From Bacteroidota bacterium (GTDB taxonomy: Bacteria; Bacteroidota; Bacteroidia; Chitinophagales; Saprospiraceae), in NCBI GenBank assembly GCA_030147525.1, contig JASBVF010000053.1, forward strand, positions 62,001 to 126,000: a DNA stretch of 64,000 nucleotides. Reading direction: 5' to 3'. A program made the translations under genes and the position numbers. How positions within the stretch are numbered: position 1 is the first letter of the stretch; the number at the start of each line of letters is the position of its first letter. Shown piece by piece: positions 1 to 64,000 of this stretch. The notes below the pieces were generated by a model. The model made no database searches, was not told the DNA's origin, and saw only the letters and a program-made list of their open reading frames with translations.

Positions 1-177
1 AAGAATCTGATTAATCTTTTGCCGGGGTATTTTGAAGTCGCTCATTCTCATTTGAGCGCCTTCGCCGCAATCAATTAAAAAAAAATTATTATTAATTTGA
101 AGGACCTGAGAGGTTGGGAAACGACCGTAAGCAGGAGTAGCCGAGTTAACGCCTAAAATCGTGAGGGAAAACTTCAT
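1..177 (-). CDS. rnz: Ribonuclease Z, N-terminal part (runs off the left edge)
   Basis: Reading the minus strand from the ATG at 177 gives about 59 residues of a ribonuclease Z N-terminus: MKFSLTILGVNSATP, then FFLIDCGEGAQMRM. The LIDCGEGAQ segment is the conserved first metallo-beta-lactamase strand of tRNase Z, which cuts the 3' trailer from pre-tRNAs. The metal-binding HxHxDH motif would lie beyond the window. The start overlaps the stop of the upstream STAS gene as ATGA, so the two are probably translationally coupled. No frameshift is seen; the poly-T run encoding FFL is read through in frame. Family identity is secure, although only the start of the protein is visible. Confidence 0.88.
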   Translation of the reverse strand, partial: MKFSLTILGVNSATPAYGRFPTSQVLQINNNFFLIDCGEGAQMRMSDFKIPRQKINQIL

Positions 178-548
178 TCTTCCGCTTTCAATGTTCTTTC
201 GATATCTTCCATCATTACATAATCCGTTGATTCGCTGACGGTTGGAAGGATCGTTAACACGGAGTCCAGTCTTGAAATTTCAATTAATTTGCGTACGTTA
301 TCATGGTTGATGCCGGTAAGTACAAAAGACCCGATGTTTTTCCAAAGTCGGTTTGCAGTAAGTATAGCGCTTAGTCCTGAAGAGTCGACGTACTTCACGT
401 TAGTCAAATCCAGAATCAAATTCGGGACTCCTTCGTTAGATAGAATGACGAGTTCTGATTTTAAGTTGGGAGCAACAACAGAGTTCAAATTTTCTTCCTG
501 AAGAGTAAGGACAGCGTATTTTTCTTTTTTCTCGATGGAATATTTCAT
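174..548 (-). CDS. STAS-domain anti-sigma factor antagonist family protein
   Basis: A 124-residue single-domain STAS protein. Residues 43-64 read NLILDLTNVKYVDSSGLSAI, the strand-loop-helix that carries the phosphorylatable serine (second Ser of DSSG) in SpoIIAA/RsbV-type antagonists. In that family the unphosphorylated protein binds an anti-sigma or HPK-type kinase partner. No partner kinase is encoded nearby, so its target is unknown. I chose the internal ATG at 548 (MKYSIEKKE) over an upstream in-frame start at 578, because the preceding ten residues do not resemble the family. The stop overlaps the rnz start by four bases (ATGA). Confidence 0.85.
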   Translation of the reverse strand: MKYSIEKKEKYAVLTLQEENLNSVVAPNLKSELVILSNEGVPNLILDLTNVKYVDSSGLSAILTANRLWKNIGSFVLTGINHDNVRKLIEISRLDSVLTILPTVSESTDYVMMEDIERTLKAEE

Positions 549-1060
549 AGTTAAAAGGATTTGCCGGTTGAGAATCAATGATTCGAATGCTGAAAATCTG
601 ACAGGTTAACAATGTCAGGTTTTCAGAAAGGCGCTAAGTTAAAAGAACTCCCGGAATTTTTTCAAATTCGGGCAGTTCGAATAGCGTTACGGCAGGAAGG
701 CAGACACAGAAGCGCTAAAAAAGGAGCTTTCAAAGGCAGTTGAAAACTATGCTACCAGAAAAACGTTTATTTCGTGTAATTTAACTTTTTACCCGTTTTT
801 GACGGAAATTTAGTTTTGCAGCATCTTACTTTTGCCCAATAATTTCTCTCAAGCCGACAAAAAATAAGAATGCTGGCATTGTTTTTATCAATAATTATTG
901 TGTTGAGTTGAAATAGCTTCGAAATAAGGAAATGAAGATTAACGTGCCTGTTAATGTGTGGACACCGACAACTTTTTATCTCCTCACTTTGAAACTTGTT
1001 TAATTCATCTTAACATTGCTTCAAATCCCATTATAAATTTAAGGATCACGGATTGTCAAA
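549..1060. other. Intergenic region between divergent STAS and clpC
   Basis: No gene is evident here. It holds a near-perfect 14-bp inverted repeat at 590-626 (CTGAAAATCTGACA paired with its complement through one G-T pair, loop GGTTAACAA) with no T-run on either side. It also holds a candidate -7 box at 827-834 and a short palindrome ATTAAC-N6-GTTAAT at 938-955. These are the likely control sites for the divergent genes. Confidence 0.5.
799..834 (+). promoter_or_regulatory. Candidate clpC promoter
   Basis: TACTTTTG at 827-834 fits the Bacteroidota -7 consensus TAnnTTTG. A TTG at 799-801 is the only upstream candidate for the -33 box, with a spacing of 25 (longer than usual). The implied leader would be about 220 nt. 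Confidence 0.3.
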
Positions 1061-3607
1061 ATGATGAACGACAAAAAATTTTCTCCCAAAGTAAAAAGAA
1101 TAATCTCCGCCAGCCGGGACGAAGCCGTCAGGTTGGGACAGGATTTTATTGGTACAGAACACTTGCTTCTTGGCCTCATGAAAGAGCCTAACAGCTTGGC
1201 TATGAAGGTTTTAGATTCGTTGGACGTAGATCACTTCGAACTGCAGCAAGTGATCGAAGACAACAATTCACGCAGACAAGCTTCTCCGTCCTCCATTCAC
1301 GTTGGAAACTTGCCACTGAATAAACAGGCTGAAAAGGTGCTGAAAGTGACATTTCTGGAGGCCAAATCGTTGAAGAGTGATGAAATCGCTCCCGAGCACT
1401 TGTTACTCTCTATCCTCAAACATAAGGACAACCCTGCTTGCCGTGTGTTGAATCAGTTCGATGTTGATTATGAAATTTACCGTGCTGAACTGGAATACGT
1501 ACGCCAGGAGCAGGAATTTTCTTCAGGCGTCGAACCCTACGCTCAGGCACCTTCCGATGATGACTCTTTCGAGGAAGATGATAACGCCCGCTACCAGCAG
1601 CAGCAACGTAAAGGTCAGCAGAAGTCCCGCACTCCGGTGTTGGATAACTTTGGCCGTGATGTAACAAGGCTGGCAGAAGAAGGAAAGTTGGATCCAATTA
1701 TCGGCAGGGAAAATGAAATCGAGAGGGTTTCTCAAATCCTGAGCAGGCGTAAGAAAAACAATCCAATTCTTATCGGAGAGCCGGGTGTCGGAAAAACCGC
1801 TATCGTTGAAGGGTTAGCCTTGCGCATTCATCAGAAAAAAGTGCCACGCACGCTATACGGAAAGCGTATTGTAATGCTCGACCTGGCTGCACTGGTAGCA
1901 GGAACGAAGTATCGTGGTCAGTTTGAGGAACGGATGAAAGCGATCATGAATGAGCTCGAAAAGTCTCGTGATGTCATCCTTTTTATTGATGAAATTCACA
2001 CAATTGTTGGTGCAGGTGGGGCAACCGGCTCGCTCGATGCATCCAATATCTTCAAACCTGCCTTAGCCAGGGGTGAACTGCAATGTATCGGCGCTTCCAC
2101 GTTGGATGAATACCGCCAGTACATTGAGAAAGATGGCGCACTTGACCGCCGTTTTCAGCGTGTGATGGTTGATCCTCCTTCTCCTGAAGACACCATTCAC
2201 ATTCTTGAAAACATCAAAGAAAAGTATGAAGAATTTCACAATGTTATCTACTCCGAAGAAGCGTTGAAAGCTTGTGTGAAATTCAGTGACAGATACATGA
2301 GTGACCGTTTCCTTCCCGATAAAGCCATAGACGTAATGGATGAGGTAGGAGCAAGGGTTCACTTGAAAAACATCCACGTTCCCAAGCACATCGAAGATTA
2401 CGAAAAGAAAATCGAGCAAATCAAAGAGTTGAAAAACTCAGCAGTTAAAAGCCAGCAATATGAACGTGCGGCTGATCTGCGGGACGAGGAAAGCAAATTG
2501 CTTCGTCAGCTTGACTTTGCAAAAATGCAGTGGGAAGAGGAAAGCAAAACCAAACGTTATCCTGTCAATGAAGAGGATATCGCAGAGGTGGTTTCCATGA
2601 TGACCGGAATCCCAGTGAAAAGGGTAGCGCAAAGTGAAAGTAAGAAGCTTGTGAATATGGCCGAAGACATCAAAAAGATGATCATCGGGCAGGATGAAGC
2701 AGTTATTAAAATCGTAAAAGCAATACAACGCAACCGGGTAGGTTTGAAAGATCCGAAAAAGCCGATTGGCTCTTTCATTTTCCTTGGGCCAACCGGGGTT
2801 GGTAAAACGGAGCTTGCCAAATCACTCGCACGTTATCTTTTTGATTCCGACGATGCTCTCATTCGGATCGACATGAGCGAGTACATGGAGAAATTCTCAA
2901 TCAGCAGACTCATCGGGGCTCCTCCGGGTTACGTTGGTTATGAAGAGGGCGGTCAATTAACCGAGAGGGTGAGAAGAAAGCCCTATTCAGTAGTTTTGCT
3001 GGATGAAATTGAAAAGGCGCATCCGGATGTTTACAACATTCTTCTTCAGGTGCTTGACGATGGTCAACTGACTGACAGCCTTGGGCGTAAAGTTGATTTC
3101 AAAAATACATTGATCATTATGACTTCGAATATTGGCGTACGCCAATTGAAGGACTTTGGTCAGGGTGTCGGTTTTGCCACTAAAGCAAGACAGGATGCAG
3201 CGGAAGACCGTGCAAAAGGCGTCATCAGAGATGCGCTCAAAAAGACTTTTGCACCTGAATTCCTGAACCGTATTGACGACGTTATCATCTTCAACAGTCT
3301 CGAAAAAGAGGAGATATTCAGAATTATCGATATCACGTTGAAAGACGTATTCAAGCGATTGGAAAACCTTGGTTACAAGCTGTTGCTGACAGATGAGGCT
3401 AAGAATTTCGTTGCTGAAAAAGGTTACGACCCACAGTTCGGCGCAAGGCCGCTGAACCGTGCAATCCAGAAGTATATTGAAGATCCGTTAGCTGAATTTT
3501 TGCTGAGTGAAAACCCGGCAGAAGGTACAGTGCTCGAAGCTTTGATGAATGAAGAAGGTACCGGATTGAAAATTGCAATCGCCAAGGCAGTTAAAACAGA
3601 TGCATAA
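1061..3607 (+). CDS. clpC: ATP-dependent Clp protease ATP-binding subunit ClpC
   Basis: An 848-residue Hsp100 unfoldase. The Clp_N repeat domain covers about residues 5-145 ([24 protein letters not shown]). The first AAA+ module has Walker A GEPGVGKT near residue 238 and Walker [14 protein letters not shown]-type coiled segment near 455-480 ([16 protein letters not shown]) separates ClpC from ClpA and ClpB. The second AAA+ module has GPTGVGKTE near 578 and [13 protein letters not shown], followed by the C-terminal D2-small domain. By family knowledge it feeds proteins to ClpP and acts in stress and protein quality control. No clpP or mcsA/B gene lies beside it. It is followed by a terminator and stands as a single transcription unit. 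Confidence 0.97.
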
Positions 3608-3649
3608 ATTGAATTTAATTGCTTTGTAAATAATTATTTAAAGTAAAAT

Positions 3650-3692
3650 AGGTCAGTGCTCAGACATTAATTGTTGGGCATTGGCCTTTTAT
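3650..3692 (+). terminator. Rho-independent terminator of clpC
   Basis: AGGTCAGTGCT pairs with GGCATTGGCCT (three G-U pairs), followed by a T-rich run. It begins about 40 nt after the clpC stop and overlaps the -33 side of the infC promoter. Confidence 0.6.
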
Positions 3693-3704
3693 TTTTTATG
3701 TTTG
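3674..3704 (+). promoter_or_regulatory. Promoter of the infC operon
   Basis: TTG at 3674-3676, a 20-nt spacer, and TATGTTTG at 3697-3704 match the Bacteroidota TTG-N19/20-TAnnTTTG promoter exactly. The transcript would start near 3711 and leave a leader of about 70 nt before infC. Confidence 0.6.
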
Positions 3705-3783
3705 TAGCCAAAGTTTTATTCATTGATTTTGAATTGACCTTTGGAATATCAAAATTCTTATTTTATAACTAAAAAATTAAAAT

Positions 3784-4371
3784 TTGGCAAGAGGATCTAG
3801 TCGCAATTACAATAAACCACAACTTCCGAAGTTTCGGATTAACGAACAAATTCGCATTCCTGAAATCAGGCTAGTGGGTGAAAATCTGGAAGAAATAGCA
3901 GAAGCTATCGGTGAAAAAATAGAACCGGGCTCAATTTTGCCAACCAGAAAAGTCCTTCAATGGGCTGATAAAGTAAGCCTTGATTTGGTTGAAATCTCAC
4001 CTAATGCAAGCCCACCGGTTTGCAGGCTTACTGATTATAATAAGTTCCTTTACGAAAAAAGAAGGAAGGAAAAAGAAATGAAAGCCAAGGCTGCCAAAAC
4101 AGTCTTGAAGGAAATCCGATTCGGTCCAAACACGGACGATCACGACTTTGAATTCAAAACAAGGCACGCCAAAAACTTCCTGGAAGAAGGTGCAAAAGTA
4201 AAGGCATACGTACATTTCTACGGCCGTACTATTGTCTTTAAGGACAGAGGAAGGGATTTGCTGGAGCGTTTTGTGAAAGAACTGGAAGAGGTTGGCATTC
4301 CGGAAGCTCCGGTTAAGCTGGAAGGGAAGCGGATGATCGTGGTCATGGCCCCTAAGAAAAAGAAGGGGTAA
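3784..4371 (+). CDS. infC: Translation initiation factor IF-3
   Basis: 195 residues. The N-domain has RINEQIRIPEIRLVGEN and LDLVEISPNASPPVCRLTDYNKFLYE. After a basic linker, the C-domain has KEIRFGPNTDDHDFEFKTRHAKNFLEEGAKVKAYVHFYGR. IF-3 binds the 30S subunit and checks the initiation codon and tRNA. The only possible start is UUG at 3784: an in-frame TAA lies at 3778-3780 and the next ATG is about 98 codons in. A rare start codon fits the known autogenous control of infC by IF-3, which discriminates against non-canonical starts. It leads the operon infC-rpmI-rplT. Confidence 0.95.
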   Translation: MARGSSRNYNKPQLPKFRINEQIRIPEIRLVGENLEEIAEAIGEKIEPGSILPTRKVLQWADKVSLDLVEISPNASPPVCRLTDYNKFLYEKRRKEKEMKAKAAKTVLKEIRFGPNTDDHDFEFKTRHAKNFLEEGAKVKAYVHFYGRTIVFKDRGRDLLERFVKELEEVGIPEAPVKLEGKRMIVVMAPKKKKG

Positions 4372-4415
4372 TTCCGGGGATTTCAATTATTTACGTTTAA
4401 CTATCCTTTTTACAT

Positions 4416-4446
4416 TTGAATATGATACAGGAGTTGCTTACCTTTG
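4416..4446 (+). promoter_or_regulatory. Internal promoter before rpmI
   Basis: TTG at 4416-4418, a 20-nt spacer and TACCTTTG at 4439-4446 match the Bacteroidota consensus exactly. Transcription from it would start about 20 nt before rpmI and supply L35-L20 mRNA independently of infC. Confidence 0.6.
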
Positions 4447-4472
4447 CGCTCCTTTAAAAAAATTGTATTACT

Positions 4473-4670
4473 ATGCCTAAATTGAAAACCCATTCCGGCG
4501 CAAAAAAGCGCTTCAAGCTCACAGGTTCCGGCAAGGTAAAGCGCTTCCAGGCCTATACCTCTCACATGATGCGGAATAAGAGCAAGAAAGCAAAACTGCG
4601 CCTCGTACGGTCAACAACTGTACACCCGGCTGATGAATCAAGAATCAAGCGCTTGCTTGCTGCCGGTTAA
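4473..4670 (+). CDS. rpmI: 50S ribosomal protein L35
   Basis: 65 residues, the usual length. It starts [21 protein letters not shown] and ends in the conserved basic C-terminus [11 protein letters not shown]35 is a small late-assembly protein of the large subunit. It sits between infC and rplT, the order conserved across bacteria, and probably has its own promoter in the gap after infC. Confidence 0.97.
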
Positions 4671-4693
4671 TTTTTATCTGATTTTTTAACGAG

Positions 4694-4737
4694 AGTGCAG
4701 GTAGCAGCAAGAATTCCGAAACCGGAATCTCTGCACT
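4694..4737 (+). promoter_or_regulatory. Structured L35-L20 intergenic leader, possible L20 control site
   Basis: The 85-nt gap between rpmI and rplT holds an outer stem AGTGCAG/CTGCACT and an inner stem ATTCCG/CGGAAT closed by an AAAC loop, with an asymmetric internal bulge on the left side. There is no U-run, so it is not a simple terminator. L20 is known to repress its own operon by binding mRNA that mimics 23S rRNA. Assigning that role here is inference. Confidence 0.4.
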
Positions 4738-4755
4738 GAACTAAAAAACAAAGTT

Positions 4756-5100
4756 ATGCCTCGTTCAGTAAACTCTGTTGCGTCCAGAAGAAGACGCAAA
4801 AAAATTCTGAAAGCAGCCAAAGGCTATTTCGGAAGAAGGAAAAATGTTTTGACCGTTGCTAAAAACGCAGTGGACAAAGCTATGGGCTATGCCTATGTTG
4901 GCCGGAAATTGAAAAAGCGGGCTTATCGCCAGCTTTGGATTGCCAGGATCAACGCTGGTGCTCGTCAAAATGGAACAACTTACTCCAGATTGATGCACAA
5001 ACTTTCTACCGGTAAGGTCGATCTCAACCGCAAAGCGCTTGCTGATTTAGCATTAAATCATCCTGACGCTTTCAAAGCAGTGGTCAACTCGGTTAAATAA
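4756..5100 (+). CDS. rplT: 50S ribosomal protein L20
   Basis: 114 residues with the typical basic N-terminal extension ([29 protein letters not shown]) and the globular C-domain ending [16 protein letters not shown]20 binds 23S rRNA early in 50S assembly and in other bacteria represses its own operon. It is the last gene of the unit and is followed by a strong terminator. Confidence 0.97.
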
Positions 5101-5129
5101 GATTGCCTCAAACTGGCTCTTTTATAATG

Positions 5130-5168
5130 AAAAGGGAAATGATACAGACCGTATCGTTTCCCTTTTTT
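5130..5168 (+). terminator. Rho-independent terminator of the infC-rpmI-rplT operon
   Basis: A 16-bp stem (AAAAGGGAAATGATAC against GTATCGTTTCCCTTTT, one G-U pair) with loop AGACC and a T-run, about 30 nt after the rplT stop. Confidence 0.85.
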
Positions 5169-5390
5169 TGTTTTAGTATTTTGATGTTTAGCGGTTTGCG
5201 ATGGATTACGCCGGTTCATTTCACGGACATTTTTTCATCATAAAAACTGTGTGAAGGGAAGTGCCTGACTGAGTCGTGGCTATTTTTTAAAAAGAGAGCT
5301 CCAGACTTTTATCGGTTCTGAAGAAACTGATTTTCAATTATAATTGGATACGGAGGATAAGGAAATGAGAGGATAGCTATCTAAATTAAA

Positions 5391-5434
5391 ATAGGCTGTG
5401 TGGTTCAAAGATTTAACCATACAGCCTATTTTTT
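5391..5434 (+). terminator. Terminator-like hairpin
   Basis: ATAGGCTGTGTGGTT pairs with AACCATACAGCCTAT through one G-U pair around the loop CAAAGATTT, followed by TTTTTC. No gene lies immediately upstream on the plus strand, so it may be a back-up terminator for the rplT operon or the 3' end of an unseen transcript. Confidence 0.55.
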
Positions 5435-5545
5435 CTTGAGTTTAGGGCAAAAAAAAAGCCCGAAAGCAATCCGGGCGATTTTGACAATTCTTACAATTTT
5501 AACCAAAACTTACTTAACAATACTATTTCAAGAACAATGCCAAAC

Positions 5546-5591
5546 AAAAAAATCCCTTGCAGAAATTATCGACTGCAAGGGATTTTTTTTT
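5546..5591 (-). terminator. Bidirectional terminator of secDF
   Basis: A perfect stem AAAAATCCCTTGCAG/CTGCAAGGGATTTTT with a 10-nt loop and A/T runs on both sides. It lies about 30 nt after the secDF stop on the minus strand. Confidence 0.85.
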
Positions 5592-5617
5592 GAAAAACAT
5601 TCAATCAGATGGTCAGT

Positions 5618-8600
5618 TTATTCTGCTTTGGCAGCAGTGCGACGGCCAAATGACTTCTTGTCTTTGTCATCTTTTGAGCCTTTCTGAGTGATTCGAATGT
5701 CAGCTTTTGAAAGGTCGGACATTACCGGTGAAGCAATGAACACGGAAGAGTAAGTACCAACGATTACACCTACCACCAGGGCGAAGGCAAAACCTTTGAT
5801 GCTTCCGCTACCAAACATCCAGAGAACGAAAACCGAGAAGAGTGTGGTCAACCCAGTGATGATCGTCCGGCTCATTGTGCTGTTGATAGCCATGTTGATG
5901 ACATCGTATTTATTTTTATCAGGGTAAAGCCCGAAATACTCCCGGATACGGTCGTAAACGATTACGGTGTCGTTCACTGAGTAACCGATGATCGTAAGGA
6001 TGGCAGCAATAAATGCTTGGTCAACTTCCATTGGGAAAGGCAGAATGCCATGGAATATTGAGAAAATGGAAACAACCATCAGCGCATCGTGTGCGGTAGC
6101 GATAACTGCTCCCAGGCTGTATTGCCATCTCGAGAAACGGATCAGGATATAAAGGAAAATTACCAGGAGGCCGAAGATTACGGCTTCCCATGCACTGTCC
6201 CGAAGGTCATCAGCGATCGTAGGGCCTACTTTACTGAAAGAAGTAACGTGGGTGCCTGTTGCGTCAGGATTTTTGAACTGATCGAAAGTAGCGTTACCTG
6301 CAAGTGGTTTCAAGCCTTCGAAAAGTGTGTTCATTACTTTGTCCTGAGCTCCTTCTGATTCGTCGTTCACCATGAAATCTGTGGTGATGTTGTAGGTGTT
6401 TTCTGTATCAACCGCTTTTACAACCGGTGTTCTTTCAAACGGTGCAGTCAATGCATTGCGAATAGCTTCAGCATCGGTGGATTGCTCAAACTGTACGTTG
6501 AACGAGTAACCACCTTTAAAATCAACGCCCAGATCAAAGCCACGGGTGAAAAATGATACAATACCCAACACTGTAATAACGGCAGACAGAATGTAGAATT
6601 TCTTTCTCTTGCCCATCCAGTCAATATCCAGGTTGGCAAGTACATTCTTCGTTGCAGGTCTCCAGAAAGAAATTTCTTTGCCTTTATCAAGCCACCACTC
6701 GATGAGCAGGCGGCTAACCAAAACGGCAGTGAAGAGGGTTGTGAGGATACCAATCATCAAGACTACGGCGAATCCTTTGATCGGGCCGAGGCCGAATACA
6801 GCCAATACGACAGCTGTTAGGAAAGTTGTTACGTTACCGTCAATGATTGCAGAGTAGGAGTGCTTGTAACCATCCCTGATGGATGCAGTTAATGATTTAC
6901 CTGCTCTGAGCTCTTCACGGATACGTTCAAAGATGATAACGTTGGCATCCACCGCCATACCGATTGTCAATACGATACCTGCAATACCAGGAAGCGTAAG
7001 TACTGTTCCGAAAGATGCAATGGCGCTAACCATAAAGATCACGTTCAGGAAGAGCACTGCAATGGAGATGAGGCCACCGCCACCGTAGTAGAAAATCATA
7101 AAAGCAAGTACAAGCAGGAATCCGATGAGGAGTGCCTGCAAACTTCTGCTGATGTTCTCAGCACCGAGTGATGGTCCTACCAGTGACTCCTGAATGATTT
7201 GGGTACGGGCAGGAAGTTTACCAATTTGAAGGATATTGGCAACGTCCTGTGCTTCCTGAACAGTAAAGCTACCGGTGATCTGAGAATCACCAGTCAGAAT
7301 TGGATTGATAACACGGGGTGCAGAAACGACTGTGCTGTCAAGAACGATGGCAATTTCACGATTACCATCATTGTATGCTTTTTGTGTCATGGAACCCCAG
7401 ATACGTGCACCTTCCTGGTCCATTTTCAGGCTGATAGCCAGCTCGCCGGAACTTGGGTCCGGGCTTGCATAAGACTCGGTAACGTGGTCACCTTCGAGAG
7501 GTGCGCTGTTTTTGCCTGGTTCTTTTTTGATGGCGTACAGCTCATAAATGTTGGTCTGCTCAACGCCGTTTTGATCTTTGGCCGGCTTGCGAGACCAAAG
7601 GAACATGATGTTGCGAGGGAACAATTCTTTGATTCCCGGGCGATTCAGCATGTCAGAGATGACCTTGCGCTTATTTTTATCGGCAGAACCGATTGGCGCA
7701 TTGCCCATGCTGCCGTCGTTAAGAGCGAGCAGATCAAACAATGGACCTTGAGTAGTAGCTAACGGGTCGGTAATGTCCGGAGTTGTATCTTGTTCAGGTG
7801 TTGTTTCAGCAACGGCCTGGCCGGTTGATTCTACTGCGGTTGTGTCGTTTGTGGTAACAGCAGCTGGAGCTTCGGTAATTTCACCGGACTCCATTTTCTT
7901 CAGCTTTTCATTGGCTGCGATAAGTGCAGAGCGGATGCCCGGGTCAGTAAAACGGTAAGTATTCCAGAACTCAAGCTTTGCAGCAGCTTGGAGGAAAGTT
8001 CTTGCACGCTGAGGGTTATCCACGCCCGGCAATTCAACCAGGATGAGGTCACGGGCCTCATCAAGCGAAACGTTGGGGCCTATAACACCGAGTTTGTCGA
8101 TCCGCTGCTTGAGCAGTTCGAAAGTCAATCCAACTGTTTCGTCGGCTTTTTCACGAAGAATTCTGGTCACTTCGCCGTCCGAAGTAGATGCATTGATTTT
8201 GTCGCTGAGGGTTTCATTCCGCTTGAAAATGCTGTTGAGCGGAACATCGCCAGCCACTTCTTTCCATGACTGGGCGAAGAGGTTGATAAAGTCAGCTTTA
8301 GAAGACTGCTGCTTCTCAGTAGCTTTTGCAAGTGCCTCTTCCAACATTGCATTATCGCTGCTACTACCCGCCATTGCACGGATGAAATCTCTTAAATCAA
8401 CCTGAAGCAATACGCTCATACCGCCTTTCAGGTCAAGACCAAAACTCAGTTGAGAGTTTTTCAGGTCCTGGTAGGTATACGATTTCAGAAGCGGAATACT
8501 GAATACTTTTTCCGAGCTCATGGAATCGAGGTAGGCAGCCCGCTCCTTTTTGAAGCAAGTTTTATTGCCTGGTTCAGATTCGCTGCCGCAAATGCTCGTG

Positions 8601-8716
8601 GCATAGCTGTCGGCAGCATTTTCCACCTTGTTAGTTGGAAGTACGTAGAGGAACTGGATGAGGGAAACCACAGCCAATGCCGCTAAAAAAAACTTGATAA
8701 TTCCTTTTCCTTGCAT
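5618..8716 (-). CDS. secDF: Fused protein translocase subunit SecDF
   Basis: 1032 residues joining SecD and SecF, the usual Bacteroidota arrangement. These are RND-type membrane proteins that use proton motive force to pull exported proteins through SecYEG. The SecD part has an N-terminal membrane helix, FGLDLKGGMSVLLQVDL near residue 92, and six membrane helices including GMAVDANVIIFERIREELR. The SecF part begins near residue 725, with LGVDFKGGYSFNV and GYSVNDTVIVYDRIREYF. A Thr/Ala/Glu-rich low-complexity insert (near residues 280-330) breaks the periplasmic P1 region. I chose the internal ATG at 8716 (MQGKGIIKFF), which places the first membrane helix at the N-terminus as in relatives; an upstream ATG at 8746 is less likely. 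Confidence 0.96.
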   Translation of the reverse strand: MQGKGIIKFFLAALAVVSLIQFLYVLPTNKVENAADSYATSICGSESEPGNKTCFKKERAAYLDSMSSEKVFSIPLLKSYTYQDLKNSQLSFGLDLKGGMSVLLQVDLRDFIRAMAGSSSDNAMLEEALAKATEKQQSSKADFINLFAQSWKEVAGDVPLNSIFKRNETLSDKINASTSDGEVTRILREKADETVGLTFELLKQRIDKLGVIGPNVSLDEARDLILVELPGVDNPQRARTFLQAAAKLEFWNTYRFTDPGIRSALIAANEKLKKMESGEITEAPAAVTTNDTTAVESTGQAVAETTPEQDTTPDITDPLATTQGPLFDLLALNDGSMGNAPIGSADKNKRKVISDMLNRPGIKELFPRNIMFLWSRKPAKDQNGVEQTNIYELYAIKKEPGKNSAPLEGDHVTESYASPDPSSGELAISLKMDQEGARIWGSMTQKAYNDGNREIAIVLDSTVVSAPRVINPILTGDSQITGSFTVQEAQDVANILQIGKLPARTQIIQESLVGPSLGAENISRSLQALLIGFLLVLAFMIFYYGGGGLISIAVLFLNVIFMVSAIASFGTVLTLPGIAGIVLTIGMAVDANVIIFERIREELRAGKSLTASIRDGYKHSYSAIIDGNVTTFLTAVVLAVFGLGPIKGFAVVLMIGILTTLFTAVLVSRLLIEWWLDKGKEISFWRPATKNVLANLDIDWMGKRKKFYILSAVITVLGIVSFFTRGFDLGVDFKGGYSFNVQFEQSTDAEAIRNALTAPFERTPVVKAVDTENTYNITTDFMVNDESEGAQDKVMNTLFEGLKPLAGNATFDQFKNPDATGTHVTSFSKVGPTIADDLRDSAWEAVIFGLLVIFLYILIRFSRWQYSLGAVIATAHDALMVVSIFSIFHGILPFPMEVDQAFIAAILTIIGYSVNDTVIVYDRIREYFGLYPDKNKYDVINMAINSTMSRTIITGLTTLFSVFVLWMFGSGSIKGFAFALVVGVIVGTYSSVFIASPVMSDLSKADIRITQKGSKDDKDKKSFGRRTAAKAE

Positions 8717-8936
8717 GACAAGCAGATTTTTTTGATTGTGAAGCATGGGGGGCTGCCGTCTGTTTTTCTTTTGTGAATCCTCGAAGAATCAGAACCGGCC
8801 CACCGCTTGACCCACCTCCGCATTTTTCAAACTGAGAAACGCCTGATGTTAATTTGTTAATAAACTCAAGGCTCTAAAAATCAATAACTTATAAACTCAA
8901 ATTAAAAATTTTACAGCCCCATTCGAAAAAACTGCG

Positions 8937-8944
8937 CAAATATA
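8937..8944 (-). promoter_or_regulatory. Candidate -7 box of secDF
   Basis: On the minus strand this reads TATATTTG followed by CGC, matching TAnnTTTG. No convincing TTG lies at the -33 position. The predicted leader is about 210 nt. Confidence 0.35.
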
Positions 8945-9168
8945 CGCCTTTTACTCAATTCCCTGCCTTTTGTTTCAGGCCGAAGCTCATCAACCAAAAG
9001 ATAGTTTGAGGATTGATTTTCAGACTTCCCTTCAAACAATCTTGATGCCTGAAAATTAATTTTAATAAGTTTCTTTGATTTTTTTTTAAAAATGTGACCT
9101 GAGCGCTTCCCTTCGTCAGAAATTATGAATTCGTGTGAAGCATGTATCTGCGACTCTCAGGTTTTCAT

Positions 9169-9176
9169 TACATTTG
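9169..9176 (+). promoter_or_regulatory. Candidate -7 box of the BON-LysM gene
   Basis: TACATTTG matches TAnnTTTG. The -33 element is not a clear TTG (CTG at 9148-9150, spacing 18). The start site would be near 9182, about 65 nt before the gene. Confidence 0.45.
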
Positions 9177-9247
9177 TCTTTTAACAATTATGTTTTTCGG
9201 CGGCTGATTTTAAGGTGCCGGAAACGCCAACTAAACTAAATTTAACT

Positions 9248-9751
9248 ATGGGTTTATTCTCATTCTTAAAAAATGCCGGTTCTGCCCTTATTGGCGGCGG
9301 AAAAAAAGATGCTCCTAAACCAGAAGCACCAACTACAGGAGGAACTGATGCGCTAAAACAACTCGAAAACGCTCAATTGGCAATGAGGCTCACCAACCAT
9401 GTCGCAGGCTTAGGTCTTAAAGTTGAAAATCTCAACGTCGAAGTTGATGATGACAAAGCAACTGTTTTTGGTACTGTGGAAACGCAAAGCGATAAGGAAA
9501 AAGTTATCCTCGCAGTAGGTAACGTTGCCGGAATTGCTACAGTGGACGATCGCTTGTCCGTAGTCGCACCGCCGGAACCCGAAGCCGATTTTTACGAAGT
9601 GAAAAGAGGCGACACTCTCTCCGCCATTTCGAAAAAGTACTATGGATCTTACAACAAGTACATGGTGATTTTCGAAGCCAACAAGCCCATGCTTTCTGAC
9701 CCCGATAAAATTTATCCCGGCCAGACGTTGCGCATCCCTAAAATTGCGTAA
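9248..9751 (+). CDS. kbp: BON-LysM protein, Kbp/YgaU homologue
   Basis: 167 residues. It starts MGLFSFLKNAGSALIGGG, like the E. coli potassium-binding protein Kbp (YgaU). A BON domain spans about residues 55-110 (VDDDKATVFGTVETQSDKEK, GNVAGIATVDDRLSV). A C-terminal LysM domain spans about 118-166 (YEVKRGDTLSAISKKYYG, ANKPMLSDPDKIYPGQTLRIP). In E. coli Kbp is a cytoplasmic K+-responsive protein, and there is no signal peptide here either. An Ala/Pro/Lys-rich linker after residue 18 is longer than in E. coli. I chose the ATG at 9248 because upstream in-frame codons do not match the family. Confidence 0.88.
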   Translation: MGLFSFLKNAGSALIGGGKKDAPKPEAPTTGGTDALKQLENAQLAMRLTNHVAGLGLKVENLNVEVDDDKATVFGTVETQSDKEKVILAVGNVAGIATVDDRLSVVAPPEPEADFYEVKRGDTLSAISKKYYGSYNKYMVIFEANKPMLSDPDKIYPGQTLRIPKIA

Positions 9752-9775
9752 AGCAAAGCTCTGACATTGAAATGG

Positions 9776-9812
9776 ATAGGCAAGTAGCTGTTTTGCTACT
9801 TGCCTATTTTGT
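9776..9812. terminator. Bidirectional terminator between convergent genes
   Basis: A 13-bp perfect stem (ATAGGCAAGTAGC/GCTACTTGCCTAT) followed by TTTTG. It lies after the BON-LysM gene and also contains the stop codon of the convergent dehydrogenase gene. Confidence 0.7.
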
Positions 9813-10755
9813 TTCTCGGGTTCCCTTTCAGGAAAGCTTTAACATTTTTTGCGCTTTCAGCCAACAGTCTTCCCCTCGATTCTCGGGTCGCCCAGGCATT
9901 GTGAGGTGTGATCAGGCAATTTTTTACACCGATTAAAATATTGCCGTCCTTCGGGGGCTCCTCCGAAAGTACATCCAGGCCAGCTCCTGCTATTTTCCCT
10001 GATTCCAGTGCGTCTTTTAAATCTGCCTCAACCACGAGCCCTCCTCTTCCTGTGTTGATGAGGCAAGTAGTCTGCTTCATTAAGCCGAGTGATTTTTTAT
10101 TTACAATTCCCTGGTTGTCAGCAGTTAATGGTGCATGTAGTGTGACGAAATCGCTTTCTGCCATCATTTTTTCAAATGAAACAAACGTGACGCCCTCCCG
10201 CTGATCTCTTTTCGGATGCTTGTGGTTGGCAATCACTTTCATATCAAAAGCCAGGGCGATATCAGCCACTTTTTGGCCGATTTGCCCGAAGCCGTAGATG
10301 CCGATTGTTTTGCCTGCCAGTTCCTGTGTTTGAAATAAATTGTAACTCCAGTATTCCGAAGCCTGCCAACCTCCCGCATGCACGTCATGATTGTGTGCTA
10401 CTATCCGGTTGGTCATTTCCAAAATCATGGCAAACACGTGCTGCGCCACAGAATTAGCAGCGTATCCGTGGACATTGGAGATAATCACGCCATGTTTGTT
10501 AGCGGCATCGACGTCGATCACGTTGTAACCGGTGGCAGTCACACTGATAAATTTTAATTTGGGCAGCTGCGCAAATATTTTTTCATCAAAAACTACTTTA
10601 TTGGTCAGCACCACCTCAGCTTCAGAAGCCCGCTCAAGTACCTGATGCGGAAGGGTTTGGTCATAAACTTTGAGCTTGCCGAGTACTTCGAGTGGCTCCC
10701 AGGAAAGGTCTCCAGGATTCATCGTGTGTCCGTCGAGTACGACTATGTTTATCAT
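9796..10755 (-). CDS. D-2-hydroxyacid dehydrogenase, glycerate-dehydrogenase type
   Basis: 319 residues. The start MINIVVLDGHTMNPGDLSWEPLE is typical of the glycerate/hydroxypyruvate reductase branch. The Rossmann motif GIYGFGQIGQKVA lies near residue 150. Catalytic-region signatures include NTGRGGLVVEADL (substrate and NAD loop), GAGLDVLSEEPP and the histidine in ITPHNAW. The family reduces 2-ketoacids such as hydroxypyruvate to D-2-hydroxyacids with NAD(P)H in the cytoplasm. It is transcribed divergently from plsC across a 59-bp gap. The exact substrate cannot be read from the sequence. Confidence 0.9.
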   Translation of the reverse strand: MINIVVLDGHTMNPGDLSWEPLEVLGKLKVYDQTLPHQVLERASEAEVVLTNKVVFDEKIFAQLPKLKFISVTATGYNVIDVDAANKHGVIISNVHGYAANSVAQHVFAMILEMTNRIVAHNHDVHAGGWQASEYWSYNLFQTQELAGKTIGIYGFGQIGQKVADIALAFDMKVIANHKHPKRDQREGVTFVSFEKMMAESDFVTLHAPLTADNQGIVNKKSLGLMKQTTCLINTGRGGLVVEADLKDALESGKIAGAGLDVLSEEPPKDGNILIGVKNCLITPHNAWATRESRGRLLAESAKNVKAFLKGNPRNKIGK

Positions 10756-10814
10756 AAATTATGTGTTGGATTGATTGATTTTGTGAAATTTGCCGCCAAA
10801 TAGCGTTAAAATTA

Positions 10815-11543
10815 ATGATGAAATTATTTCGAAATATCTGGGCAATTTACGGCATCCTCATTTTCTTCCTGCTTTGGCTGGTCTTTTTTCCATTTTACTT
10901 TTTGGCATTTTTGTTACTTCCCAAAGCATGGCGGAAGCATATCATTTGGTTCAGCCATCATGTTTACACTCGTATCTATTTTACCCTGACCCTCATCAAG
11001 GTGAAAATTGAAGGCCTCGAAAACCTCGATCCAAAACAATCCTACATCATCGTGAGCAATCACGTTTCGGCCCTGGATTTCATGATCAATGCCCGAGCGT
11101 ATCCCGGTGTTTACAAGTACCTCGCCAAGCGGGAGTTGGTCAGGATACCGCTTTTCGGGTTCATCGTCAGGAAGTTGTGTGTGCTTGTCGACAGGTCAAG
11201 TGCTGCATCCCGCTCGGAAAGTATGAAGTTTTTGCGGGCTACGCTTGCTGAGGGCTATTCTGTTTTTCTATATCCTGAAGGCACCCGCAACCGCTCTGCA
11301 GATCCGCTGTTGGCATTCCACAAAGGAGCATTTCGGATTGCTATCGAATCGAAAAAGCCGGTGGCAGTTCAAACAATCGTTGGGGTGAAAAAAGTCTCTG
11401 GCAGCGCTGCAGGCCTTGACCTTTGGCCCGGTACGGTGAAGGTGGTTTGGAGCGAACCGCTGGAAACCAAGGGGTTGGAAATGAAAAATGTGGAGGAACT
11501 TTCCCAAAAAGTTCGGGAACAAATGATCAGGAACCTGGATTGA
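10815..11543 (+). CDS. plsC: 1-acyl-sn-glycerol-3-phosphate acyltransferase
   Basis: 242 residues. Two N-terminal hydrophobic stretches are followed by the acyltransferase motifs NHVSALDF (NHx4D block with catalytic His and Asp) and FLYPEGTRNRS (phosphate-binding block III). The enzyme acylates lysophosphatidate to phosphatidate at the inner membrane in phospholipid synthesis. The protein starts MMK, so either ATG (10815 or 10818) is possible. Its stop is only two bases from the stop of the convergent kptA gene, with no terminator between them. Confidence 0.9.
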   Translation: MMKLFRNIWAIYGILIFFLLWLVFFPFYFLAFLLLPKAWRKHIIWFSHHVYTRIYFTLTLIKVKIEGLENLDPKQSYIIVSNHVSALDFMINARAYPGVYKYLAKRELVRIPLFGFIVRKLCVLVDRSSAASRSESMKFLRATLAEGYSVFLYPEGTRNRSADPLLAFHKGAFRIAIESKKPVAVQTIVGVKKVSGSAAGLDLWPGTVKVVWSEPLETKGLEMKNVEELSQKVREQMIRNLD

Positions 11544-11545
11544 AC

Positions 11546-12085
11546 TTACCCGAATTCGATGAACTGCACCGGTACCTCCTCCGTCAGCCAGACGCCATTT
11601 TCCGATTTGAAAAAGACAAATCCAGCCCGCTGCATTTCTCCGGCGTGAATTTTCAGCACGACCGCTTTACCGTGCCGTCCGCCGACCTGCAAGGCTGTGT
11701 TTTCGTCAGGTGAAAGGTGAACATGGTGGCGTTCGGCCCGGTGAAGTCCGCTCGCTTTGATCGAGGCAATATTTTGGGTGGCAGTTCCGTGAAACAGCCA
11801 CTCCGGCGGTGTCACTGGCAGCAATCCAAGATCGACTTTAACCGAATGCCCCTGGTTGGCCCTGATTTTCTTGAAATCTTCTGAAAAAGCAAAACGCTGC
11901 TTGTCGCTCGTTTCAACGATTATTTTAAGATCCTGAAAATCAAGCGGATGGGCGTGCTGGCGTAGTTTTACGATTAGTTCGGAGACCTCTGCCCAGCCAT
12001 TTGGATCGAGGCTGAGCCCGATCGTCTCAGGTCGGTGGCGAAGGATTAGGGAAAGAAATTTGCTTGAGCGACGTAGATTTTCCAT
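11546..12085 (-). CDS. kptA: RNA 2'-phosphotransferase, Tpt1/KptA family
   Basis: 179 residues. Tpt1/KptA removes an internal RNA 2'-phosphate by transfer to NAD+. Family signatures are SSKFLSLILRHRPETIGL at the start, RFAFSEDFKKIRANQGHS in the middle, and LFHGTATQNIASIKASGL and HHVHLSPD in the ADP-ribosyl-transferase-like half, with the expected Arg/His/Arg/Arg residues. I chose the ATG at 12085 (MENLRRSSKF); an upstream start at 12214 adds 43 Cys-rich residues unlike the family and overlaps the next gene. No RNA ligase or tRNA-splicing gene is nearby, so the natural substrate is unclear, as in most bacteria. Confidence 0.9.
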   Translation of the reverse strand: MENLRRSSKFLSLILRHRPETIGLSLDPNGWAEVSELIVKLRQHAHPLDFQDLKIIVETSDKQRFAFSEDFKKIRANQGHSVKVDLGLLPVTPPEWLFHGTATQNIASIKASGLHRAERHHVHLSPDENTALQVGGRHGKAVVLKIHAGEMQRAGFVFFKSENGVWLTEEVPVQFIEFG

Positions 12086-12176
12086 GAAATGATGAAGTTT
12101 TCGTGTTGAACAAATGCAACGTTCACAAAAGTTTCCATGAAAAAAAATAGTCGCAAGCAAGGAGCATCTTCCGTGG

Positions 12177-13409
12177 CTATCTTGGCATGAAAAGCAGCCC
12201 GAATCCAAGGTCAATCCCCGGCTTATCGCCTTCGGCCACGGCCCAGCCTGCGTTTACCTGAAACCCCAGGTTTTTGCTGAACGGCCAGACGTATTTACCT
12301 CCAAGGACTAAAGCAAGTTTTGTTTCGTCATAATATTCATCGTCTATGATCCAGGTATAAGCCACCCCCGTTCTTGCAAAAAAACGGGAATTGCCAAGCC
12401 GGTAAACAGGTCCTGCAAATACCTGACACTTTGGATAGCGGTCAAATTTAAATGGCCCGTACCTGGCAGCAAGGTCAATACCCAGATTTTTACTCGAAAG
12501 CCAAACACCGTCCATTGATAAAAACAAGGTGTGCAACGAGCCTCCCCAATAAATACCACTGGAAAGTGTGCGTTTATCCGGCTTCTTCAGGTTTGGACGG
12601 CTGATATTCACCGGCTCGTACACCAGCCCGGCCATAAGGGAAGTTTGATACAGGTCATGGATCAGGTCATTTTTAAAAAATGGTTTCAGGTCATGCCTCA
12701 CGGCCAGCCTGCCTTTCAGCATTCCATCTTTCGATTGTGCCAATGGAAAGGTCACTCCGCCCAGAATTCCAAAATTAAAAGCCCGGGTGTCATTGGTGTT
12801 GTAGGTGTTTTTTTCATTCTCGTAAGGTTCCGGCGGGTCGAGTTTCGTCTTGCTAATGATGCCAAATTGCCAGCATTGGCAATCAACATTAAATGTATAC
12901 CCTTCGATTATTTCAAAGTAGCGAGTGCCCTCCCATTTCGTTTTCTTCCAGTCTTCCAGCAGGAGGCGGGCGTATCCACCTGCGGAAACATCCAGGCTGT
13001 AGTTCCCGATTTTCAATGCTCGCTCGAGCGAAAGCGATATTTCTGTGCTCGTTATCCGATACTTTGAATTTGACTTGCCTTCGGTCAGTAATTGCCCGGA
13101 CTCAGCCAGGTCGAACCTTCGTGAGTTTTCTAAAGCCGGATTTACCTGGTGCTGTACTTGCCATGTACCGAGCAACGACCAGTGCTCCGTCAAACGTAAA
13201 CTTTTTCCAAAACCACCGTAAAACTGGTAGCCGGGCCGCCAGTTGAATGCGTTGCATTCAAGATAAGGAGACCAGTAAGAATAACAGTTTTGCCTTCCCT
13301 GGCTCTGCCTGGGAATAAAACTAAAGCCTGCAAAAATGGAGGAGGATTGTGATTGGACTTCGCCGTAAAGCAGCGAAAAAGCGATCAAAAGAAAATGAAG
13401 TTTTTTCAT
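12177..13409 (-). CDS. Exported protein of unknown function, probably an outer-membrane barrel
   Basis: 410 residues. It begins with a signal peptide (MKKLHFLLIAFSLLYGEVQSQ). The rest is rich in aromatic residues and short alternating strands separated by turns (GYQFYGGFGKSLRLTEHWSLLGTWQVQ; DLAARYGPFKFDRYPKCQVFAGPVYRL) and ends in a strand finishing FGLLFMPR. This pattern suggests an outer-membrane beta-barrel, but I do not recognise a family. It contains several cysteines near residues 40-52 and 178-181. It stands alone between kptA and a divergent glycosyltransferase gene. Confidence 0.6.
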   Translation of the reverse strand: MKKLHFLLIAFSLLYGEVQSQSSSIFAGFSFIPRQSQGRQNCYSYWSPYLECNAFNWRPGYQFYGGFGKSLRLTEHWSLLGTWQVQHQVNPALENSRRFDLAESGQLLTEGKSNSKYRITSTEISLSLERALKIGNYSLDVSAGGYARLLLEDWKKTKWEGTRYFEIIEGYTFNVDCQCWQFGIISKTKLDPPEPYENEKNTYNTNDTRAFNFGILGGVTFPLAQSKDGMLKGRLAVRHDLKPFFKNDLIHDLYQTSLMAGLVYEPVNISRPNLKKPDKRTLSSGIYWGGSLHTLFLSMDGVWLSSKNLGIDLAARYGPFKFDRYPKCQVFAGPVYRLGNSRFFARTGVAYTWIIDDEYYDETKLALVLGGKYVWPFSKNLGFQVNAGWAVAEGDKPGIDLGFGLLFMPR

Positions 13410-13563
13410 GGCTTTGGGTTTTTAATGAAATCGAAAATTAGGGGATTTGGAAAGGCCGTGAAATGAGTTTGGTCAATAAAAACACATTAAGGCACAATCA
13501 ATGCGTTGGACATTAGCCTTGCAACCTTTTTTCTATCTTGCGCCCCCGAAATCAGACATCAGT

Positions 13564-15777
13564 ATGAGTAAAAGAGTAAAAAAAACGACCCGTTCCCAGC
13601 GCTCCGACGCTGCTTCGAAATCTAATTCAGACAGTTCGGCAGGCTTAAACTGGCTTGACCGTCCTACTGTCGCTACGGAGCAAGACACTTTTTATAAAAA
13701 AATATTCGCTGGCCTTGCCGCCGTTATCCTACTGATAACCATCGTATTAGCCCTCGGCTCCGGCATCAATGGCGACGACGAGTACCAGAATGACTACTCC
13801 CAAAAACTCGTCAGTTACTACTCCTCGATGGGCGCCGACACCGCAGCCCTCAACATTCCAAAGGGCAACATGCATTACTACGGCGGCCTGTTCGATATCG
13901 TGACGGGTTTCACCAATCAAGCCCTCGGTTACGAGTTGCTGGACGCTGGCTATCACAATGTCCGGCACATTTTCAACGCACTTTTCGGGGTGCTGGCCAT
14001 GCTGTTCACGGCACTGCTGGCGAAGGAAATCGCCGGTTGGCGAGCCGGGATTCTCACGTTGCTGCTCATGTTTCTTTCGCCTCGTTTCCTCGGTCATTCG
14101 CTGATGAACCCGAAGGATATCCCCTTCGCAGCGGGCTATATGATGGCCATTTACTATATGGTTTTGTTGTTTAAAAACATGCCCAAACCCGGCTGGAAAG
14201 TAGCGCTCGGTGTCGTCGGAGGTATCGCCATTGCCATTGCCACGAGGGCGGGCGGTATGTTGCTCATCGCATACCTCGGCCTGTTTGCCGGGGTAGATTT
14301 TTTGATCAAAAACGGCTTCAAAGGCATTTTTTCCGAAGGAAAAAAAGTGGGACTCTACGCTGCCTGGACACTGGGCATTGCCCTGGCAGGCTACCTGCTG
14401 GCGGTGCTGTTCTGGCCGTATGCGATGCAGGCTCCGTTCAGTCACCCGTTCGAGGCGCTGGGTGAATTTTCGAAGCTGGGCGTGAAAATCCGGGTGCTTT
14501 TTGCAGGTGAAAACACCATGTCCGACCAAACATCCTGGGACTATGCCGTGCAATGGATCTGGCGCACCATCCCGCTTTTCACGCTGCTGGGCTTTCTGGG
14601 CAGTCTTGTTTTTTTGAAAAAAATACTCACTCGCTACCACGTGCTGCCGGTATTGATGACACTGTTCGTGGCTGTTTTCCCGGTGGCATACATCATCTAT
14701 AAGGATAGCATCCTGCACGACGGTTGGCGCCACCTACTGTTCGTCTACCCGACGATGTTGGTGATGGCGAGCCTGTTTTTCATCACGCTGGAAGACGTTT
14801 TAAAAGAAAATAAAACCAGCAAATACGCGCTGTACGCCGTGGTTGCGCTGCTGGCGCTCGAACCGGCGGTTTACATCGTTCGCAATGCGAATTTCCCCTA
14901 CACTTATTTCAACCCGGTGAGCGGCGGCATCAGCAATGCCTTCGGCAATTACGAGACCGACTACTGGGGCGTGAGCATGAAACAGGCGATCCAGTGGCTG
15001 GAAGATTCTGATAAAATCAGCCCAGCGATGCAGGATACCGTGACCATTGGCACTTCGTTTTCCTACGTGGCACACATGTACCTGGATAAAAAATACGGCG
15101 GCAAGGTGCAGATCAAATACGTCCGTTTCAATAACCGATACGACACGGATTGGGACTACGGCATTTTCCCGTCCCGATACATCAAAGGCCCTCACCTGCG
15201 TGCGCAAAGCTGGCCGAACAAACGCTCCATCCATGAGGTGACCGCCAACGGAATTCCACTAACATCCATTGAGCAGGGTGGGGGACCGGTTTTTGACGGC
15301 GAGCAGGCATTTAAAACGCAAAATTGGGAGGCGGCAGCGGACGCTTACCGGCAGGAGGTGCAGCAATACGATGACAATGAAATTGCCTGGTTGAAACTGG
15401 CTCTCGTTTACGCCAACCTGAACGATTTCCCGGCCGCAAAAAATGCGGCCAACAAACTCCTGGAAATCGCACCCGACAACACGAGCGGTCTGCTCTACCG
15501 TGGCATTGCAGCGTTGAACACCGGCGACGTGAACAGCGCCGAGGCAGATTTCCGGCGTGCTGTCGAGGTTGAGGACGATTTCAGCACGGCTTACTACTAC
15601 CTGGCGTTGATTGAAAACCAGCGGAACAATATTTCGAGTGCGCTCGAACTTTTGCAGAAAGCCATCGAATCAGCGCCCCGGTTCAAGGCAGCTTACGAGT
15701 TGGCAGCGCAGATTTATGAAAAACAAGGGGATGCACAGCGGGCTGCTCAGTTCAGGCAGGCGGCGGCGCAGTTATAA
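13564..15777 (+). CDS. GT-C membrane glycosyltransferase (family 39-like) fused to C-terminal TPRs
   Basis: 737 residues. After a charged cytoplasmic head, the first membrane helix (ITIVLALGSGIN) is followed by GDDEYQNDY, the acidic first-loop motif of GT-C/PMT-type transferases that use lipid-linked sugars. About ten membrane helices follow. Residues about 590-737 hold three to four TPR units (AADAYRQEVQQYDDNEIAWLKLALVYANL; EADFRRAVEVEDDFSTAYYYLALI). Acceptor and sugar are unknown. The start is the ATG at 13564 (MSKRVKK); an upstream ATG at 13501 adds a non-conserved stretch. The next gene, a methyltransferase, follows after 11 bp and is probably cotranscribed. Confidence 0.8.
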   Translation: MSKRVKKTTRSQRSDAASKSNSDSSAGLNWLDRPTVATEQDTFYKKIFAGLAAVILLITIVLALGSGINGDDEYQNDYSQKLVSYYSSMGADTAALNIPKGNMHYYGGLFDIVTGFTNQALGYELLDAGYHNVRHIFNALFGVLAMLFTALLAKEIAGWRAGILTLLLMFLSPRFLGHSLMNPKDIPFAAGYMMAIYYMVLLFKNMPKPGWKVALGVVGGIAIAIATRAGGMLLIAYLGLFAGVDFLIKNGFKGIFSEGKKVGLYAAWTLGIALAGYLLAVLFWPYAMQAPFSHPFEALGEFSKLGVKIRVLFAGENTMSDQTSWDYAVQWIWRTIPLFTLLGFLGSLVFLKKILTRYHVLPVLMTLFVAVFPVAYIIYKDSILHDGWRHLLFVYPTMLVMASLFFITLEDVLKENKTSKYALYAVVALLALEPAVYIVRNANFPYTYFNPVSGGISNAFGNYETDYWGVSMKQAIQWLEDSDKISPAMQDTVTIGTSFSYVAHMYLDKKYGGKVQIKYVRFNNRYDTDWDYGIFPSRYIKGPHLRAQSWPNKRSIHEVTANGIPLTSIEQGGGPVFDGEQAFKTQNWEAAADAYRQEVQQYDDNEIAWLKLALVYANLNDFPAAKNAANKLLEIAPDNTSGLLYRGIAALNTGDVNSAEADFRRAVEVEDDFSTAYYYLALIENQRNNISSALELLQKAIESAPRFKAAYELAAQIYEKQGDAQRAAQFRQAAAQL

Positions 15778-15788
15778 TCGAACAACCA

Positions 15789-16580
15789 ATGAACTACAAA
15801 CTCCTTTTTCCCACCTACCGGAACCGCTACCTTTTCATTCGTGAAAATCTCGCCCAATTCGGCGGACAGCGGAAGTTTTCAAAAACCCTGAACCTCGGCA
15901 CCGGTGAAGGCGATTACGACCCCATGATTGCCACTCGCAGCGAACAGTTGGTCGCCTGCGACATCAACGAAAATGACATCGCCTTTGCGCAAAAAATGAA
16001 TATCGGCGTTGCCAATCTCTCCTACAAAATCGAGGATGCGCTCAACCTTTCCTTCGAAGATGGTACGTTTGATCTGCTCACTTCTGTGGACGTGATGGAA
16101 CACGTTGGCAGGCCGGAGCGAATGACGGAGGAAATTGCTCGTGTGCTGCGCACGGGAGGTGTGGCATTCATCACCTTTCCGCAAACCAACTTTCCCTGGA
16201 CCTACGATCCCATCAACCGGTTGACCGGAAAGCGAACCATTGCGCAAGGCGCCTACGCCTTCGGTCACGAGTATCTCGTTGATCCTGAGGCTTTTAAAAA
16301 ATGGTGTGAAAAATACGGCCTTGAAGTTTTGATCGAAAAAAACCTCAGTGGCTATCTCGTTGCTCTGCTCGAAATGTACTGGACAGGCATCATCCAGCGA
16401 ATTTTTAAAGAAAATGCCGGGAACATTTCAGGACGGGAGGAGAAGAAAGTGAAATTACGGCCATCGGTGAAGGAGCCGTTTCTGGTGAAATTGACCGATG
16501 CCATTATCGGGCTGGATTATTTCCTGTTTAAAAATGCGAAACACTCTGTAGGGAAGGGGTTCGTGGTCCGGAAAAAGTAG
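15789..16580 (+). CDS. Class I SAM-dependent methyltransferase
   Basis: 263 residues of Methyltransf_11 type. Motif I is LNLGTGEGDYDPMIA (near residues 35-50), followed by LVACDINENDI (acidic end of strand 2) and FDLLTSVDVMEHVGRPERM (motif IV, with the EH pair) and VLRTGGVAFITFP. The C-terminal part is family-specific. It lies 11 bp after the glycosyltransferase-TPR gene and may act on a glycan or lipid made by it; that link is inference. The gene ends directly against the stop of the convergent kinase gene (no bases between). Confidence 0.85.
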   Translation: MNYKLLFPTYRNRYLFIRENLAQFGGQRKFSKTLNLGTGEGDYDPMIATRSEQLVACDINENDIAFAQKMNIGVANLSYKIEDALNLSFEDGTFDLLTSVDVMEHVGRPERMTEEIARVLRTGGVAFITFPQTNFPWTYDPINRLTGKRTIAQGAYAFGHEYLVDPEAFKKWCEKYGLEVLIEKNLSGYLVALLEMYWTGIIQRIFKENAGNISGREEKKVKLRPSVKEPFLVKLTDAIIGLDYFLFKNAKHSVGKGFVVRKK

Positions 16581-17276
16581 TTATTTGATTACCGCCCGGT
16601 GTACCCCCTTTGCATACGATCTTTTCATCAAACCTAAAATCTTCTCGTAAGCTTCCCTCTCATTCCAAAAATCCACCTCCGTCACGTCAATGATCAGGAC
16701 TGGAAATTCTTTCTCCGTTTTAAAATAGCTGAAATACGCCTCCTGCAAGGATTGGAGGTACTCAGGCCGGATACCGCTCTCGTATTCCCGTCCCCGGTTG
16801 TTGATGTTTTTTACCAGATCGGGCACGGAGCGGTGAAGGTAGATGAGCAGGTCAGGGTTGGGGAAGGTCGAATTCAGCGTCTGGAACAGGCGCTGGAAAA
16901 GGCGGTATTCGTCATCCTTCAGGTTGTTTTTGGCGAAAAGCAGGGTTTTGATGAAAAAATAATCCGACACCACCATCTGCGGAAACAACTCCCGTTGCGA
17001 CAGTGACTCCTGCAATTGCTTGTGCCTTTCTGTCATGAAAAACAACTCGACCGGGAAAGCGTAGCGCTCCGGATTTTTATAAAAATGCGGTAAAAACGGG
17101 TTGTCGGTGAACTGCTCCAGGATCAGACGGCAGTCGTATTCCTCCTCCAGCATGTGGCAGAGCGTCGTCTTACCGGCCCCAATATTTCCCTCAATGGCGA
17201 TGAAACCATGCGGGAAGGGCCGCAGATTGGAGGTCTGGCTGTGAACGGTTGCGCTTTTTGACATTTCAGGATTCAT
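16581..17276 (-). CDS. Deoxynucleoside kinase
   Basis: 231 residues. The P-loop GNIGAGKTTL lies near residues 30-39, with the dNK signatures LEQFTDNPFLPHFYKNPERYAFPVELFFM (substrate-binding glutamate and aromatic residues), SDYFFIKTLLFAKNNL (DRS-like region) and LIYLHRSVPDLVKNINNRGREYE (lid arginines). It phosphorylates deoxynucleosides with ATP for dNTP salvage. Its start overlaps the folK stop by four bases (ATGA), so the two are coupled. The first 20 residues (Ser/Thr/Pro-rich) precede the domain and might be part of a misjudged start, though no better one is seen. Confidence 0.88.
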   Translation of the reverse strand: MNPEMSKSATVHSQTSNLRPFPHGFIAIEGNIGAGKTTLCHMLEEEYDCRLILEQFTDNPFLPHFYKNPERYAFPVELFFMTERHKQLQESLSQRELFPQMVVSDYFFIKTLLFAKNNLKDDEYRLFQRLFQTLNSTFPNPDLLIYLHRSVPDLVKNINNRGREYESGIRPEYLQSLQEAYFSYFKTEKEFPVLIIDVTEVDFWNEREAYEKILGLMKRSYAKGVHRAVIK

Positions 17277-17791
17277 CCGGCTGGTGTTTCTGTGGTTAAA
17301 GGTTCAATGAGCATGACGTCAAGCGTGTCTTCCGTTTGATCGTAAAGTTCTTCGATTGTTTTTTTGAGAACGGGATGCAGCTTGTCCGGTGCGATTTCGA
17401 GCATGGGCACCAGAACAAAGTTCCGGCGGTGCAGGTGCCGATGAGGGATGGTCAAATCCTTGGTATTCAATATTTTATCTTCGTAAAACAGAATGTCGAT
17501 GTCGATCGGGCGGCTCTCCCATTTACTGCGGCGCACCCTTCCCAGATGTTCTTCTATTTCAAATATTGCGGAAAGAATTGCTCCGGGTGGGAGCGCCGTC
17601 GCTACTTCAAGTGCCTGATTGAGGTAAGCGGGCTGATCGACGTTACCCCAGGCTTCCGTTTCATAAAAGCTGGAAGTTTTTTCAATGTGCCCGATTTTTT
17701 CTTCAATGAGCCGGTTGGCTTCGAGCAGTGTGCCGAAGCGGTCGCCGAGGTTGGCGCCGGTGAGCAGGTGTATTTTGATGAGTTTGGCCAT
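17273..17791 (-). CDS. folK: 2-amino-4-hydroxy-6-hydroxymethyldihydropteridine diphosphokinase
   Basis: 172 residues with all HPPK landmarks: TGANLGDRF near the start, SSFYETEAWG, QPAYLNQALEV, the ATP/pterin-binding block EEHLGRVRRSKWESRPIDIDILFY, and IPHRHLHRRNFVLVPMLEI. HPPK transfers pyrophosphate from ATP to 6-hydroxymethyl-dihydropterin in folate synthesis. It is followed by a coupled deoxynucleoside kinase gene, a pairing that links folate and dNTP metabolism. A -7-like box lies only 9 bases before the start codon, so the mRNA may be nearly leaderless. Confidence 0.95.
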   Translation of the reverse strand: MAKLIKIHLLTGANLGDRFGTLLEANRLIEEKIGHIEKTSSFYETEAWGNVDQPAYLNQALEVATALPPGAILSAIFEIEEHLGRVRRSKWESRPIDIDILFYEDKILNTKDLTIPHRHLHRRNFVLVPMLEIAPDKLHPVLKKTIEELYDQTEDTLDVMLIEPLTTETPAG

Positions 17792-17799
17792 AGCGAAGG

Positions 17800-17807
17800 C
17801 AAAAGTA
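17800..17807 (-). promoter_or_regulatory. Candidate -7 box of folK
   Basis: On the minus strand it reads TACTTTTG followed by CC, like other -7 boxes in this window. The expected start would fall 2-6 bases before the folK ATG. No clear TTG lies at -33. Confidence 0.35.
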
Positions 17808-17845
17808 AGTTAACTTGGAAAATACAGCGAAAAAGTGGCTACTAT

Positions 17846-17875
17846 TTGAAAAATATACTAAAAGGTATATTTTTG
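17846..17875 (+). promoter_or_regulatory. tetR promoter with operator in the spacer
   Basis: TTG at 17846-17848, a 19-nt spacer and TATTTTTG at 17868-17875 match the Bacteroidota promoter. A perfect inverted repeat (AAAAATATAC at 17849-17858, GTATATTTTT at 17865-17874, spacer TAAAAG) fills the space between the two boxes and covers the -7 box. Bound regulator would block RNA polymerase. Confidence 0.65.
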
Positions 17876-17918
17876 CTCCGAGTTTCAGTTTTAACAGCAA
17901 AAACCATCCTGTAACAGC

Positions 17919-18533
17919 ATGACAAAATCGGAAAAAACACGGCAGTTCATCATCGATAAAGCGGCGGACCTTTTTAATCAAAAAGGCTACAATGGCACCA
18001 CCCTGCAAGACATCATGGATGCTACGGGCCTGACCAAAGGCGGCATCTATGGCAATTTCAAACGGGACGGCCTCGACAAAAAAGGCATCAAGGAAGAAAT
18101 TGCCGTCGCTGCTTTCGATCACGCTGTCAGCCGGGTTTATGCTGCTGTCGGCGAACGGACGGGCGTCATCGAAAACTCGCTCGACAAGCTGAAAGCTGTC
18201 GTTTACTTTTATCGGGAGCGTGTCCTGAGTCCGCCGGTGGAAGGTGGCTGCCCTATTCAGAATACGGCCATTGAATCGGATGATGCGCACCCAGTTTTAC
18301 GAAAAAAAGTACTGGCAGCTCTCGATGACTGGAAGCGCCGTATCATCCGTACCCTGGAAAAAGGCATCGAAAATGGTGAAGTAAAGCCAGGTGTGAACCT
18401 GGAAGACTTTGCCACGCTTTTCATCGGCAATCTCGAAGGCGGCATCATGCTCGCACGGGTGCAGCGCAGCCCGCAACCCTTTGAGGTAATGTCGAGGCAA
18501 CTGTTGGCGATGATCGATGACTTGAGAATTTGA
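17919..18533 (+). CDS. TetR/AcrR family transcriptional regulator
   Basis: 204 residues. The N-terminal helix-turn-helix reads FIIDKAADLFNQKGYNGTTLQDIMDATGLTKGGIYGNF, a textbook TetR DNA-binding domain. The ligand domain contains GGCPIQNTAIESDD, a Cys-containing motif seen in one TetR branch. These proteins repress promoters and release DNA on ligand binding. The gene is preceded by a palindrome sitting in its own promoter, and a second copy of the same core lies just after its stop, before the hydrolase gene. It therefore probably represses itself and the hydrolase. Ligand unknown. Confidence 0.92.
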   Translation: MTKSEKTRQFIIDKAADLFNQKGYNGTTLQDIMDATGLTKGGIYGNFKRDGLDKKGIKEEIAVAAFDHAVSRVYAAVGERTGVIENSLDKLKAVVYFYRERVLSPPVEGGCPIQNTAIESDDAHPVLRKKVLAALDDWKRRIIRTLEKGIENGEVKPGVNLEDFATLFIGNLEGGIMLARVQRSPQPFEVMSRQLLAMIDDLRI

Positions 18534-18555
18534 AAATACCAAAAAGTATATTTTG
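18530..18555 (+). promoter_or_regulatory. Second TetR-type operator and promoter before the hydrolase gene
   Basis: AAAATACC (18533-18540), AAAAA, then GTATATTTT (18546-18554) repeats the core TACyAAAArGTATATTTT of the tetR operator. It too is preceded by TTTG and ends in TTTTG. It overlaps the tetR stop codon and lies 33 bp before the hydrolase start. Confidence 0.55.
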
Positions 18556-18587
18556 AAAACAATTCACTTTTAAAATCACCCGTAAAA

Positions 18588-19502
18588 ATGACAGCTATCA
18601 AAAACATCGAAGTACTACCCGCTTTCCAATTGGAAACGTTGCCGGAACGGAAAAAAGAATTTCCGTTTTACCTGAAACTCATTCCCTGGGCTTTCGCCAG
18701 CCTGGGCCGTGTTTTTCCACGAATTGCCGCCAAGGCTGCCTACTATCTTTTCACCAAACCAAGGGTGCGGGCTATGCATCGCTACTCCGACGAGATCATC
18801 GAGAGTGCCCGTCTGTTCGAGGTTTTATACGGAAAAATCATCCTGAAATGCTACGAGTGGGGGAGGGGTGAAAAAACTGTCCTGCTCGTTCACGGATGGG
18901 AGTCGAGGGGTACGGCCATGCGTACTTTCGTGCCGGGGCTGGTGGAAGCAGGCTACCGGGTGGTAGCGATGGATGGTCCGGCGCACGGCAACTCAGGTGG
19001 GAAGCATACAAACCTGCCCGAATTCGCCGGCGCCGTGCGGGCTGTCATTAATCAGGTGGGGCTTGTGCATGGCATCATCACGCATTCCTTCGGGGGGGCG
19101 ACGAGCACCTACGCTCTGGCGCACCTCGACAACTCCATTGAGATAGAAAAACTGGTGTTAATCGGTGTGCCTGCAAGCACCCGCAAGGTGGTGGCCGATT
19201 ACATGGATTTGATCAAACTGCCACCCAGAGCAAGGGAGGTTTTCCGAAATATGATGCGAAAAAAAGTTAACGGTCTTTCCTTCGATCAGACGGATTTGCT
19301 CAATGCGCTCGAAAATGTGCACGTCCGGGAAGTACTCGTGGTGCATGATAAATTCGACCTATCTGTGCCTTTCGACTCGGCGGAGGCTATTTTTGAAAAA
19401 TACGACCACGCCAGCATGCTGGTGACACAGGGCTATGGCCACTACAAATTGATGAAGCATCCTGATGTGATTGAACGGGTCGTGGATTTTGTCGCAAATT
19501 GA
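18588..19502 (+). CDS. Alpha/beta hydrolase
   Basis: 304 residues. The hydrolase core begins near residue 95 with VLLVHGWESRG (oxyanion loop), then VVAMDGPAHGNSGG, the nucleophile elbow IITHSFGGATS (Ser in HSFGG; Thr replaces the usual first Gly), VVHDKFDLSVPF (catalytic Asp) and GYGHYKLMKHP (catalytic His). Residues 1-95 form an amphipathic N-terminal extension without a clear signal peptide. The substrate is unknown. Its promoter carries the same operator as tetR, so it is the likely target of that regulator, perhaps a detoxifying esterase or lactonase. Confidence 0.85.
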   Translation: MTAIKNIEVLPAFQLETLPERKKEFPFYLKLIPWAFASLGRVFPRIAAKAAYYLFTKPRVRAMHRYSDEIIESARLFEVLYGKIILKCYEWGRGEKTVLLVHGWESRGTAMRTFVPGLVEAGYRVVAMDGPAHGNSGGKHTNLPEFAGAVRAVINQVGLVHGIITHSFGGATSTYALAHLDNSIEIEKLVLIGVPASTRKVVADYMDLIKLPPRAREVFRNMMRKKVNGLSFDQTDLLNALENVHVREVLVVHDKFDLSVPFDSAEAIFEKYDHASMLVTQGYGHYKLMKHPDVIERVVDFVAN

Positions 19503-19577
19503 AAAATCTCTTTTTCGTAAACTTGCGACGATTTTCAATTAATTCATTTTTTGACCAACTTCAATTTTAGAATCATT

Positions 19578-20432
19578 ATGGAACTCGTCATGCCGAACTT
19601 AGCCAGCCCGGATGTATGGATGGCACTTATAACACTTACTTTTCTTGAGATCGTCCTTGGGATTGACAACATCATCTTTATTTCCATTGCTTCCAATAAG
19701 TTGCCGGAGCATCAGCAAAAGAAAGCCACAAACGTTGGTCTGATATTGGCGATGGTGCTTCGGATCGTGCTTTTGTTCGGTATTTCGGTCCTCATTGCAA
19801 TGAGCGATCCCTGGATTGAGTTTCACGGGTCTTACATCGATGCGGCGTTTTCCGGCCAAAGCCTGATCCTCATTGCGGGCGGTATTTTTCTGCTCTACAA
19901 AAGTACCACTGAAATACACCATAAGCTGGAAGGCGGCGTCCAGATCGATGAAAAAACCGGCGGTAAGAAGTATGCCACGCTTCAAAGCGTCATCGTCCAA
20001 ATCACCATCATCAACATCGTCTTCTCTTTCGACTCCATCCTTACCGCTGTGGGGATGACGACGGGTTTGCAAGGTGCCTTGGCGATCATGGTTTTTGCCG
20101 TGGTAGCCTCGGTTTTGATCATGATGCTGTTCGCTGTGCCGGTGGGCCGGTTCGTCAACAAACACCCGACGATTCAAATGCTGGGGCTTGCGTTTCTGAT
20201 ACTAATCGGCTTCATGCTCATCGCCGAGGGGGCTCACCTGGGCCACCTGAAAATTGCTGGCTCAGAAGTCGGCGCTGTGCCAAAAGGCTACCTCTATTTT
20301 GCCATTGCATTCTCGCTTTTGGTGGAGTTTTTAAATATGCGCCTGCGCAAAAAACAAAAGCCGGTGCAGCTTCATGGCGCCACCGAGAAAGCTACCAGCG
20401 AAGGCCTGCTGGACGATAAAAATGCCAAATAA
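19578..20432 (+). CDS. TerC family integral membrane protein
   Basis: 284 residues with the TerC signature early (LTLTFLEIVLGIDNIIFISI) and again in the second half (VIVQITIINIVFSFDSILTAVGMTTG). The paired acidic residues within membrane helices are typical of this family. Seven to nine hydrophobic helices are seen. TerC proteins are linked to tellurite resistance and, more recently, to metal (Mn/Ca) export that supports exported metalloproteins. The start is taken at ATG 19578 (MELVMPNLASPDVW); 19590 and 19551 are alternatives. It is followed by a strong hairpin. Confidence 0.9.
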   Translation: MELVMPNLASPDVWMALITLTFLEIVLGIDNIIFISIASNKLPEHQQKKATNVGLILAMVLRIVLLFGISVLIAMSDPWIEFHGSYIDAAFSGQSLILIAGGIFLLYKSTTEIHHKLEGGVQIDEKTGGKKYATLQSVIVQITIINIVFSFDSILTAVGMTTGLQGALAIMVFAVVASVLIMMLFAVPVGRFVNKHPTIQMLGLAFLILIGFMLIAEGAHLGHLKIAGSEVGAVPKGYLYFAIAFSLLVEFLNMRLRKKQKPVQLHGATEKATSEGLLDDKNAK

Positions 20433-20449
20433 TTTTCTATTTCTGAAAC

Positions 20450-20488
20450 GTATCCATCAAGCCTGGCGAATGACGGCTTGATGGATAC
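20450..20488 (+). terminator. Hairpin after terC
   Basis: A perfect 14-bp stem GTATCCATCAAGCC/GGCTTGATGGATAC with an 11-nt loop, 18 nt after the stop. The following T-run is weak (CATTTTCCC). Confidence 0.6.
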
Positions 20489-20693
20489 CATTTTCCCAAT
20501 GTGATAAGCTTAAGCTGACCTAAATACTAAAGCGCCGTAACAGGAATCAAGCTCTTCACGTATCGGTGAGCATCCCAAAATGGCCCTCCCTTCAGGGAAT
20601 AGGGTGCAGCTACAAAGCCATAAATGTCAGCCAGGAACATCAGGAAACAGGTCATTTCCTACCTTTTCAGTGCAGTAGTCTTTCTGTTTGTGT

Positions 20694-20798
20694 TTTACAT
20701 GAAGAAAAGTGGTTTTTAAAAATATCCGGATTTAAAAAATTGAGAATCAGCTATTTGTATCTGCCAGCTAACTCGTCTTCCCACCTTCTTTGAGTATA
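20694..20798. repeat. Dispersed palindromic intergenic element, copy 1
   Basis: The left part GAAGAAAAGTGGTTT, then A-rich sequence, AATTGAGAATCAG, and the right end CTTTGAGTATA align with the element at 43141-43247. The ends are complementary (GAAGAAAAGTGG against CCACCTTCTTTG). This is the most diverged copy. Confidence 0.5.
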
Positions 20799-20913
20799 AA
20801 ACGCCTTACTTGCTGTTACTTTTTGCTGCATAACCATTATATTCTTTGAAAACGAAACACGCTCAGCCTCATTTTTTTACCTTTCATTTTTCATCCATCA
20901 AAACCCACTCGTT

Positions 20914-22305
20914 ATGCGCCAATTGAATCTGTTTTACCTTGCTGCAATTTGTTCTGCGGCGGTGCTGTTTCAAGCCTGCACCGGCAACAATGGCACCGTC
21001 AGCGTTGATGAAAAAGATACCGAAGCCTCAGCCCGACCGGTCAAATTATCCATTGAGGAACCACTCGCCAACATTGAGGTCGGCTTCAATATTTTAACCA
21101 TAAAAAACCAGGAAGCCCAGACGCTGAACCTCCCGTCAGGCTCTTCCATCGACATCCCGGCGCATGCATTTGTCGATAAAACCGGGAGACCTGTCACCGG
21201 TCCGGTGGATATCCAATTCAGGGAATTTCACAACGCCGCAGAGATTCTGACTTCCGGCGTGCCCATGAAAGTTCTCGACGGGCAGGGTGGAGAAAACTGG
21301 ATGCAAACCGCAGGCATGTACGAGATAAAAGGTTCAAGCAATGGCGAACGGGTATTCGTCGCTCCGGATAAATCGCTGACGGTAAACCTCGTTTCGCAGG
21401 TTGGCGGGGACTATGATTTCTGGAAGTTCGACCCTGAAAAAGGTAACTGGGACAACCTCGGTGTTTCAACACCCGTTCCCAACCCTGCCGCCACCAAATC
21501 CCCCGCCGCTGCCAATCCTTCTCTGAAAAAACCGGTTGCCCCGGTCGCTTACAATCCTGCAAAAACCAAAATTGACCTGGAGTTGAATTATCAAAAATTT
21601 CCTGAACTGCGGGACAAACAGGGCGTCATCTGGCAGCTGGTGAAAGAAGAAAATATTGACTGGATTTACAACACCGAGTGGGATGCTGTCAACATCGAAG
21701 CCACCGGAGAAGCCAATATTTACCGCCTCAGCCTTTCCAATGATTCCAAAAATTTCAGCACGCTCGTGGCGGCTTGCCTTCAGGAAAAGGACTTCGCCAA
21801 GGCTCGGGCCGAATACCAGGTAAAACTCCGGGAGTACCAATCGAAAGTGATGGATCTGGATGAAAAACGCAACTACAAATCCGCACAGGCTGAGTTCGTA
21901 CGCAGCTTCCAGATCGATGGCTTTGGCATCTACAACTATGATATTTTAACAAAAGACAACGGCAACATCCCCATCCTCGCCCATTTTGATTTTGGAACCG
22001 ATATTCCTAAAAATCTGCTGACCTCGATTTCCGTGTTCCTGATCACCGGCGAAGGCAGGATGGTAGTGAAATACCCTCACCGGGACTGGAATAAGTTTCG
22101 GGTAGACCCGGATGCTGACAATCAGCTCGTCGCTGTGTTGCCGGGCAATCAACTGGCCGTTTTTTCACATGCTGACTTCCGTTCACAAATGCCGGCACTT
22201 CGCAAATCCGCCGGGCAGGAGTATGTTTTCAAAATGAAACTGGACGACAAGCCGGTCGAATCAGTAGCGGAAGTGCAGCAGCGAATTTCTGATTTAGCGC
22301 TTTGA
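20914..22305 (+). CDS. Lipoprotein of unknown function
   Basis: 463 residues with a lipoprotein signal (AAVLFQAC, lipid-modified Cys near residue 22). Residues about 68-130 contain LPSGSSIDIPAHAFVDKTGRPVTGPVDIQFREFHNAAEILTSGVPM, a ZU5-like beta-sandwich motif often seen in Bacteroidota surface lipoproteins. The middle has a Pro/Ala linker and a region near 290-320 rich in charged helix (CLQEKDFAKARAEYQVKLREYQSKVMDLDEKRN). Function unknown. A WG-repeat gene follows 81 bp later on the same strand, so the two may form a unit. Confidence 0.7.
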   Translation: MRQLNLFYLAAICSAAVLFQACTGNNGTVSVDEKDTEASARPVKLSIEEPLANIEVGFNILTIKNQEAQTLNLPSGSSIDIPAHAFVDKTGRPVTGPVDIQFREFHNAAEILTSGVPMKVLDGQGGENWMQTAGMYEIKGSSNGERVFVAPDKSLTVNLVSQVGGDYDFWKFDPEKGNWDNLGVSTPVPNPAATKSPAAANPSLKKPVAPVAYNPAKTKIDLELNYQKFPELRDKQGVIWQLVKEENIDWIYNTEWDAVNIEATGEANIYRLSLSNDSKNFSTLVAACLQEKDFAKARAEYQVKLREYQSKVMDLDEKRNYKSAQAEFVRSFQIDGFGIYNYDILTKDNGNIPILAHFDFGTDIPKNLLTSISVFLITGEGRMVVKYPHRDWNKFRVDPDADNQLVAVLPGNQLAVFSHADFRSQMPALRKSAGQEYVFKMKLDDKPVESVAEVQQRISDLAL

Positions 22306-22310
22306 CAGAT

Positions 22311-22375
22311 GGTTTTCAGGTTTTGTGGTTTGATGGCCGGCAATCCTCAAACCACAAAACCACCCAACCTTCAAC
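22311..22375. repeat. Heptad-repeat hairpin between the lipoprotein and WG-repeat genes
   Basis: A perfect 15-bp stem GGTTTTGTGGTTTGA (22319-22333) and its complement (22347-22361). Both arms show a 7-nt period: left-arm units with GGTTT, right-arm units beginning CAA at 22341, 22348 and 22355, then CAAC at 22365 and 22372. No T-run follows, so it is not an ordinary terminator. Confidence 0.65.
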
Positions 22376-22386
22376 CGGAAAAATCC

Positions 22387-25300
22387 ATGCGCTTCATCCT
22401 TTTTTTCATCTTCCTTTTTTCCCTTCAACTTTCTGCGCAACCCAACTACGTGTATCCCATTCGGGAAAACCACCGTTGGGGCTACATCACCGGCAGCGGC
22501 AAGGTCGTCGTGGAGCCAAAATACGATGCTGTGGCAGACCGCTACCTGCCGTGGAGCGGAACAGCACTGGCGGAGAAAAATTCAGGGTTCAGATTGGTGG
22601 AGGCGGAAGGCAAGCTGGGGCTGATCGACACACATCTGCGGAAGGTGCTGGCGCCCGCCTGGCGACACATCCGGCCGCTGAATGACAGCCTGTTTGCGGT
22701 AGCCGCCGATTCGCTTTTCACCATCGTCAACAGGGCCGGAGAGCAGGTTTTGCAGCGGCACTTCGACGATGTGGTGCTGCTGAGTCCGCATTTTTTTAAA
22801 GTAAAAAAAGGAGAACATTGGGGCGTATGTCGAGGCGATGGACGGGAGATTTTACCCGTTGATTTTTTTGAAATTGGCTGGTTTGACGTGGGGGAGGGGT
22901 ATTTTAAAATAAAAAACAGGCAAGGCGGGCACTGGTGGCTGGTGAATCATCGCTTCGAAGAAATGCTGCCCGAACGGTTCACGGAAATAATGGCCTGCAA
23001 CGACGATTTTTTTGCGGGCATCGCCCCCGAAAGCAGCTACTGGGAGGCGTGGGATGCCGGCGGCAGAAAAATTTTTGACCCGGTCTGGACGGCGATTTTT
23101 CCGTTAAACAAGCACCTCACCGGCCTGTTGGGCAAAGATGGACGGCTTACTGTTTTTCTGCAAAGTCGTCAGGATACCCTTTCCCTGCCTGAAAATGTGG
23201 AGCAGGTTACGGCGCTGGACGAACATTTCGTTCGGTTCCATCTGCGTTTCACGACCGGATTGCTCGACAGCCTCGCCAATACGGTCGTGCCGCCGGTTTA
23301 CAGCGAAATCGAACGCTACAGCGACACCCTGCTGCTGGTCCGGCGTACGTTGTGGGGTTTACTTTCGCTTCGTAATGAGCTGGTGCTGCCCTGCAATTAT
23401 GATTCCATCGGCCGGTTCGAGGGCGGCATTGCCATGGTGAAAAAAGATCAGCTGCTCGGCCTGATCGACAGCGGGTTTCAGGAAGTCATTCCCTGCTATT
23501 TTGACCGCCTCAGCCGCCAGGATTCCATCATCAAAGCCTGGGACGACGGTAAACTGACCCTTTTCAAATTGCAGCCTGACGGCCAAATCGGCATCGTCGC
23601 TGAGGCTGAAAATGTACGCACCCTGCGCATCGGTTTTGGCGACCAGAAAATTTATACCGAAGCTCAGCCTGTCACTTCCACCCGCACGGTGCTCGGGCTG
23701 GCGGACGACATACTTTCACCTTTTACTTTTATTGAAAACACCCCCTGGCAGTGGCGCCGGGATTCTCAGCTTAAATTGTATGCTCTCTTCAGCACCGAAG
23801 GGGGCTTTCGGCCGGTTTCGGCGCCGGTGTATCGTGGCGTATTTCACATGGGGAGCATTGCGTCGAGCATCGTCTTCGCTGCTGAGCGGCCGGTCATTCA
23901 ATGTCCTGCCCTGCTGCCGGTGCTGCCGGTGGATACGCTCTGCCGCATGGCATTGTTCCATCATCCTGCGGGAAAGTTTATCTCCGGATTTGAGCACCTC
24001 GGTCTGCGTGGCGAAGATTTTGACCAAGGCTTTCCGTTGGCCGCTTTTATAGATGAAAACGGCCGGATGGGACTGATGGACAGTCAGGGCAGGGAGTTGA
24101 AAAAAGATGGGCAGCCATTCCGGGCTGTCTGGATCGGGGAGTTTCACGAAGGTAAAGCCCGCTTTTGCCAACGGGGCCGCCTCGCTGTAGCTGACGAGCC
24201 CGGCGAAGCTCATGGCGTGATGAAGGTTTTTCCTTTTGTGAAAAAATTCGGCATCACTTCGCCGCAGGAGCTTCCCCAACGTTCCAACAAAATCATCGTT
24301 GTCGATTCCCTCGACGGTTTGCCGCCGCAATGGGGCTACCTCGACACCCTCGGCAGGGTTGTTATTGAGCCGCAATACGAGTTTGCAAACGACTTTAATG
24401 ATGGGCTGGCCATCAATTACAGGGGCGGCTACTCCGGCGTCATTGATGACCACGGCAGAACGGTGTTGGATTTCAAATACCGGACGGTTTCCCGCTTTTT
24501 CGGGCGTTGGCGGGTGGGAGTTCAGGGTGGCGAAGTGTTGTTTTTTGATAAAAAAGGCCGGCAGCAGGTGACTTCCTCCTACCGGCGGCAGGGAGAATTT
24601 TCGGAAGGTTTGTGCCGGGTGCAATGTGATTCGCTTTGGGGTTTTGTGGATGAAACAGGACAGCTGGCCATGCCATGCAGGTTCGACGAAGCCAGGGATT
24701 TTTCAGAAGGTCGGGCCGCTGTCAGGCAAGGCAGCCGCTGGTTTTTCATCCTGAAAGATGGCAGCCCGGCACCGGTCGACTACGACCATGTGACGGCATT
24801 GGGCAGCTTCCATGAAGCACGCTGCTGGTTCAAATCGGAAGGACTTTACGGTTACCTGGACCGAAGCGGCAAAATTGCAATCGAGCCAAAATTTACGATG
24901 GCCTTTGATTTTCAGCGAGGCGTGGCCCGTGCTGTACAGCGCCGGAAAACCGGTCTGGTGGATACGCTCGGACGCTGGATCTTAGTACCGGACCGCTTTG
25001 AGCGCATTGCCGGATTCAACGAGCTGGGCGTGGCCGTAGCCTGGGAGAAATTTAACCAAAAAAGCTGTCTCCTGCGGGCCGACGGGAAAGTGCTCACTCC
25101 TCTAAAATATACTGACATCGATGATTTTTACGAAGGTTTCGCTGTCGTATCCGATGGTAAAAACGCCGGGCTCATCGACCGGCAGGGCAGGGAAGTACTG
25201 CCATTGGAGTTTGAAAGGGTGGGGCGGGTGTCGGGTGGCCTGGTGCATGTGCGTGGCCGGTTTGCGAGTGCCTGGCAATTTTACGACACACTCGGGCAAC

Positions 25301-25872
25301 TGGCCTTTCCGGGAAAATTTGACATCGTTAAACCCTTCAGCTGGGGGTTGGCAGAGGTGCAAGTCAGCCATTTCGACCCAGGTAGCAAAATGGTGATCAA
25401 CACGAAAGGCGAGCGGTTTGCTTTTGGCGATACCGGCGTTTTTCAATTCTACGGCGAGGGTATTTTCGGCATGTGGACGCCGGAAGGGGAGATGGCTGGC
25501 CGCCGCAAACTGGAATTTTACTACGCCAACCTGCGTGGCGAAAATATATTCAATCGCTTTTTTGAAAAAATCGAACCCTTCAGCGCCGGGGTTGCAATGG
25601 TGCGAAACACCTACCGCTGGGGTGTTCTCAATCGCAATGGGTTATTCGTCATTCCGGCCAAATATCCTTTCCTCAACCGCCTGCCCGACGATACTTTTTC
25701 CGTGCGGCAAAACATGCTTTTTGGCATCATCGACGACAGTGGCAACGAAATCATCCCGCCGCTTTATGACCGCATCGAATTGATGGATGGCGACCGATAT
25801 CTGCTCGAAAACGGAGAAAAGACGGGCTACACCCGCCTGGACGGTACCTGGATCAGCGAGCTGAAAAATTAA
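22387..25872 (+). CDS. Very long WG-repeat protein, exported
   Basis: 1161 residues with a signal peptide (MRFILFFIFLFSLQLSAQ). The rest is filled with WG beta-hairpin repeats (such as WGYITGSGKVVVEPKYDAV, WGYLDTLGRVVIEPQYEFA, WGFVDETGQLAMPCRFDEA, YGYLDRSGKIAIEPKFTMA), at least fifteen, some with W replaced. The function of WG repeats is not established; they resemble ligand- or wall-binding repeat scaffolds. There is no T9SS C-terminal domain and no membrane anchor, so it may be periplasmic or bound to a partner. I chose the ATG at 22387, where the signal peptide begins, because the upstream in-frame ATG at 22309 lies in an intergenic hairpin. Confidence 0.88.
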   Translation: MRFILFFIFLFSLQLSAQPNYVYPIRENHRWGYITGSGKVVVEPKYDAVADRYLPWSGTALAEKNSGFRLVEAEGKLGLIDTHLRKVLAPAWRHIRPLNDSLFAVAADSLFTIVNRAGEQVLQRHFDDVVLLSPHFFKVKKGEHWGVCRGDGREILPVDFFEIGWFDVGEGYFKIKNRQGGHWWLVNHRFEEMLPERFTEIMACNDDFFAGIAPESSYWEAWDAGGRKIFDPVWTAIFPLNKHLTGLLGKDGRLTVFLQSRQDTLSLPENVEQVTALDEHFVRFHLRFTTGLLDSLANTVVPPVYSEIERYSDTLLLVRRTLWGLLSLRNELVLPCNYDSIGRFEGGIAMVKKDQLLGLIDSGFQEVIPCYFDRLSRQDSIIKAWDDGKLTLFKLQPDGQIGIVAEAENVRTLRIGFGDQKIYTEAQPVTSTRTVLGLADDILSPFTFIENTPWQWRRDSQLKLYALFSTEGGFRPVSAPVYRGVFHMGSIASSIVFAAERPVIQCPALLPVLPVDTLCRMALFHHPAGKFISGFEHLGLRGEDFDQGFPLAAFIDENGRMGLMDSQGRELKKDGQPFRAVWIGEFHEGKARFCQRGRLAVADEPGEAHGVMKVFPFVKKFGITSPQELPQRSNKIIVVDSLDGLPPQWGYLDTLGRVVIEPQYEFANDFNDGLAINYRGGYSGVIDDHGRTVLDFKYRTVSRFFGRWRVGVQGGEVLFFDKKGRQQVTSSYRRQGEFSEGLCRVQCDSLWGFVDETGQLAMPCRFDEARDFSEGRAAVRQGSRWFFILKDGSPAPVDYDHVTALGSFHEARCWFKSEGLYGYLDRSGKIAIEPKFTMAFDFQRGVARAVQRRKTGLVDTLGRWILVPDRFERIAGFNELGVAVAWEKFNQKSCLLRADGKVLTPLKYTDIDDFYEGFAVVSDGKNAGLIDRQGREVLPLEFERVGRVSGGLVHVRGRFASAWQFYDTLGQLAFPGKFDIVKPFSWGLAEVQVSHFDPGSKMVINTKGERFAFGDTGVFQFYGEGIFGMWTPEGEMAGRRKLEFYYANLRGENIFNRFFEKIEPFSAGVAMVRNTYRWGVLNRNGLFVIPAKYPFLNRLPDDTFSVRQNMLFGIIDDSGNEIIPPLYDRIELMDGDRYLLENGEKTGYTRLDGTWISELKN

Positions 25873-25903
25873 ATTTGGCTGCCCGCTTCCGGTCAAGGTT
25901 GTT

Positions 25904-25911
25904 TACTTTTG
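25904..25911 (+). promoter_or_regulatory. Candidate -7 box of the doxX-apbE group
   Basis: TACTTTTG followed by GCG fits TAnnTTTG. The nearest TTG upstream is 26 nt away (longer than usual). The leader would be about 45-50 nt. Confidence 0.35.
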
Positions 25912-25965
25912 GCGCTTTGAAAATTGGCGCCAACCACTCATTTGGCACAGAAAACACCAAACATC

Positions 25966-26361
25966 ATGCTTCAATCAAAAACTACTGACATTGCTTTGCT
26001 GCTCCTTCGCCTGACTTTTGGCGGCCTCATGCTCGTCAATCACGGGTGGGGAAAACTAATGAAGTTTTTTGCAGAGGAACCCATTAAATTCGCCGATCCG
26101 CTGGGTGTCGGCGTTACGGCTTCGCTGGGCCTGACTACTTTTGCCGAGGTGCTCTGCGCTGCCCTGGTGGCCATTGGATTATTTACCCGCTGGGCCGTAA
26201 TTCCTTTGGTAATTACCATGCTGGTAGCTGCCTTTATCATTCACAGCGATGATCCTTTCAAAAGAATCGAATCGGCGCTGATGTTTCTGATGGCTTACAC
26301 GGCTATTGGATTGGCGGGGCCGGGTTGGTATTCAGTGGATGCACAATTGAGAAAACCTTAA
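25966..26361 (+). CDS. DoxX family membrane protein
   Basis: 131 residues with four membrane helices. DoxX landmarks are LLLRLTFGGLMLVNHGWGKL at the start and FAEVLCAALVAIGLFTRWAVIPLVITMLVAAF in the middle. Family roles are poorly defined; members take part in thiosulfate:quinone oxidation or in redox and sulfur stress complexes. I chose the ATG at 25966 (MLQSKTTDIA); an upstream TTG at 25924 would add a non-conserved head. It is followed after five bases by apbE, so the two are probably cotranscribed. Confidence 0.88.
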   Translation: MLQSKTTDIALLLLRLTFGGLMLVNHGWGKLMKFFAEEPIKFADPLGVGVTASLGLTTFAEVLCAALVAIGLFTRWAVIPLVITMLVAAFIIHSDDPFKRIESALMFLMAYTAIGLAGPGWYSVDAQLRKP

Positions 26362-26366
26362 ATTTT

Positions 26367-27449
26367 ATGAAAAACCTTTCGCTGTTTGCTTTTTTCCTTC
26401 TGACCCTCGCAGCCTGTTCGTCGGAAAAGGAACCTGCCTACCTCGTTGCCGAAGGCAAAACAATGGGCACATACTACAAGGTGACCTATCTTGACCCTCA
26501 GCAACGGGACCTGCTGGAGCCAATTGATTCACTGCTGAAAGTGGTGAATGATGAAATTTCAACCTACATCCCCACTTCTACGATCTCGCAGTTTAACAAA
26601 GCTGACAGTTTATTCGAGCTGGGGGTGTCTTTCGCTGATTATGCGGATTGCGTCGCCAACAAAAGTCTGTGCGGCAGGGTGAAAAATTGTCATTTTTATG
26701 CCAATTTCCTCGCTGCCAAAGTTGCCCATCAGCGTACCCGGCAGGCTTTCGATCCTACCATCATGCCGTTGGTGAATTACTGGGGTTTTGGCTACACACC
26801 GCATGAGGCGGTGGAAAAAGTGGACAGCCTCAAGGTGGATTCGCTGTTGCAGTACGTCGGTTTTGATAAAATAAAAATGATCGACCGCAATGGATTTGCG
26901 GTTTTGAAAAAAGATTCGCCGGGCGTGCAGCTCGATTTTGGCGGCACAGGACAGGGCTACGGCATCGATGTGATAGCCGAACTCCTCGACTTATACGGTA
27001 TTGAAAACTACCTCGTCGATATCGGCGGCGAATGCCGGACGAAAGGCAAAAATCCAAAGGGTGAGTGGTGGACCATCGGCATCAACACCCCGAGACCTGA
27101 GGCGGACCTTACGGATTTTACCAGGGTCATCAAGCTGGAAAACCTGTCCGTTTCCACTTCCGGCAACTATCGCAACTTCTACGAGGTGGACGGTCAGAAG
27201 TACAGCCATTTCATCAGCCCGGTTAGTGGTTTCCCTGAAAAAAGTACGTTGCTGAGCGCTTCGGTATTCGGCAAGGATTGCCTGACACCTGACGCATTGG
27301 CAACCGGGTTCATGGTGCTGGGACTCGACAAAGCCTACACGCTGGCGAGCCAGTTGAAAGACATTGAGGCGCTGTTCATTTACAGTGACGATGAAGGTAA
27401 CTTACAGGTGAAATATACGCCGGGCGTTGAGCAATTTTTCATTCAATAA
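26367..27449 (+). CDS. apbE: FAD:protein FMN transferase (ApbE), lipoprotein
   Basis: 360 residues. A lipoprotein signal peptide (LFAFFLLTLAACSS) puts it in the periplasm. ApbE motifs are EGKTMGTYYKVTY, VNDEISTYIPTSTISQFN, AFDPTIMPLVNYWGFGY, LDFGGTGQGYGIDVIAELL, NYLVDIGGECRTKGKNPKGEWW and SVSTSGNYRNFYE, plus TPDALATGFMVLG with the Mg-binding Asp. It attaches FMN to a Thr of target proteins such as Na+-NQR or RNF subunits; none is encoded nearby. The usual Lys in the GxxKGY loop is Gln here, which also varies in other members. Confidence 0.93.
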   Translation: MKNLSLFAFFLLTLAACSSEKEPAYLVAEGKTMGTYYKVTYLDPQQRDLLEPIDSLLKVVNDEISTYIPTSTISQFNKADSLFELGVSFADYADCVANKSLCGRVKNCHFYANFLAAKVAHQRTRQAFDPTIMPLVNYWGFGYTPHEAVEKVDSLKVDSLLQYVGFDKIKMIDRNGFAVLKKDSPGVQLDFGGTGQGYGIDVIAELLDLYGIENYLVDIGGECRTKGKNPKGEWWTIGINTPRPEADLTDFTRVIKLENLSVSTSGNYRNFYEVDGQKYSHFISPVSGFPEKSTLLSASVFGKDCLTPDALATGFMVLGLDKAYTLASQLKDIEALFIYSDDEGNLQVKYTPGVEQFFIQ

Positions 27450-27463
27450 ATCACAAAAAATCA

Positions 27464-28294
27464 ATGAAGATGAATTTAAAAAGAGACCTCTGCTTTTTCG
27501 ACATTGAAGCCACCGGCCTGAACGTCATGCGTGACCGCATACTTCAGATCGGGATTATCAAATATTTCAAAGACGGCAGAGAGCCGGAAGAGTTGGAAAT
27601 GCTCATCAATCCCGGTATTCCGATATCTGAAGAGGCGATGGGCGTTCACGGCATTACCCCGAAGGATGTTTCAAACAAGCCGGTTTTTGCGCAAGTAGCT
27701 CAACAGTTGTTCGACTTTTTTGGCGACGCAGACCTGGCTGGCTACAATATCAGCCGATTCGACGTGCCGTTGTTGATGGAAGAATTTGCACGGGTAGGGC
27801 TGGATTTTGATGTTGAAAAACGCCGGTTCGTGGATGTTCAACGGATTTTTTATAAAATGGAGCCCCGAAACCTGAAGGCTGCTTTGCGGTTTTACTGTCA
27901 GAAAGAATTCGAAGACGCACACGACGCCATGGCGGATGTACGTGCGACGGTAGATGTGTTTCATGGCCAGTTGAAGATGTACGAGGGCGTCGATCACAAA
28001 GATGATGACGGCAATGTAACGCCAACCCCCATCGTTCCCGATGTGCAGGTGCTCCATGATTTTACGCAGGATACCGGCACCATCGATGTGACTAATCGCC
28101 TGAAATACAATGAAAAAGGCGAGGTTGTGTTTAATTTTGGAAAATACAATGGCGTACCCGTTTTCAAGGTGTTTGACCAGGAACCGCAGTACGGCCACTG
28201 GATTTTGAATAAAGATTTTTCCGTTCAGGTGAAAAGCATCATCCGGAAAATGATGAAAGAACATGAGAGAAATAGTAGGCGACTAGGCGAGTAA
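27464..28294 (+). CDS. DnaQ-like DEDDh 3'-5' exonuclease with C-terminal ExoX-like domain
   Basis: 276 residues. The exonuclease fold has FFDIEATGL (Exo I, Asp and Glu), GYNISRFDVPLL (Exo II, Asp) and AHDAMADVRATVD (Exo III, His and Asp). The C-terminal part VVFNFGKYNGVPVFKVFDQEPQYGHWIL matches the small domain seen after exonucleases of the ExoX/PolC-like group. It may act in DNA repair or proofreading. The last residues (NSRRLGE) and the stop are encoded by an AGTAGGC-type tandem repeat that continues into the gap, so the C-terminal tail has been shaped by it. It follows apbE by 14 bp. Confidence 0.9.
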   Translation: MKMNLKRDLCFFDIEATGLNVMRDRILQIGIIKYFKDGREPEELEMLINPGIPISEEAMGVHGITPKDVSNKPVFAQVAQQLFDFFGDADLAGYNISRFDVPLLMEEFARVGLDFDVEKRRFVDVQRIFYKMEPRNLKAALRFYCQKEFEDAHDAMADVRATVDVFHGQLKMYEGVDHKDDDGNVTPTPIVPDVQVLHDFTQDTGTIDVTNRLKYNEKGEVVFNFGKYNGVPVFKVFDQEPQYGHWILNKDFSVQVKSIIRKMMKEHERNSRRLGE

Positions 28295-28320
28295 GCAGTA
28301 GGCACCGTCTACCGTCCACC
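28274..28320. repeat. Tandem AGTAGGC-type repeat at the 3' end of the exonuclease gene
   Basis: Four units with TAGGC or TAAGC at 28276, 28284, 28292 and 28299 (spacing 7-8), then two units ACCGTCT/ACCGTCC (period 7) on the other arm. The repeat includes the exonuclease stop codon at 28292-28294. Confidence 0.6.
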
Positions 28321-28333
28321 AAAAAATAATATC

Positions 28334-28528
28334 ATGGCAACAAAATCAAGGTTAACACGGTCAAGAACTCACAAAATGCTGGGCGGCGTATGTGGCGGGC
28401 TGGCGGAATACTTCGGCTGGAACCCGACCAACATGCGGCTGCTGTATATTTTAGTTTCGGTACTGAGCGCTGCATTTCCGGGTATTTTGGTGTACCTGGT
28501 GCTTTGGGCATTTATGCCTTTGGATTAA
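28334..28528 (+). CDS. PspC domain protein
   Basis: 64 residues, almost entirely a PspC domain: SRTHKMLGGVCGGLAEYFGWNPTNMRLLYILVSVLSAAFPGILVYLVLWAFMPLD. It has one to two membrane helices after a cytoplasmic GGVCGGLAEYF motif. PspC proteins sense or limit inner-membrane stress in the phage-shock response; no pspA gene is seen here. It lies between the exonuclease and PPK2 genes on the same strand, with repeat hairpins in both gaps. Confidence 0.92.
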   Translation: MATKSRLTRSRTHKMLGGVCGGLAEYFGWNPTNMRLLYILVSVLSAAFPGILVYLVLWAFMPLD

Positions 28529-28537
28529 AAAACGAGC

Positions 28538-28582
28538 TGAGTGGGTAGAGATGGTTGGGCCTCAACCATCTCTACCCACTCA
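28538..28582. repeat. Perfect 20-bp hairpin between the pspC-like and ppk2 genes
   Basis: TGAGTGGGTAGAGATGGTTG at 28538-28557 and its exact complement at 28563-28582 with loop GGCCT. There is no T-run. CTCAAC recurs at 28561, 28579 and 28588, but the 7-nt phase is weak. Confidence 0.7.
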
Positions 28583-28607
28583 ACTATCTCAACATAATAT
28601 TTCAAGC

Positions 28608-29336
28608 ATGGTCAAACTGTCAGACATTGCCACCCGTCCGCCGGCTGACGTGGACGAGAAAAAAATCAAAAAACTCACCGACGATTATCAGGAGCGTATT
28701 GGCGACCTGAATGAAATTCTTCGGGCAGAACAGAAGCATTCCCTGCTGATCATCCTGCAAGGCATGGACGGCAGCGGCAAAGATGGAGCCGTGAAAAATG
28801 TTTTCAAGGATTGCACCCACTTCAACCTGAGTGTTTACGCTTTTAAAAAACCTACCGAGATCGAGTTTGGCCATGATTTCCTTTGGCGGGTGCACCAGCA
28901 GGCACCCTCGAAAGGCGATATTAAAATTTTCAACCGCTCGCACTACGAAGATATTCTCATCCAGCGGGTGCACAAGTGGATCGATGAAGATCGGGTTCAA
29001 AAGCGCATGGATGCTATCAATGCTTTCGAAAACCTGCTTGTTTTTGACAACAATACAACTATCCTGAAATTTTACCTGCACATTTCCTACGAACAGCAGG
29101 AAAAAGAACTGCAAGAGCGTATCGACGAGGCGGACAAACGCTGGAAGCACAACGACGGCGATTGGGAACAGCGCAAACATTGGGACGAATACATGCGTTG
29201 CTACGAATACGCCATCAACAAAAGTGAAATTCCGTGGGATGTCGTTCCGGTAGATGTGCGCTGGTACCGGGATTACATCATTGCGAAGAAAGTCTGCGAA
29301 ACGCTGGAGGCTATGAATTTGCAGTACCCGAAGTAA
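28608..29336 (+). CDS. ppk2: Polyphosphate kinase 2 family protein
   Basis: 242 residues, a one-domain PPK2. Walker A is LIILQGMDGSGKDGAVKNVF (near residues 47-66). The Walker B/lid motifs are IKIFNRSHYEDILIQRV and RWYRDYIIAKKV, and DVVPVDVRWYRDY is the conserved C-terminal block. The FNRSHYED form is typical of the class III group that phosphorylates AMP and ADP with polyphosphate; the class is inference. The start is the ATG at 28608 (MVKLSDIATR); an upstream ATG at 28551 lies inside the intergenic hairpin. The S4-domain gene follows after four bases. Confidence 0.92.
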   Translation: MVKLSDIATRPPADVDEKKIKKLTDDYQERIGDLNEILRAEQKHSLLIILQGMDGSGKDGAVKNVFKDCTHFNLSVYAFKKPTEIEFGHDFLWRVHQQAPSKGDIKIFNRSHYEDILIQRVHKWIDEDRVQKRMDAINAFENLLVFDNNTTILKFYLHISYEQQEKELQERIDEADKRWKHNDGDWEQRKHWDEYMRCYEYAINKSEIPWDVVPVDVRWYRDYIIAKKVCETLEAMNLQYPK

Positions 29337-29340
29337 TTTT

Positions 29341-29745
29341 ATGGAAAAAGTAAGAATCGACAAATGGCTCTGGAGCGTCCGTATTTTTAAATCAAGAACG
29401 CTGGCCTCCGACGCCTGTAAGTCCGGTAAAGTGCGGATTGGAGAGACCGTTGCGAAACCATCCGACGGAGTGACTGTGGGCGAGATTGTGTATGTTCGGA
29501 AGGATGGTTTCAATCTTGAGTTTTTAGTGAAAAAACTGATTGAAAAAAGGGTAGGCGCACCCCTGGCCGTGGAGTGTTATGAAAACCTGACGCCGCAGGA
29601 AGAATTGAACAAATACGCCGACTGGTTCGTGGGTAAATCCGGCGTTGAGAAACGGGAGCGTGGCGCTGGTCGCCCAACCAAACGGGAGCGCCGTGAAATC
29701 GATACTTTCAAAGGCGACCGCTTCGATGCAGGCAGTGAGTTCTGA
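29341..29745 (+). CDS. hslR: S4-domain RNA-binding protein, Hsp15 (HslR) type
   Basis: 134 residues. The S4 domain begins at once (VRIDKWLWSVRIFKSRTLASDACKSGKVRIG) as in E. coli Hsp15, which rescues stalled 50S subunits carrying peptidyl-tRNA after heat shock. The C-terminal tail is basic (GRPTKRERREIDTFKGDRF). It follows ppk2 by four bases, so PPK2 and Hsp15 are almost certainly cotranscribed, a stress pairing. Confidence 0.88.
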   Translation: MEKVRIDKWLWSVRIFKSRTLASDACKSGKVRIGETVAKPSDGVTVGEIVYVRKDGFNLEFLVKKLIEKRVGAPLAVECYENLTPQEELNKYADWFVGKSGVEKRERGAGRPTKRERREIDTFKGDRFDAGSEF

Positions 29746-29821
29746 ATTTGAAAGGGGTAAATTTCATTTTTACCGTTTTGAAAAGCCCAATTTTTGAGAA
29801 GAATTCAGGTTGCAGGAGAAA

Positions 29822-29845
29822 TTTAACAGTATATTATATGTTAAA
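29822..29845. promoter_or_regulatory. Palindrome upstream of the peroxidase promoter
   Basis: TTTAACA and TGTTAAA flank a 10-bp AT-rich centre. It ends 12 bp before the putative -33 box of the peroxidase gene, the usual place for an activator site. Confidence 0.45.
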
Positions 29846-29857
29846 CTGCGAGCAGTT

Positions 29858-29889
29858 TTGGAATTTTTGTCTGAGGTCTGGTATTTTTA
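29858..29889 (+). promoter_or_regulatory. Candidate promoter of the cytochrome-c peroxidase gene
   Basis: TTG at 29858-29860, a 21-nt spacer, and TATTTTTA at 29882-29889 (one mismatch to TAnnTTTG). The start codon lies about 40 nt downstream. Confidence 0.4.
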
Positions 29890-29931
29890 GGCGCAAATTT
29901 TTCCCCCTGTTTAAAACATAACACGACAATT

Positions 29932-31080
29932 ATGAAAACAAACATTACCCTGTTATTTGCCATTATTACCCTTTCCATTTCATCCTGTATCAGAGACGAA
30001 GTCGATGCCGTTGTCAAAAACTACACAGATGAAGAGCTCGCAATTCTTCAAAGGTCGCTCGACCTGCCGGCGGAGGTGAATGAATACACACTGAATTTAC
30101 CCAGGCACCTGGGCGGCTTTCCGGTTTTTGCAAATAACCATCAGGCAACCCTTGGCCGGGTTATTTTTTACGACAAAAGTCTGTCTGCCAACGGGCAAAT
30201 TTCCTGCGCTTCCTGTCATCAGCCCGAGCAGGCCTTCGCTGACGGCGACCGGTTCAGTCAGGGAGTTACGACGGATCGGACTGACCGGAATTCGTTGGGG
30301 CTGGGCTCCTTCCCGAGTTTTAACGGTTACTACGGTTTCGGCGGTGGCTCCCGCATGTTCTGGGATGAGCGGGCAGGCTCGGTGGTCGAGCAAAGCCGGC
30401 AATCGTTGTTGAACCCGGTGGAAATGGGTCTCGAGCACATTTCAGATCTCGCAGATAAAGTGCAACAAAAAGACTACTACAATGTGCTTTTCAAAAAAGC
30501 ATTTCCCAACAGCGCATTCCTTTCAAAGGAAGATCAGGTGCTGACTGCTATCGAGGCATTCGTCAATTCAATCGGATGTTTTGACACAAAATATGATCGG
30601 GAATTAATGGCCGGCCAAAATGAGAATGCTAATTTTAACGGCTTCACGAGCCAGGAAAATATGGGTAAAAATTTGTTTAAAATACACTGCGAGAACTGCC
30701 ACAACCTTGGAGCAGGCTTCTCGACCGTCGTCACGGTAGCCAATAATGGTCTTGATATGGAGTATGATGACCCGGGAGTAGGAGGCATCAGCGGCAAGAC
30801 CAGAGATATCGGAGTGTTCAAGGTGCCCATGCTTCGCAATGTGGCTGTCACTGCGCCTTACATGCATGACGGACGCTTTTCCACACTGGAAGAAGTGGTC
30901 GAGCATTATTCTACGGGCGTTCAAAACCACCATAACCTTCATCAAAACCTGAAAGTGGGTAACCAGGTCAAGCACCTCAACCTGAACGAGGAGCAAAAAA
31001 GTGCACTGGTAGCTTTCCTGCATACGCTGACCGACAGGGAAAGTCTGCTGCACGAACGGTATTCGGATCCCTTCAAATAA
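29932..31080 (+). CDS. Di-haem cytochrome-c peroxidase, MauG/CcpA family, lipoprotein
   Basis: 382 residues. A lipoprotein signal (ITLSISSC, Cys near residue 19) anchors it in the periplasm. The first haem site is ISCASCHQPEQAF (CxxCH near 92-96) and the second is IHCENCHNLGAGF (near 253-257), with the family's APYMHDGRFSTLEEVVEHY near the C-terminus. Such enzymes reduce H2O2 with electrons from a c-type cytochrome, or oxidise protein and sugar substrates in MauG-like members. It stands alone, with its own promoter, an upstream palindrome and a terminator. Confidence 0.92.
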   Translation: MKTNITLLFAIITLSISSCIRDEVDAVVKNYTDEELAILQRSLDLPAEVNEYTLNLPRHLGGFPVFANNHQATLGRVIFYDKSLSANGQISCASCHQPEQAFADGDRFSQGVTTDRTDRNSLGLGSFPSFNGYYGFGGGSRMFWDERAGSVVEQSRQSLLNPVEMGLEHISDLADKVQQKDYYNVLFKKAFPNSAFLSKEDQVLTAIEAFVNSIGCFDTKYDRELMAGQNENANFNGFTSQENMGKNLFKIHCENCHNLGAGFSTVVTVANNGLDMEYDDPGVGGISGKTRDIGVFKVPMLRNVAVTAPYMHDGRFSTLEEVVEHYSTGVQNHHNLHQNLKVGNQVKHLNLNEEQKSALVAFLHTLTDRESLLHERYSDPFK

Positions 31081-31097
31081 ACTTGAAGAATTCGAAC

Positions 31098-31130
31098 AAA
31101 AAAGGCTGTCTTCCACGGGCAGCCTTTTTT
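31098..31130 (+). terminator. Rho-independent terminator of the peroxidase gene
   Basis: An 11-bp stem AAAAAAGGCTG/CAGCCTTTTTT, 18 nt after the stop. Confidence 0.85.
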
Positions 31131-31220
31131 GTTGACAGGCCTTGCGGTTCAACAAAGTCAGCGGCAGGTCACAACTTTACAAATACAAAAATCTGGGGGT
31201 GGATTTGAGAGCTTCCTTCT

Positions 31221-31228
31221 TACTTTTG
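31221..31228 (+). promoter_or_regulatory. Candidate -7 box of the amylase gene
   Basis: TACTTTTG matches TAnnTTTG. No TTG lies at the right distance upstream, so the -33 part is unsupported. The ATG is about 40 nt downstream. Confidence 0.35.
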
Positions 31229-31271
31229 TATTTATCAAAATTTCCATTTTTAACCAAAAACATGATCATTC

Positions 31272-34097
31272 ATGCGATCCATCATCTACGTTCTTTTTTC
31301 TTTTTTCTTTTTTCAAAATGTTTCACTGGGCCAGGTTGTCTGGACAATCCCGGCGTTTCCCACTGCCAGTGAGCCGGTAACTGTTTACTTCGATGCTACT
31401 CAGGGAACAGGCGGGCTGGCCGGCTGCAACTGTGATGTTTACCTCCACACGGGGCTGATCACCTCGAACAGTTCTTCTTCCAGCGACTGGAAGTACGTGT
31501 TCACGCAATGGGGCGTGGCCAATGCCGACTGGAAAATGACTCCTGTGCCAGGCCAGCCGGATGTTTACAGTTATAACATCCAGCCTTCCATCCGGGAGCG
31601 CTACAATGTGACCAACCCCACCGAAGAAATTCTGAAGCTGGCTTTCGTTTTCCGCAATGCGAATGGCTCGCTGGAAGGGAAGGATACCGGAGGATCAGAT
31701 ATTTTTTATGACGTTTATCCGGACAACACCGACCTGTCGGCCTTTCTCCAATCGCCCGCATCGCCGTCCATTTTTGTTTCGATGGGTGAAATGATCGAGG
31801 TGAAAGGTGTTGCATCTCAGGAGGCCAATCTGTCATTGTTTGACAATGGCAATCTGGTTACCACAACATTTGGCACCGAGCTGAATGCGACCATAACCGT
31901 GACAACAGGAGGCACGCACCTCGTCGAATTCGTGGCTGACAACGGCACGCAGCAGGTTACGCAAACTTTTACCTACGTCGTTCCTGCTCCTACAGTCGTA
32001 CAGGATTTGCCGCCGGGCGCTGATCTGGGCATCAATTACCTCAGCGATACGGAAGTTTTGCTGGCGCTCTACGCCCCAGGCAAGCAAAATGTTTACCTCA
32101 TCGGCGACTTCAACGACTGGCAATTCAGCGATGATTTTCAATTAAAACGCACCACCGATGGCACGACCTGGTGGATTGAGTTCGGCGGATTGACGCCGGG
32201 CGAATTTTATGCATTTCAGTATGTGGTAGATGGCACCATCCGCACCGGCGATCCCTACAGTAATTTGATCCTTGACCCTGCGCACGACGGCTGGATTCCT
32301 GCAAGTACGTTTCCCAATATGCCTCCGTACCCGACCGGCAAGACCAATGGCATTGTGTCATTGATGCAACCCGGTGCGCCGGCTTATCCCTGGCAGGTGA
32401 ACAATTTTCAGCGGCCGGAGCAGGGCAACCTGGTCGTGTACGAGTTGCTGATGCGAGATTTTTTGTCCACGCAGAATTACCAGACCCTGCTCGACTCACT
32501 GGATTATTTTGAAAGACTTGGCGTGACGGCGATTCAGTTCATGCCGGTTAACGAGTTTGACGGAAACCAAAGCTGGGGCTATAATCCGACCTATCATTAT
32601 GCTTTGGATAAAAACTACGGCACGCCGGAAGCATTCAAAGCCGTGGTGGATGCCTGTCATGAGCGGGGAATTGCGGTGATCGTTGATGTGGTTTTCAACC
32701 ATGCGCACGAAAAAAATCCGCTGTGCCTGCTGTACTGGGATGACGTGAACTTCCGCCCTGCGGCCAATAACCCCTGGTTGAATCAGCAGCCAACCCACGA
32801 TTTTAATGTGTTTTTTGACTTTAATCATGAAAGTCAGCCGACCCAAGATTACGTCATCAAAACCCTGAACCACTGGCTGACGGAGTATAAAGTGGACGGT
32901 TTCCGGTTCGATTTGTCAAAAGGTTTTACCCAAAAAGTTACCATCGGAAACGTGGGCGCCTGGGGTGCTTACGATGCCAACCGGATTGCCGTTTTGAAAA
33001 CCTACGCCGATGCTATCTGGGATACAAGTCCCGGCGCTTATGTCATTCTTGAGCATTTCGCAGACAACAGCGAGGAAAAAGAATTGGCAAATTACGGCAT
33101 GATGCTTTGGGCCGGTGGCGTGCACGATGCTTACAAGGAAGCTGCCATGAGCTACAACTCCAACCTGAGCGGAGCATCTTACAAAAACAGAGGCTGGAAT
33201 GACCCGAACCTCATTGTATACATGGAAAGCCACGACGAGGAGCGGATGATGTATAAAAATTTGCAGTACGGCAATTCGAGCGGGAATTACAGCGTGAAAA
33301 ACCTGTCCACTGCCCTCGATCGGGTGGAGCTTGCGAATACTTTTTTCTACACGATTCCGGGACCGAAAATGCTCTGGCAATTCGGTGAACTGGGCTACGA
33401 TTATTCCATCAACTATTGTACGAACGGAACTGTCAACAGCAACTGCCGCCTTGATCCCAAACCCATCCGCTGGGATTACACCTTTAATCCTGAACGACTG
33501 GATGTTTATAATTCGGTGAGTTCGCTGCTTTATCTCCGCAACAACTTTGAGGCATTTCAAACAACTGATTTCCAGTTAAATGTGAGTGGTTTTCAAAAGA
33601 CGATTCACTTGAATCACGCAACGATGGATGTTGCAGTGCTTGGTAATTTTGGCGTGCAGAGTGCGAATGTGACCCCCAATTTCCAGCACACCGGCTGGTG
33701 GTATGAGTATTTTACCGGCGACAGCATCAATGTTTCAAACACCTCTGCTGCGATCAATTTTCAGCCGGGCGAATACAGGCTTTACACGGATGTCAGGATT
33801 GTAAAACCAGAGCAATACACGGATGCTGGCGAGGTGCAGCGCCTACCTTTCGAGTGGACGCTTTCTCCAAATCCAACTTCGGGAGAATTTCAGGTGGCTT
33901 TTGATCTTGAAAACAGCGCTCCGGTGCAAATGAATATTTCAGACATGCAGGGCCGGCAAATGACGGAACCAATCAGCGAGTGGAGGCAGGCAGGCCGTCA
34001 TACTGTGACATTAAATCTGAATCTCATGCCTGGCATTTACCTCGTTAACCTGCGGGTAAATGGAGCGCAAGAGACCCGAAAGCTGGTTATTTTTTAA
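31272..34097 (+). CDS. Secreted GH13 alpha-amylase family protein with T9SS sorting domain
   Basis: 941 residues. After a signal peptide comes an N-terminal beta region, then a CBM48-like domain near 265-350 (VYLIGDFNDWQFSDDFQLKR) and the GH13 barrel: VTAIQFMPVNEF, VIVDVVFNHAH, GFRFDLSKG (nucleophile Asp near 546), YVILEHF (acid Glu near 592) and MESHDEERM (third Asp near 654). The last 80 residues (FEWTLSPNPTSGEFQV to ETRKLVIF) are a T9SS type A C-terminal domain, so the enzyme is exported to the cell surface or medium. It should cut alpha-glucans; the exact specificity is unknown. A strong terminator follows. Confidence 0.92.
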   Translation: MRSIIYVLFSFFFFQNVSLGQVVWTIPAFPTASEPVTVYFDATQGTGGLAGCNCDVYLHTGLITSNSSSSSDWKYVFTQWGVANADWKMTPVPGQPDVYSYNIQPSIRERYNVTNPTEEILKLAFVFRNANGSLEGKDTGGSDIFYDVYPDNTDLSAFLQSPASPSIFVSMGEMIEVKGVASQEANLSLFDNGNLVTTTFGTELNATITVTTGGTHLVEFVADNGTQQVTQTFTYVVPAPTVVQDLPPGADLGINYLSDTEVLLALYAPGKQNVYLIGDFNDWQFSDDFQLKRTTDGTTWWIEFGGLTPGEFYAFQYVVDGTIRTGDPYSNLILDPAHDGWIPASTFPNMPPYPTGKTNGIVSLMQPGAPAYPWQVNNFQRPEQGNLVVYELLMRDFLSTQNYQTLLDSLDYFERLGVTAIQFMPVNEFDGNQSWGYNPTYHYALDKNYGTPEAFKAVVDACHERGIAVIVDVVFNHAHEKNPLCLLYWDDVNFRPAANNPWLNQQPTHDFNVFFDFNHESQPTQDYVIKTLNHWLTEYKVDGFRFDLSKGFTQKVTIGNVGAWGAYDANRIAVLKTYADAIWDTSPGAYVILEHFADNSEEKELANYGMMLWAGGVHDAYKEAAMSYNSNLSGASYKNRGWNDPNLIVYMESHDEERMMYKNLQYGNSSGNYSVKNLSTALDRVELANTFFYTIPGPKMLWQFGELGYDYSINYCTNGTVNSNCRLDPKPIRWDYTFNPERLDVYNSVSSLLYLRNNFEAFQTTDFQLNVSGFQKTIHLNHATMDVAVLGNFGVQSANVTPNFQHTGWWYEYFTGDSINVSNTSAAINFQPGEYRLYTDVRIVKPEQYTDAGEVQRLPFEWTLSPNPTSGEFQVAFDLENSAPVQMNISDMQGRQMTEPISEWRQAGRHTVTLNLNLMPGIYLVNLRVNGAQETRKLVIF

Positions 34098-34120
34098 AAA
34101 TAAACCGGCTTTGCGGCTGT

Positions 34121-34169
34121 AAATTAAGTCCCGGCGACATGGATGTCGTTGCCGGGACTTAATTTTTAT
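34121..34169 (+). terminator. Rho-independent terminator of the amylase gene
   Basis: A perfect 15-bp stem AAATTAAGTCCCGGC with its complement, plus an inner GACAT/ATGTC stem and a T-run. Confidence 0.88.
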
Positions 34170-34304
34170 ACCTCACCTGTGACATGGTTTTTTTATAAAA
34201 GGAATAGTTCTTGCTACAGTTAAGTTTCATCATCAAAAGCCCGGATCAAAGGCTTCGGGGTGGAATAAACATAGCTTACGATACTAAACTACTAACGAGA
34301 AAGC

Positions 34305-35816
34305 ATGAAAAACCTGATTGAAGTTTCGAAGATAGTTACGAAGAAAAAGGTTCGTAAAATTGAAATTTTTGACAGCTCTACTCTTGAGGCGAAGAACAGT
34401 AAGTTCAGCGAATTTTATGAGGCGCTGGCCGCCAATAAATTCAAAAACGACCGGGATGCAGCTTCTTACCTTTATAAGTGCAGCCCTACCCACGATAAAT
34501 ACCGGCAGCTAAAATCACGTTTCAGGAAGCGACTTCTGAACACGCTGTTTTTTATCGATATGAATTTGCCGGGCGCATCAGGATATGACCGGGCTTACTT
34601 CACCTGCAACAAAGACTGGACGCTGGTGAAAATTCTGATCTCCAACGATGCACACCTGACAGCTGAATATCTCGCCAAACAGATTCTGGGCATTGCACAG
34701 AAATTCAAGTTTGCGGATGTCATTGTCAACTGCTGCCGGATTCTTCGGCGATACGCTGCCGAAGCCGCCAATGAAAGTGATTTTGAGGAATACGACCGGC
34801 TGATGAAGGAGTACACAAACATTCTGGAGGCTGAAATGCGCTCGGAGGAATTGTATCAGCGCACAGTACTGAACTACCAGGTTTCGGTGAGCGATGTGAA
34901 CGAGTTGGCTGACAAAATTCTCGGCTTTTGCGATGCGCTCGTGGTCCTTTCCGAAGAATACGACTCACCGGTGGTCAACTATAACATGTATCTCGTCTGG
35001 ACTTTCCGCTATGAAATTCAGCGGGATTACCAGGCGATGTTGCAGGTTTGCAGCCAGGCGGAGCAGTATATTGAAAATAACCCGGACTATTTGCAGGAGG
35101 AAAAACTCACCACTTTTCACCTGAAAAAGATGGCGGCTTACCTCCATTTGCGGGATTTTAAAAATGGAAAAATTAACGCCGAGAAGAGTTTGCAGTTATT
35201 TCCGGATGGCAGCCCTACCTGGTATGTCTTCATGGAGTATTACCTCCTGCTGGCTTTTCACACGGATAACTACATCAACGCAATGGCCATTTTCAACCGG
35301 GCCACGTCGAATTCAAAATTCAAGAAGCTTGACATCGAGACCAAGGAAAAATGGAAAATCTTTGAAGTTTACCTGAATTATTTCATCGAAGGAACCAACC
35401 AGGCGGAGATGTTGAAGGCAGAATCGAAGAAGAATTTTAAGCTGTCCAGGTTTCTCAATGATCCCATTCTTTACCCTAAAGATCAGCGGGTTTTCACTAT
35501 TCACTTGCTCATTGCCCAGGTACTTTTCCTGATCGAAAAGCACAGCTACCAACTGGCGACCGAACGAATCGAACGGCTAAAAAGCTATGCTACCAAACAA
35601 CTTGACAAGACAGAAAACTTCCGGATGATTCAGTTCATTAGGCTTTTGCAGCAGCTTTTGAAGGCTGATTTCAAAATTGAAGCTTTATCCAGCACCGAGC
35701 GATATTACAACCGGCTCATCGAACAGCCTTTTTTCTACCGGGGCATGATCCAGGAGATGGAAATCTTGCCTTTTGAAAAACTCTGGAATTACATTCTGAA
35801 AAAACTGGGTGATTGA
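34305..35816 (+). CDS. Large helical protein of unknown function
   Basis: 503 residues, with no signal peptide and no membrane helix. It is almost all amphipathic helix. Segments such as FKNDRDAASYLYKCSPTHDKY, QLKSRFRKRLLNTLFFIDM and KMAAYLHLRDFKNGKINAEKSLQLFP look like TPR-like helical-repeat units but do not match canonical TPRs. I do not recognise the family. The basic N-terminus (VTKKKVRKIEIFD) could contact nucleic acid, which is only a guess. It stands alone, between a secreted amylase gene and a convergent secreted dehydrogenase gene. Confidence 0.65.
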   Translation: MKNLIEVSKIVTKKKVRKIEIFDSSTLEAKNSKFSEFYEALAANKFKNDRDAASYLYKCSPTHDKYRQLKSRFRKRLLNTLFFIDMNLPGASGYDRAYFTCNKDWTLVKILISNDAHLTAEYLAKQILGIAQKFKFADVIVNCCRILRRYAAEAANESDFEEYDRLMKEYTNILEAEMRSEELYQRTVLNYQVSVSDVNELADKILGFCDALVVLSEEYDSPVVNYNMYLVWTFRYEIQRDYQAMLQVCSQAEQYIENNPDYLQEEKLTTFHLKKMAAYLHLRDFKNGKINAEKSLQLFPDGSPTWYVFMEYYLLLAFHTDNYINAMAIFNRATSNSKFKKLDIETKEKWKIFEVYLNYFIEGTNQAEMLKAESKKNFKLSRFLNDPILYPKDQRVFTIHLLIAQVLFLIEKHSYQLATERIERLKSYATKQLDKTENFRMIQFIRLLQQLLKADFKIEALSSTERYYNRLIEQPFFYRGMIQEMEILPFEKLWNYILKKLGD

Positions 35817-35847
35817 TGGATGCTGCCGAAGCAGCCCATCAATCACC
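35808..35847. terminator. Hairpin shared by convergent genes
   Basis: GGTGATTGATGG and TGCTGC pair with GCAGC and CATCAATCACC around a CGAA loop, with one mispair. It covers the stop codon of the helical protein gene and ends 10 bp before the stop of the convergent dehydrogenase. No T-run. Confidence 0.6.
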
Positions 35848-35856
35848 TGCATGCGC

Positions 35857-37926
35857 TTATAAACTTCCTTTCACGATCCGCTCCGTCCAGTCTCCGGCCG
35901 CTGTTTTTAGTGTGAAAAAATAGACGCCCGGTGGCAACGCTTGCAAGTCGAATGTTTCTTCAATGCGGCTTTGCAGCGGTAATTTTTTCTCAAAAAATAT
36001 TTTTCCCTGAACATCTTTCACTTCCATCGTGAAGCGCATGGGCTGACGTGCAGTCAGGTCCAGTTTCAGGTGATGGTTGAACGGGTTGGGGGTTAGTTTT
36101 ATGGTTTCTACTCCGGGAATATTGGCAACACTGGAAACTGTAACGGTTACCGGCGCAGAAGTGGCCTCACAACCGCCCGCATTCGCAACGAGCACACTGT
36201 ATTCGCCGCTTTCCGTGGCTGTGTACGTCTGCCCGATGGCGCCGGGGATGGGGTTTCCGTTCAACAGCCACTGGTAGGCGGCATACCCGGCAGTGGCAGT
36301 GAGCTGTACGTCCATGTCAACGGAAACGACCGGAGTTGCTGGTGTTTCGAAGTTGGTTTCGATGGTGAAATTTTCAGACAAAGTACAGCCTTCGTCTGTG
36401 GTAATTGTTACGGAGTAATCACCTGCGCTCAGCCCGGTACGGGCGAGTTCGCTCGATCCATCGCTCCAGCTTGCGGTAACGGGTTCGACATTGCCGGAGA
36501 CGGTGAGGACGATGCTGCCGTCGGCATCGCCGGGGCAGTTTTCATTGGAAGTGGTGGCAGAGAATTGAATGATGGAGCCAACTTCAATGCTCTCCGTGGC
36601 AGTACATCCGTTGCCGCCGGTGATGGTGACGGTGTAGGCGCCTGCGGGCAGGTCGTTCAGCTGAGAGCCGGAAGCGCCTGTACTCCAATCGAATTGAACA
36701 GGCCCGTTTGTGCCGGATGTTGTGATGGAAATACTGCCGCCGGGGTCGGAGGGGCAAACCACATCCGTTACTGTAACTTCATAATCAAACAGTTCGGAAG
36801 TTTCGGTCACCCGGTAGATGATGCCGTTACCGAGGCCCGCCAGAAAAAGCTCGCCGTTTTTGTTTTCACCGAAAGAAACAAATTGGAAGTTGTTGAGGTC
36901 GGCCAGTTGCTGATTGACCCAGCCGCCGCTACCGTCGGGCGTGATGGACCAGATGATGCCGGTGCAGTAATCGGTGTAGAGGTAGCGGCCGTAGAGTTCG
37001 GGGAAATTACAGCCCCGGTAAACAAAACCACCGGTGACGGAACAACTGGCGCCGTTGACGTATTCGGCGACGGGGAAGGTCATGGTGCTCATGGGGTCAC
37101 AGTTGTTGGTGTTGTAGGCATGGTTGCCTTCGTAACAGCGCCAGCCGTAGTTTTCACCACCGGCGCTGGAGGCCGGTTGGAAATTAATTTCCTCCCAGGC
37201 ATCCTGCCCTACATCGCCCATCCACAGGTCGCCGGTGCTGCGGTCGAAGCTGAAACGCCAGGGGTTGCGAAGGCCGAGCGCCCAGATTTCATCGGAGGTA
37301 AAATCGTCGTCAGCAAACGGATTGTCAGGCGGAATGGCATACGGGACGCCGCCGTCCACGTCGATGCGGAGCATTTTACCGAGTAAAGTCATCCGCTTTT
37401 GGCCGTTGTTCTGCGGGTCGCCGCCGGAGCCGCCGTCTCCGAGGCCGATATAGAGGTAGCCGTCGGGGCCGAATTTGACGCAACCGCCGTTGTGATTGCT
37501 GTAAGGTTGATCCACTTCAAACAAGACCAATTCGCTGGCAGGGTCCGCCTGATTGGGGTTGCCGGGCTGCACCGAAAAGCGGGAAACCCGTGTATCGCCA
37601 TTGTTTTTGGTGTAGTTGACGTAGAAGTAGCCGTTGTTACTGTAGTTGGGGTGAAAAGCGAGGCCAAGCAGCCCCTGCTCGTTGCCGGAGGAACCAACGC
37701 TGGGGTCGATGTTGAGAAAGGGGACGGGGAGCTTGTCGCCGTTTTCATCCAGAATCCAGATGACGCCACGTTGCTCGACGATGAACAGGCGATTGTCGCC
37801 ACAATGTGTGATATCGACGGGCCGGGTGAATCCGGAGGCATAATTGACCAACTCGATGTTGGGTTGGGCTTGGGCAGAAATTGCGAAGCAAAAAACAAGA
37901 ACGAGGGAAGCTAAAAGTTTTGTCAT
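35857..37926 (-). CDS. Secreted PQQ-type sugar dehydrogenase with SprB repeats and T9SS domain
   Basis: 689 residues. After a signal peptide, a six-bladed GSDH-type propeller spans about 25-375 (VDITHCGDNRLFIVEQRG, GLLGLAFHPNYSNNGYFYVNYT, YSNHNGGCVKFGPDGYLYIGLGDGG, WALGLRNPWRFSFD, ENYGWRCYEG). It resembles PQQ-dependent aldose dehydrogenases. Two SprB-type repeats follow (CPSDPGGSISITTSG; CPGDADGSIVLTVSG), then an Ig-like segment and a T9SS type A C-terminal domain (LTPNPFNHHLKLDL to RIVKGSL). It probably oxidises sugars at the cell surface. The PQQ ligands were not checked residue by residue. Confidence 0.9.
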   Translation of the reverse strand: MTKLLASLVLVFCFAISAQAQPNIELVNYASGFTRPVDITHCGDNRLFIVEQRGVIWILDENGDKLPVPFLNIDPSVGSSGNEQGLLGLAFHPNYSNNGYFYVNYTKNNGDTRVSRFSVQPGNPNQADPASELVLFEVDQPYSNHNGGCVKFGPDGYLYIGLGDGGSGGDPQNNGQKRMTLLGKMLRIDVDGGVPYAIPPDNPFADDDFTSDEIWALGLRNPWRFSFDRSTGDLWMGDVGQDAWEEINFQPASSAGGENYGWRCYEGNHAYNTNNCDPMSTMTFPVAEYVNGASCSVTGGFVYRGCNFPELYGRYLYTDYCTGIIWSITPDGSGGWVNQQLADLNNFQFVSFGENKNGELFLAGLGNGIIYRVTETSELFDYEVTVTDVVCPSDPGGSISITTSGTNGPVQFDWSTGASGSQLNDLPAGAYTVTITGGNGCTATESIEVGSIIQFSATTSNENCPGDADGSIVLTVSGNVEPVTASWSDGSSELARTGLSAGDYSVTITTDEGCTLSENFTIETNFETPATPVVSVDMDVQLTATAGYAAYQWLLNGNPIPGAIGQTYTATESGEYSVLVANAGGCEATSAPVTVTVSSVANIPGVETIKLTPNPFNHHLKLDLTARQPMRFTMEVKDVQGKIFFEKKLPLQSRIEETFDLQALPPGVYFFTLKTAAGDWTERIVKGSL

Positions 37927-38066
37927 TGATGAAATTTTGATGAGGATTGTTTCGTGACCGGTAAATTTCGGGCTGAGTTTAGTGAAATTTCACAAGACTG
38001 GCCCGAACAAGGCAATTTTTGAGGAAATATCTATTACTTTGTAAAATCTCTTACAAAACAAATACT

Positions 38067-38957
38067 ATGTTCAGAATATGTTCACTCCTTGCTGTCTGCC
38101 TGTTTCTTTCAGGCGCCTCCTACAGCCAAACCTTACCGAACTCAAACGTTTACCTGCTCGAACTGGAGTACCGGGATTCGATCCTGCTGTTCAAAAATCC
38201 GCAGTTTTTGACCAACTTCAACAAGTTTGGCTACAATAACCAGCCTGCCTTTCTCAGCAATTCGGAATTGCTGCTAACCATCGGCATGAACAATGAAAAC
38301 CAGACGGACATTTACCTGCTCGACCTGGAGAAAAAGCAGAAAATGCGCCTGACAAAAACGGCAGAATCCGAGTATTCGCCCAAGCCTACCCTGGACAAAC
38401 TCTTTTTCTCCGTTGTGCGGGTGGAAACGGATGCCGATCGCTCCCAGCGGCTCTGGCAGTATCCGCTCGACCGGAAAGACGCCGGGAAACCGGTGTTCAA
38501 ATACCTGAGAGGAATCGGATACTATCACTGGCTCGACAGGTTTAAAGTTGCACTTTTCAACGTTGCTTCCACAAACTATCTCTCCATCGGCGATACCCGT
38601 GACGAATCCACCAAACACCTCAGCCCCAATGTTGGCCGCTGTTTTCAAACTTCACCGAACGGACGGCTCGTATTTGTCCATAAACTGACGGACGATCGCT
38701 GGGTGATTAAAGCCATGGATAAAAACACCCTGAACGTGGAAGAAATCGCTCCCACACTGCCGGGTTCCGAGGATTTTGTCATTATGTCGGACGGCTCTCT
38801 CCTGATGGGCAAAGGCAGCCGGCTTTACACGCTGCATCCGCTGAAAAACAGTGAGTGGAAAGAAGTGGTGGATTTGAAAAACATCGGAATTTACAACGTC
38901 AGCCGAATGGCACTGAGTTCAGATGGAAAACTGGCTGTCGTTACGGGCTGGGAATAG
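38067..38957 (+). CDS. Exported TolB-like beta-propeller protein
   Basis: 296 residues. I chose the ATG at 38067 (MFRICSLLAVCLFLSGASYSQ), which starts a good signal peptide; an upstream ATG at 38019 would bury it. The mature part has TolB/WD40-like strands (TDIYLLDLEKKQKMRLTKTAESEYSPKPTLDKLFFSVV; FQTSPNGRLVFVHKLTDDRWVIKAMDKNT), consistent with a periplasmic beta-propeller. Function unknown. It is divergent from the dehydrogenase gene and is followed by a terminator. Confidence 0.75.
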   Translation: MFRICSLLAVCLFLSGASYSQTLPNSNVYLLELEYRDSILLFKNPQFLTNFNKFGYNNQPAFLSNSELLLTIGMNNENQTDIYLLDLEKKQKMRLTKTAESEYSPKPTLDKLFFSVVRVETDADRSQRLWQYPLDRKDAGKPVFKYLRGIGYYHWLDRFKVALFNVASTNYLSIGDTRDESTKHLSPNVGRCFQTSPNGRLVFVHKLTDDRWVIKAMDKNTLNVEEIAPTLPGSEDFVIMSDGSLLMGKGSRLYTLHPLKNSEWKEVVDLKNIGIYNVSRMALSSDGKLAVVTGWE

Positions 38958-38980
38958 TATTTTACAAGAAAAACTAATAA

Positions 38981-39032
38981 AAAAACAGCCGGGCAAATCA
39001 GGAAGACAAACTGACTTGTCCGGCTGTTTTTC
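38981..39032 (+). terminator. Rho-independent terminator of the propeller gene
   Basis: A long stem from ACAGCCGGGCAAATCAG to CTGACTTGTCCGGCTGT (one G-U pair, one mispair), with A- and T-runs outside, 23 nt after the stop. Confidence 0.8.
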
Positions 39033-39153
39033 GTTGGCGCCCCGACAATTTGTCAAGCTGGCCCCGCAAAATTTTCATTCCCGACCCACAATGCGTGACA
39101 CTTCGTCACTTTTACCGGCATGGCACGACCTATGATGAGGGAGGTTGATCAAT

Positions 39154-39249
39154 GATTGTTCATTGTTAATAGTTGATTGTTTTTCTTATACCGGCAGTCT
39201 GAAATGCCGGGTTGCAATCAACAATTGGCAATCCTCAATCACCAATTAA
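39154..39249. repeat. Heptad-repeat hairpin upstream of groES
   Basis: The left arm (39154-39181) is four exact 7-nt units of the form NATTGTT/AATAGTT. The right arm (39215-39249) is five exact 7-nt units of the form CAATNNN. The arms pair at about two thirds of positions. A second hairpin CCGGCA/TGCCGG sits in the loop. Confidence 0.8.
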
Positions 39250-39289
39250 ATTTCAACAATCATTCAATTAACTTAAACGTAGAATTACT

Positions 39290-39562
39290 ATGAATTTCAA
39301 GCCTATCAACGACCGTGTTGTTGTGAAGCCGGCACCCGCCGAGGAGAAGACCAAAGGGGGCATCATCATCCCCGATACTGCCAAGGAAAAACCACAAAGA
39401 GGCGAAGTCGTCGCCGTAGGACCTGGCAAAGACGGTAACGAAATGACTGTAAAGACCGGTGACATTGTGCTTTACGGAAAGTATGCAGGTCAGGAGTTGT
39501 CTTACGAAGGTGAAGACTTCCTTATCATGCGTGAAGACGACATTCTTGTTGTACTGGGCTAA
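39290..39562 (+). CDS. groES: Co-chaperonin GroES
   Basis: 90 residues, somewhat shorter than the E. coli protein but typical. It has [45 protein letters not shown] with the mobile loop ([12 protein letters not shown]) that docks on GroEL, and ends EDDILVVLG. It caps the GroEL ring during protein folding. It lies 64 bp before groEL in one operon. Confidence 0.98.
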
Positions 39563-39605
39563 AACAGCCTAACCCTTGAACCACATTCACTCAAATTTTT
39601 TTTAA

Positions 39606-41261
<1,656 letters not shown>

Positions 41262-41289
41262 TTAAGAACTCATTGAGCTATATTATCAG

Positions 41290-41320
41290 AGCCCTTCCGG
41301 TATTCGGGAGGGCTTTTTTT
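41290..41320 (+). terminator. Rho-independent terminator of groESL
   Basis: AGCCCTTCCG/CGGGAGGGCT stem (one G-U pair), loop GTATT, followed by seven Ts. Confidence 0.88.
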
Positions 41321-41322
41321 GT

Positions 41323-41390
41323 GTATACTCGAAGCGAAGTGGTTTGCGGAAAAGCCCGGAAAAACGACTAAAAATGACAAGTTAAATCAG
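41323..41390. repeat. Dispersed palindromic element, copy 2 (left half only)
   Basis: GTATACTCGAAGCGAAGTGGTTTGCG, then ACGACT and AAATCAG, align with the left half of the element at 43141-43247. It begins immediately after the groESL terminator. The right half is missing. Confidence 0.55.
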
Positions 41391-41457
41391 GAATAATGAC
41401 GAACGTGGAAAATGTACCTTCCTAAAAAAACCTTACAGTAAAATCAATGTACTGCAG

Positions 41458-43074
41458 TTAATGCTTACCACGCTTACTTAAGTACTTCTGTATGCGCTCC
41501 ATGTTCTTATCGGTCAAAACGGACGATCTGATGCCTGATTGAATTCCTTCCCACCAGAAATTAAAAAAAGACTGGTGGACATTTCTCTCGGTATGCACCT
41601 CGCCCATTTTAAAATTGTTATCGGATTTGAGGTTGTCCTTGTCAATAAAGAATAGATCTACGATTTCGCTGAGTAACTTCTTTTTCTCCTGATGTTTATT
41701 CAAAAAACTGAAATCAAGGCCGGTGTATTCAAGTTCCAGTTCGCCGTTCGCAACATTTTTGTCAGCGTTGACGGAATAGTTCATGCGAACGATCGTACCC
41801 GCTTCAAAAGCAATTCGATTGGTGGGCGATAAAAAATCATTCAGGTCGGTAAATAAAACATCACTGGTACTGCCGGCATAGCTGAAGGCATAATCCGGGT
41901 GGCTCAAATCCATCCAAAATTGCTGTTCGACAAAGTGTTTTTCCTGTAAATTAGCCGTAGCGGTAATGGACAACAACGGTTGCTGCCGGATGCGGGCCGT
42001 GTCGTTGGTAACATTATTGAATTGTGCCTCTAACCGGCTGAACTCCAACCTTCCGGGCTTGTTACGATCCATGCCCAGGTTTTCGTATTTCAACCAACTG
42101 TCTTTGACTTCCACGGTATCCAGCGTCAGTGTAAATGGGGCCTGCAACAGCAATTCCTGCGGAAGCGGCTTGTAAGCGGTAGGATCGACAGCCAATAATT
42201 TATCTGATAAAACGGCGATTTTCATATCGTCGATCGACACTTTTTGTGCTTCGATATGTTTCTGCAAAACGGACGAAAATCGCCAGCCGGCTATCTTAAC
42301 ATCCGGAAATTCAAGTGAGAGTTTTGACTTTTTATAAGTTAAATCATCGAAGAAAGCCTCGGTTGTGAAGCGGGGCGTCAGGTTAAGATGGCTTATTTCA
42401 ATCAAACTATCCTCGCTGCTCAGGTGAAATTGCCGGCAGGATATTTTATGAAAACCATGCTCGTTATACTGAGAAAAATTTTGAAAACTCAGCGATGCCT
42501 GTTGAATATCCAGGGGCTGTTCCCTGTTATTATTGGTATAAAGAATTTCATGCAGCTCGAAATTGATGGAATCTGCGGCCATTTGCATCATGCCTTTTTC
42601 AGTCGGAATTGCCGTCCGAAACTCTCCATCCCTGATGACGGCTTCGTTCACCTGTAGAGCTTTCAGCCGGTTTACCTCACTTGTTTTATCTTCCCGGGCC
42701 GGATGTTCGCCTTTGAAATCACCAATGAAAAATTTCGGCTGGTCTATTTCCACTGAACTGATTATCAGTTTTTTAGCTCCGATCAACAGGGGCCAGTTGA
42801 TGCCTTTTACCCGAATTTCGGGGACCTCAACGGCTATTTCCCGGTTGTCTTTATTCAAAATTAATTTCGCTGAAACATTATTCAGGGTCAGCATACCTTT
42901 CAGCACGGACACTTTCAGCGATTGGCAGGTCAGCAGATTGGGTTCGGTGACCTTTTCCGCCATGATCGAGCTGATTTTTCCTTCCAGCCAGTCGTCCACA
43001 TAATAAAAGGCGGTACAAACCACCAGCAATACTACCGTGCCGGCAGTCATCAGTATGTGAGTGGTTTTAGGCAT
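41458..43074 (-). CDS. Membrane-anchored AsmA/DUF748-like protein
   Basis: 538 residues. One N-terminal membrane helix (HILMTAGTVVLLVVCTAFYYV) is followed by a long beta-rich region with stretches such as CQSLKVSVLKGMLTLNNVSAKLILNKDNREIAVEVPEIRVKGINWPLLI and IDQPKFFIGDFKGE. This pattern (repeating strand pairs, an 'on which layer' topology) resembles AsmA/DUF748 proteins that bridge the envelope and move lipids. The match is by eye, so the family is tentative. I chose the ATG at 43074; an upstream TTG at 43092 is possible. It stands alone. Confidence 0.6.
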   Translation of the reverse strand: MPKTTHILMTAGTVVLLVVCTAFYYVDDWLEGKISSIMAEKVTEPNLLTCQSLKVSVLKGMLTLNNVSAKLILNKDNREIAVEVPEIRVKGINWPLLIGAKKLIISSVEIDQPKFFIGDFKGEHPAREDKTSEVNRLKALQVNEAVIRDGEFRTAIPTEKGMMQMAADSINFELHEILYTNNNREQPLDIQQASLSFQNFSQYNEHGFHKISCRQFHLSSEDSLIEISHLNLTPRFTTEAFFDDLTYKKSKLSLEFPDVKIAGWRFSSVLQKHIEAQKVSIDDMKIAVLSDKLLAVDPTAYKPLPQELLLQAPFTLTLDTVEVKDSWLKYENLGMDRNKPGRLEFSRLEAQFNNVTNDTARIRQQPLLSITATANLQEKHFVEQQFWMDLSHPDYAFSYAGSTSDVLFTDLNDFLSPTNRIAFEAGTIVRMNYSVNADKNVANGELELEYTGLDFSFLNKHQEKKKLLSEIVDLFFIDKDNLKSDNNFKMGEVHTERNVHQSFFNFWWEGIQSGIRSSVLTDKNMERIQKYLSKRGKH

Positions 43075-43140
43075 ATTTGTATTGGTTGGCAATGGTTGAA
43101 TTTTTCAATAAAAGCGTCCGGAAATATTTTTCTGATAAGA

Positions 43141-43247
43141 AGTATACCCAAAGAAAAGTGGTTTGCGAAAATGGACGACTTTAAACAATTGAAAATCAGT
43201 CTGCTTGCCTACTGGCCTACTCGCAAACCGGCCTACTTTAGGTATAA
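43141..43247. repeat. Dispersed palindromic element, copy 3 (complete)
   Basis: The ends are inverted repeats: TATACCCAAAG at the left, CTTTAGGTATA at the right. Inner arms GGTTTGCGA and TCGCAAACC are also complementary. The right part has an 8-nt period (GCCTACTN). The centre includes AATTGAAAATCAG, shared with the other two copies. Confidence 0.65.
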
Positions 43248-43263
43248 ATCATTGACGGCAATA

Positions 43264-43318
43264 CAAAAAAAGCTGCTTCAAAAGTGCCATGTAAATCGGT
43301 TTGAACTTTTGAAGCAGC
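43264..43318 (-). terminator. Rho-independent terminator of the DUF1328 gene
   Basis: A perfect 14-bp stem GCTGCTTCAAAAGT/ACTTTTGAAGCAGC. On the minus strand it is followed by seven Ts. It lies about 150 nt after the stop of the DUF1328 gene. Confidence 0.7.
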
Positions 43319-43469
43319 CTTGGGTTTGGTCGCTTTTTTACCATCAATGTGTCATCAGGTATTTAATGGATCTAAACCGGATTTTGTGTAAAACATGCCG
43401 CAGCCGATTGAGGATCGACCTTTAAAATTCACAAACACGTACACACCTAAATCCAGAAACACACCATTT

Positions 43470-43634
43470 TTACGCTTTCTGCAATGCGCCCCGGACGAGG
43501 GAAACGATTAATAAAACGAGGAAGATCCAGAACAGGATTTTGGCTATTCCTGCTGCACCGGCAGCAATTCCGCCAAATCCGAATATACCTGCAATAAGGG
43601 CGATGACGAAGAAAATGAGGGCATAACGTAACAT
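43470..43634 (-). CDS. DUF1328 (YtjA-type) small membrane protein
   Basis: 54 residues. Reading the minus strand from the ATG at 43634 gives [20 protein letters not shown], then [18 protein letters not shown] and [16 protein letters not shown], with the stop at 43472-43470. The glycine-rich centre between two membrane helices is the DUF1328 signature; members are stress-induced small inner-membrane proteins of unknown role. The frame is too short to be found by a length filter and is overlapped by a longer meaningless frame. A minus-strand terminator lies downstream. Confidence 0.9.
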
Positions 43635-43972
43635 AATCAATGATTTTTAAGGTGAATAGTATTGATTGATTGATTGTTGTTCTTACATGGGATGAACAGG
43701 GCTTCAGTCGAACTTTAACATCAAAGCTCAATCTATCGGAATAGAAAAACTCAATTCAAGAAAAAAGGTATCTGACAGCGCTGAAGTGTATGGCATCTGG
43801 CCGGGTTTGTGAGAGCGCTGAGGCGTGTTGAAAAGGTTTTTACTGAAAACCAGCACCCGACTCGCCTGCCGTTTAAGGGTAAAAAGTAAATGGCGCCGAT
43901 ATGTTCAAAACGTGGTTCGTAAAATGAATGGGATACGGACATCCTTTTACCCGCCAATTTTTATATTGCCGC
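43635..43972. other. Divergent promoter region between DUF1328 and glutaminase genes
   Basis: AT-rich with a short ATTG/GATTG tandem (43670-43680). No hairpin, no exact TAnnTTTG box and no gene were seen. Short open frames here have no family likeness. Confidence 0.45.
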
Positions 43973-44884
43973 ATGAATTATCAGGAAACCTTACAGGCTA
44001 TTTTAAACGACATTGAACCCGCAAGAGGCAAGGGCCGGGTCGCAGCTTACATTCCGGAGCTGGCGAAAGTGCCGGCGGACAAGTTCGGAATGTGCCTGCT
44101 TTTTATCAATGGTGAGCAATACGGGCTGGGAGACTGGCAGGAAAAGTTTTCCATTCAGAGTATTTCCAAGGTGTTTTCCCTCACACTGGCGGTTTCAAAA
44201 TATGGCGATAAAGTCTGGGAGCGGGTGGGAGTCGAGCCATCCGGCACCCGTTTTAATTCACTGGTGCAGCTGGAATTTGAAAAGGGAATTCCCCGTAATC
44301 CCTTCATCAATGCGGGCGCCATCGTTGTTTGCGATATGCTGTTGGACGGGTTTGAAAACCCTAAGCTGGAGGTGCTCAGCATGGTCCGGGATTTTGCCGG
44401 AACGGATGCTATTCATTTCAATCTGGCCGTGGCAGAATCGGAGCGGAAAGTCGGCTATCGCAATTTTGCGCTGGCCTATTTTTTGAAATCCTTCGGCAAT
44501 CTTCACCATGAGGTGGAAACCGTGCTCGACCTGTATTTTCACATTTGCGCCATTGAAATGACCTGTGAAGAGCTTGCGAATGCTTTCCTTTTTTACACAA
44601 ATCACGGCAGTGCGCCCGGTAGGGAGCATTTTATTACCAATAGCCAGACCCGTCGGCTGAATGCGTTGATGCAAACCTGCGGTTTTTACGACGAAGCCGG
44701 AGATTTTTCCTTTAAAGTCGGGCTTCCCGGCAAGAGTGGCGTAGGTGGCGGCATTGCTGCGATACACCCTGAAGCTTACAGCGTTGCGGTTTGGGGCCCC
44801 GGTTTAAATAAAAAAGGAAACTCGCTGATGGGGTTGAAGGCGCTGGAAATGCTCACTTCACGGATTGTGCCGTCTATTTTTTAA
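43973..44884 (+). CDS. glsA: Glutaminase
   Basis: 303 residues, the usual length for bacterial glutaminase A. The beta-lactamase-like catalytic motif is SIQSISKVFSL with Ser63-x-x-Lys66. Other signatures are GRVAAYIPELAKV near the start, NPFINAGAIVV, NHGSAPGREHFI and GLPGKSGVGGGIAAIHP. It hydrolyses glutamine to glutamate and ammonia in the cytoplasm. I chose the ATG at 43973 (MNYQETLQAIL); an upstream ATG at 43928 adds 15 unmatched residues. A single gene with its own control region. Confidence 0.96.
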   Translation: MNYQETLQAILNDIEPARGKGRVAAYIPELAKVPADKFGMCLLFINGEQYGLGDWQEKFSIQSISKVFSLTLAVSKYGDKVWERVGVEPSGTRFNSLVQLEFEKGIPRNPFINAGAIVVCDMLLDGFENPKLEVLSMVRDFAGTDAIHFNLAVAESERKVGYRNFALAYFLKSFGNLHHEVETVLDLYFHICAIEMTCEELANAFLFYTNHGSAPGREHFITNSQTRRLNALMQTCGFYDEAGDFSFKVGLPGKSGVGGGIAAIHPEAYSVAVWGPGLNKKGNSLMGLKALEMLTSRIVPSIF

Positions 44885-45189
44885 AAGTATTTTCATTTAT
44901 TTTTAAAATAATTACCACCTGAGGCAACATTCCGGCAACTCACCCGTTTGTAGAAGTGGTTACAAGAACCAAAGTTTTTTTAGAAGATAATTTATTCAGT
45001 TTATCCGCAGGTTTTATTTCTTTCCTTCCTTTTCGGTCGCAAGTCTTAAAATTTCCAGTTAATCTTTATTCTTTATTCTTTTCTGTTAAAACAGCGATTC
45101 ACCGCATGCTTTTCGGCTATCGGTTCGCTGGAAAATCAGTTACGATAACTGGGGTTCTTAATTTTTTTATTTTTTAATTTTTTTATTCG
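44885..45189. other. Long AT-rich leader region of the RRM gene
   Basis: No gene. It has a small TTGTA/TACAA hairpin near 44950 and long T- and A-runs just before the ATG. An extended AT-rich 5' leader is typical of cold-shock-controlled RNA-binding protein genes. That role is inference. Confidence 0.45.
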
Positions 45190-45459
45190 ATGAATATTTT
45201 TGTAGCAAAACTTAGTTGGGACACCCAAAGCGACGACCTTAGAGATGCCTTTGAAGAATTTGGCGAAGTATCTTCCGCCAATGTAATCATGGACAAATTT
45301 ACAGGTAAGTCAAAAGGCTTCGGCTTTGTTGAAATGGATAACGACACAGAAGCTGCTGAGGCGATCCACCAACTTAACGATACAGAACTTGACGGCAGAA
45401 CAATTGTCGTTAAGAAAGCGGAGCCACGCAGAGAGCGTAGCTCGGCAAGAAGCTGGTAA
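45190..45459 (+). CDS. RRM-domain RNA-binding protein
   Basis: 89 residues, one RRM. RNP2 is NIFVAKL, RNP1 is SKGFGFVEM, and the fold continues to LDGRTIVVKKAEPRRERSSARSW with an Arg/Ser-rich tail. Such glycine- or arginine-tailed RRM proteins are abundant in Bacteroidota, where they replace cold-shock RNA chaperones, and are usually cold induced. It is preceded by a 300-nt AT-rich region that is probably its leader and followed by a strong terminator. Confidence 0.95.
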   Translation: MNIFVAKLSWDTQSDDLRDAFEEFGEVSSANVIMDKFTGKSKGFGFVEMDNDTEAAEAIHQLNDTELDGRTIVVKKAEPRRERSSARSW

Positions 45460-45481
45460 TTTTAAATTACCGCAAATTGAC

Positions 45482-45522
45482 GAAAAGCAGGTCGTGAACA
45501 TCACGGCCTGCTTTTCTTTTTT
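45482..45522. terminator. Terminator between convergent RRM and DUF983 genes
   Basis: A 15-bp stem GAAAAGCAGGTCGTG/CACGGCCTGCTTTTC (one G-U pair) and six Ts, 23 nt after the RRM stop. A-runs on the other side are weaker, so it mainly serves the plus strand. Confidence 0.85.
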
Positions 45523-45540
45523 AGCGGGAGTTTGTAAGGT

Positions 45541-45933
45541 TTATTTTGCCTGCTCCGCAACCCTTGGGTCATACTTTACATTAAAATTGATCCAGATTGC
45601 TCTCGAAATTCTGAAAAACCAGACGAATAGAATGGCCATCGTGAAAAGAAGGAACACAAAGGCGGTTTGCCAGTGAATGCCCAATATCAGCATCAGAAAA
45701 CCGACGAAAAACAGGGAAAACCACCCGGTAATACCGTATGAAATAAACATGGCGCCGTAATAAAAGCCCGGACCGAGAAAGTATTTCTGGCCGCAGTGGG
45801 GGCATTTTTCCGGCATGTCAAAAGATTTTTTGAAAGAAAACGAGCCTGTTTCAAAGAGGTCGCCTTCGTGGCATTTCGGGCATTTCATGTTGAAAATGCT
45901 GTAGGCTTTGGTGCCTTTTTTTAAAAAACTCAT
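45541..45933 (-). CDS. DUF983 family membrane protein with zinc-ribbon
   Basis: 130 residues. A zinc-ribbon pair CPKCHEGDLF and CPHCGQ (four Cys) is followed by KYFLGPGFYYGAMFISYGITGWFSL and a second membrane helix pair, the DUF983 layout. The function is unknown in all organisms. The ATG at 45933 (MSFLKKGTKAYS) fits relatives; an upstream ATG at 46059 gives a long unmatched head. It stands alone. Confidence 0.85.
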   Translation of the reverse strand: MSFLKKGTKAYSIFNMKCPKCHEGDLFETGSFSFKKSFDMPEKCPHCGQKYFLGPGFYYGAMFISYGITGWFSLFFVGFLMLILGIHWQTAFVFLLFTMAILFVWFFRISRAIWINFNVKYDPRVAEQAK

Positions 45934-46088
45934 AGAAAAGCTATTTTTTGAATCGGGTGAAAGTTGCGAAGTTACAATTGCTTCCCAGGCAGAATAAGTG
46001 ATTAACATCACCTGAAAGCCTACAGTTGAACGCCGAGTTAAATTTGATGAAAATGGCACGGCACGGCTGTCGATATTTCCCTTTTTAT

Positions 46089-46120
46089 AAAAAAAGGGCG
46101 GTATCGGACCGCCCTTATTA
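46089..46120 (-). terminator. Rho-independent terminator of the amidase gene
   Basis: AAGGGCGGT/ACCGCCCTT stem with loop ATCGG and, on the minus strand, seven Ts. It lies about 30 nt after the amidase stop. Confidence 0.75.
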
Positions 46121-46145
46121 GAAGATAACCGGAATTTGATGCTGT

Positions 46146-47129
46146 TCAGATGATTCCGTTCTTTTCAATTTCCAGAATGGCATCGACATGAGCGTCGGCG
46201 ATTTTCTGGCGAAAAGCATCCTTCATCAAATCCTCCACCTCTTCTTTATTATTGTAAAAACCGTTTTCCGTTAAAATGGCAGGCATAATGGTTTTTTGCA
46301 GAACGTAGAGCGGCTTTTCCGCCGTGGATTTCAGGTTGCGGTTTTTCATACCGGTCTTAGCGATGATGTGTTTTTGAAAAACGGCGGCGATCTTCTTGCC
46401 TTTGGTGCTGTTTTGTGCGAACCACGTCTCAGCGCCTTTGATGCTGGAAGATACCCATGATTCCGCACTGGGTGCGGGGCCTGCATTCGCATGAACGGAG
46501 ACGTAAATCTTCTGCAGATCTGACTTTTTCTTGTTGGCCCGGTCCACTCGTTCCTCCAAAAAGCTTCCCACCTCCAGGAAATCAGGCACCACATCAAAGT
46601 ATTTGACACCTTTTTTATCCAGCGCCTTCATGATGCGTTCAACAATATCCCGGTTAAATTCATACTCGAAAAAACGGGTTTTGCCATCGTCAAATAATGG
46701 AGACCGCTTCCCTGCCTGAAGTTTTCCGTGGCCGTTGTCGAGGCACCAGAGGTAACGTGCTTTATGCGTTGGCTTTGGTGGAGGCGTGGGTTCTCCCGCC
46801 GGTTTTCCTGTATCGGTCGAAGGCGTTGCCGGTCCGACGACTACTGGTGGCGGTTCAACAGGCGTTGGCACCACGGGCGGAACAGGCGCCGGTTCAACAT
46901 CATCGATGGCCGCTTCTTTGTCAGGATCGGCAAATGGGCCGGTAACATCCACGTCCATTTCATTGACGGTGATAATGGTATCCCTGGGGACATCCGAGCT
47001 GTCTTCGATCAGGTCGGGAAGTTTATCTTTTTCTGAAACAGGCCTTGGAGACGGCTGTTCCTTTGGCGCACGGTTGCCAAAGAGGGAAGAAAAGAAGTTG
47101 GAGATGGCGTCAAAGAAGTTTTTTAACAT
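46146..47129 (-). CDS. N-acetylmuramoyl-L-alanine amidase (Amidase_3) without signal peptide
   Basis: 327 residues. The N-terminus is an amphipathic stretch (MLKNFFDAISNFFSSLFGN), not a signal peptide. Residues about 20-120 are a disordered Pro/Val/Asp-rich linker (PAPVPPVVPTPVEPPPVVVGP). The amidase domain spans about 125-325: DNGHG (zinc His), FFEYEFNRDI (zinc Glu), SVHANA (zinc His) and LTENGFYNN (catalytic Glu). The enzyme cuts the bond between muramic acid and the first Ala. Lack of a classical export signal suggests a phage-like or non-Sec route. It stands alone; no holin or tail genes are near. Confidence 0.88.
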   Translation of the reverse strand: MLKNFFDAISNFFSSLFGNRAPKEQPSPRPVSEKDKLPDLIEDSSDVPRDTIITVNEMDVDVTGPFADPDKEAAIDDVEPAPVPPVVPTPVEPPPVVVGPATPSTDTGKPAGEPTPPPKPTHKARYLWCLDNGHGKLQAGKRSPLFDDGKTRFFEYEFNRDIVERIMKALDKKGVKYFDVVPDFLEVGSFLEERVDRANKKKSDLQKIYVSVHANAGPAPSAESWVSSSIKGAETWFAQNSTKGKKIAAVFQKHIIAKTGMKNRNLKSTAEKPLYVLQKTIMPAILTENGFYNNKEEVEDLMKDAFRQKIADAHVDAILEIEKNGII

Positions 47130-47178
47130 GACGTTCTGGGTAGTTAAGTGAGTGAAATCAAATGGTTTACAGAAAAGT

Positions 47179-47186
47179 CAAATATA
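47179..47186 (-). promoter_or_regulatory. Candidate -7 box of the amidase gene
   Basis: On the minus strand it reads TATATTTG, matching TAnnTTTG. No clear TTG lies at -33. The leader would be about 40-45 nt. Confidence 0.35.
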
Positions 47187-47265
47187 GCCCAATTGCATGA
47201 AATTGCCATCGGTGGCTAAATTTATGTTGTTGAACTATGACTTGCCTTTATTTTTCTGAAAACCC

Positions 47266-48471
47266 TCAGATGCTTCCCATGGCCTGTTTCAAATCCCCGA
47301 TAATATCCTCGACATGCTCGATACCGACCGACAGCCGGATCAATCCGTCGGTGATACCGTTTTTAAGCCGGACCTCTTTGGCCACATTCAGGTGCGACAT
47401 GGAGGCGGGATGTAAAATGAGCGTATCGACATCGCCCAGGGTTGGCGCCAGCGTGCAGAATTTTATGGCATTCATAAAACGGATGCCGGCATCCAGTCCG
47501 CCTTTCAGTTCAAAACTCAGCATGCCGCCGAAAGCCCGCATTTGTTTTTTTGCGATCAAATGATCGGGGTGGGAGGGAAGCCCGCAGTAATTTACCCGGC
47601 TGACATGTCCGTCGTTTTCCAGTTCCTGTGCGATGCGCAGTGCATTCTCACAGTGGCGTTCCATACGAACGGCCAGGGTTTTCATTCCATTGTGAATAAG
47701 CCATGCATCCCAGGGGTTGCAGTTAGTGCCTGCCAGTTTTAAGGTTGTCCAGATGGCGCCGCCCATACGCATTTGTGCGGTATGAGAAGTGACGAGCGCC
47801 CCAGCAATGGAGTTGCCGTGGCCGTTCAGAAACTTGGTGGTGGAATGAATGATGAAATCAATCCCGTAGCGAAGCGGTTGTTGCAAATAAGGTGTAGCAA
47901 AGGTATTATCCACGGCGCTGTACCGGTCGTAACGCTGCGCAATGCCTGCCAAAGCTTCCAGGTCTACGCAGGCGAGGGTAGGGTTGGCAGGTGTTTCACA
48001 ATATAACATTTTAATGGCCGGGTCATTTTTGACAGTCTTCTCCACGAGTTCCAGGTCATGAAGGTCCATCAGGATGGTCTCGATACCGTGCGGTTGAAGA
48101 ACTTTAAGGAAAAGCTCGGTGGTGCCTCCGTACAGGTTACCCTGGGTCAGGATTTTATCGCCCTGTTTCAGCATGGCCAGCATCATGGTGCAAACGGCAG
48201 CCTGTCCGGAACTGAACAGCAATGCGGCAGCTTCTTTGCCGGTACCTGCTGCTTCCAATGCTGCAATTTTATCAGCAACGGCATCCATGGTCGGGTTACC
48301 GTAACGGCCGTAAACGTGGCCTTCTTTTTTATTGGTGAAAATATCCATGCCCTCGTCGATGGATTCGAAAGCAAAGGAGGAAGTGGCGTAAAGCGGCAAA
48401 ACGTGCGGCTTGGTGGTGCGTGGATCTTTGACTTCTTTGGCGCAAATGGATTCAAACTGAGGATGTTGCAT
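47266..48471 (-). CDS. Cys/Met-metabolism PLP-dependent enzyme
   Basis: 401 residues. Family motifs are YGRYGNPTMDAVADKIAALEA (PLP-phosphate Tyr and Arg), SSGQAAVCTMMLAML, QGNLYGGTTELF, CETPANPTL, SAVDNTFATPYLQQPLRYGIDFIIHSTTKFLNGHGN (PLP Lys in STTK) and LIRLSVGIEHVEDII. The branch is O-acetylhomoserine sulfhydrylase / cystathionine gamma-synthase / gamma-lyase. YGGT lacks the Cys that marks classic methionine gamma-lyases, which argues against that role. The exact substrate is unknown. It stands alone, and no SAM riboswitch was seen upstream. Confidence 0.88.
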   Translation of the reverse strand: MQHPQFESICAKEVKDPRTTKPHVLPLYATSSFAFESIDEGMDIFTNKKEGHVYGRYGNPTMDAVADKIAALEAAGTGKEAAALLFSSGQAAVCTMMLAMLKQGDKILTQGNLYGGTTELFLKVLQPHGIETILMDLHDLELVEKTVKNDPAIKMLYCETPANPTLACVDLEALAGIAQRYDRYSAVDNTFATPYLQQPLRYGIDFIIHSTTKFLNGHGNSIAGALVTSHTAQMRMGGAIWTTLKLAGTNCNPWDAWLIHNGMKTLAVRMERHCENALRIAQELENDGHVSRVNYCGLPSHPDHLIAKKQMRAFGGMLSFELKGGLDAGIRFMNAIKFCTLAPTLGDVDTLILHPASMSHLNVAKEVRLKNGITDGLIRLSVGIEHVEDIIGDLKQAMGSI

Positions 48472-48637
48472 GACGGTTATTTTAATTTTGAACTAACTTT
48501 TACAGGCTACGTTTTCAGAAAAAGTTAATTTTGAGGTGGCAAAAAACGATTTCAAAGATTTTCCGGGCCGCAAAAACGGAAATTTAAACGTTTCAGCCGC
48601 CGAAAGTTCTTTATTTTGAAACGATTTATTCTCGTAC

Positions 48638-49771
48638 ATGCAATTCGACCGGACAAACACCCGGTTTAATTTTGATAATCTACGTGAATGCTTTGAACCT
48701 AACCCGAATGACATGCGAGGATTACCCGATAAACTCATCGACAAAGACGATCTTTACGAAAAACACTTGTTCATTGCAGACCCGAAACAGGGTCCTTTGC
48801 GTTTGGACAAATTCATTACCGACCGGATGTTCAAAGCTTCCCGGAATAAAGTACAAAATGCCATCAGAGCAGGTCTTGTACTGGTAAATGAACTGGAACA
48901 AAAGCCAAATTATAAAGTAAGACCGGGCGATAAGATTCAGCTCACCCTTCCCCGGCCTTACGATGAAGCTTGCAGCGTCGTTCCCGACCAAATTCCACTC
49001 GACATTGTTTACGAAGACAATGATTTGCTCATTGTCAACAAACCGCCCGGAATGGTGGTGCATCCCGGTGTAGGCAATTACCGCCGCACACTGGTCAATG
49101 CGTTGGCTTTTTACTTTCAGGATCTGCCGGTCATGGAAGGAAATCCGGAAAACCGGCCCGGCCTCATCCACCGGATCGACAAAGATACTTCCGGCCTGCT
49201 GGTGATCGGCAAAACGGAATATGCCATGTTTCACCTGGGCGCCCAGTTTCAGAAACATACCATTCACCGGCGCTATCAGGCCATTGCATGGGGTGAGATG
49301 GAAGAGGACGAAGGAACGATTAAAAATTATCTCGCCCGGGACCCGCGTTTTCGCAAACGCATGGCCGTCGTGACGGACGGCACCGGTAAGTGGGCCTGTA
49401 CACACTGGAAAGTCCTGGAGCGCCTTTACTACGTGAGTCACCTCGAACTAAGACTGGAAACCGGCCGGACGCACCAGATCCGGGTGCAGCTTTCCAACAT
49501 GGGGCATCCGCTTTTCAACGATGTCAAATATGGCGGCGACCGGGTGGTGAAAGGTACTATTTTCAGTAAGTATAAATCTTTCGTGGAAAATTGCTTTAAG
49601 CTGCTGCCCCGGCATGCGCTTCATGCAAAGGAGCTTGGCTTTATTCATCCGACGACCGGCAAGGAAATGTTTTTTGATTCCGAATTACCGGAACGAATGA
49701 CTGCCTGCCTCGATCGCTGGCGGACTTACGTCGCCGACCGAAAGGCGAAACTTTCACTGGGAGATAGTTAA
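48638..49771 (+). CDS. RluD-type 23S rRNA pseudouridine synthase
   Basis: 377 residues. An S4 RNA-binding domain near 50-100 (RLDKFITDRMFKASRNKVQNAIRAGLVLVN) is followed by the synthase domain with VVNKPPGMVVHPG, PGLIHRIDKDTSGLLVIGKTEYA (catalytic Asp in HRIDKDTSG), RTHQIRVQLSNMGHPLFND and RHALHAKELGF. It isomerises uridine in rRNA. RluD proper acts on 23S U1911/1915/1917; the position here is not readable. The N-terminal 50 residues are an unusual head. I kept the ATG at 48638, though 48713 (MRGLPDKL) is possible. Confidence 0.9.
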   Translation: MQFDRTNTRFNFDNLRECFEPNPNDMRGLPDKLIDKDDLYEKHLFIADPKQGPLRLDKFITDRMFKASRNKVQNAIRAGLVLVNELEQKPNYKVRPGDKIQLTLPRPYDEACSVVPDQIPLDIVYEDNDLLIVNKPPGMVVHPGVGNYRRTLVNALAFYFQDLPVMEGNPENRPGLIHRIDKDTSGLLVIGKTEYAMFHLGAQFQKHTIHRRYQAIAWGEMEEDEGTIKNYLARDPRFRKRMAVVTDGTGKWACTHWKVLERLYYVSHLELRLETGRTHQIRVQLSNMGHPLFNDVKYGGDRVVKGTIFSKYKSFVENCFKLLPRHALHAKELGFIHPTTGKEMFFDSELPERMTACLDRWRTYVADRKAKLSLGDS

Positions 49772-49810
49772 GCATGGGACGTTTTGCCCGTTTTTCTTAA
49801 TTTCATTAAA

Positions 49811-49850
49811 AAAAGACCTCACAGGGACTAAGAATCTGTGAGGTCTTTGT
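49811..49850 (+). terminator. Rho-independent terminator after the pseudouridine synthase gene
   Basis: A perfect 13-bp stem AAAGACCTCACAG/CTGTGAGGTCTTT, with an A-run before and a T-rich stretch after, 40 nt after the stop. It separates this gene from the next. Confidence 0.7.
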
Positions 49851-49876
49851 TGTTTTGCAGTTTTTATAAAACAAAT

Positions 49877-50893
49877 ATGACACTACAGCAAAGGATAGAC
49901 GCACTCGTAAAACTGGGAGACCATTTGCTCGGCCAGGATGACTACCTCCAGGCCATCATGCATCGCACACAGTTTAATAATCAATGGTTTACCATCGAAA
50001 ATCAGGAGCGGGCCATCAACGCCATTGCCCGGTCATTTTTGAACCGGGAAAAGTTGGAAAACTGGACCTCCGCTTACAATATTAAAGATACGCCGGAAAT
50101 GAAAACCGTCGGGATGGTCATGGCAGGCAATCTGCCTTTGGTAGGGTTTCATGACATCGTTTGCACTTTTATTGCCGGACACAAATCGCAAATCAAGCTT
50201 TCAGACAAGGATAAATTTCTGCTGCCGTATCTCTTGAAGTTGTTGTCGGAGTTCAACCCGGCTACGGAAAGTTATTTCAAAATCGTCGAAACACTGAAAG
50301 ATTTTGATGCTGTCATCGCCACGGGAAGCAACAATTCTGCCCGGTATTTCGAATCTTATTTTGGAAAATACCCGAACATCATCCGTAAAAACCGGAATGC
50401 TGTCGCTGTGCTGGACGGCACCGAAACGGATGACGAACTGCACGGGCTGGGCAAGGATGTCTTCCGCTATTTCGGTCTCGGCTGCCGCAATGTTTCAAAA
50501 TTGTACCTGCCGGAAGGTTACGATTTTCAAAGGCTGATGGAGAAACTGCATGAGTTCAAGGACCTTGCGCTGCACGATAAGTACAAGAATAATTTTGACT
50601 ACAACATGGCCTTCATCATGCTCAACAAGTCGCCTTTCACGAACAATGGCTGCGTCATTCTGACGGAAGATCAGGCGATTGCTTCCCGCATCGCTATGTT
50701 GCACTACGAATATTACCAGGATAAAAACAAGCTGGCTGAAGCATTGAAAGACCGTGCCGAAGAAATTCAGTGCGTGGTCAGCCGGGAAGGTTTGCCGGGC
50801 TGGAGTTGTATCGCCTTCGGCAAAACCCAGGAACCCGGCCTCAGCGATTATCCGGACGGAGTGGATGTGATGGCGTTTTTATTGGGACTTTAG
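49877..50893 (+). CDS. LuxC-type acyl-CoA reductase family protein
   Basis: 338 residues. Family features include TVGMVMAGNLPLVGFHDIV (nucleotide-binding region), GSNNSARYFESYFGKYPNIIRKNRNAVAVL (cofactor loop) and DVFRYFGLGCRNVSKLYLP with the catalytic Cys. LuxC-type reductases convert fatty acyl-CoA or acyl-enzyme to aldehyde with NADPH. Outside bioluminescence their role is little known. I chose the ATG at 49877; an upstream ATG at 49838 lies inside the preceding terminator. Only 15 bp separate it from the ABC ATPase gene, so the two are probably cotranscribed. Confidence 0.85.
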   Translation: MTLQQRIDALVKLGDHLLGQDDYLQAIMHRTQFNNQWFTIENQERAINAIARSFLNREKLENWTSAYNIKDTPEMKTVGMVMAGNLPLVGFHDIVCTFIAGHKSQIKLSDKDKFLLPYLLKLLSEFNPATESYFKIVETLKDFDAVIATGSNNSARYFESYFGKYPNIIRKNRNAVAVLDGTETDDELHGLGKDVFRYFGLGCRNVSKLYLPEGYDFQRLMEKLHEFKDLALHDKYKNNFDYNMAFIMLNKSPFTNNGCVILTEDQAIASRIAMLHYEYYQDKNKLAEALKDRAEEIQCVVSREGLPGWSCIAFGKTQEPGLSDYPDGVDVMAFLLGL

Positions 50894-50908
50894 TTTTATT
50901 TTTGAAAC

Positions 50909-52561
50909 ATGATACAGTCCAACCTGCTCGAAATCAATCATTTAAAAATCAACTTTCCTGCTGAAAACGGTACGGTCGAAGCTGTTCGTGATATTTCATT
51001 TTCTCTGAAAAAAGGCGAGACGCTGGGCATCGTCGGCGAGTCCGGCAGCGGCAAATCGGTCACTTCCTTATCCGTCATGGGCTTGTTGCCGGAGGCGGCG
51101 AGGCTGGAAGGCGGCGAAATTTTATTTCAGCCAAAATCCGGCGACCCGGTGGATTTAACCAAAATGACAAAACCCGCCCTGCGGCAACTCCGGGGCCGGG
51201 AAATCGCCATGATTTTTCAGGAGCCGATGACCTCGCTCAACCCGGTTTTTCGCTGTGGCGAACAGGTGGCAGAGGCTATCCGGGTGCAGCAAAAAGTCAG
51301 CAGGGATGAGGCGAAGCGGCAGGTTGTTTCCCTTTTTCAAAAAGTAAAATTGCCCGACCCGGAGCGCATGTTCCGGGCTTACCCGCACCAACTTTCGGGC
51401 GGGCAGCGACAGCGTGTCATGATTGCCATGGCTTTGTCCTGCAATCCCTCGCTGCTCATCGCCGACGAACCGACCAGCGCACTCGACGTGACAGTGCAGC
51501 GTTCCATCCTCGATCTGTTGAACGAACTGAAAAATGATTGGGACGGCTCGGTTATTTTTATCAGTCACGATCTCGGCGTGGTGGCTGAGGTGGCTGACCG
51601 GGTGTTGGTGATGAAAAACGGCGAGATCGTGGAACAGGGCGGGGTAGCGGCCATTTTTCAAAATCCGCAGCATGCCTACACCCGGAATTTGCTGAAAAAC
51701 TTTCGGCACAGAACCGGCAAACAAGTGGCGGTGAGTGACCGAAAACAAGATCAGCCGGCGGCAACCGAGCCCATTTTAGCCGTAAAAAATCTGCGCTCCT
51801 GGTTTCCGGGCAGGCGGAATTTTTTTGGAAAAACCCTTGATTACGTCAAGGCGGTGGACGATGTGAGTTTCGATGTTTTCAAAGGTGAAACCCTGGGCCT
51901 TGTTGGCGAATCCGGCAGCGGGAAGACCACCCTGGGCCGAAGTATTCTGAACCTTCTGCGACCCACGGGCGGCGATGTCATTTTTGAAAATAAAAACCTG
52001 GCACAGCTCCCGGAGAATGAATGGAAGGGATTGCGCAAAGACCTGCAGATCATTTTTCAGGACCCCTACGCTTCACTTAACCCACGACAACCCATCGGCA
52101 TGGCGGTCACTGAGCCGATGCGGGTTCACGGCATTTTAACAACAGAAAAAGAAAGACGGGAAAAAGCGCTGCACTTGCTCGAAACGGTAGGGCTCGATGC
52201 ATCTCATTTCTGGCGTTTGCCACATGAATTTTCAGGGGGACAACGGCAGCGGATTTGCATCGCAAGGGCGCTGGCTTTGGAGCCGAAGTTTATCGTCTGC
52301 GATGAATGCGTGTCGTCGCTCGACGTGACGGTGCAGGCGCAAGTGCTTGATTTGCTGAAGGATTTGCAGCAGGAACGGGGGCTGACCTACATTTTTATCT
52401 CTCACGATTTATCCGTTGTACGCCTGATGAGCGACCGGATTGCCGTGATGAAAAATGGTAAAATCGAGGAACTGGGTCGTGCCGGAGAAATCTGGAACCA
52501 TCCTAAAAATACCTACACGCAGCAATTACTCGCTGCCATTCCGTCCGGAATCGTTAGTTAA
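50909..52561 (+). CDS. Fused dipeptide/oligopeptide-type ABC transporter ATP-binding protein
   Basis: 550 residues containing two complete ATPase domains in tandem, DppD-DppF/GsiA type. Domain 1: Walker [15 protein letters not shown] (near residues 42-55), signature LSGGQRQRV, Walker [14 protein letters not shown]. Domain 2: Walker [12 protein letters not shown], signature FSGGQRQRI, Walker [14 protein letters not shown] (Cys and Ser replace Pro and Ala of DEPTSALD). Together they power a peptide or nickel/glutathione importer. No permease or binding protein lies beside it, so it serves components encoded elsewhere. Confidence 0.93.
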
Positions 52562-52563
52562 GC

Positions 52564-52917
52564 TCACCCTTCTTTTTTCAGAATCTCCGTTTTTTCACCG
52601 AAATATTGCACGAAGCGCTGCATATCGACGGCGAGCTCACGGTTTTGGGTGGCTTTGAAGTAGGTGTCGGCCATGGCCCGCAGGGTTTGAAAGAAAAAAC
52701 GATCCATCTCGTTGACCTGCATGTCGTTGGTCCAAAGGTCGATTTTCATCGTGTCCAGCGTTTCCCGCTCGAACAGTGATAACAGCATGGCTTTGCAGGG
52801 TACGGGCTTGCTGCCTGCTGGCCGGTCGTCGGCATCCCATTCGATGGTTGTCGGGACGTTTTTATCGTCGAGGCCAACGGTGATGCGGATTTGAGAAGTT
52901 TTTGCTGGTTTGCTCAT
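52564..52917 (-). CDS. gldC: Gliding motility protein GldC
   Basis: 117 residues: TSQIRITVGLDDKNVPTTIEWDADD, then KAMLLSLFERETLDTMKIDLWTNDMQVNEMDRFFFQTLRAMADTYFKATQN, which matches the GldC family of Bacteroidota closely. GldC is a small cytoplasmic protein that assists gliding motility; its loss partly impairs movement. I chose the ATG at 52917 (MSKPAKTSQIRI); an upstream ATG at 52992 gives a non-matching head. Its stop lies two bases from the stop of the convergent ABC gene. It supports a gliding or T9SS lifestyle together with the T9SS cargo nearby. Confidence 0.92.
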   Translation of the reverse strand: MSKPAKTSQIRITVGLDDKNVPTTIEWDADDRPAGSKPVPCKAMLLSLFERETLDTMKIDLWTNDMQVNEMDRFFFQTLRAMADTYFKATQNRELAVDMQRFVQYFGEKTEILKKEG

Positions 52918-52943
52918 TGAAAATAATTTAAAAATTTGGGGCG

Positions 52944-52951
52944 CAAAAGTA
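52944..52951 (-). promoter_or_regulatory. Candidate -7 box of gldC
   Basis: On the minus strand it reads TACTTTTG followed by CG, like other -7 boxes here. The leader would be about 20 nt. The -33 box is not clear. Confidence 0.4.
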
Positions 52952-53042
52952 AGGTAAAAGGTTGAACGGGGCGATAGTTTGTGCCCGGGCATTCGCCCGA
53001 AAGGCAGAAAGGTTAATTCTCAGTTTACAAAAACTCTGAATC

Positions 53043-55601
53043 TCAGCTTTTGATGAATCGGCCCCGCCTGATCAATTGGCCTGTTTTTACTTTCACGAGA
53101 TACTCCCCGGCGGGCAGGGCGGAGATGTTGAATTGGTGCCGGATGTTTTCCTGCTTTTTCAATTCCACCCGTTCGATGAGCCTGCCATTTTGGTCCAGCA
53201 GGACAATTTCCGTGGATTTGCCGGGGTTGGACGGGCAGGCAATATTCACCTGATTTCGGGCCGGATTGGGGAAGATCTTCACATCTTCAATTTTTGAAAC
53301 AACCGGCCTGACCGCCACTATCGTGTCAGGCGGCATAGCTGTAATCAGCGAATCGAGTGGGTAACTCATGATCGAGCGGGCAAAAGTGCCTGCCATGAGG
53401 GTGTTTTGTGCCAGGTTCCAATCCAGGTCGAATGAGGGAACGAAAGGCATATTTTTACCCAAACGGCCCCAGGATTGGCCGCTGTTCAGCGTGGCATAAA
53501 CGCCGGCATCGGTGGCTACAAAAAGCACGGAATCAGCGTGGCCGGGCAAAATATAAATATCGTTGATGGCGATGTTTGGAAGGTTGGCGCTGATATCCTC
53601 CCAGGTGGCGCCCCTGTTTTTGGAGCGGTGTACACGGGGGATGAACTCATTGTCCCGGTAGCCCGAATGCGTCACGTACACCCAATTTTCATGGTAAGGC
53701 GAAGCTTTTACTTCCGTAACGTACCGGTCGGGCAGCCCGGCGGAGATGTTGATCCAGTTGAAATTATTGTTATTCGCCACCCAGACATTTCCATCCGCCG
53801 TGCCGACGTAGAGCAGCCCCTGCTGCAGCGGCGACTCTGAAAGGGTGGAAATATTGTGATGCCGGGGATGAAGTATCAGGCCATCCGTCAAATCTTCGCT
53901 GACAGGCATGAAAGACGGTATTACGCCCGCCTCGCTCATGTAAACCCGGAACGTACCGGCGTAAAAAACATCCGGATTGTGCGGGCTCATGATGTAGGGC
54001 ATGTCCCAGTTTCTGCGGTCGCTGAAATCGATGCCTTCCGTAGCATTGTAAAAACCGAAGCCGCCATCGTCCGTGACGCTGATGTCGCCGTTTTGTGTTT
54101 CCACATAAAAAATATCGGGATCGGTGGGGTGGAAAACAGGCTGAAAGCCATCGCCGCCAAAAATCCGGGGCCAGTTGTTGATGTTGTCGCTGTTGCCCCC
54201 GGTGGTACCGTTATCCTGAGCGCCTCCGTAGTAAAACTGCGGTTGGTGCGGATTGAACGCAACCCTGTAAAATTGGGTGGTGGGAATATTTTCGAGGTCC
54301 TGCCAGGTAACGCCCTGATCGATGGATTTGTAAAGCCCGCCATCGGTGGCGAGGTAATAATTTCCACTGTTTGAGATAACCAGATCGTGTTTATCGGCAT
54401 GCACCTCGTAAGTCCACCAGGCGGGTGTGGCCGAAGACCATACGCCGGTACTGGTGGAGCCTCGCCAGAGGTCAACGCCCAGCAAAAACAGCTCGTCGTC
54501 ATTCGCAGGATTCAGCCGAAGTTTGCCAAAGTACCAGCCAAAGCCGCCAAGCGCTGATTCGACGCCGCTGATACCGACCGTGCTCCAGTTCGTTCCACCG
54601 TTTGTGCTGCGATAAATTGCCGACAGGTGGGAGTTTGTGCCCACATACATCACACAAATCAGTCCGGGAGTGTTTTTTGAAATAGCCAAGCCGGTTCTGC
54701 CCAGGTTTCCCTGCGGCAGGTCGTTGGTCAGCATAGTCCATGTCGTGCCGCCGTCCGTCGATTTAAAAACCTTGGCTCCCGGGCCGGAAATCACGCTCTC
54801 CTGGTTGTTTCGAACCCGATCCCAGCCTGAGGCGTAGAGCACATTGGGGTCGAACGGATCCATGACCACATCCGTCACGCCGGCCTGATCGCTGATGAAA
54901 AGTACCTGTTGCCAGTTGGCGCCGCCGTCCGTGGTGCGGTAGAGCCCCCGGTTGTTGTCACGAACGAAAGGCAAACCCATCGAAGCGGCAAAAATGATAT
55001 TCGGGTCGCTGGGGTGCAGTACAATTTTTGAAATGACCCGCTGCTGCTGAAGTCCGATATTTGTCCAGGTGGCGCCGCCATTTGTGGATTTGTAAACGCC
55101 GTCGCCCAGCATGGGGTAAAATGAAATATTCGGGTCGCCGGTGCCCACGTAAACCGTTTCCGGGTTGTTCGGGTCGATTTCGATATCGCCGATGGAGGGC
55201 CAGAGTTGATCATCGAAAACCGGAATCCAGTTGGCGCCGCCGTCCGTTGTTTTCCAGACGCCACCGCTGGAAAAGCCGGTGTAGATCACATTTTCATTTT
55301 GCGGATGTACAGCGACGGTGTTCGCCCGGGCGCCGATGTTTCCGGGGCCCTGCACGGTCCATTCGGCGTCGAAGCCGGCATTTTTGGCGAGGGCCATCAG
55401 GCGAGCCTGCTGCATTCCTTTTTCAAAAGCCAAAATGTCAGGATAGGCGTCAGGGTAGGCCCGCTGAAGGTAAAAGTTTTCGCTTGGAAAGTTTTTATAT
55501 GAAAGCTTGTCAACAGCATGGCCGGTTTCATTTTTTTGAAAACAACCGGTGAAAAAAAAGGCTGCGAAAAGCAAGCCTGTCAGGGTCTGGCGCTTGTTCA
55601 T
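53043..55601 (-). CDS. Secreted BNR/sortilin-type repeat protein with T9SS domain
   Basis: 852 residues. The signal peptide ends FFFTGC (Cys near residue 20), giving a possible lipobox. Most of the protein is BNR/VPS10-type propeller blades marked by Asp boxes (SSGGVWKTTDGGANW, GVYKSTNGGATWTNI, GLYRTTDGGANWQQV, KVFKSTDGGTTWTML), at least ten. The final segment (IEDVKIFPNPARNQVNIA to GRFIKS) is a T9SS type A C-terminal domain. It is probably a surface protein binding or cutting glycans, but no catalytic sialidase motif was seen. The combination of lipobox-like signal and T9SS domain is unusual. Confidence 0.88.
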   Translation of the reverse strand: MNKRQTLTGLLFAAFFFTGCFQKNETGHAVDKLSYKNFPSENFYLQRAYPDAYPDILAFEKGMQQARLMALAKNAGFDAEWTVQGPGNIGARANTVAVHPQNENVIYTGFSSGGVWKTTDGGANWIPVFDDQLWPSIGDIEIDPNNPETVYVGTGDPNISFYPMLGDGVYKSTNGGATWTNIGLQQQRVISKIVLHPSDPNIIFAASMGLPFVRDNNRGLYRTTDGGANWQQVLFISDQAGVTDVVMDPFDPNVLYASGWDRVRNNQESVISGPGAKVFKSTDGGTTWTMLTNDLPQGNLGRTGLAISKNTPGLICVMYVGTNSHLSAIYRSTNGGTNWSTVGISGVESALGGFGWYFGKLRLNPANDDELFLLGVDLWRGSTSTGVWSSATPAWWTYEVHADKHDLVISNSGNYYLATDGGLYKSIDQGVTWQDLENIPTTQFYRVAFNPHQPQFYYGGAQDNGTTGGNSDNINNWPRIFGGDGFQPVFHPTDPDIFYVETQNGDISVTDDGGFGFYNATEGIDFSDRRNWDMPYIMSPHNPDVFYAGTFRVYMSEAGVIPSFMPVSEDLTDGLILHPRHHNISTLSESPLQQGLLYVGTADGNVWVANNNNFNWINISAGLPDRYVTEVKASPYHENWVYVTHSGYRDNEFIPRVHRSKNRGATWEDISANLPNIAINDIYILPGHADSVLFVATDAGVYATLNSGQSWGRLGKNMPFVPSFDLDWNLAQNTLMAGTFARSIMSYPLDSLITAMPPDTIVAVRPVVSKIEDVKIFPNPARNQVNIACPSNPGKSTEIVLLDQNGRLIERVELKKQENIRHQFNISALPAGEYLVKVKTGQLIRRGRFIKS

Positions 55602-55645
55602 GCTTCTGATTTTAAAGATTGTTTTTCATTTTGATTCAAACCTGA

Positions 55646-56353
55646 TTAATTCTCCAATTGCCTGCCTGCCGAATCAATTTCCCCGGCCAGTTTTTGCAGC
55701 CAGTGCGAGGGGTAAAAATGCACGCCGGGCTTGAGGCCCTGCGCTGCGCTCACCATGGCTTTTGCTACCACGTCGGCTTCGATGGGCCGGTATTTGGTGA
55801 GCAGGCCTCCGGTAAACCGGTCGATCACCTTGCCCAGTTTTCCGGCAATTTCCTCACCCCAACGGTTTTCATTCCGGCTTCCCAATAGCACGGAAGGGCG
55901 GAAAATATGCGTACTCCAAAAATTCAATTTTTGAACTTCTTCTTCAAGCTCCCCTTTCACTTTGCTGTAAAAAAACAGGGAGTCTGTATCCGCACCGACA
56001 GATGAAACCAGTAAAAACTGATTCACGCCGTTTTTTGCGCCCATGCTGGCTGCCTGGAAGGCATACGTGAAATCAACTTTGTAGAAAGCTTCCTTGCTAC
56101 CTGCCTTTGCCATCGTGGTGCCAAGGCAACAAAACAGGTCTTCACCTTTGACGAGGTCTCTGAAGGACTCAGGCTTATCAAAATTGATGAGGTGCTGCCG
56201 AAGCTTAGGATGCTCCAAATCCATTTTTTTACGAAGAAAAACCACTACTTTTTCATACGCCGGATGGAACAATAGAAAATTGACCAGGTGGCTGCCGATG
56301 AGACCGGTCGCTCCGAAAACGAGGGCGGTTTTGTTGTCTTTGGTTATTTCCAC
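55646..56353 (-). CDS. NAD(P)-binding oxidoreductase, HTATIP2-like atypical SDR
   Basis: 235 residues. The Rossmann glycine motif is ALVFGATGLIGSHLVNFLL (near residues 10-28). CCLGTTMAKAGSKEAFYKVDFTYAF and LVSSVGADTDSLFFYSKVKGELEEEV (Ser, then YxxxK) are typical of the HTATIP2/YwnB-like atypical short-chain dehydrogenases. Many members are NADPH-binding with unclear substrates. It lies between two T9SS cargo genes on the same strand, 45 bp before one and 14 bp after the other. No link to their function is evident. Confidence 0.85.
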   Translation of the reverse strand: MEITKDNKTALVFGATGLIGSHLVNFLLFHPAYEKVVVFLRKKMDLEHPKLRQHLINFDKPESFRDLVKGEDLFCCLGTTMAKAGSKEAFYKVDFTYAFQAASMGAKNGVNQFLLVSSVGADTDSLFFYSKVKGELEEEVQKLNFWSTHIFRPSVLLGSRNENRWGEEIAGKLGKVIDRFTGGLLTKYRPIEADVVAKAMVSAAQGLKPGVHFYPSHWLQKLAGEIDSAGRQLEN

Positions 56354-56367
56354 AGTTTCAGATTTTA

Positions 56368-58131
56368 TCAGGTTTTTATAAATTTTACCTGTTCGGTCTG
56401 CTTGCCGGTTTTGATTTTTAAAATATAAACTCCTGAAGGTAAATAACTTGCATCAATATCGATAGTTTGAGGACCTGCATGGCGTTTTTCATTCCACTGC
56501 CGGATGACGCTGCCGTTGGGGTGACAGATTGAAAAAACAGTCTGCCCGCTCTCCTGCCATTCAAACATTGCCGAAAAAACTCCTGCGTTCGGGTTGGGAG
56601 AAATTTTCAGCGCTGCCCTATTCTCCCGAACTTCCGTTCCCGCAGTCAGTCCTGAAAAACTGAAGTCCGTCACCTTCGGAAAATGATCCGATGCCGAGCG
56701 GGTATCGAATTGTTGCAAACCATACTGCGAAAGCCGCTGTGCCGTCATGATTTCCGTTTGCAGGGTGAAAGCTTTTTCAACTTCCATCACACTGTTCGAA
56801 CAGATGTGGTAGTCGATGCGGGAGGGAGGGTAACTGCTGCCATCGTTGCGCCAGGTGTAAGCCATGCGCTGATCGGTCTGGCGGCTGATGATGTCCTGAA
56901 GATCTGTGTCGTCCCAGTCAAGCGGACCACCCTGGCCGAACGTTCCGGTGTTGACGATCTGACCGGTCAGCAGGGTAGTGAGTTGTTGTCTCCAGCCGAC
57001 GAGGTTAAGGTCGCCGGAAAGGACGAAGGGCGTACCTTCCGGCAGGTCGATCAGTCCTCCGGGCGTTTTTGCGTCGAGGATGAAAGCAGCGAAAGCATCG
57101 GCCTCCAGCTGACGGTTGTAGTTGCCGCTTGAGCAGCAGCGCAGGTGGCCGTTGATGACCAGTAAATTTTTTGAAAAAACAGCATCCGGCAAATCAATCA
57201 GCGATGCCGTCAACCGGTGACCGGGGAAGAAATTCCAGCTTTGCAGGATCGGGTATCGTGAAACGGTGATGTTGCCCTGGTCGAGTTTTACGGCTTTCCA
57301 ACTTTGAAAATTACCGAGCGGAATGGCAACGTTCATGAACGTGGCAGCCTGCCCGGCCGTCATATCCCAGCATTCGTTGAACGTGATGATGTCCGGGTCA
57401 AGCACGTCGATGACCCGCCTGAAGTGAATGGCCCGGTCGGGGTCGTCGAGGCCATCGCTGAGTACGTTCCAGGCGAGCAGACGGACATGCTGCGGGTTTT
57501 CTTTTTCCAAAGAAATAAGTTCGACGGGCGGTGTGGGGGTGTTGTCAAACTGGTAACTGAAAGTTTGCCCGGCGTTTGGCATCTGGTCGTTCGTGCCATC
57601 CCGGAACAGGATACGGACAGTATTGCCGGGAAAGAGTGGAATATTGCCGATGAGGTTCACGTTTCTGCCGATCGCCATTTCAAAAACCTCACTGCTGAGC
57701 GTTGGCTGATGGTGAAACTTTACATTGCTCAGGCTAACGGTGTAGCTGGAGTTTCCATAATAAAAACGGCCTGAGCGGTCGCCAAAGTTGATTTCCAGTT
57801 CGGCGCCGATGCCGTTGAGTGCTTTGCCGGTCAGGACGTTGTTGTCGGTATCGAGGTAAAGGGTCAGGGAATTGTTTTCGGTGAGCAGCACTTCGTTGGC
57901 CAGTTCGAGCCGGAGGAACAGGAAATTTTCATCATTGGCTACGGCAAAACGAAGCAGGTCAATGTTCGGGCCGTCGCCCGCAGCATCTTCAAACTCAGCG
58001 GATTCCGCCGTCCAGTCGTCGAACTGACTGTCGATAACGATAGGCAGCGATTGGGCCGCCCCAAACATTGCGGACAAAAGAAGCCCGAAGGTCAGAAGCA
58101 GGCTGAGTTTCAATTTTTTTAAAAAAAACAT
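56368..58131 (-). CDS. Secreted endonuclease/exonuclease/phosphatase protein with T9SS domain
   Basis: 587 residues. The signal peptide is followed by a beta-sandwich of about 200 residues (a CBM-like region with LDTDNNVLTG), then an EEP domain about 220-490: VRLLAWNVL (Asn), DIITFNECWD (Glu), LLVINGHLRC (His), VLSGDLNLVG (Asp, Asn), PSRIDYHICS and ASDHFPKVTDF (Asp, His). A T9SS C-terminal domain closes it (KISPNPNAGVFSAMF to QVKFIKT). It is probably an extracellular nuclease or phosphodiesterase; the substrate is not determined. Confidence 0.9.
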   Translation of the reverse strand: MFFLKKLKLSLLLTFGLLLSAMFGAAQSLPIVIDSQFDDWTAESAEFEDAAGDGPNIDLLRFAVANDENFLFLRLELANEVLLTENNSLTLYLDTDNNVLTGKALNGIGAELEINFGDRSGRFYYGNSSYTVSLSNVKFHHQPTLSSEVFEMAIGRNVNLIGNIPLFPGNTVRILFRDGTNDQMPNAGQTFSYQFDNTPTPPVELISLEKENPQHVRLLAWNVLSDGLDDPDRAIHFRRVIDVLDPDIITFNECWDMTAGQAATFMNVAIPLGNFQSWKAVKLDQGNITVSRYPILQSWNFFPGHRLTASLIDLPDAVFSKNLLVINGHLRCCSSGNYNRQLEADAFAAFILDAKTPGGLIDLPEGTPFVLSGDLNLVGWRQQLTTLLTGQIVNTGTFGQGGPLDWDDTDLQDIISRQTDQRMAYTWRNDGSSYPPSRIDYHICSNSVMEVEKAFTLQTEIMTAQRLSQYGLQQFDTRSASDHFPKVTDFSFSGLTAGTEVRENRAALKISPNPNAGVFSAMFEWQESGQTVFSICHPNGSVIRQWNEKRHAGPQTIDIDASYLPSGVYILKIKTGKQTEQVKFIKT

Positions 58132-58264
58132 CCGTGTGCAGTGTTCAAATGACCGGAAATTCAGGCCGGAGGCTGCTGAAATTTCCGAACGACAAAATAA
58201 CCAAGGTTTTACAACAACCGGTAAGGTTTACAGTTTATCGTCAACAGCCGGACGAACAAACCGG

Positions 58265-59233
58265 TCAGAGCACTTCCTCCAAAAACGTTGCTGCCCGCCG
58301 CTCGGACCATGCGTATTCCTCTCCCGGCTTCCAGAAACCCACGTGGCCGCCGTGCTTCGGCATTTCCAGAAAAATATGTTCGTGCTTTTCGCAGATGTCC
58401 TTCGGGTAGCAGGCCGGAGGCAGAATCGGGTCATTTTGCGCCGAGACGAGCAGGGTGGGCACCACCGTACCCGCCATGAAATTTTTGGCGGAAGCTACCC
58501 GGTAAAACTCATCGGCATCTTTGAACTGATTGAGCGGCGCTGAAAAATACTCGTCGAAGTCCCGCCAGATTTTGATGTTTTTAAAATTATTCAAATCCAG
58601 TACGCCGGGGTGCTGCTCGTTTTTCTTTTCTATTTTGATTTTCAAATAATGCAAAAACCTCCGGCGGTAAATAAAATTCGAGGGATGATCGAGCACGACG
58701 GCGCCCGCTTCGAGGTCGGTGGGGGAGGAGAAGGCGATGCAGGCACGAATGGGTTCGGGCTTGTCGCTTCCCTGAACGCCGAGGTATTTCATGCTGATGT
58801 TGCCCCCCATGCTAAAGCCCGCCAAAACGATAGTGTGGTAGTTTTTACGCTGAAGAGCATGCTGGATGACCTCGCCGATGTCGCCGATTTCCCCGTGGTG
58901 GTACATGCGCAGCGCACGATTGATTTCACCGCTGCACGAGCGGCAGTTCCAGGCGAGTACATCCCATTTTTTTTCCTGGTGAAAAAATTTAGCCATGCCC
59001 TTCACGTACTGCCTGCCGGAGTCGCCCTCCAGTCCATGCGTCAGGAGCATGAGTTTGCGACTGCCGCTGTCGAGCCAGTCGAGGTCAACGAAATCGCCGT
59101 CGGAGAGGGTGAGGCGCTCCCGTTCGTAATCCACGCCGTCGATTTTTCGGAACAAGGCCGGGTAAATGGTTTCAAAATGGCCGTTGCGAAGCAAACGTGA
59201 TCGGCGGTAGGTAGATTTATGGATGAGTGGCAT
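58265..59233 (-). CDS. YheT-type alpha/beta fold hydrolase
   Basis: 322 residues. Motifs: RNGHFETIYPALFRKIDG near the start, LLTHGLEGDSGRQY (oxyanion), AWNCRSCSGEINR, VLAGFSMGGNISMKYLG (nucleophile Ser in GFSMGG), SAQNDPILPPACY (Asp) and MPKHGGHVGFWKPGE (His). This is the YheT/EMB8 family, whose substrates are uncertain (short-chain lipids or carboxyesters). No signal peptide. It is divergent from a small porin-like gene, and the gap contains a heptad repeat. Confidence 0.9.
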   Translation of the reverse strand: MPLIHKSTYRRSRLLRNGHFETIYPALFRKIDGVDYERERLTLSDGDFVDLDWLDSGSRKLMLLTHGLEGDSGRQYVKGMAKFFHQEKKWDVLAWNCRSCSGEINRALRMYHHGEIGDIGEVIQHALQRKNYHTIVLAGFSMGGNISMKYLGVQGSDKPEPIRACIAFSSPTDLEAGAVVLDHPSNFIYRRRFLHYLKIKIEKKNEQHPGVLDLNNFKNIKIWRDFDEYFSAPLNQFKDADEFYRVASAKNFMAGTVVPTLLVSAQNDPILPPACYPKDICEKHEHIFLEMPKHGGHVGFWKPGEEYAWSERRAATFLEEVL

Positions 59234-59240
59234 AATATGC

Positions 59241-59268
59241 TGTTGGCTGTTGGCTATTTAGCCGTTGA
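59241..59268. repeat. Short heptad repeat upstream of the YheT-type gene
   Basis: Two perfect TGTTGGC units (59241-59254), followed by TATTTAG and CCGTTGA in the same 7-nt phase. A short GGCTATTTAGCC hairpin sits over the third unit. Confidence 0.5.
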
Positions 59269-59368
59269 GAATCAATTGATTATTTTCAATATCAAACTTG
59301 ACGGATGTCATTTTTGATGGCAATAAAATCAGGCAACTTGAATGAGTTAAAATCAAAATTCCATCGTC

Positions 59369-60022
59369 ATGAAAAAGCAAAGTATTTTTTTAACAGCAGT
59401 AATGATGCTGATCGCCAGCGTGGCGTGGGCACAATTCACTGACCAGGGCAATTTCCTGTTTGGCTCGACGATCGGTTTTTCCACGGCGGATTCGAAGATT
59501 TCGCTCGAAAGTTCCACCGGGATGAACGAAAGCGAGAACCCCGTTTCCACCCAATTCAACATCGCACCCAGGGTCGGCTATTTTCTGCTCCAGGATTTTT
59601 CCCTGGGCATTGGCCTGGACTACACGTTGAACACGATCCGGGAACCTAACGAGGATAAACGGGACGACAGCAACCTGCTCTTCGGACCCTATGCCCGGTA
59701 CTACTTCCAGGTGGGCAATAACACCGCTTTTTTTGCGGAGGCGAACTTCGGCTACGGAACTTCCTCCGATAACCAAACCATCGGCGAAGGCAGGGAGCGC
59801 ATCAGCTCCAATATTTTCGCCGTTGGGGCCGGGCCGGGTATCACGATCATCTCTTCGGGCGGCGTCGGGCTGGAAGCCATGTTTAAATACAACTATTCCC
59901 GCTCAGAGTTCGATACGGAGTCCGGCGGTGTAAAAACCACGACCACCACCAAAACAAGCCAATTCGCCATCTCGCTCGGTATCAGTGTTTACATTGAAAA
60001 CATCAAGCGGGCAGGTGGTTAG
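59369..60022 (+). CDS. Small outer-membrane beta-barrel protein
   Basis: 217 residues with a signal peptide (MKKQSIFLTAVMMLIASVAWAQ). The mature part has alternating strands and Gly/aromatic turns (GNFLFGSTIGFSTADSKIS, PRVGYFLLQDFSLGIGLDYTLNT, FGPYARYYFQVGNNTAFFAEANFGYG, GVGLEAMFKYNYSRSEF), like Bacteroidota 'porin family' or OmpA-like eight-strand barrels. Function unknown. The gene ends just before a heptad-repeat hairpin shared with the convergent CotH gene. Confidence 0.8.
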   Translation: MKKQSIFLTAVMMLIASVAWAQFTDQGNFLFGSTIGFSTADSKISLESSTGMNESENPVSTQFNIAPRVGYFLLQDFSLGIGLDYTLNTIREPNEDKRDDSNLLFGPYARYYFQVGNNTAFFAEANFGYGTSSDNQTIGEGRERISSNIFAVGAGPGITIISSGGVGLEAMFKYNYSRSEFDTESGGVKTTTTTKTSQFAISLGISVYIENIKRAGG

Positions 60023-60023
60023 T

Positions 60024-60124
60024 GGAAATTGGAAATTAAGTATTCAGAAAATTGAATTGAACTTTGAGAAGTTTTCAAAAACCTGATGGGTATTAAATTT
60101 CCAATTTCTAATTTCAAAATTTCC
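60024..60124. repeat. Heptad-repeat hairpin between convergent genes
   Basis: The left arm starts with two GGAAATT units (60024-60037) and AAGTATT. The right arm has AATTTCC, AATTTCT and AATTTCA in exact 7-nt steps (60096-60116) and a fourth AATTTCC one base out of phase. The arms pair over about 20 bp. Confidence 0.7.
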
Positions 60125-60129
60125 AAACC

Positions 60130-61728
60130 TTATTTCACTTCGTAAAATTCATACGATGCACGCTCCGGCGAGCACACGGCGAGCCGGTCGCCTTCAGCAA
60201 CGAGATAGTACTGGAAGCCTTCCTTTTTTTCAATGCTTAAACCCCAAAGCCCGTCGGCAGCTGCCCCATCGCCATGTGCCCCGTCGTCGAACATTTCCAT
60301 CATTTTGAAGGGCTCATCTAAGCTGTAACGGTACACGAGGTACGTTTTTTCCGCATCCTTAACGCTGGCCGTTATACTCACTTTTGAACCGTTGACCATG
60401 TGTTTGGGCTTGGTGATGACGGGATTTTTTCCGTTGAATAGCGGGTGTTTGAGGAGGTACTCCGTGCGGGCTTTCATCAGTTCCTCGATCCCGATGCTGG
60501 TGGAGTAACCGATTTCGACGGATTTGGATAGGTTTTTTTGAAAATCGGCGTAGGTGTAAAGTTTGTTCGGGTCGTTTTTTACTTCCTCGCCAATGATTTT
60601 ACGGACTTTTTCCGCCAGTTTCAGGTACTCGCCGTTGGCAAAGTTTTCCAGGACGATCGTCCGGCAGTGGCCCACGTAAATTTTCCGCCAAAGCGGATTC
60701 GACAGCAGGTTCACGATGAGGGGCCGCTTCGGGTTTTTGTTTTTGTAGTGGGCAAACATGCTGTAAGTCTGCATTTCCTCGTCCGTCAGTACGCCCTGTT
60801 TTTCACCATCGTAGCGGAAGCCGCCGAAGGAAATATTCATGTCCCAAACGATAGGGGTGAAAAGTCCGTCCGGCGTTTTATACAAATAATAGTTGTGGCT
60901 GAGGCGGCCCGTGTAGCTGTCGAGGTTGACGAGCACGTTGTTGAAGGCATGCATCCAGAGCGTCATGTCCACGTTGAGGAAGCTGTCAATTTTTTCCGGT
61001 TGCTGATTCAGGATTTTGGTGAGGTGAATCAGCTCCTGCCAGTCTTCGTCTTTTTTACTTTCCTGCTCATACCAGCCGAGGTAACATTCCGGATCGTCGC
61101 CCAGGTACATGAGGGAAGCTTTGTCGCCCTCCGGGCAATCATTTTCCAGGTCTTTTACTTCTTCCCATTCAGGGTCGCATTTAAAAAAAGCGTTTTTATG
61201 CGTGCCGTAAGCTTCCTCTAAAAAGTGCTCGTCCACAGCCTGGGTATTGTTGAAGAGGCCCAGGTACACGCCATTGACATAAACTTTGGCAAAATTGCAG
61301 CGGGAAGCGGGCATGTATTTCCGGGCGATTTCATAAGACAAAACCTCCCGCAGGAAGCTGGGGTCCTGAAAAACATTGGACAGTTTGATCGTTTCGTAGC
61401 CACCTGGAAAACGCTGGTCTTTGTCTGTGTAATCTGCCTTGAGATTGAAAGGCAGTTTTATCTGATCTTTTGAACGGGGATTTTTGTAGGAACTGTTTCC
61501 CTTGTAACGAACACCGACGCCGGTGAATTTCTTTCCATCGATTTCAACGGTGGCGGGTATGCGTTCCTTGGTACCTGCCATTTTCAGGGAGTCGAGGGTC
61601 AGCTGCCAGGATTGATCTTCGAAGGTGATCCGTATTTCAGGAATGTGTTCGAGGTCGTAAAGTTTTTGAGAAAAAACAGTAAGAGCACAAAAACAAAGTA
61701 GGAGTATGGAGGAAATGATTTTTCTCAT
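60130..61728 (-). CDS. CotH-type kinase family protein, copy 1
   Basis: 532 residues with a signal peptide. The CotH domain begins near residue 30 (IPEIRITFEDQSW) with VGVRYKGNSSYKNPRSKDQIKLPFNLK, GYETIKLSNVFQDPSFLREVLSYEIARKYMPASRCNFAKVYVNGVYLGLFNN, and the kinase-like core NVLVNLDSYTG (putative catalytic Asp), NYYLYK and FTPIVWDMNISFG (metal-binding region). A C-terminal Ig-like domain has MMEMFDDGAHGDGAAADGLWG. CotH proteins are atypical secreted kinases. It shares the whole architecture with the next gene, and the two are tandem paralogues separated by a hairpin. Confidence 0.88.
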   Translation of the reverse strand: MRKIISSILLLCFCALTVFSQKLYDLEHIPEIRITFEDQSWQLTLDSLKMAGTKERIPATVEIDGKKFTGVGVRYKGNSSYKNPRSKDQIKLPFNLKADYTDKDQRFPGGYETIKLSNVFQDPSFLREVLSYEIARKYMPASRCNFAKVYVNGVYLGLFNNTQAVDEHFLEEAYGTHKNAFFKCDPEWEEVKDLENDCPEGDKASLMYLGDDPECYLGWYEQESKKDEDWQELIHLTKILNQQPEKIDSFLNVDMTLWMHAFNNVLVNLDSYTGRLSHNYYLYKTPDGLFTPIVWDMNISFGGFRYDGEKQGVLTDEEMQTYSMFAHYKNKNPKRPLIVNLLSNPLWRKIYVGHCRTIVLENFANGEYLKLAEKVRKIIGEEVKNDPNKLYTYADFQKNLSKSVEIGYSTSIGIEELMKARTEYLLKHPLFNGKNPVITKPKHMVNGSKVSITASVKDAEKTYLVYRYSLDEPFKMMEMFDDGAHGDGAAADGLWGLSIEKKEGFQYYLVAEGDRLAVCSPERASYEFYEVK

Positions 61729-61740
61729 AATCTAATCTTT

Positions 61741-61803
61741 CATGCTCCCTTTCGGGAGTAGCAGCGGTAAAATCCGGTCAGCTACTCCCGAAAAAGTAGC
61801 ATG
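61741..61803. repeat. Long hairpin between the two CotH genes
   Basis: CATGCT and CGGGAGTAGC on the left pair with GCTACTCCCG and AGCATG on the right through an 18-nt loop, with small bulges between. On the minus strand it directly follows the stop of copy 2. There is no U-run. Confidence 0.6.
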
Positions 61804-61805
61804 AA

Positions 61806-63431
61806 TTACTTATTCAGCGCTTCCAGTGTGGTGGTGTGTTTTTCCCACATGTAAGCGGCCGGGCTGTAGCTGAAAAGGCCGGCATTTTCAGCTACGATAT
61901 AATATTCAATCGATTCTTCGCCGTTTTGCGGAACGATGGTGATACCGAAGATGCCGTTTTCCGGAGTGCCGTCGTCGTTTTTACCATCGTCGAGCATGGA
62001 AACTTCAGTGAAATTCCCCTCGCCGCTCAGCCTGTAAAATAACGAAACCCGCTTCGGAAACTTATCCACCTGGGCCGTAATGTGAAAATGTTCCATCCGC
62101 TTGCTGGAAAGTGGCTGGCGGGTTTCCACCTTCACGTTCATGATATTGGGCGGGAAAATCGCCAGGTCAGGATGTGTTTTCAGGTAGTCTGCCCGTTTGC
62201 TCATCAATTCGAGGAGGCCGGGTATTTTACTTTTTTTACCGATGGTTTTGGCCAGGCTGTTGTCGAAATCTGTCATGTCGTAGTACTTGTTCGCATCGTT
62301 GGCCACATCGGTATGAATCAGGCTTTGCAACGCTTTGGCTCTCTCCTCGAATTTGCCGCTGAGGAAATAATCGTTCAAAATGGTGCGGACATGCGACAGG
62401 TACATTTTTCGGTACAATTGATTTTCCAGCAACTTACTGATCAGCGGTTTGGTTGGATTGTCGGCATGGAGCAGCGGGTCGAGTTCCTGCAGCAGTTTCA
62501 GTTTCAGATCGGAGCCTTCCCCGATATTTTTAAAACTGCCAAACGAAAGGTTCAAATCCCAGATGATGGGAGTGAATTGTCCTTTTTTGTTTTGGTACAG
62601 GTAGTAATTCACGCTGTGCTGTCCGGTATAGCTGCTGAGGTTGACAACAACATTGTTGAAGGCCAGCATCCATAGGGCGACATCCACGTCGAGCACAGAG
62701 CTGATCTTGGAAGGGTCTTCGTTGAGGATTCGGGTCAGTTCGATTAACTCTTTGGTGCCATGTTCGGAGAGTTTTTCAAAATTATTCTCGTAGCAGGGGA
62801 GGAGTTTGTCGTATTCGAGCGATCCGTAGATGTTGTTTTTACAGCCAACGGGCGTTCTTTCACCTGCATCCTGATTGACCTTGAAAAACGGGTTACCGGT
62901 GCTTTTGAAATATCGTTCCAAAAATTGTGGCTCTTCCACCGATTCAATATTGGCCAGCAGGCCGTAATATTTTCCATTGATGGTCACCCGTGCGAAGTTG
63001 GCCATTGGCGCAGGCATGTAGGTCCGGGCGATTTCATATCCCAACACTTCCCGCAACATACTTGGGTCTCTCAGTGTGTTGGACAATTTGATGGTTTTGT
63101 AGCCCTGAATGTTTTGATCCTTGTTTTTATAGTCAAGTTCAATGTGCAATGGATTACGGGAGGTGCCGGGAGCGAAGGATTTGCTGCCACGGTAGCGCAC
63201 ACCGGCGCCTTCGAAGCGCTGACCATTGATTTCAACGATGCTTTCCAGCAGGCCATTTCCGTTGAAGCGAAGAGAGTCGAGAAAATAACTCCAGTTGGCT
63301 TGCTGGAAAGTGATTTTAATGTCCTGCACTTTGTCGGTGCTGAAAAAGCCGGCAGTGGATTTGTCCTGCGAAAAGCCTTTTTGCAGTCCGAACGTCAAAA
63401 AAAGAAACAGGAAGAGTGTTGTTTTTTTCAT
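61806..63431 (-). CDS. CotH-type kinase family protein, copy 2
   Basis: 541 residues with a signal peptide (FLFLFLTFGLQKGFS). Same domains as copy 1: ITFQQANWSYFLDSL, GVRYRGSKSFAPGTSRNPLHIELDYK, GYKTIKLSNTLRDPSMLREVLGYEIARTYMP, then NVVVNLSSYTGQHSVNYYLYQ and FTPIIWDLNLSFGSF. Where copy 1 has NLD, this copy has NLS, so the putative catalytic Asp is missing, while the metal-binding WDLN is kept. The C-terminal domain has VSMLDDGKNDDGTPENGIFG. It may be a pseudo-kinase or use another residue. Confidence 0.88.
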   Translation of the reverse strand: MKKTTLFLFLFLTFGLQKGFSQDKSTAGFFSTDKVQDIKITFQQANWSYFLDSLRFNGNGLLESIVEINGQRFEGAGVRYRGSKSFAPGTSRNPLHIELDYKNKDQNIQGYKTIKLSNTLRDPSMLREVLGYEIARTYMPAPMANFARVTINGKYYGLLANIESVEEPQFLERYFKSTGNPFFKVNQDAGERTPVGCKNNIYGSLEYDKLLPCYENNFEKLSEHGTKELIELTRILNEDPSKISSVLDVDVALWMLAFNNVVVNLSSYTGQHSVNYYLYQNKKGQFTPIIWDLNLSFGSFKNIGEGSDLKLKLLQELDPLLHADNPTKPLISKLLENQLYRKMYLSHVRTILNDYFLSGKFEERAKALQSLIHTDVANDANKYYDMTDFDNSLAKTIGKKSKIPGLLELMSKRADYLKTHPDLAIFPPNIMNVKVETRQPLSSKRMEHFHITAQVDKFPKRVSLFYRLSGEGNFTEVSMLDDGKNDDGTPENGIFGITIVPQNGEESIEYYIVAENAGLFSYSPAAYMWEKHTTTLEALNK

Positions 63432-63550
63432 GTCTAAAAAACTGTTTGCGAAATATTGTTGGGATAAATTATTGATTTTCAGTGGTTGATAAAGGAAAAT
63501 GCCGTCAGAAAGCAGCTGGATTCGCCGCCGTTTTCCAATCGGCTTGCAAT

Positions 63551-63608
63551 AATAAAAAAAAGAGGAGAATGGGAAGCGATGAGTCAGCCGTAATGAAACA
63601 TTCTCTTT
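63551..63608 (-). terminator. Probable terminator of the asparaginase gene
   Basis: On the minus strand AAAGAGAATG pairs with CATTCTCCTCTTT (one bulge region) over a 27-nt loop and ends in a T-run (complement of the A-run at 63554-63560). Confidence 0.5.
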
Positions 63609-63617
63609 ACCCCCGCA

Positions 63618-64000
63618 TCACCCTTCTTTTGGTATTTCCTCGAAGTATCCGGTTTTAGTGTTTTTACGGACAGCGTTCCAGTCAAAATAGCGACCATTCA
63701 TCACCACATAAACGCCCGGCGGCAACGTTTGCAGGAATGCCAGAGCGCTTCCCAGGTTGAAAAACCCGTCGGACGAAGTGCCGAATGCGTAGGGAACCAT
63801 GGCCCCCGTCAACACAATGGTCTTTTCTTTCATGTCAGCCTGTGCCAGGAATTCGGCGGTTTTCACTATGGTGTCCGTTCCGTGTGTGATAAGAATTTTA
63901 TCATTCGGACAGCGAATACAGTTGTGAGCAATAATTTCCCGGTCCGTATCCGTCATGTCGAGGCTGTCCACCATCATCAGGGTTTTGACGTCATAATCCA
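63618..64000 (-). CDS. Short asparaginase-type protein (C-terminal part, runs off the right edge)
   Basis: Reading the minus strand, the frame is already open at the edge: DYDVKTLMMVDSLDMTDTDRE, then ILITHGTDTIVKTAEFL (HGTDT, with the catalytic Thr and Asp of asparaginases) and TIVLTGAMVPYAFGTSSDGFFNLGSALAFLQTLPPGVYVVMNGRYFDW, ending at 63618. It matches the short one-domain asparaginase-like group rather than full-length L-asparaginase I or II. The N-terminus with the first catalytic Thr (TGGTI) is beyond the window. Enzymatic substrate is not certain. Confidence 0.85.
   Translation of the reverse strand, partial: DYDVKTLMMVDSLDMTDTDREIIAHNCIRCPNDKILITHGTDTIVKTAEFLAQADMKEKTIVLTGAMVPYAFGTSSDGFFNLGSALAFLQTLPPGVYVVMNGRYFDWNAVRKNTKTGYFEEIPKEG

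Follow-up and report, generated by a model that had tools for sequence, protein, structure and literature searches.

What is the hairpin that precedes groES in this 64-kb window (the whole stretch of DNA analysed), both of whose arms are built from tandem 7-nt units, and does it stand alone or belong to a wider class of elements? The original prediction described four exact 7-nt units on the left, five on the right starting with CAAT and a second hairpin in the loop. Sequence and fold bear out this architecture, with the qualification that 'exact' holds for the spacing of the units and not for their letters, which vary between units. The locus contains the following features, with groES and groEL being ORFs that we take to be these genes from their sequence.

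38981-39031, + strand: non-periodic-type, ordinary inverted repeat with a T run after it, outside the element; by its sequence probably the terminator of the gene upstream
39121-39136, + strand: promoter-like box TGGCACG-N5-TGAT, 5' of groES, with similar boxes 5' of groES in relatives
39147-39153, + strand: possible fifth, weaker left-arm unit, which may belong to the array
39154-39181, + strand: left arm, four 7-nt units (GATTGTT, CATTGTT, AATAGTT, GATTGTT) by sequence and lag-7 identity
39191-39211, + strand: GC-rich apex hairpin CCGGCA...TGCCGG inside the loop, by fold and sequence
39215-39249, + strand: right arm, five 7-nt units (CAATCAA, CAATTGG, CAATCCT, CAATCAC, CAATTAA)
39290-39562, + strand: groES
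39627-41261, + strand: groEL, 3' of groES

The groES-upstream hairpin and its counterparts in relatives

A 28-nt window starting at 39147 contains 20 matches at lag 7, and lag-7 identity reaches 16/21, a value equalled by 0.05% of 2,000 dinucleotide shuffles (P 0.0005); lag 8 does not rise above the same shuffles (P 0.68). The 126 nt from 39140 to 39265 fold to -39.3 kcal/mol against a shuffle mean of -22.4 (z -5.3), with 0 of 200 shuffles as good. By the scoring used, the longest ungapped inverted repeat between the arms is 12 nt, a divergence that makes the element look old and explains why it is missed by the strict genome-wide caller used below (arm of at least 18). The element has no close copy in its own genome (best other match E 0.22), and Rfam 15 gave zero family matches at or above the gathering score anywhere in the window.

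Sigma-54 promoters follow the consensus GG-N10-GC. The box at 39121-39136 resembles a sigma-54 -24/-12 box in which GA replaces GC, at least two of the relatives' groES boxes (G016 and L054) read GG-N10-GC, and RpoN is encoded in the same genome as the window; this box and the similar ones in relatives suggest that groESL may be under RpoN here. If the box is of the sigma-54 type, transcription would start at about 39147, the hairpin's first base, making the hairpin the first structure on the groES message. Its end lies 40 nt from the start codon.

GroES matches were found in 39 of 40 genomes, the window's own included. By GroES alone, the nearest species-named record is Phaeodactylibacter luteus (89%), among other Saprospiraceae, in a collection from which the own genome's record may be absent. 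Within the genus, 8 of 13 groES leaders (own included) carry a period-7 or period-8 array at P <= 0.01, with period 7 in the own genome and G009 and period 8 in G001, G006, G008, G010, G011 and G012, whereas the other 5 of 13 lack one at this threshold. By eye, the units read ATTGTTGA (period 8) in G001, G008 and G012 and ATTGTTx (period 7) in the own genome. Folding showed a clear gain over shuffles only in G000 (z -3.9) and G008 (z -4.3), with G007 at z -2.0. Among the best 80 of 587 wider relatives, arrays occurred in 3 of 80 leaders versus 1 of 80 shuffled, so the array is not a family-wide rule; one relative, L179, carries an unrelated period-7 hairpin in its groES leader.

Short-period hairpins across the genome

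The own genome comprises 7.08 Mb in 59 contigs, from which we sampled 859 kb, consisting of the window and two sets of 20 stretches, calling inverted repeats with arms of at least 18 and taking genes as longest ORFs rather than from a gene finder. The first 20 stretches lay near the window or on contigs matching the groES element, and about half of them contain a weak match to it; the second 20, chosen without such a match, gave no fewer elements (19 versus 14). The sample yielded 81 intergenic inverted repeats, of period 7 (n = 11), 8 (n = 23), 9 (n = 1), 10 (n = 2) or 12 (n = 1) or aperiodic (n = 43), whereas two full shuffle sets yielded zero inverted repeats of any kind. E. coli K-12, over 150 kb, gave zero periodic inverted repeats and counts of 0 at both lag 7 and lag 8. 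Hairpins of period 7-9 thus occur at 41 per Mb, or some 290 per genome by extrapolation.

The periodicity is equally evident from arrays counted as 28-nt windows with at least 19 matches. Across 459 kb (the window and the first 20 stretches), lags 7 and 8 accounted for 18 and 25 of these, respectively, compared with 0-3 at lags 4-6, 9-15 and 17-20 and an average of 1 or fewer at every lag in shuffles; lag 16, a harmonic of 8, gave 16. The full 859 kb held 30 at lag 7 and 44 at lag 8, against 0-4 at lags 5, 6 and 9-12. Seven relatives sampled at 51-200 kb each contain 10-40 periodic hairpins per Mb (1-6 each, 18 in total), two of the six in G008 spanning an assembly gap (NN loop). The predicted class of short-period hairpins therefore exists, well above shuffles and neighbouring lags, and recurs in the seven relatives sampled. 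Contrary to what had been supposed, its period is not always 7: 23 of the 34 hairpins of period 7 or 8 have period 8, and period 9 also occurs. Separately, four inverted repeats with best lag 9 (CGCAGATT and CACGAATT types) lie within about 7 kb at L013:12317-19438; they resemble repeats that occur in many phyla.

Two further elements were located in the window.

22319-22361, no strand assigned: arms GGTTTTGTGGTTTGA, 15 bp and fully complementary, with a period of about 8; lies 13 nt past a stop codon, by inverted-repeat and lag tests
60025-60108, no strand assigned: convergent gap with GGAAATT heptads that form arms of 13 bp, 2 nt past a stop codon (lag 7, P 0.0005)

The same 7-nt period had been proposed for the gaps at 22311, 28274, 59241 and 60024. 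It is found at 60024 and at 59241 (lag 7, P 0.0015; no inverted repeat), but period 8 fits better at 22311 (P 0.002 versus 0.035 for period 7) and the signal at 28274 is weak (P 0.0135 for period 7 and 0.03 for period 8; no inverted repeat). The longest ORF form of the gene next to the 22311 gap (from 22309) overlaps the 22319-22361 element. By eye, GTAGGC-type arrays are also visible in the window at 43201-43237 and 28262-28330; longer hairpins of this unit family occur in L021, L026 and L027.

Sequence families with tens of copies

The original prediction held that the class is defined by period and hairpin and not by sequence. This does not hold, as we found sequence families with tens of copies, four of which were searched in the own genome. 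The match rows given here include both palindrome strands and single arms, and places were merged by hand.

GATTCTTCG heptad family: 75 match rows, at least 28 places
AATTGGTR octamer family: 83 match rows, at least 40 places
GATGAAY heptad family: 65 match rows, at least 39 places
AATGAGAG octamer family: 79 match rows, at least 41 places

These copy numbers are lower bounds because each DNA search scored only 40 first-look candidates. Across 26 aligned copies of about 80 nt (27 rows, of which one was empty), the AATTGGTR family consists of four GTRAATTR units, a GC-rich tip with GGG and CCC, and four complementary units, its consensus beginning GTaAATT; reading the flanks of these copies by eye revealed no shared flank. 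Median arm length in the other three families is 29-31.5 nt, or about four units, and the GATTCTTCG family is present in both senses. Two AATTGGTR copies in a single operon, which we take from its sequence to be an ATPase operon, are 96% identical, tip and loop included. AATTGGTR copies also cluster, with 21 pairs within 10 kb versus 2.2 expected, whereas the other three families cluster less (3-5 pairs versus 1.1-2.3 expected). About a dozen different unit cores were recognized by eye in the own genome.

Placement at the 3' ends of genes

The 34 period 7-9 hairpins between called genes occupy 23 tandem, 11 convergent and 0 divergent gaps, while divergent gaps make up 29% of intergenic bases in the sample; counted by gap, 0 of 93 divergent gaps versus 33 of 340 others contain a periodic hairpin (Fisher P 0.0005). 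Within tandem gaps, 21 of 23 hairpins start at most 25 nt from the upstream stop codon. Avoidance of divergent gaps is not absolute: the relatives' 18 periodic hairpins divide into 9 tandem, 7 convergent and 2 divergent, and the divergent share of family loci with both neighbours called is 4 of 68. The 77 merged family loci comprise 53 tandem, 11 convergent and 4 divergent positions; 3 more fall within called ORFs and the other 6 at the edge of a locus, as counted from the best 29-30 of 65-83 rows per family under a crude identity rule for merging that may drop real copies. Among AATTGGTR copies in tandem gaps, 19 of 21 lie between -5 and +10 of the stop codon.

Position in short gaps may reflect just the room left between the stop codon and the ribosome-binding site. 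With other places closed off by coding sequence and ribosome-binding sites, plain tolerance could account for much of the 3'-end placement in short operonic gaps. Of 10 family copies with at least 100 nt of free space to one side, 7 are no more than 35 nt from the stop, and the four tandem gaps of at least 200 nt in the first sample have hairpin-stop distances of -9, 5, 42 and 668. Two operons that we name Rnf-like from their sequence carry several such hairpins: one (L422, C11:1-14000) has a short-period hairpin at 6 of 7 junctions (period 8, two of period 9), the other (L421, C54:30001-50000) at 6 of 15 (period 8).

The same junctions differ between species

We compared two junctions across species, naming the genes (ATPase subunits B and D, and galE) from their sequence. 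The ATPase subunit gene was located in 3 of 23 relatives, and all three junctions were compared. At the B-D junction, the own genome has period-8 GTRAATTR units, and G007 a period-7 GTGATTG hairpin. In G008 the hairpin has a GTCATT core whose spacing alternates between 9 and 7, whereas G014 has only one period-7 array nearby, which lacks an inverted partner. For the gap 3' of galE, 20 relatives gave loci and 12 were compared, among them L348 (G012), which has no galE call; the comparison left out G015 and seven order-level loci. The own genome here carries period-7 AAATTGR units, G009 a different period-7 hairpin and G011 a period-9 hairpin, with arrays of period 8 in G006, 7 in G007 and 8 in G014. 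In G004 and G008 the gap shrinks to 3 and 26 nt, respectively; G001 and G003 are without an array, G013 has a plain hairpin and G010 a weak inverted repeat. What the species share is the galE side of the gap alone, since the next gene 3' varies among them. Chance overlap of the sampled stretches provided no shared-junction pair.

Mirror symmetry of the arms

Arms agree at 0.925 in register versus 0.758 when shifted by one unit, and likeness between neighbouring units is 0.755, indicating that unit variants are mirrored between the arms. The 5' arm is richer in G than in C in 32 of 34 periodic hairpins versus 24 of 39 other inverted repeats with unequal counts, although members of the same family are not independent observations, either in this count or in those of gene context. 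Read in the transcript sense, arm mismatches of tandem elements comprise 19 of G-U type, 20 of A-C type and 24 others. G-U type mismatches are thus not in excess over A-C, and selection does not seem to act on RNA pairing, a result that favours an origin of the mirror symmetry at the DNA level; we rejected RNA-level selection as an explanation on these counts. At least five T within the 9 nt past the hairpin occur at 7 of 45 periodic ends versus 9 of 57 other inverted repeats.

RAYT genes and REP-like elements

The elements share with REP, REPIN and BIME sequences a short palindromic form, dispersal in many copies and a location chiefly downstream of coding regions, in some cases within 15 nt of a stop codon (PMC3733652, PMC12306157). 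They differ in having arms of tandem 7-9-nt units and no overall link to RAYT genes. The class is dispersed, extragenic and mainly 3' of genes, as REPs and REPINs are; the AATTGGTR consensus, the one consensus made, contains no GTAG (or CGTC) tag, and families flanking a RAYT gene were not found overall, with one exception on contig C59. Two of four Y1-type proteins tested in the own genome pass the NCBIfam REP_Tyr_transpos cut-off. A period 7-9 array lies within 500 nt of 4 of 39 RAYT or RAYT-like loci, all 4 being among 25 RAYT ORFs and none among 14 additional matches, which include fragments or duplicates; for ordinary genes the figure is 97 of 376 (26%) in the own sample and 10-28% in four relatives. 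We therefore rejected RAYT as a class-wide driver, with arrays at RAYT loci below the gene background, and given these counts the class is not filed as REPINs.

Individual RAYT loci vary in their surroundings. The gene at L109:1374-2563 (C59) has the GATTCTTCG heptad family on both sides, a possible REPtron of that family, and monomers occur in both orders, as in BIMEs. A RAYT in G032 has heptad arrays of unlike units on both sides, and at several other RAYTs the flanking palindromes are ordinary ones with no period. A RAYT-like gene in the own genome (L107:1500-2428, C48) lies between ordinary GCCGGGTTATTTACCCGGC palindromes, a classical-looking REPtron.

Published heptamer and octamer arrays

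Cyanobacterial STRRs are tandem intergenic heptamers. Head-to-tail intergenic heptamers are likewise what the groES element and the 11 period-7 elements consist of; the 23 others have period 8. The original prediction knew of no described counterpart in bacteria of this kind, but several reports come close. Geobacter metallireducens has a class of four tandem octamers GTTGCTYN (class 1; 48 sequences, in opposite-strand pairs at variable within-pair distance) and one of five tandem heptamers MTYCTGA (class 3; 16 sequences, also in opposite-strand pairs), termed 'putative global regulator binding sites', with IHF/HU proposed (PMC2700814). Opposite-strand arrays of four tandem units are also seen in our alignment of the AATTGGTR family, although the units differ and the Geobacter text consulted does not mention 3'-end placement (PMC2700814). 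Xanthomonas GGGAATC heptamer arrays have mostly four units, and the two genomes described contain 70 and 75 inverted pairs; they form one G-rich family studied as quadruplex, whereas here there are many families, few of them G-rich (PMC4692102). TAACTGA arrays occur in five Bacteroidetes with related heptamers mixed in; in that paper's main genome they are nearly all direct and mostly upstream of start codons, whereas here we find inverted pairs at gene 3' ends (PMC4679880). According to a survey cited in the same paper, long simple repeats in most genomes were most abundantly of the heptamer category. Among the literature matches listed, none was recognized as describing such elements in Saprospiraceae.

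Proposed origin of the groES hairpin and of the hairpin class

We consider the groES hairpin to be probably a diverged member of a genome-wide set of REP-like palindromes whose arms consist of tandem 7-9-nt units and which lie at gene 3' ends. It is atypical in sitting in a 5' leader and in having no close genomic copy, both of which count against membership. According to this proposal, arms of four units each, as in the aligned family, would often be closed by a GC-rich tip, and each family would spread as a small dispersed element; since no enzyme or target duplication was found, mobility is deduced from the copy pattern only. Elements would persist in the least harmful position, which lies after a stop codon and before the ribosome-binding site that follows, and a transcript hairpin there may slow exonucleases or terminating ribosomes. 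This functional guess is based on the report that REPs at most 15 nt from the stop codon stall ribosomes (PMC12306157). The groES hairpin, being at or near the 5' end of its message, would mainly affect messenger life-time. A bolder version, which we think less likely than not, is a distinct miniature element known by its build (about four 7-9-nt units per arm, a C-poor 5' arm, a GC-rich tip and landing at stop codons), with units swappable in place between 8-mers and 7-mers, so that sister species differ at one junction, and with an enzyme that would count or copy units.

Replication slippage might instead create and renew the arrays where they stand, as in STRRs, while strand-switching on the hairpin makes or corrects the second arm, with neither mobility nor function. 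The same junctions holding related units of another period (groES, ATPase) fit this, as do the unit variants shared by both arms and a proposal cited in PMC4679880 that the polymerase may interact with a stretch of 7 nt; slippage is nevertheless doubtful, given whole elements of the same build with similar tips at about 40 places and the near-empty gaps after galE in relatives. That RAYT transposases of this genome move the elements as REPINs appears unlikely: two REP_Tyr_transpos proteins, the GATTCTTCG-flanked and array-flanked RAYTs on C59 and in G032 and the two monomer orders speak for it, against the below-background array count at RAYT loci, the ordinary palindromes at several of them and the missing tag. 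Binding by a DNA-bending or architectural protein such as IHF/HU would suit a constant core with a variable linker in opposite-strand pairs, by analogy with the Geobacter proposal (PMC2700814), but about a dozen cores in one genome are hard to reconcile with it and the stop-codon location is left unaccounted for, making it, too, an improbable account.

Two readings that begin from the transcript seem to us very unlikely. Were the hairpins intrinsic terminators that happen to be repetitive, their placement past stop codons and in convergent gaps would follow, yet T-rich 3' ends are no more frequent than at other inverted repeats, and hairpins fill junctions in the ATPase and Rnf-like operons, at which complete termination would leave the following gene silent. 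A device specific to the groES 5' leader, for example an RNA thermometer, has on its side the arrays in most genus leaders, the position just past a promoter-like box and the L179 hairpin; set against it are the five leaders without arrays, clear folds in G000 and G008 only, the distance to the start codon and the near-shuffled frequency in wider relatives.

The main idea with which we began, that the groES hairpin represents a class of short-period elements, stands in corrected form: periods run from 7 to 9, sequence families exist and prior reports describe comparable arrays. The reports considered here on Geobacter, Xanthomonas, Beggiatoaceae and Bacteroidetes each treat their own arrays separately. 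That arms of about four short units recur among them hints at one process of origin, for which the text consulted has no name. With roughly 40 hairpins per Mb, many of them at cistron junctions, these elements could shape messages genome-wide.
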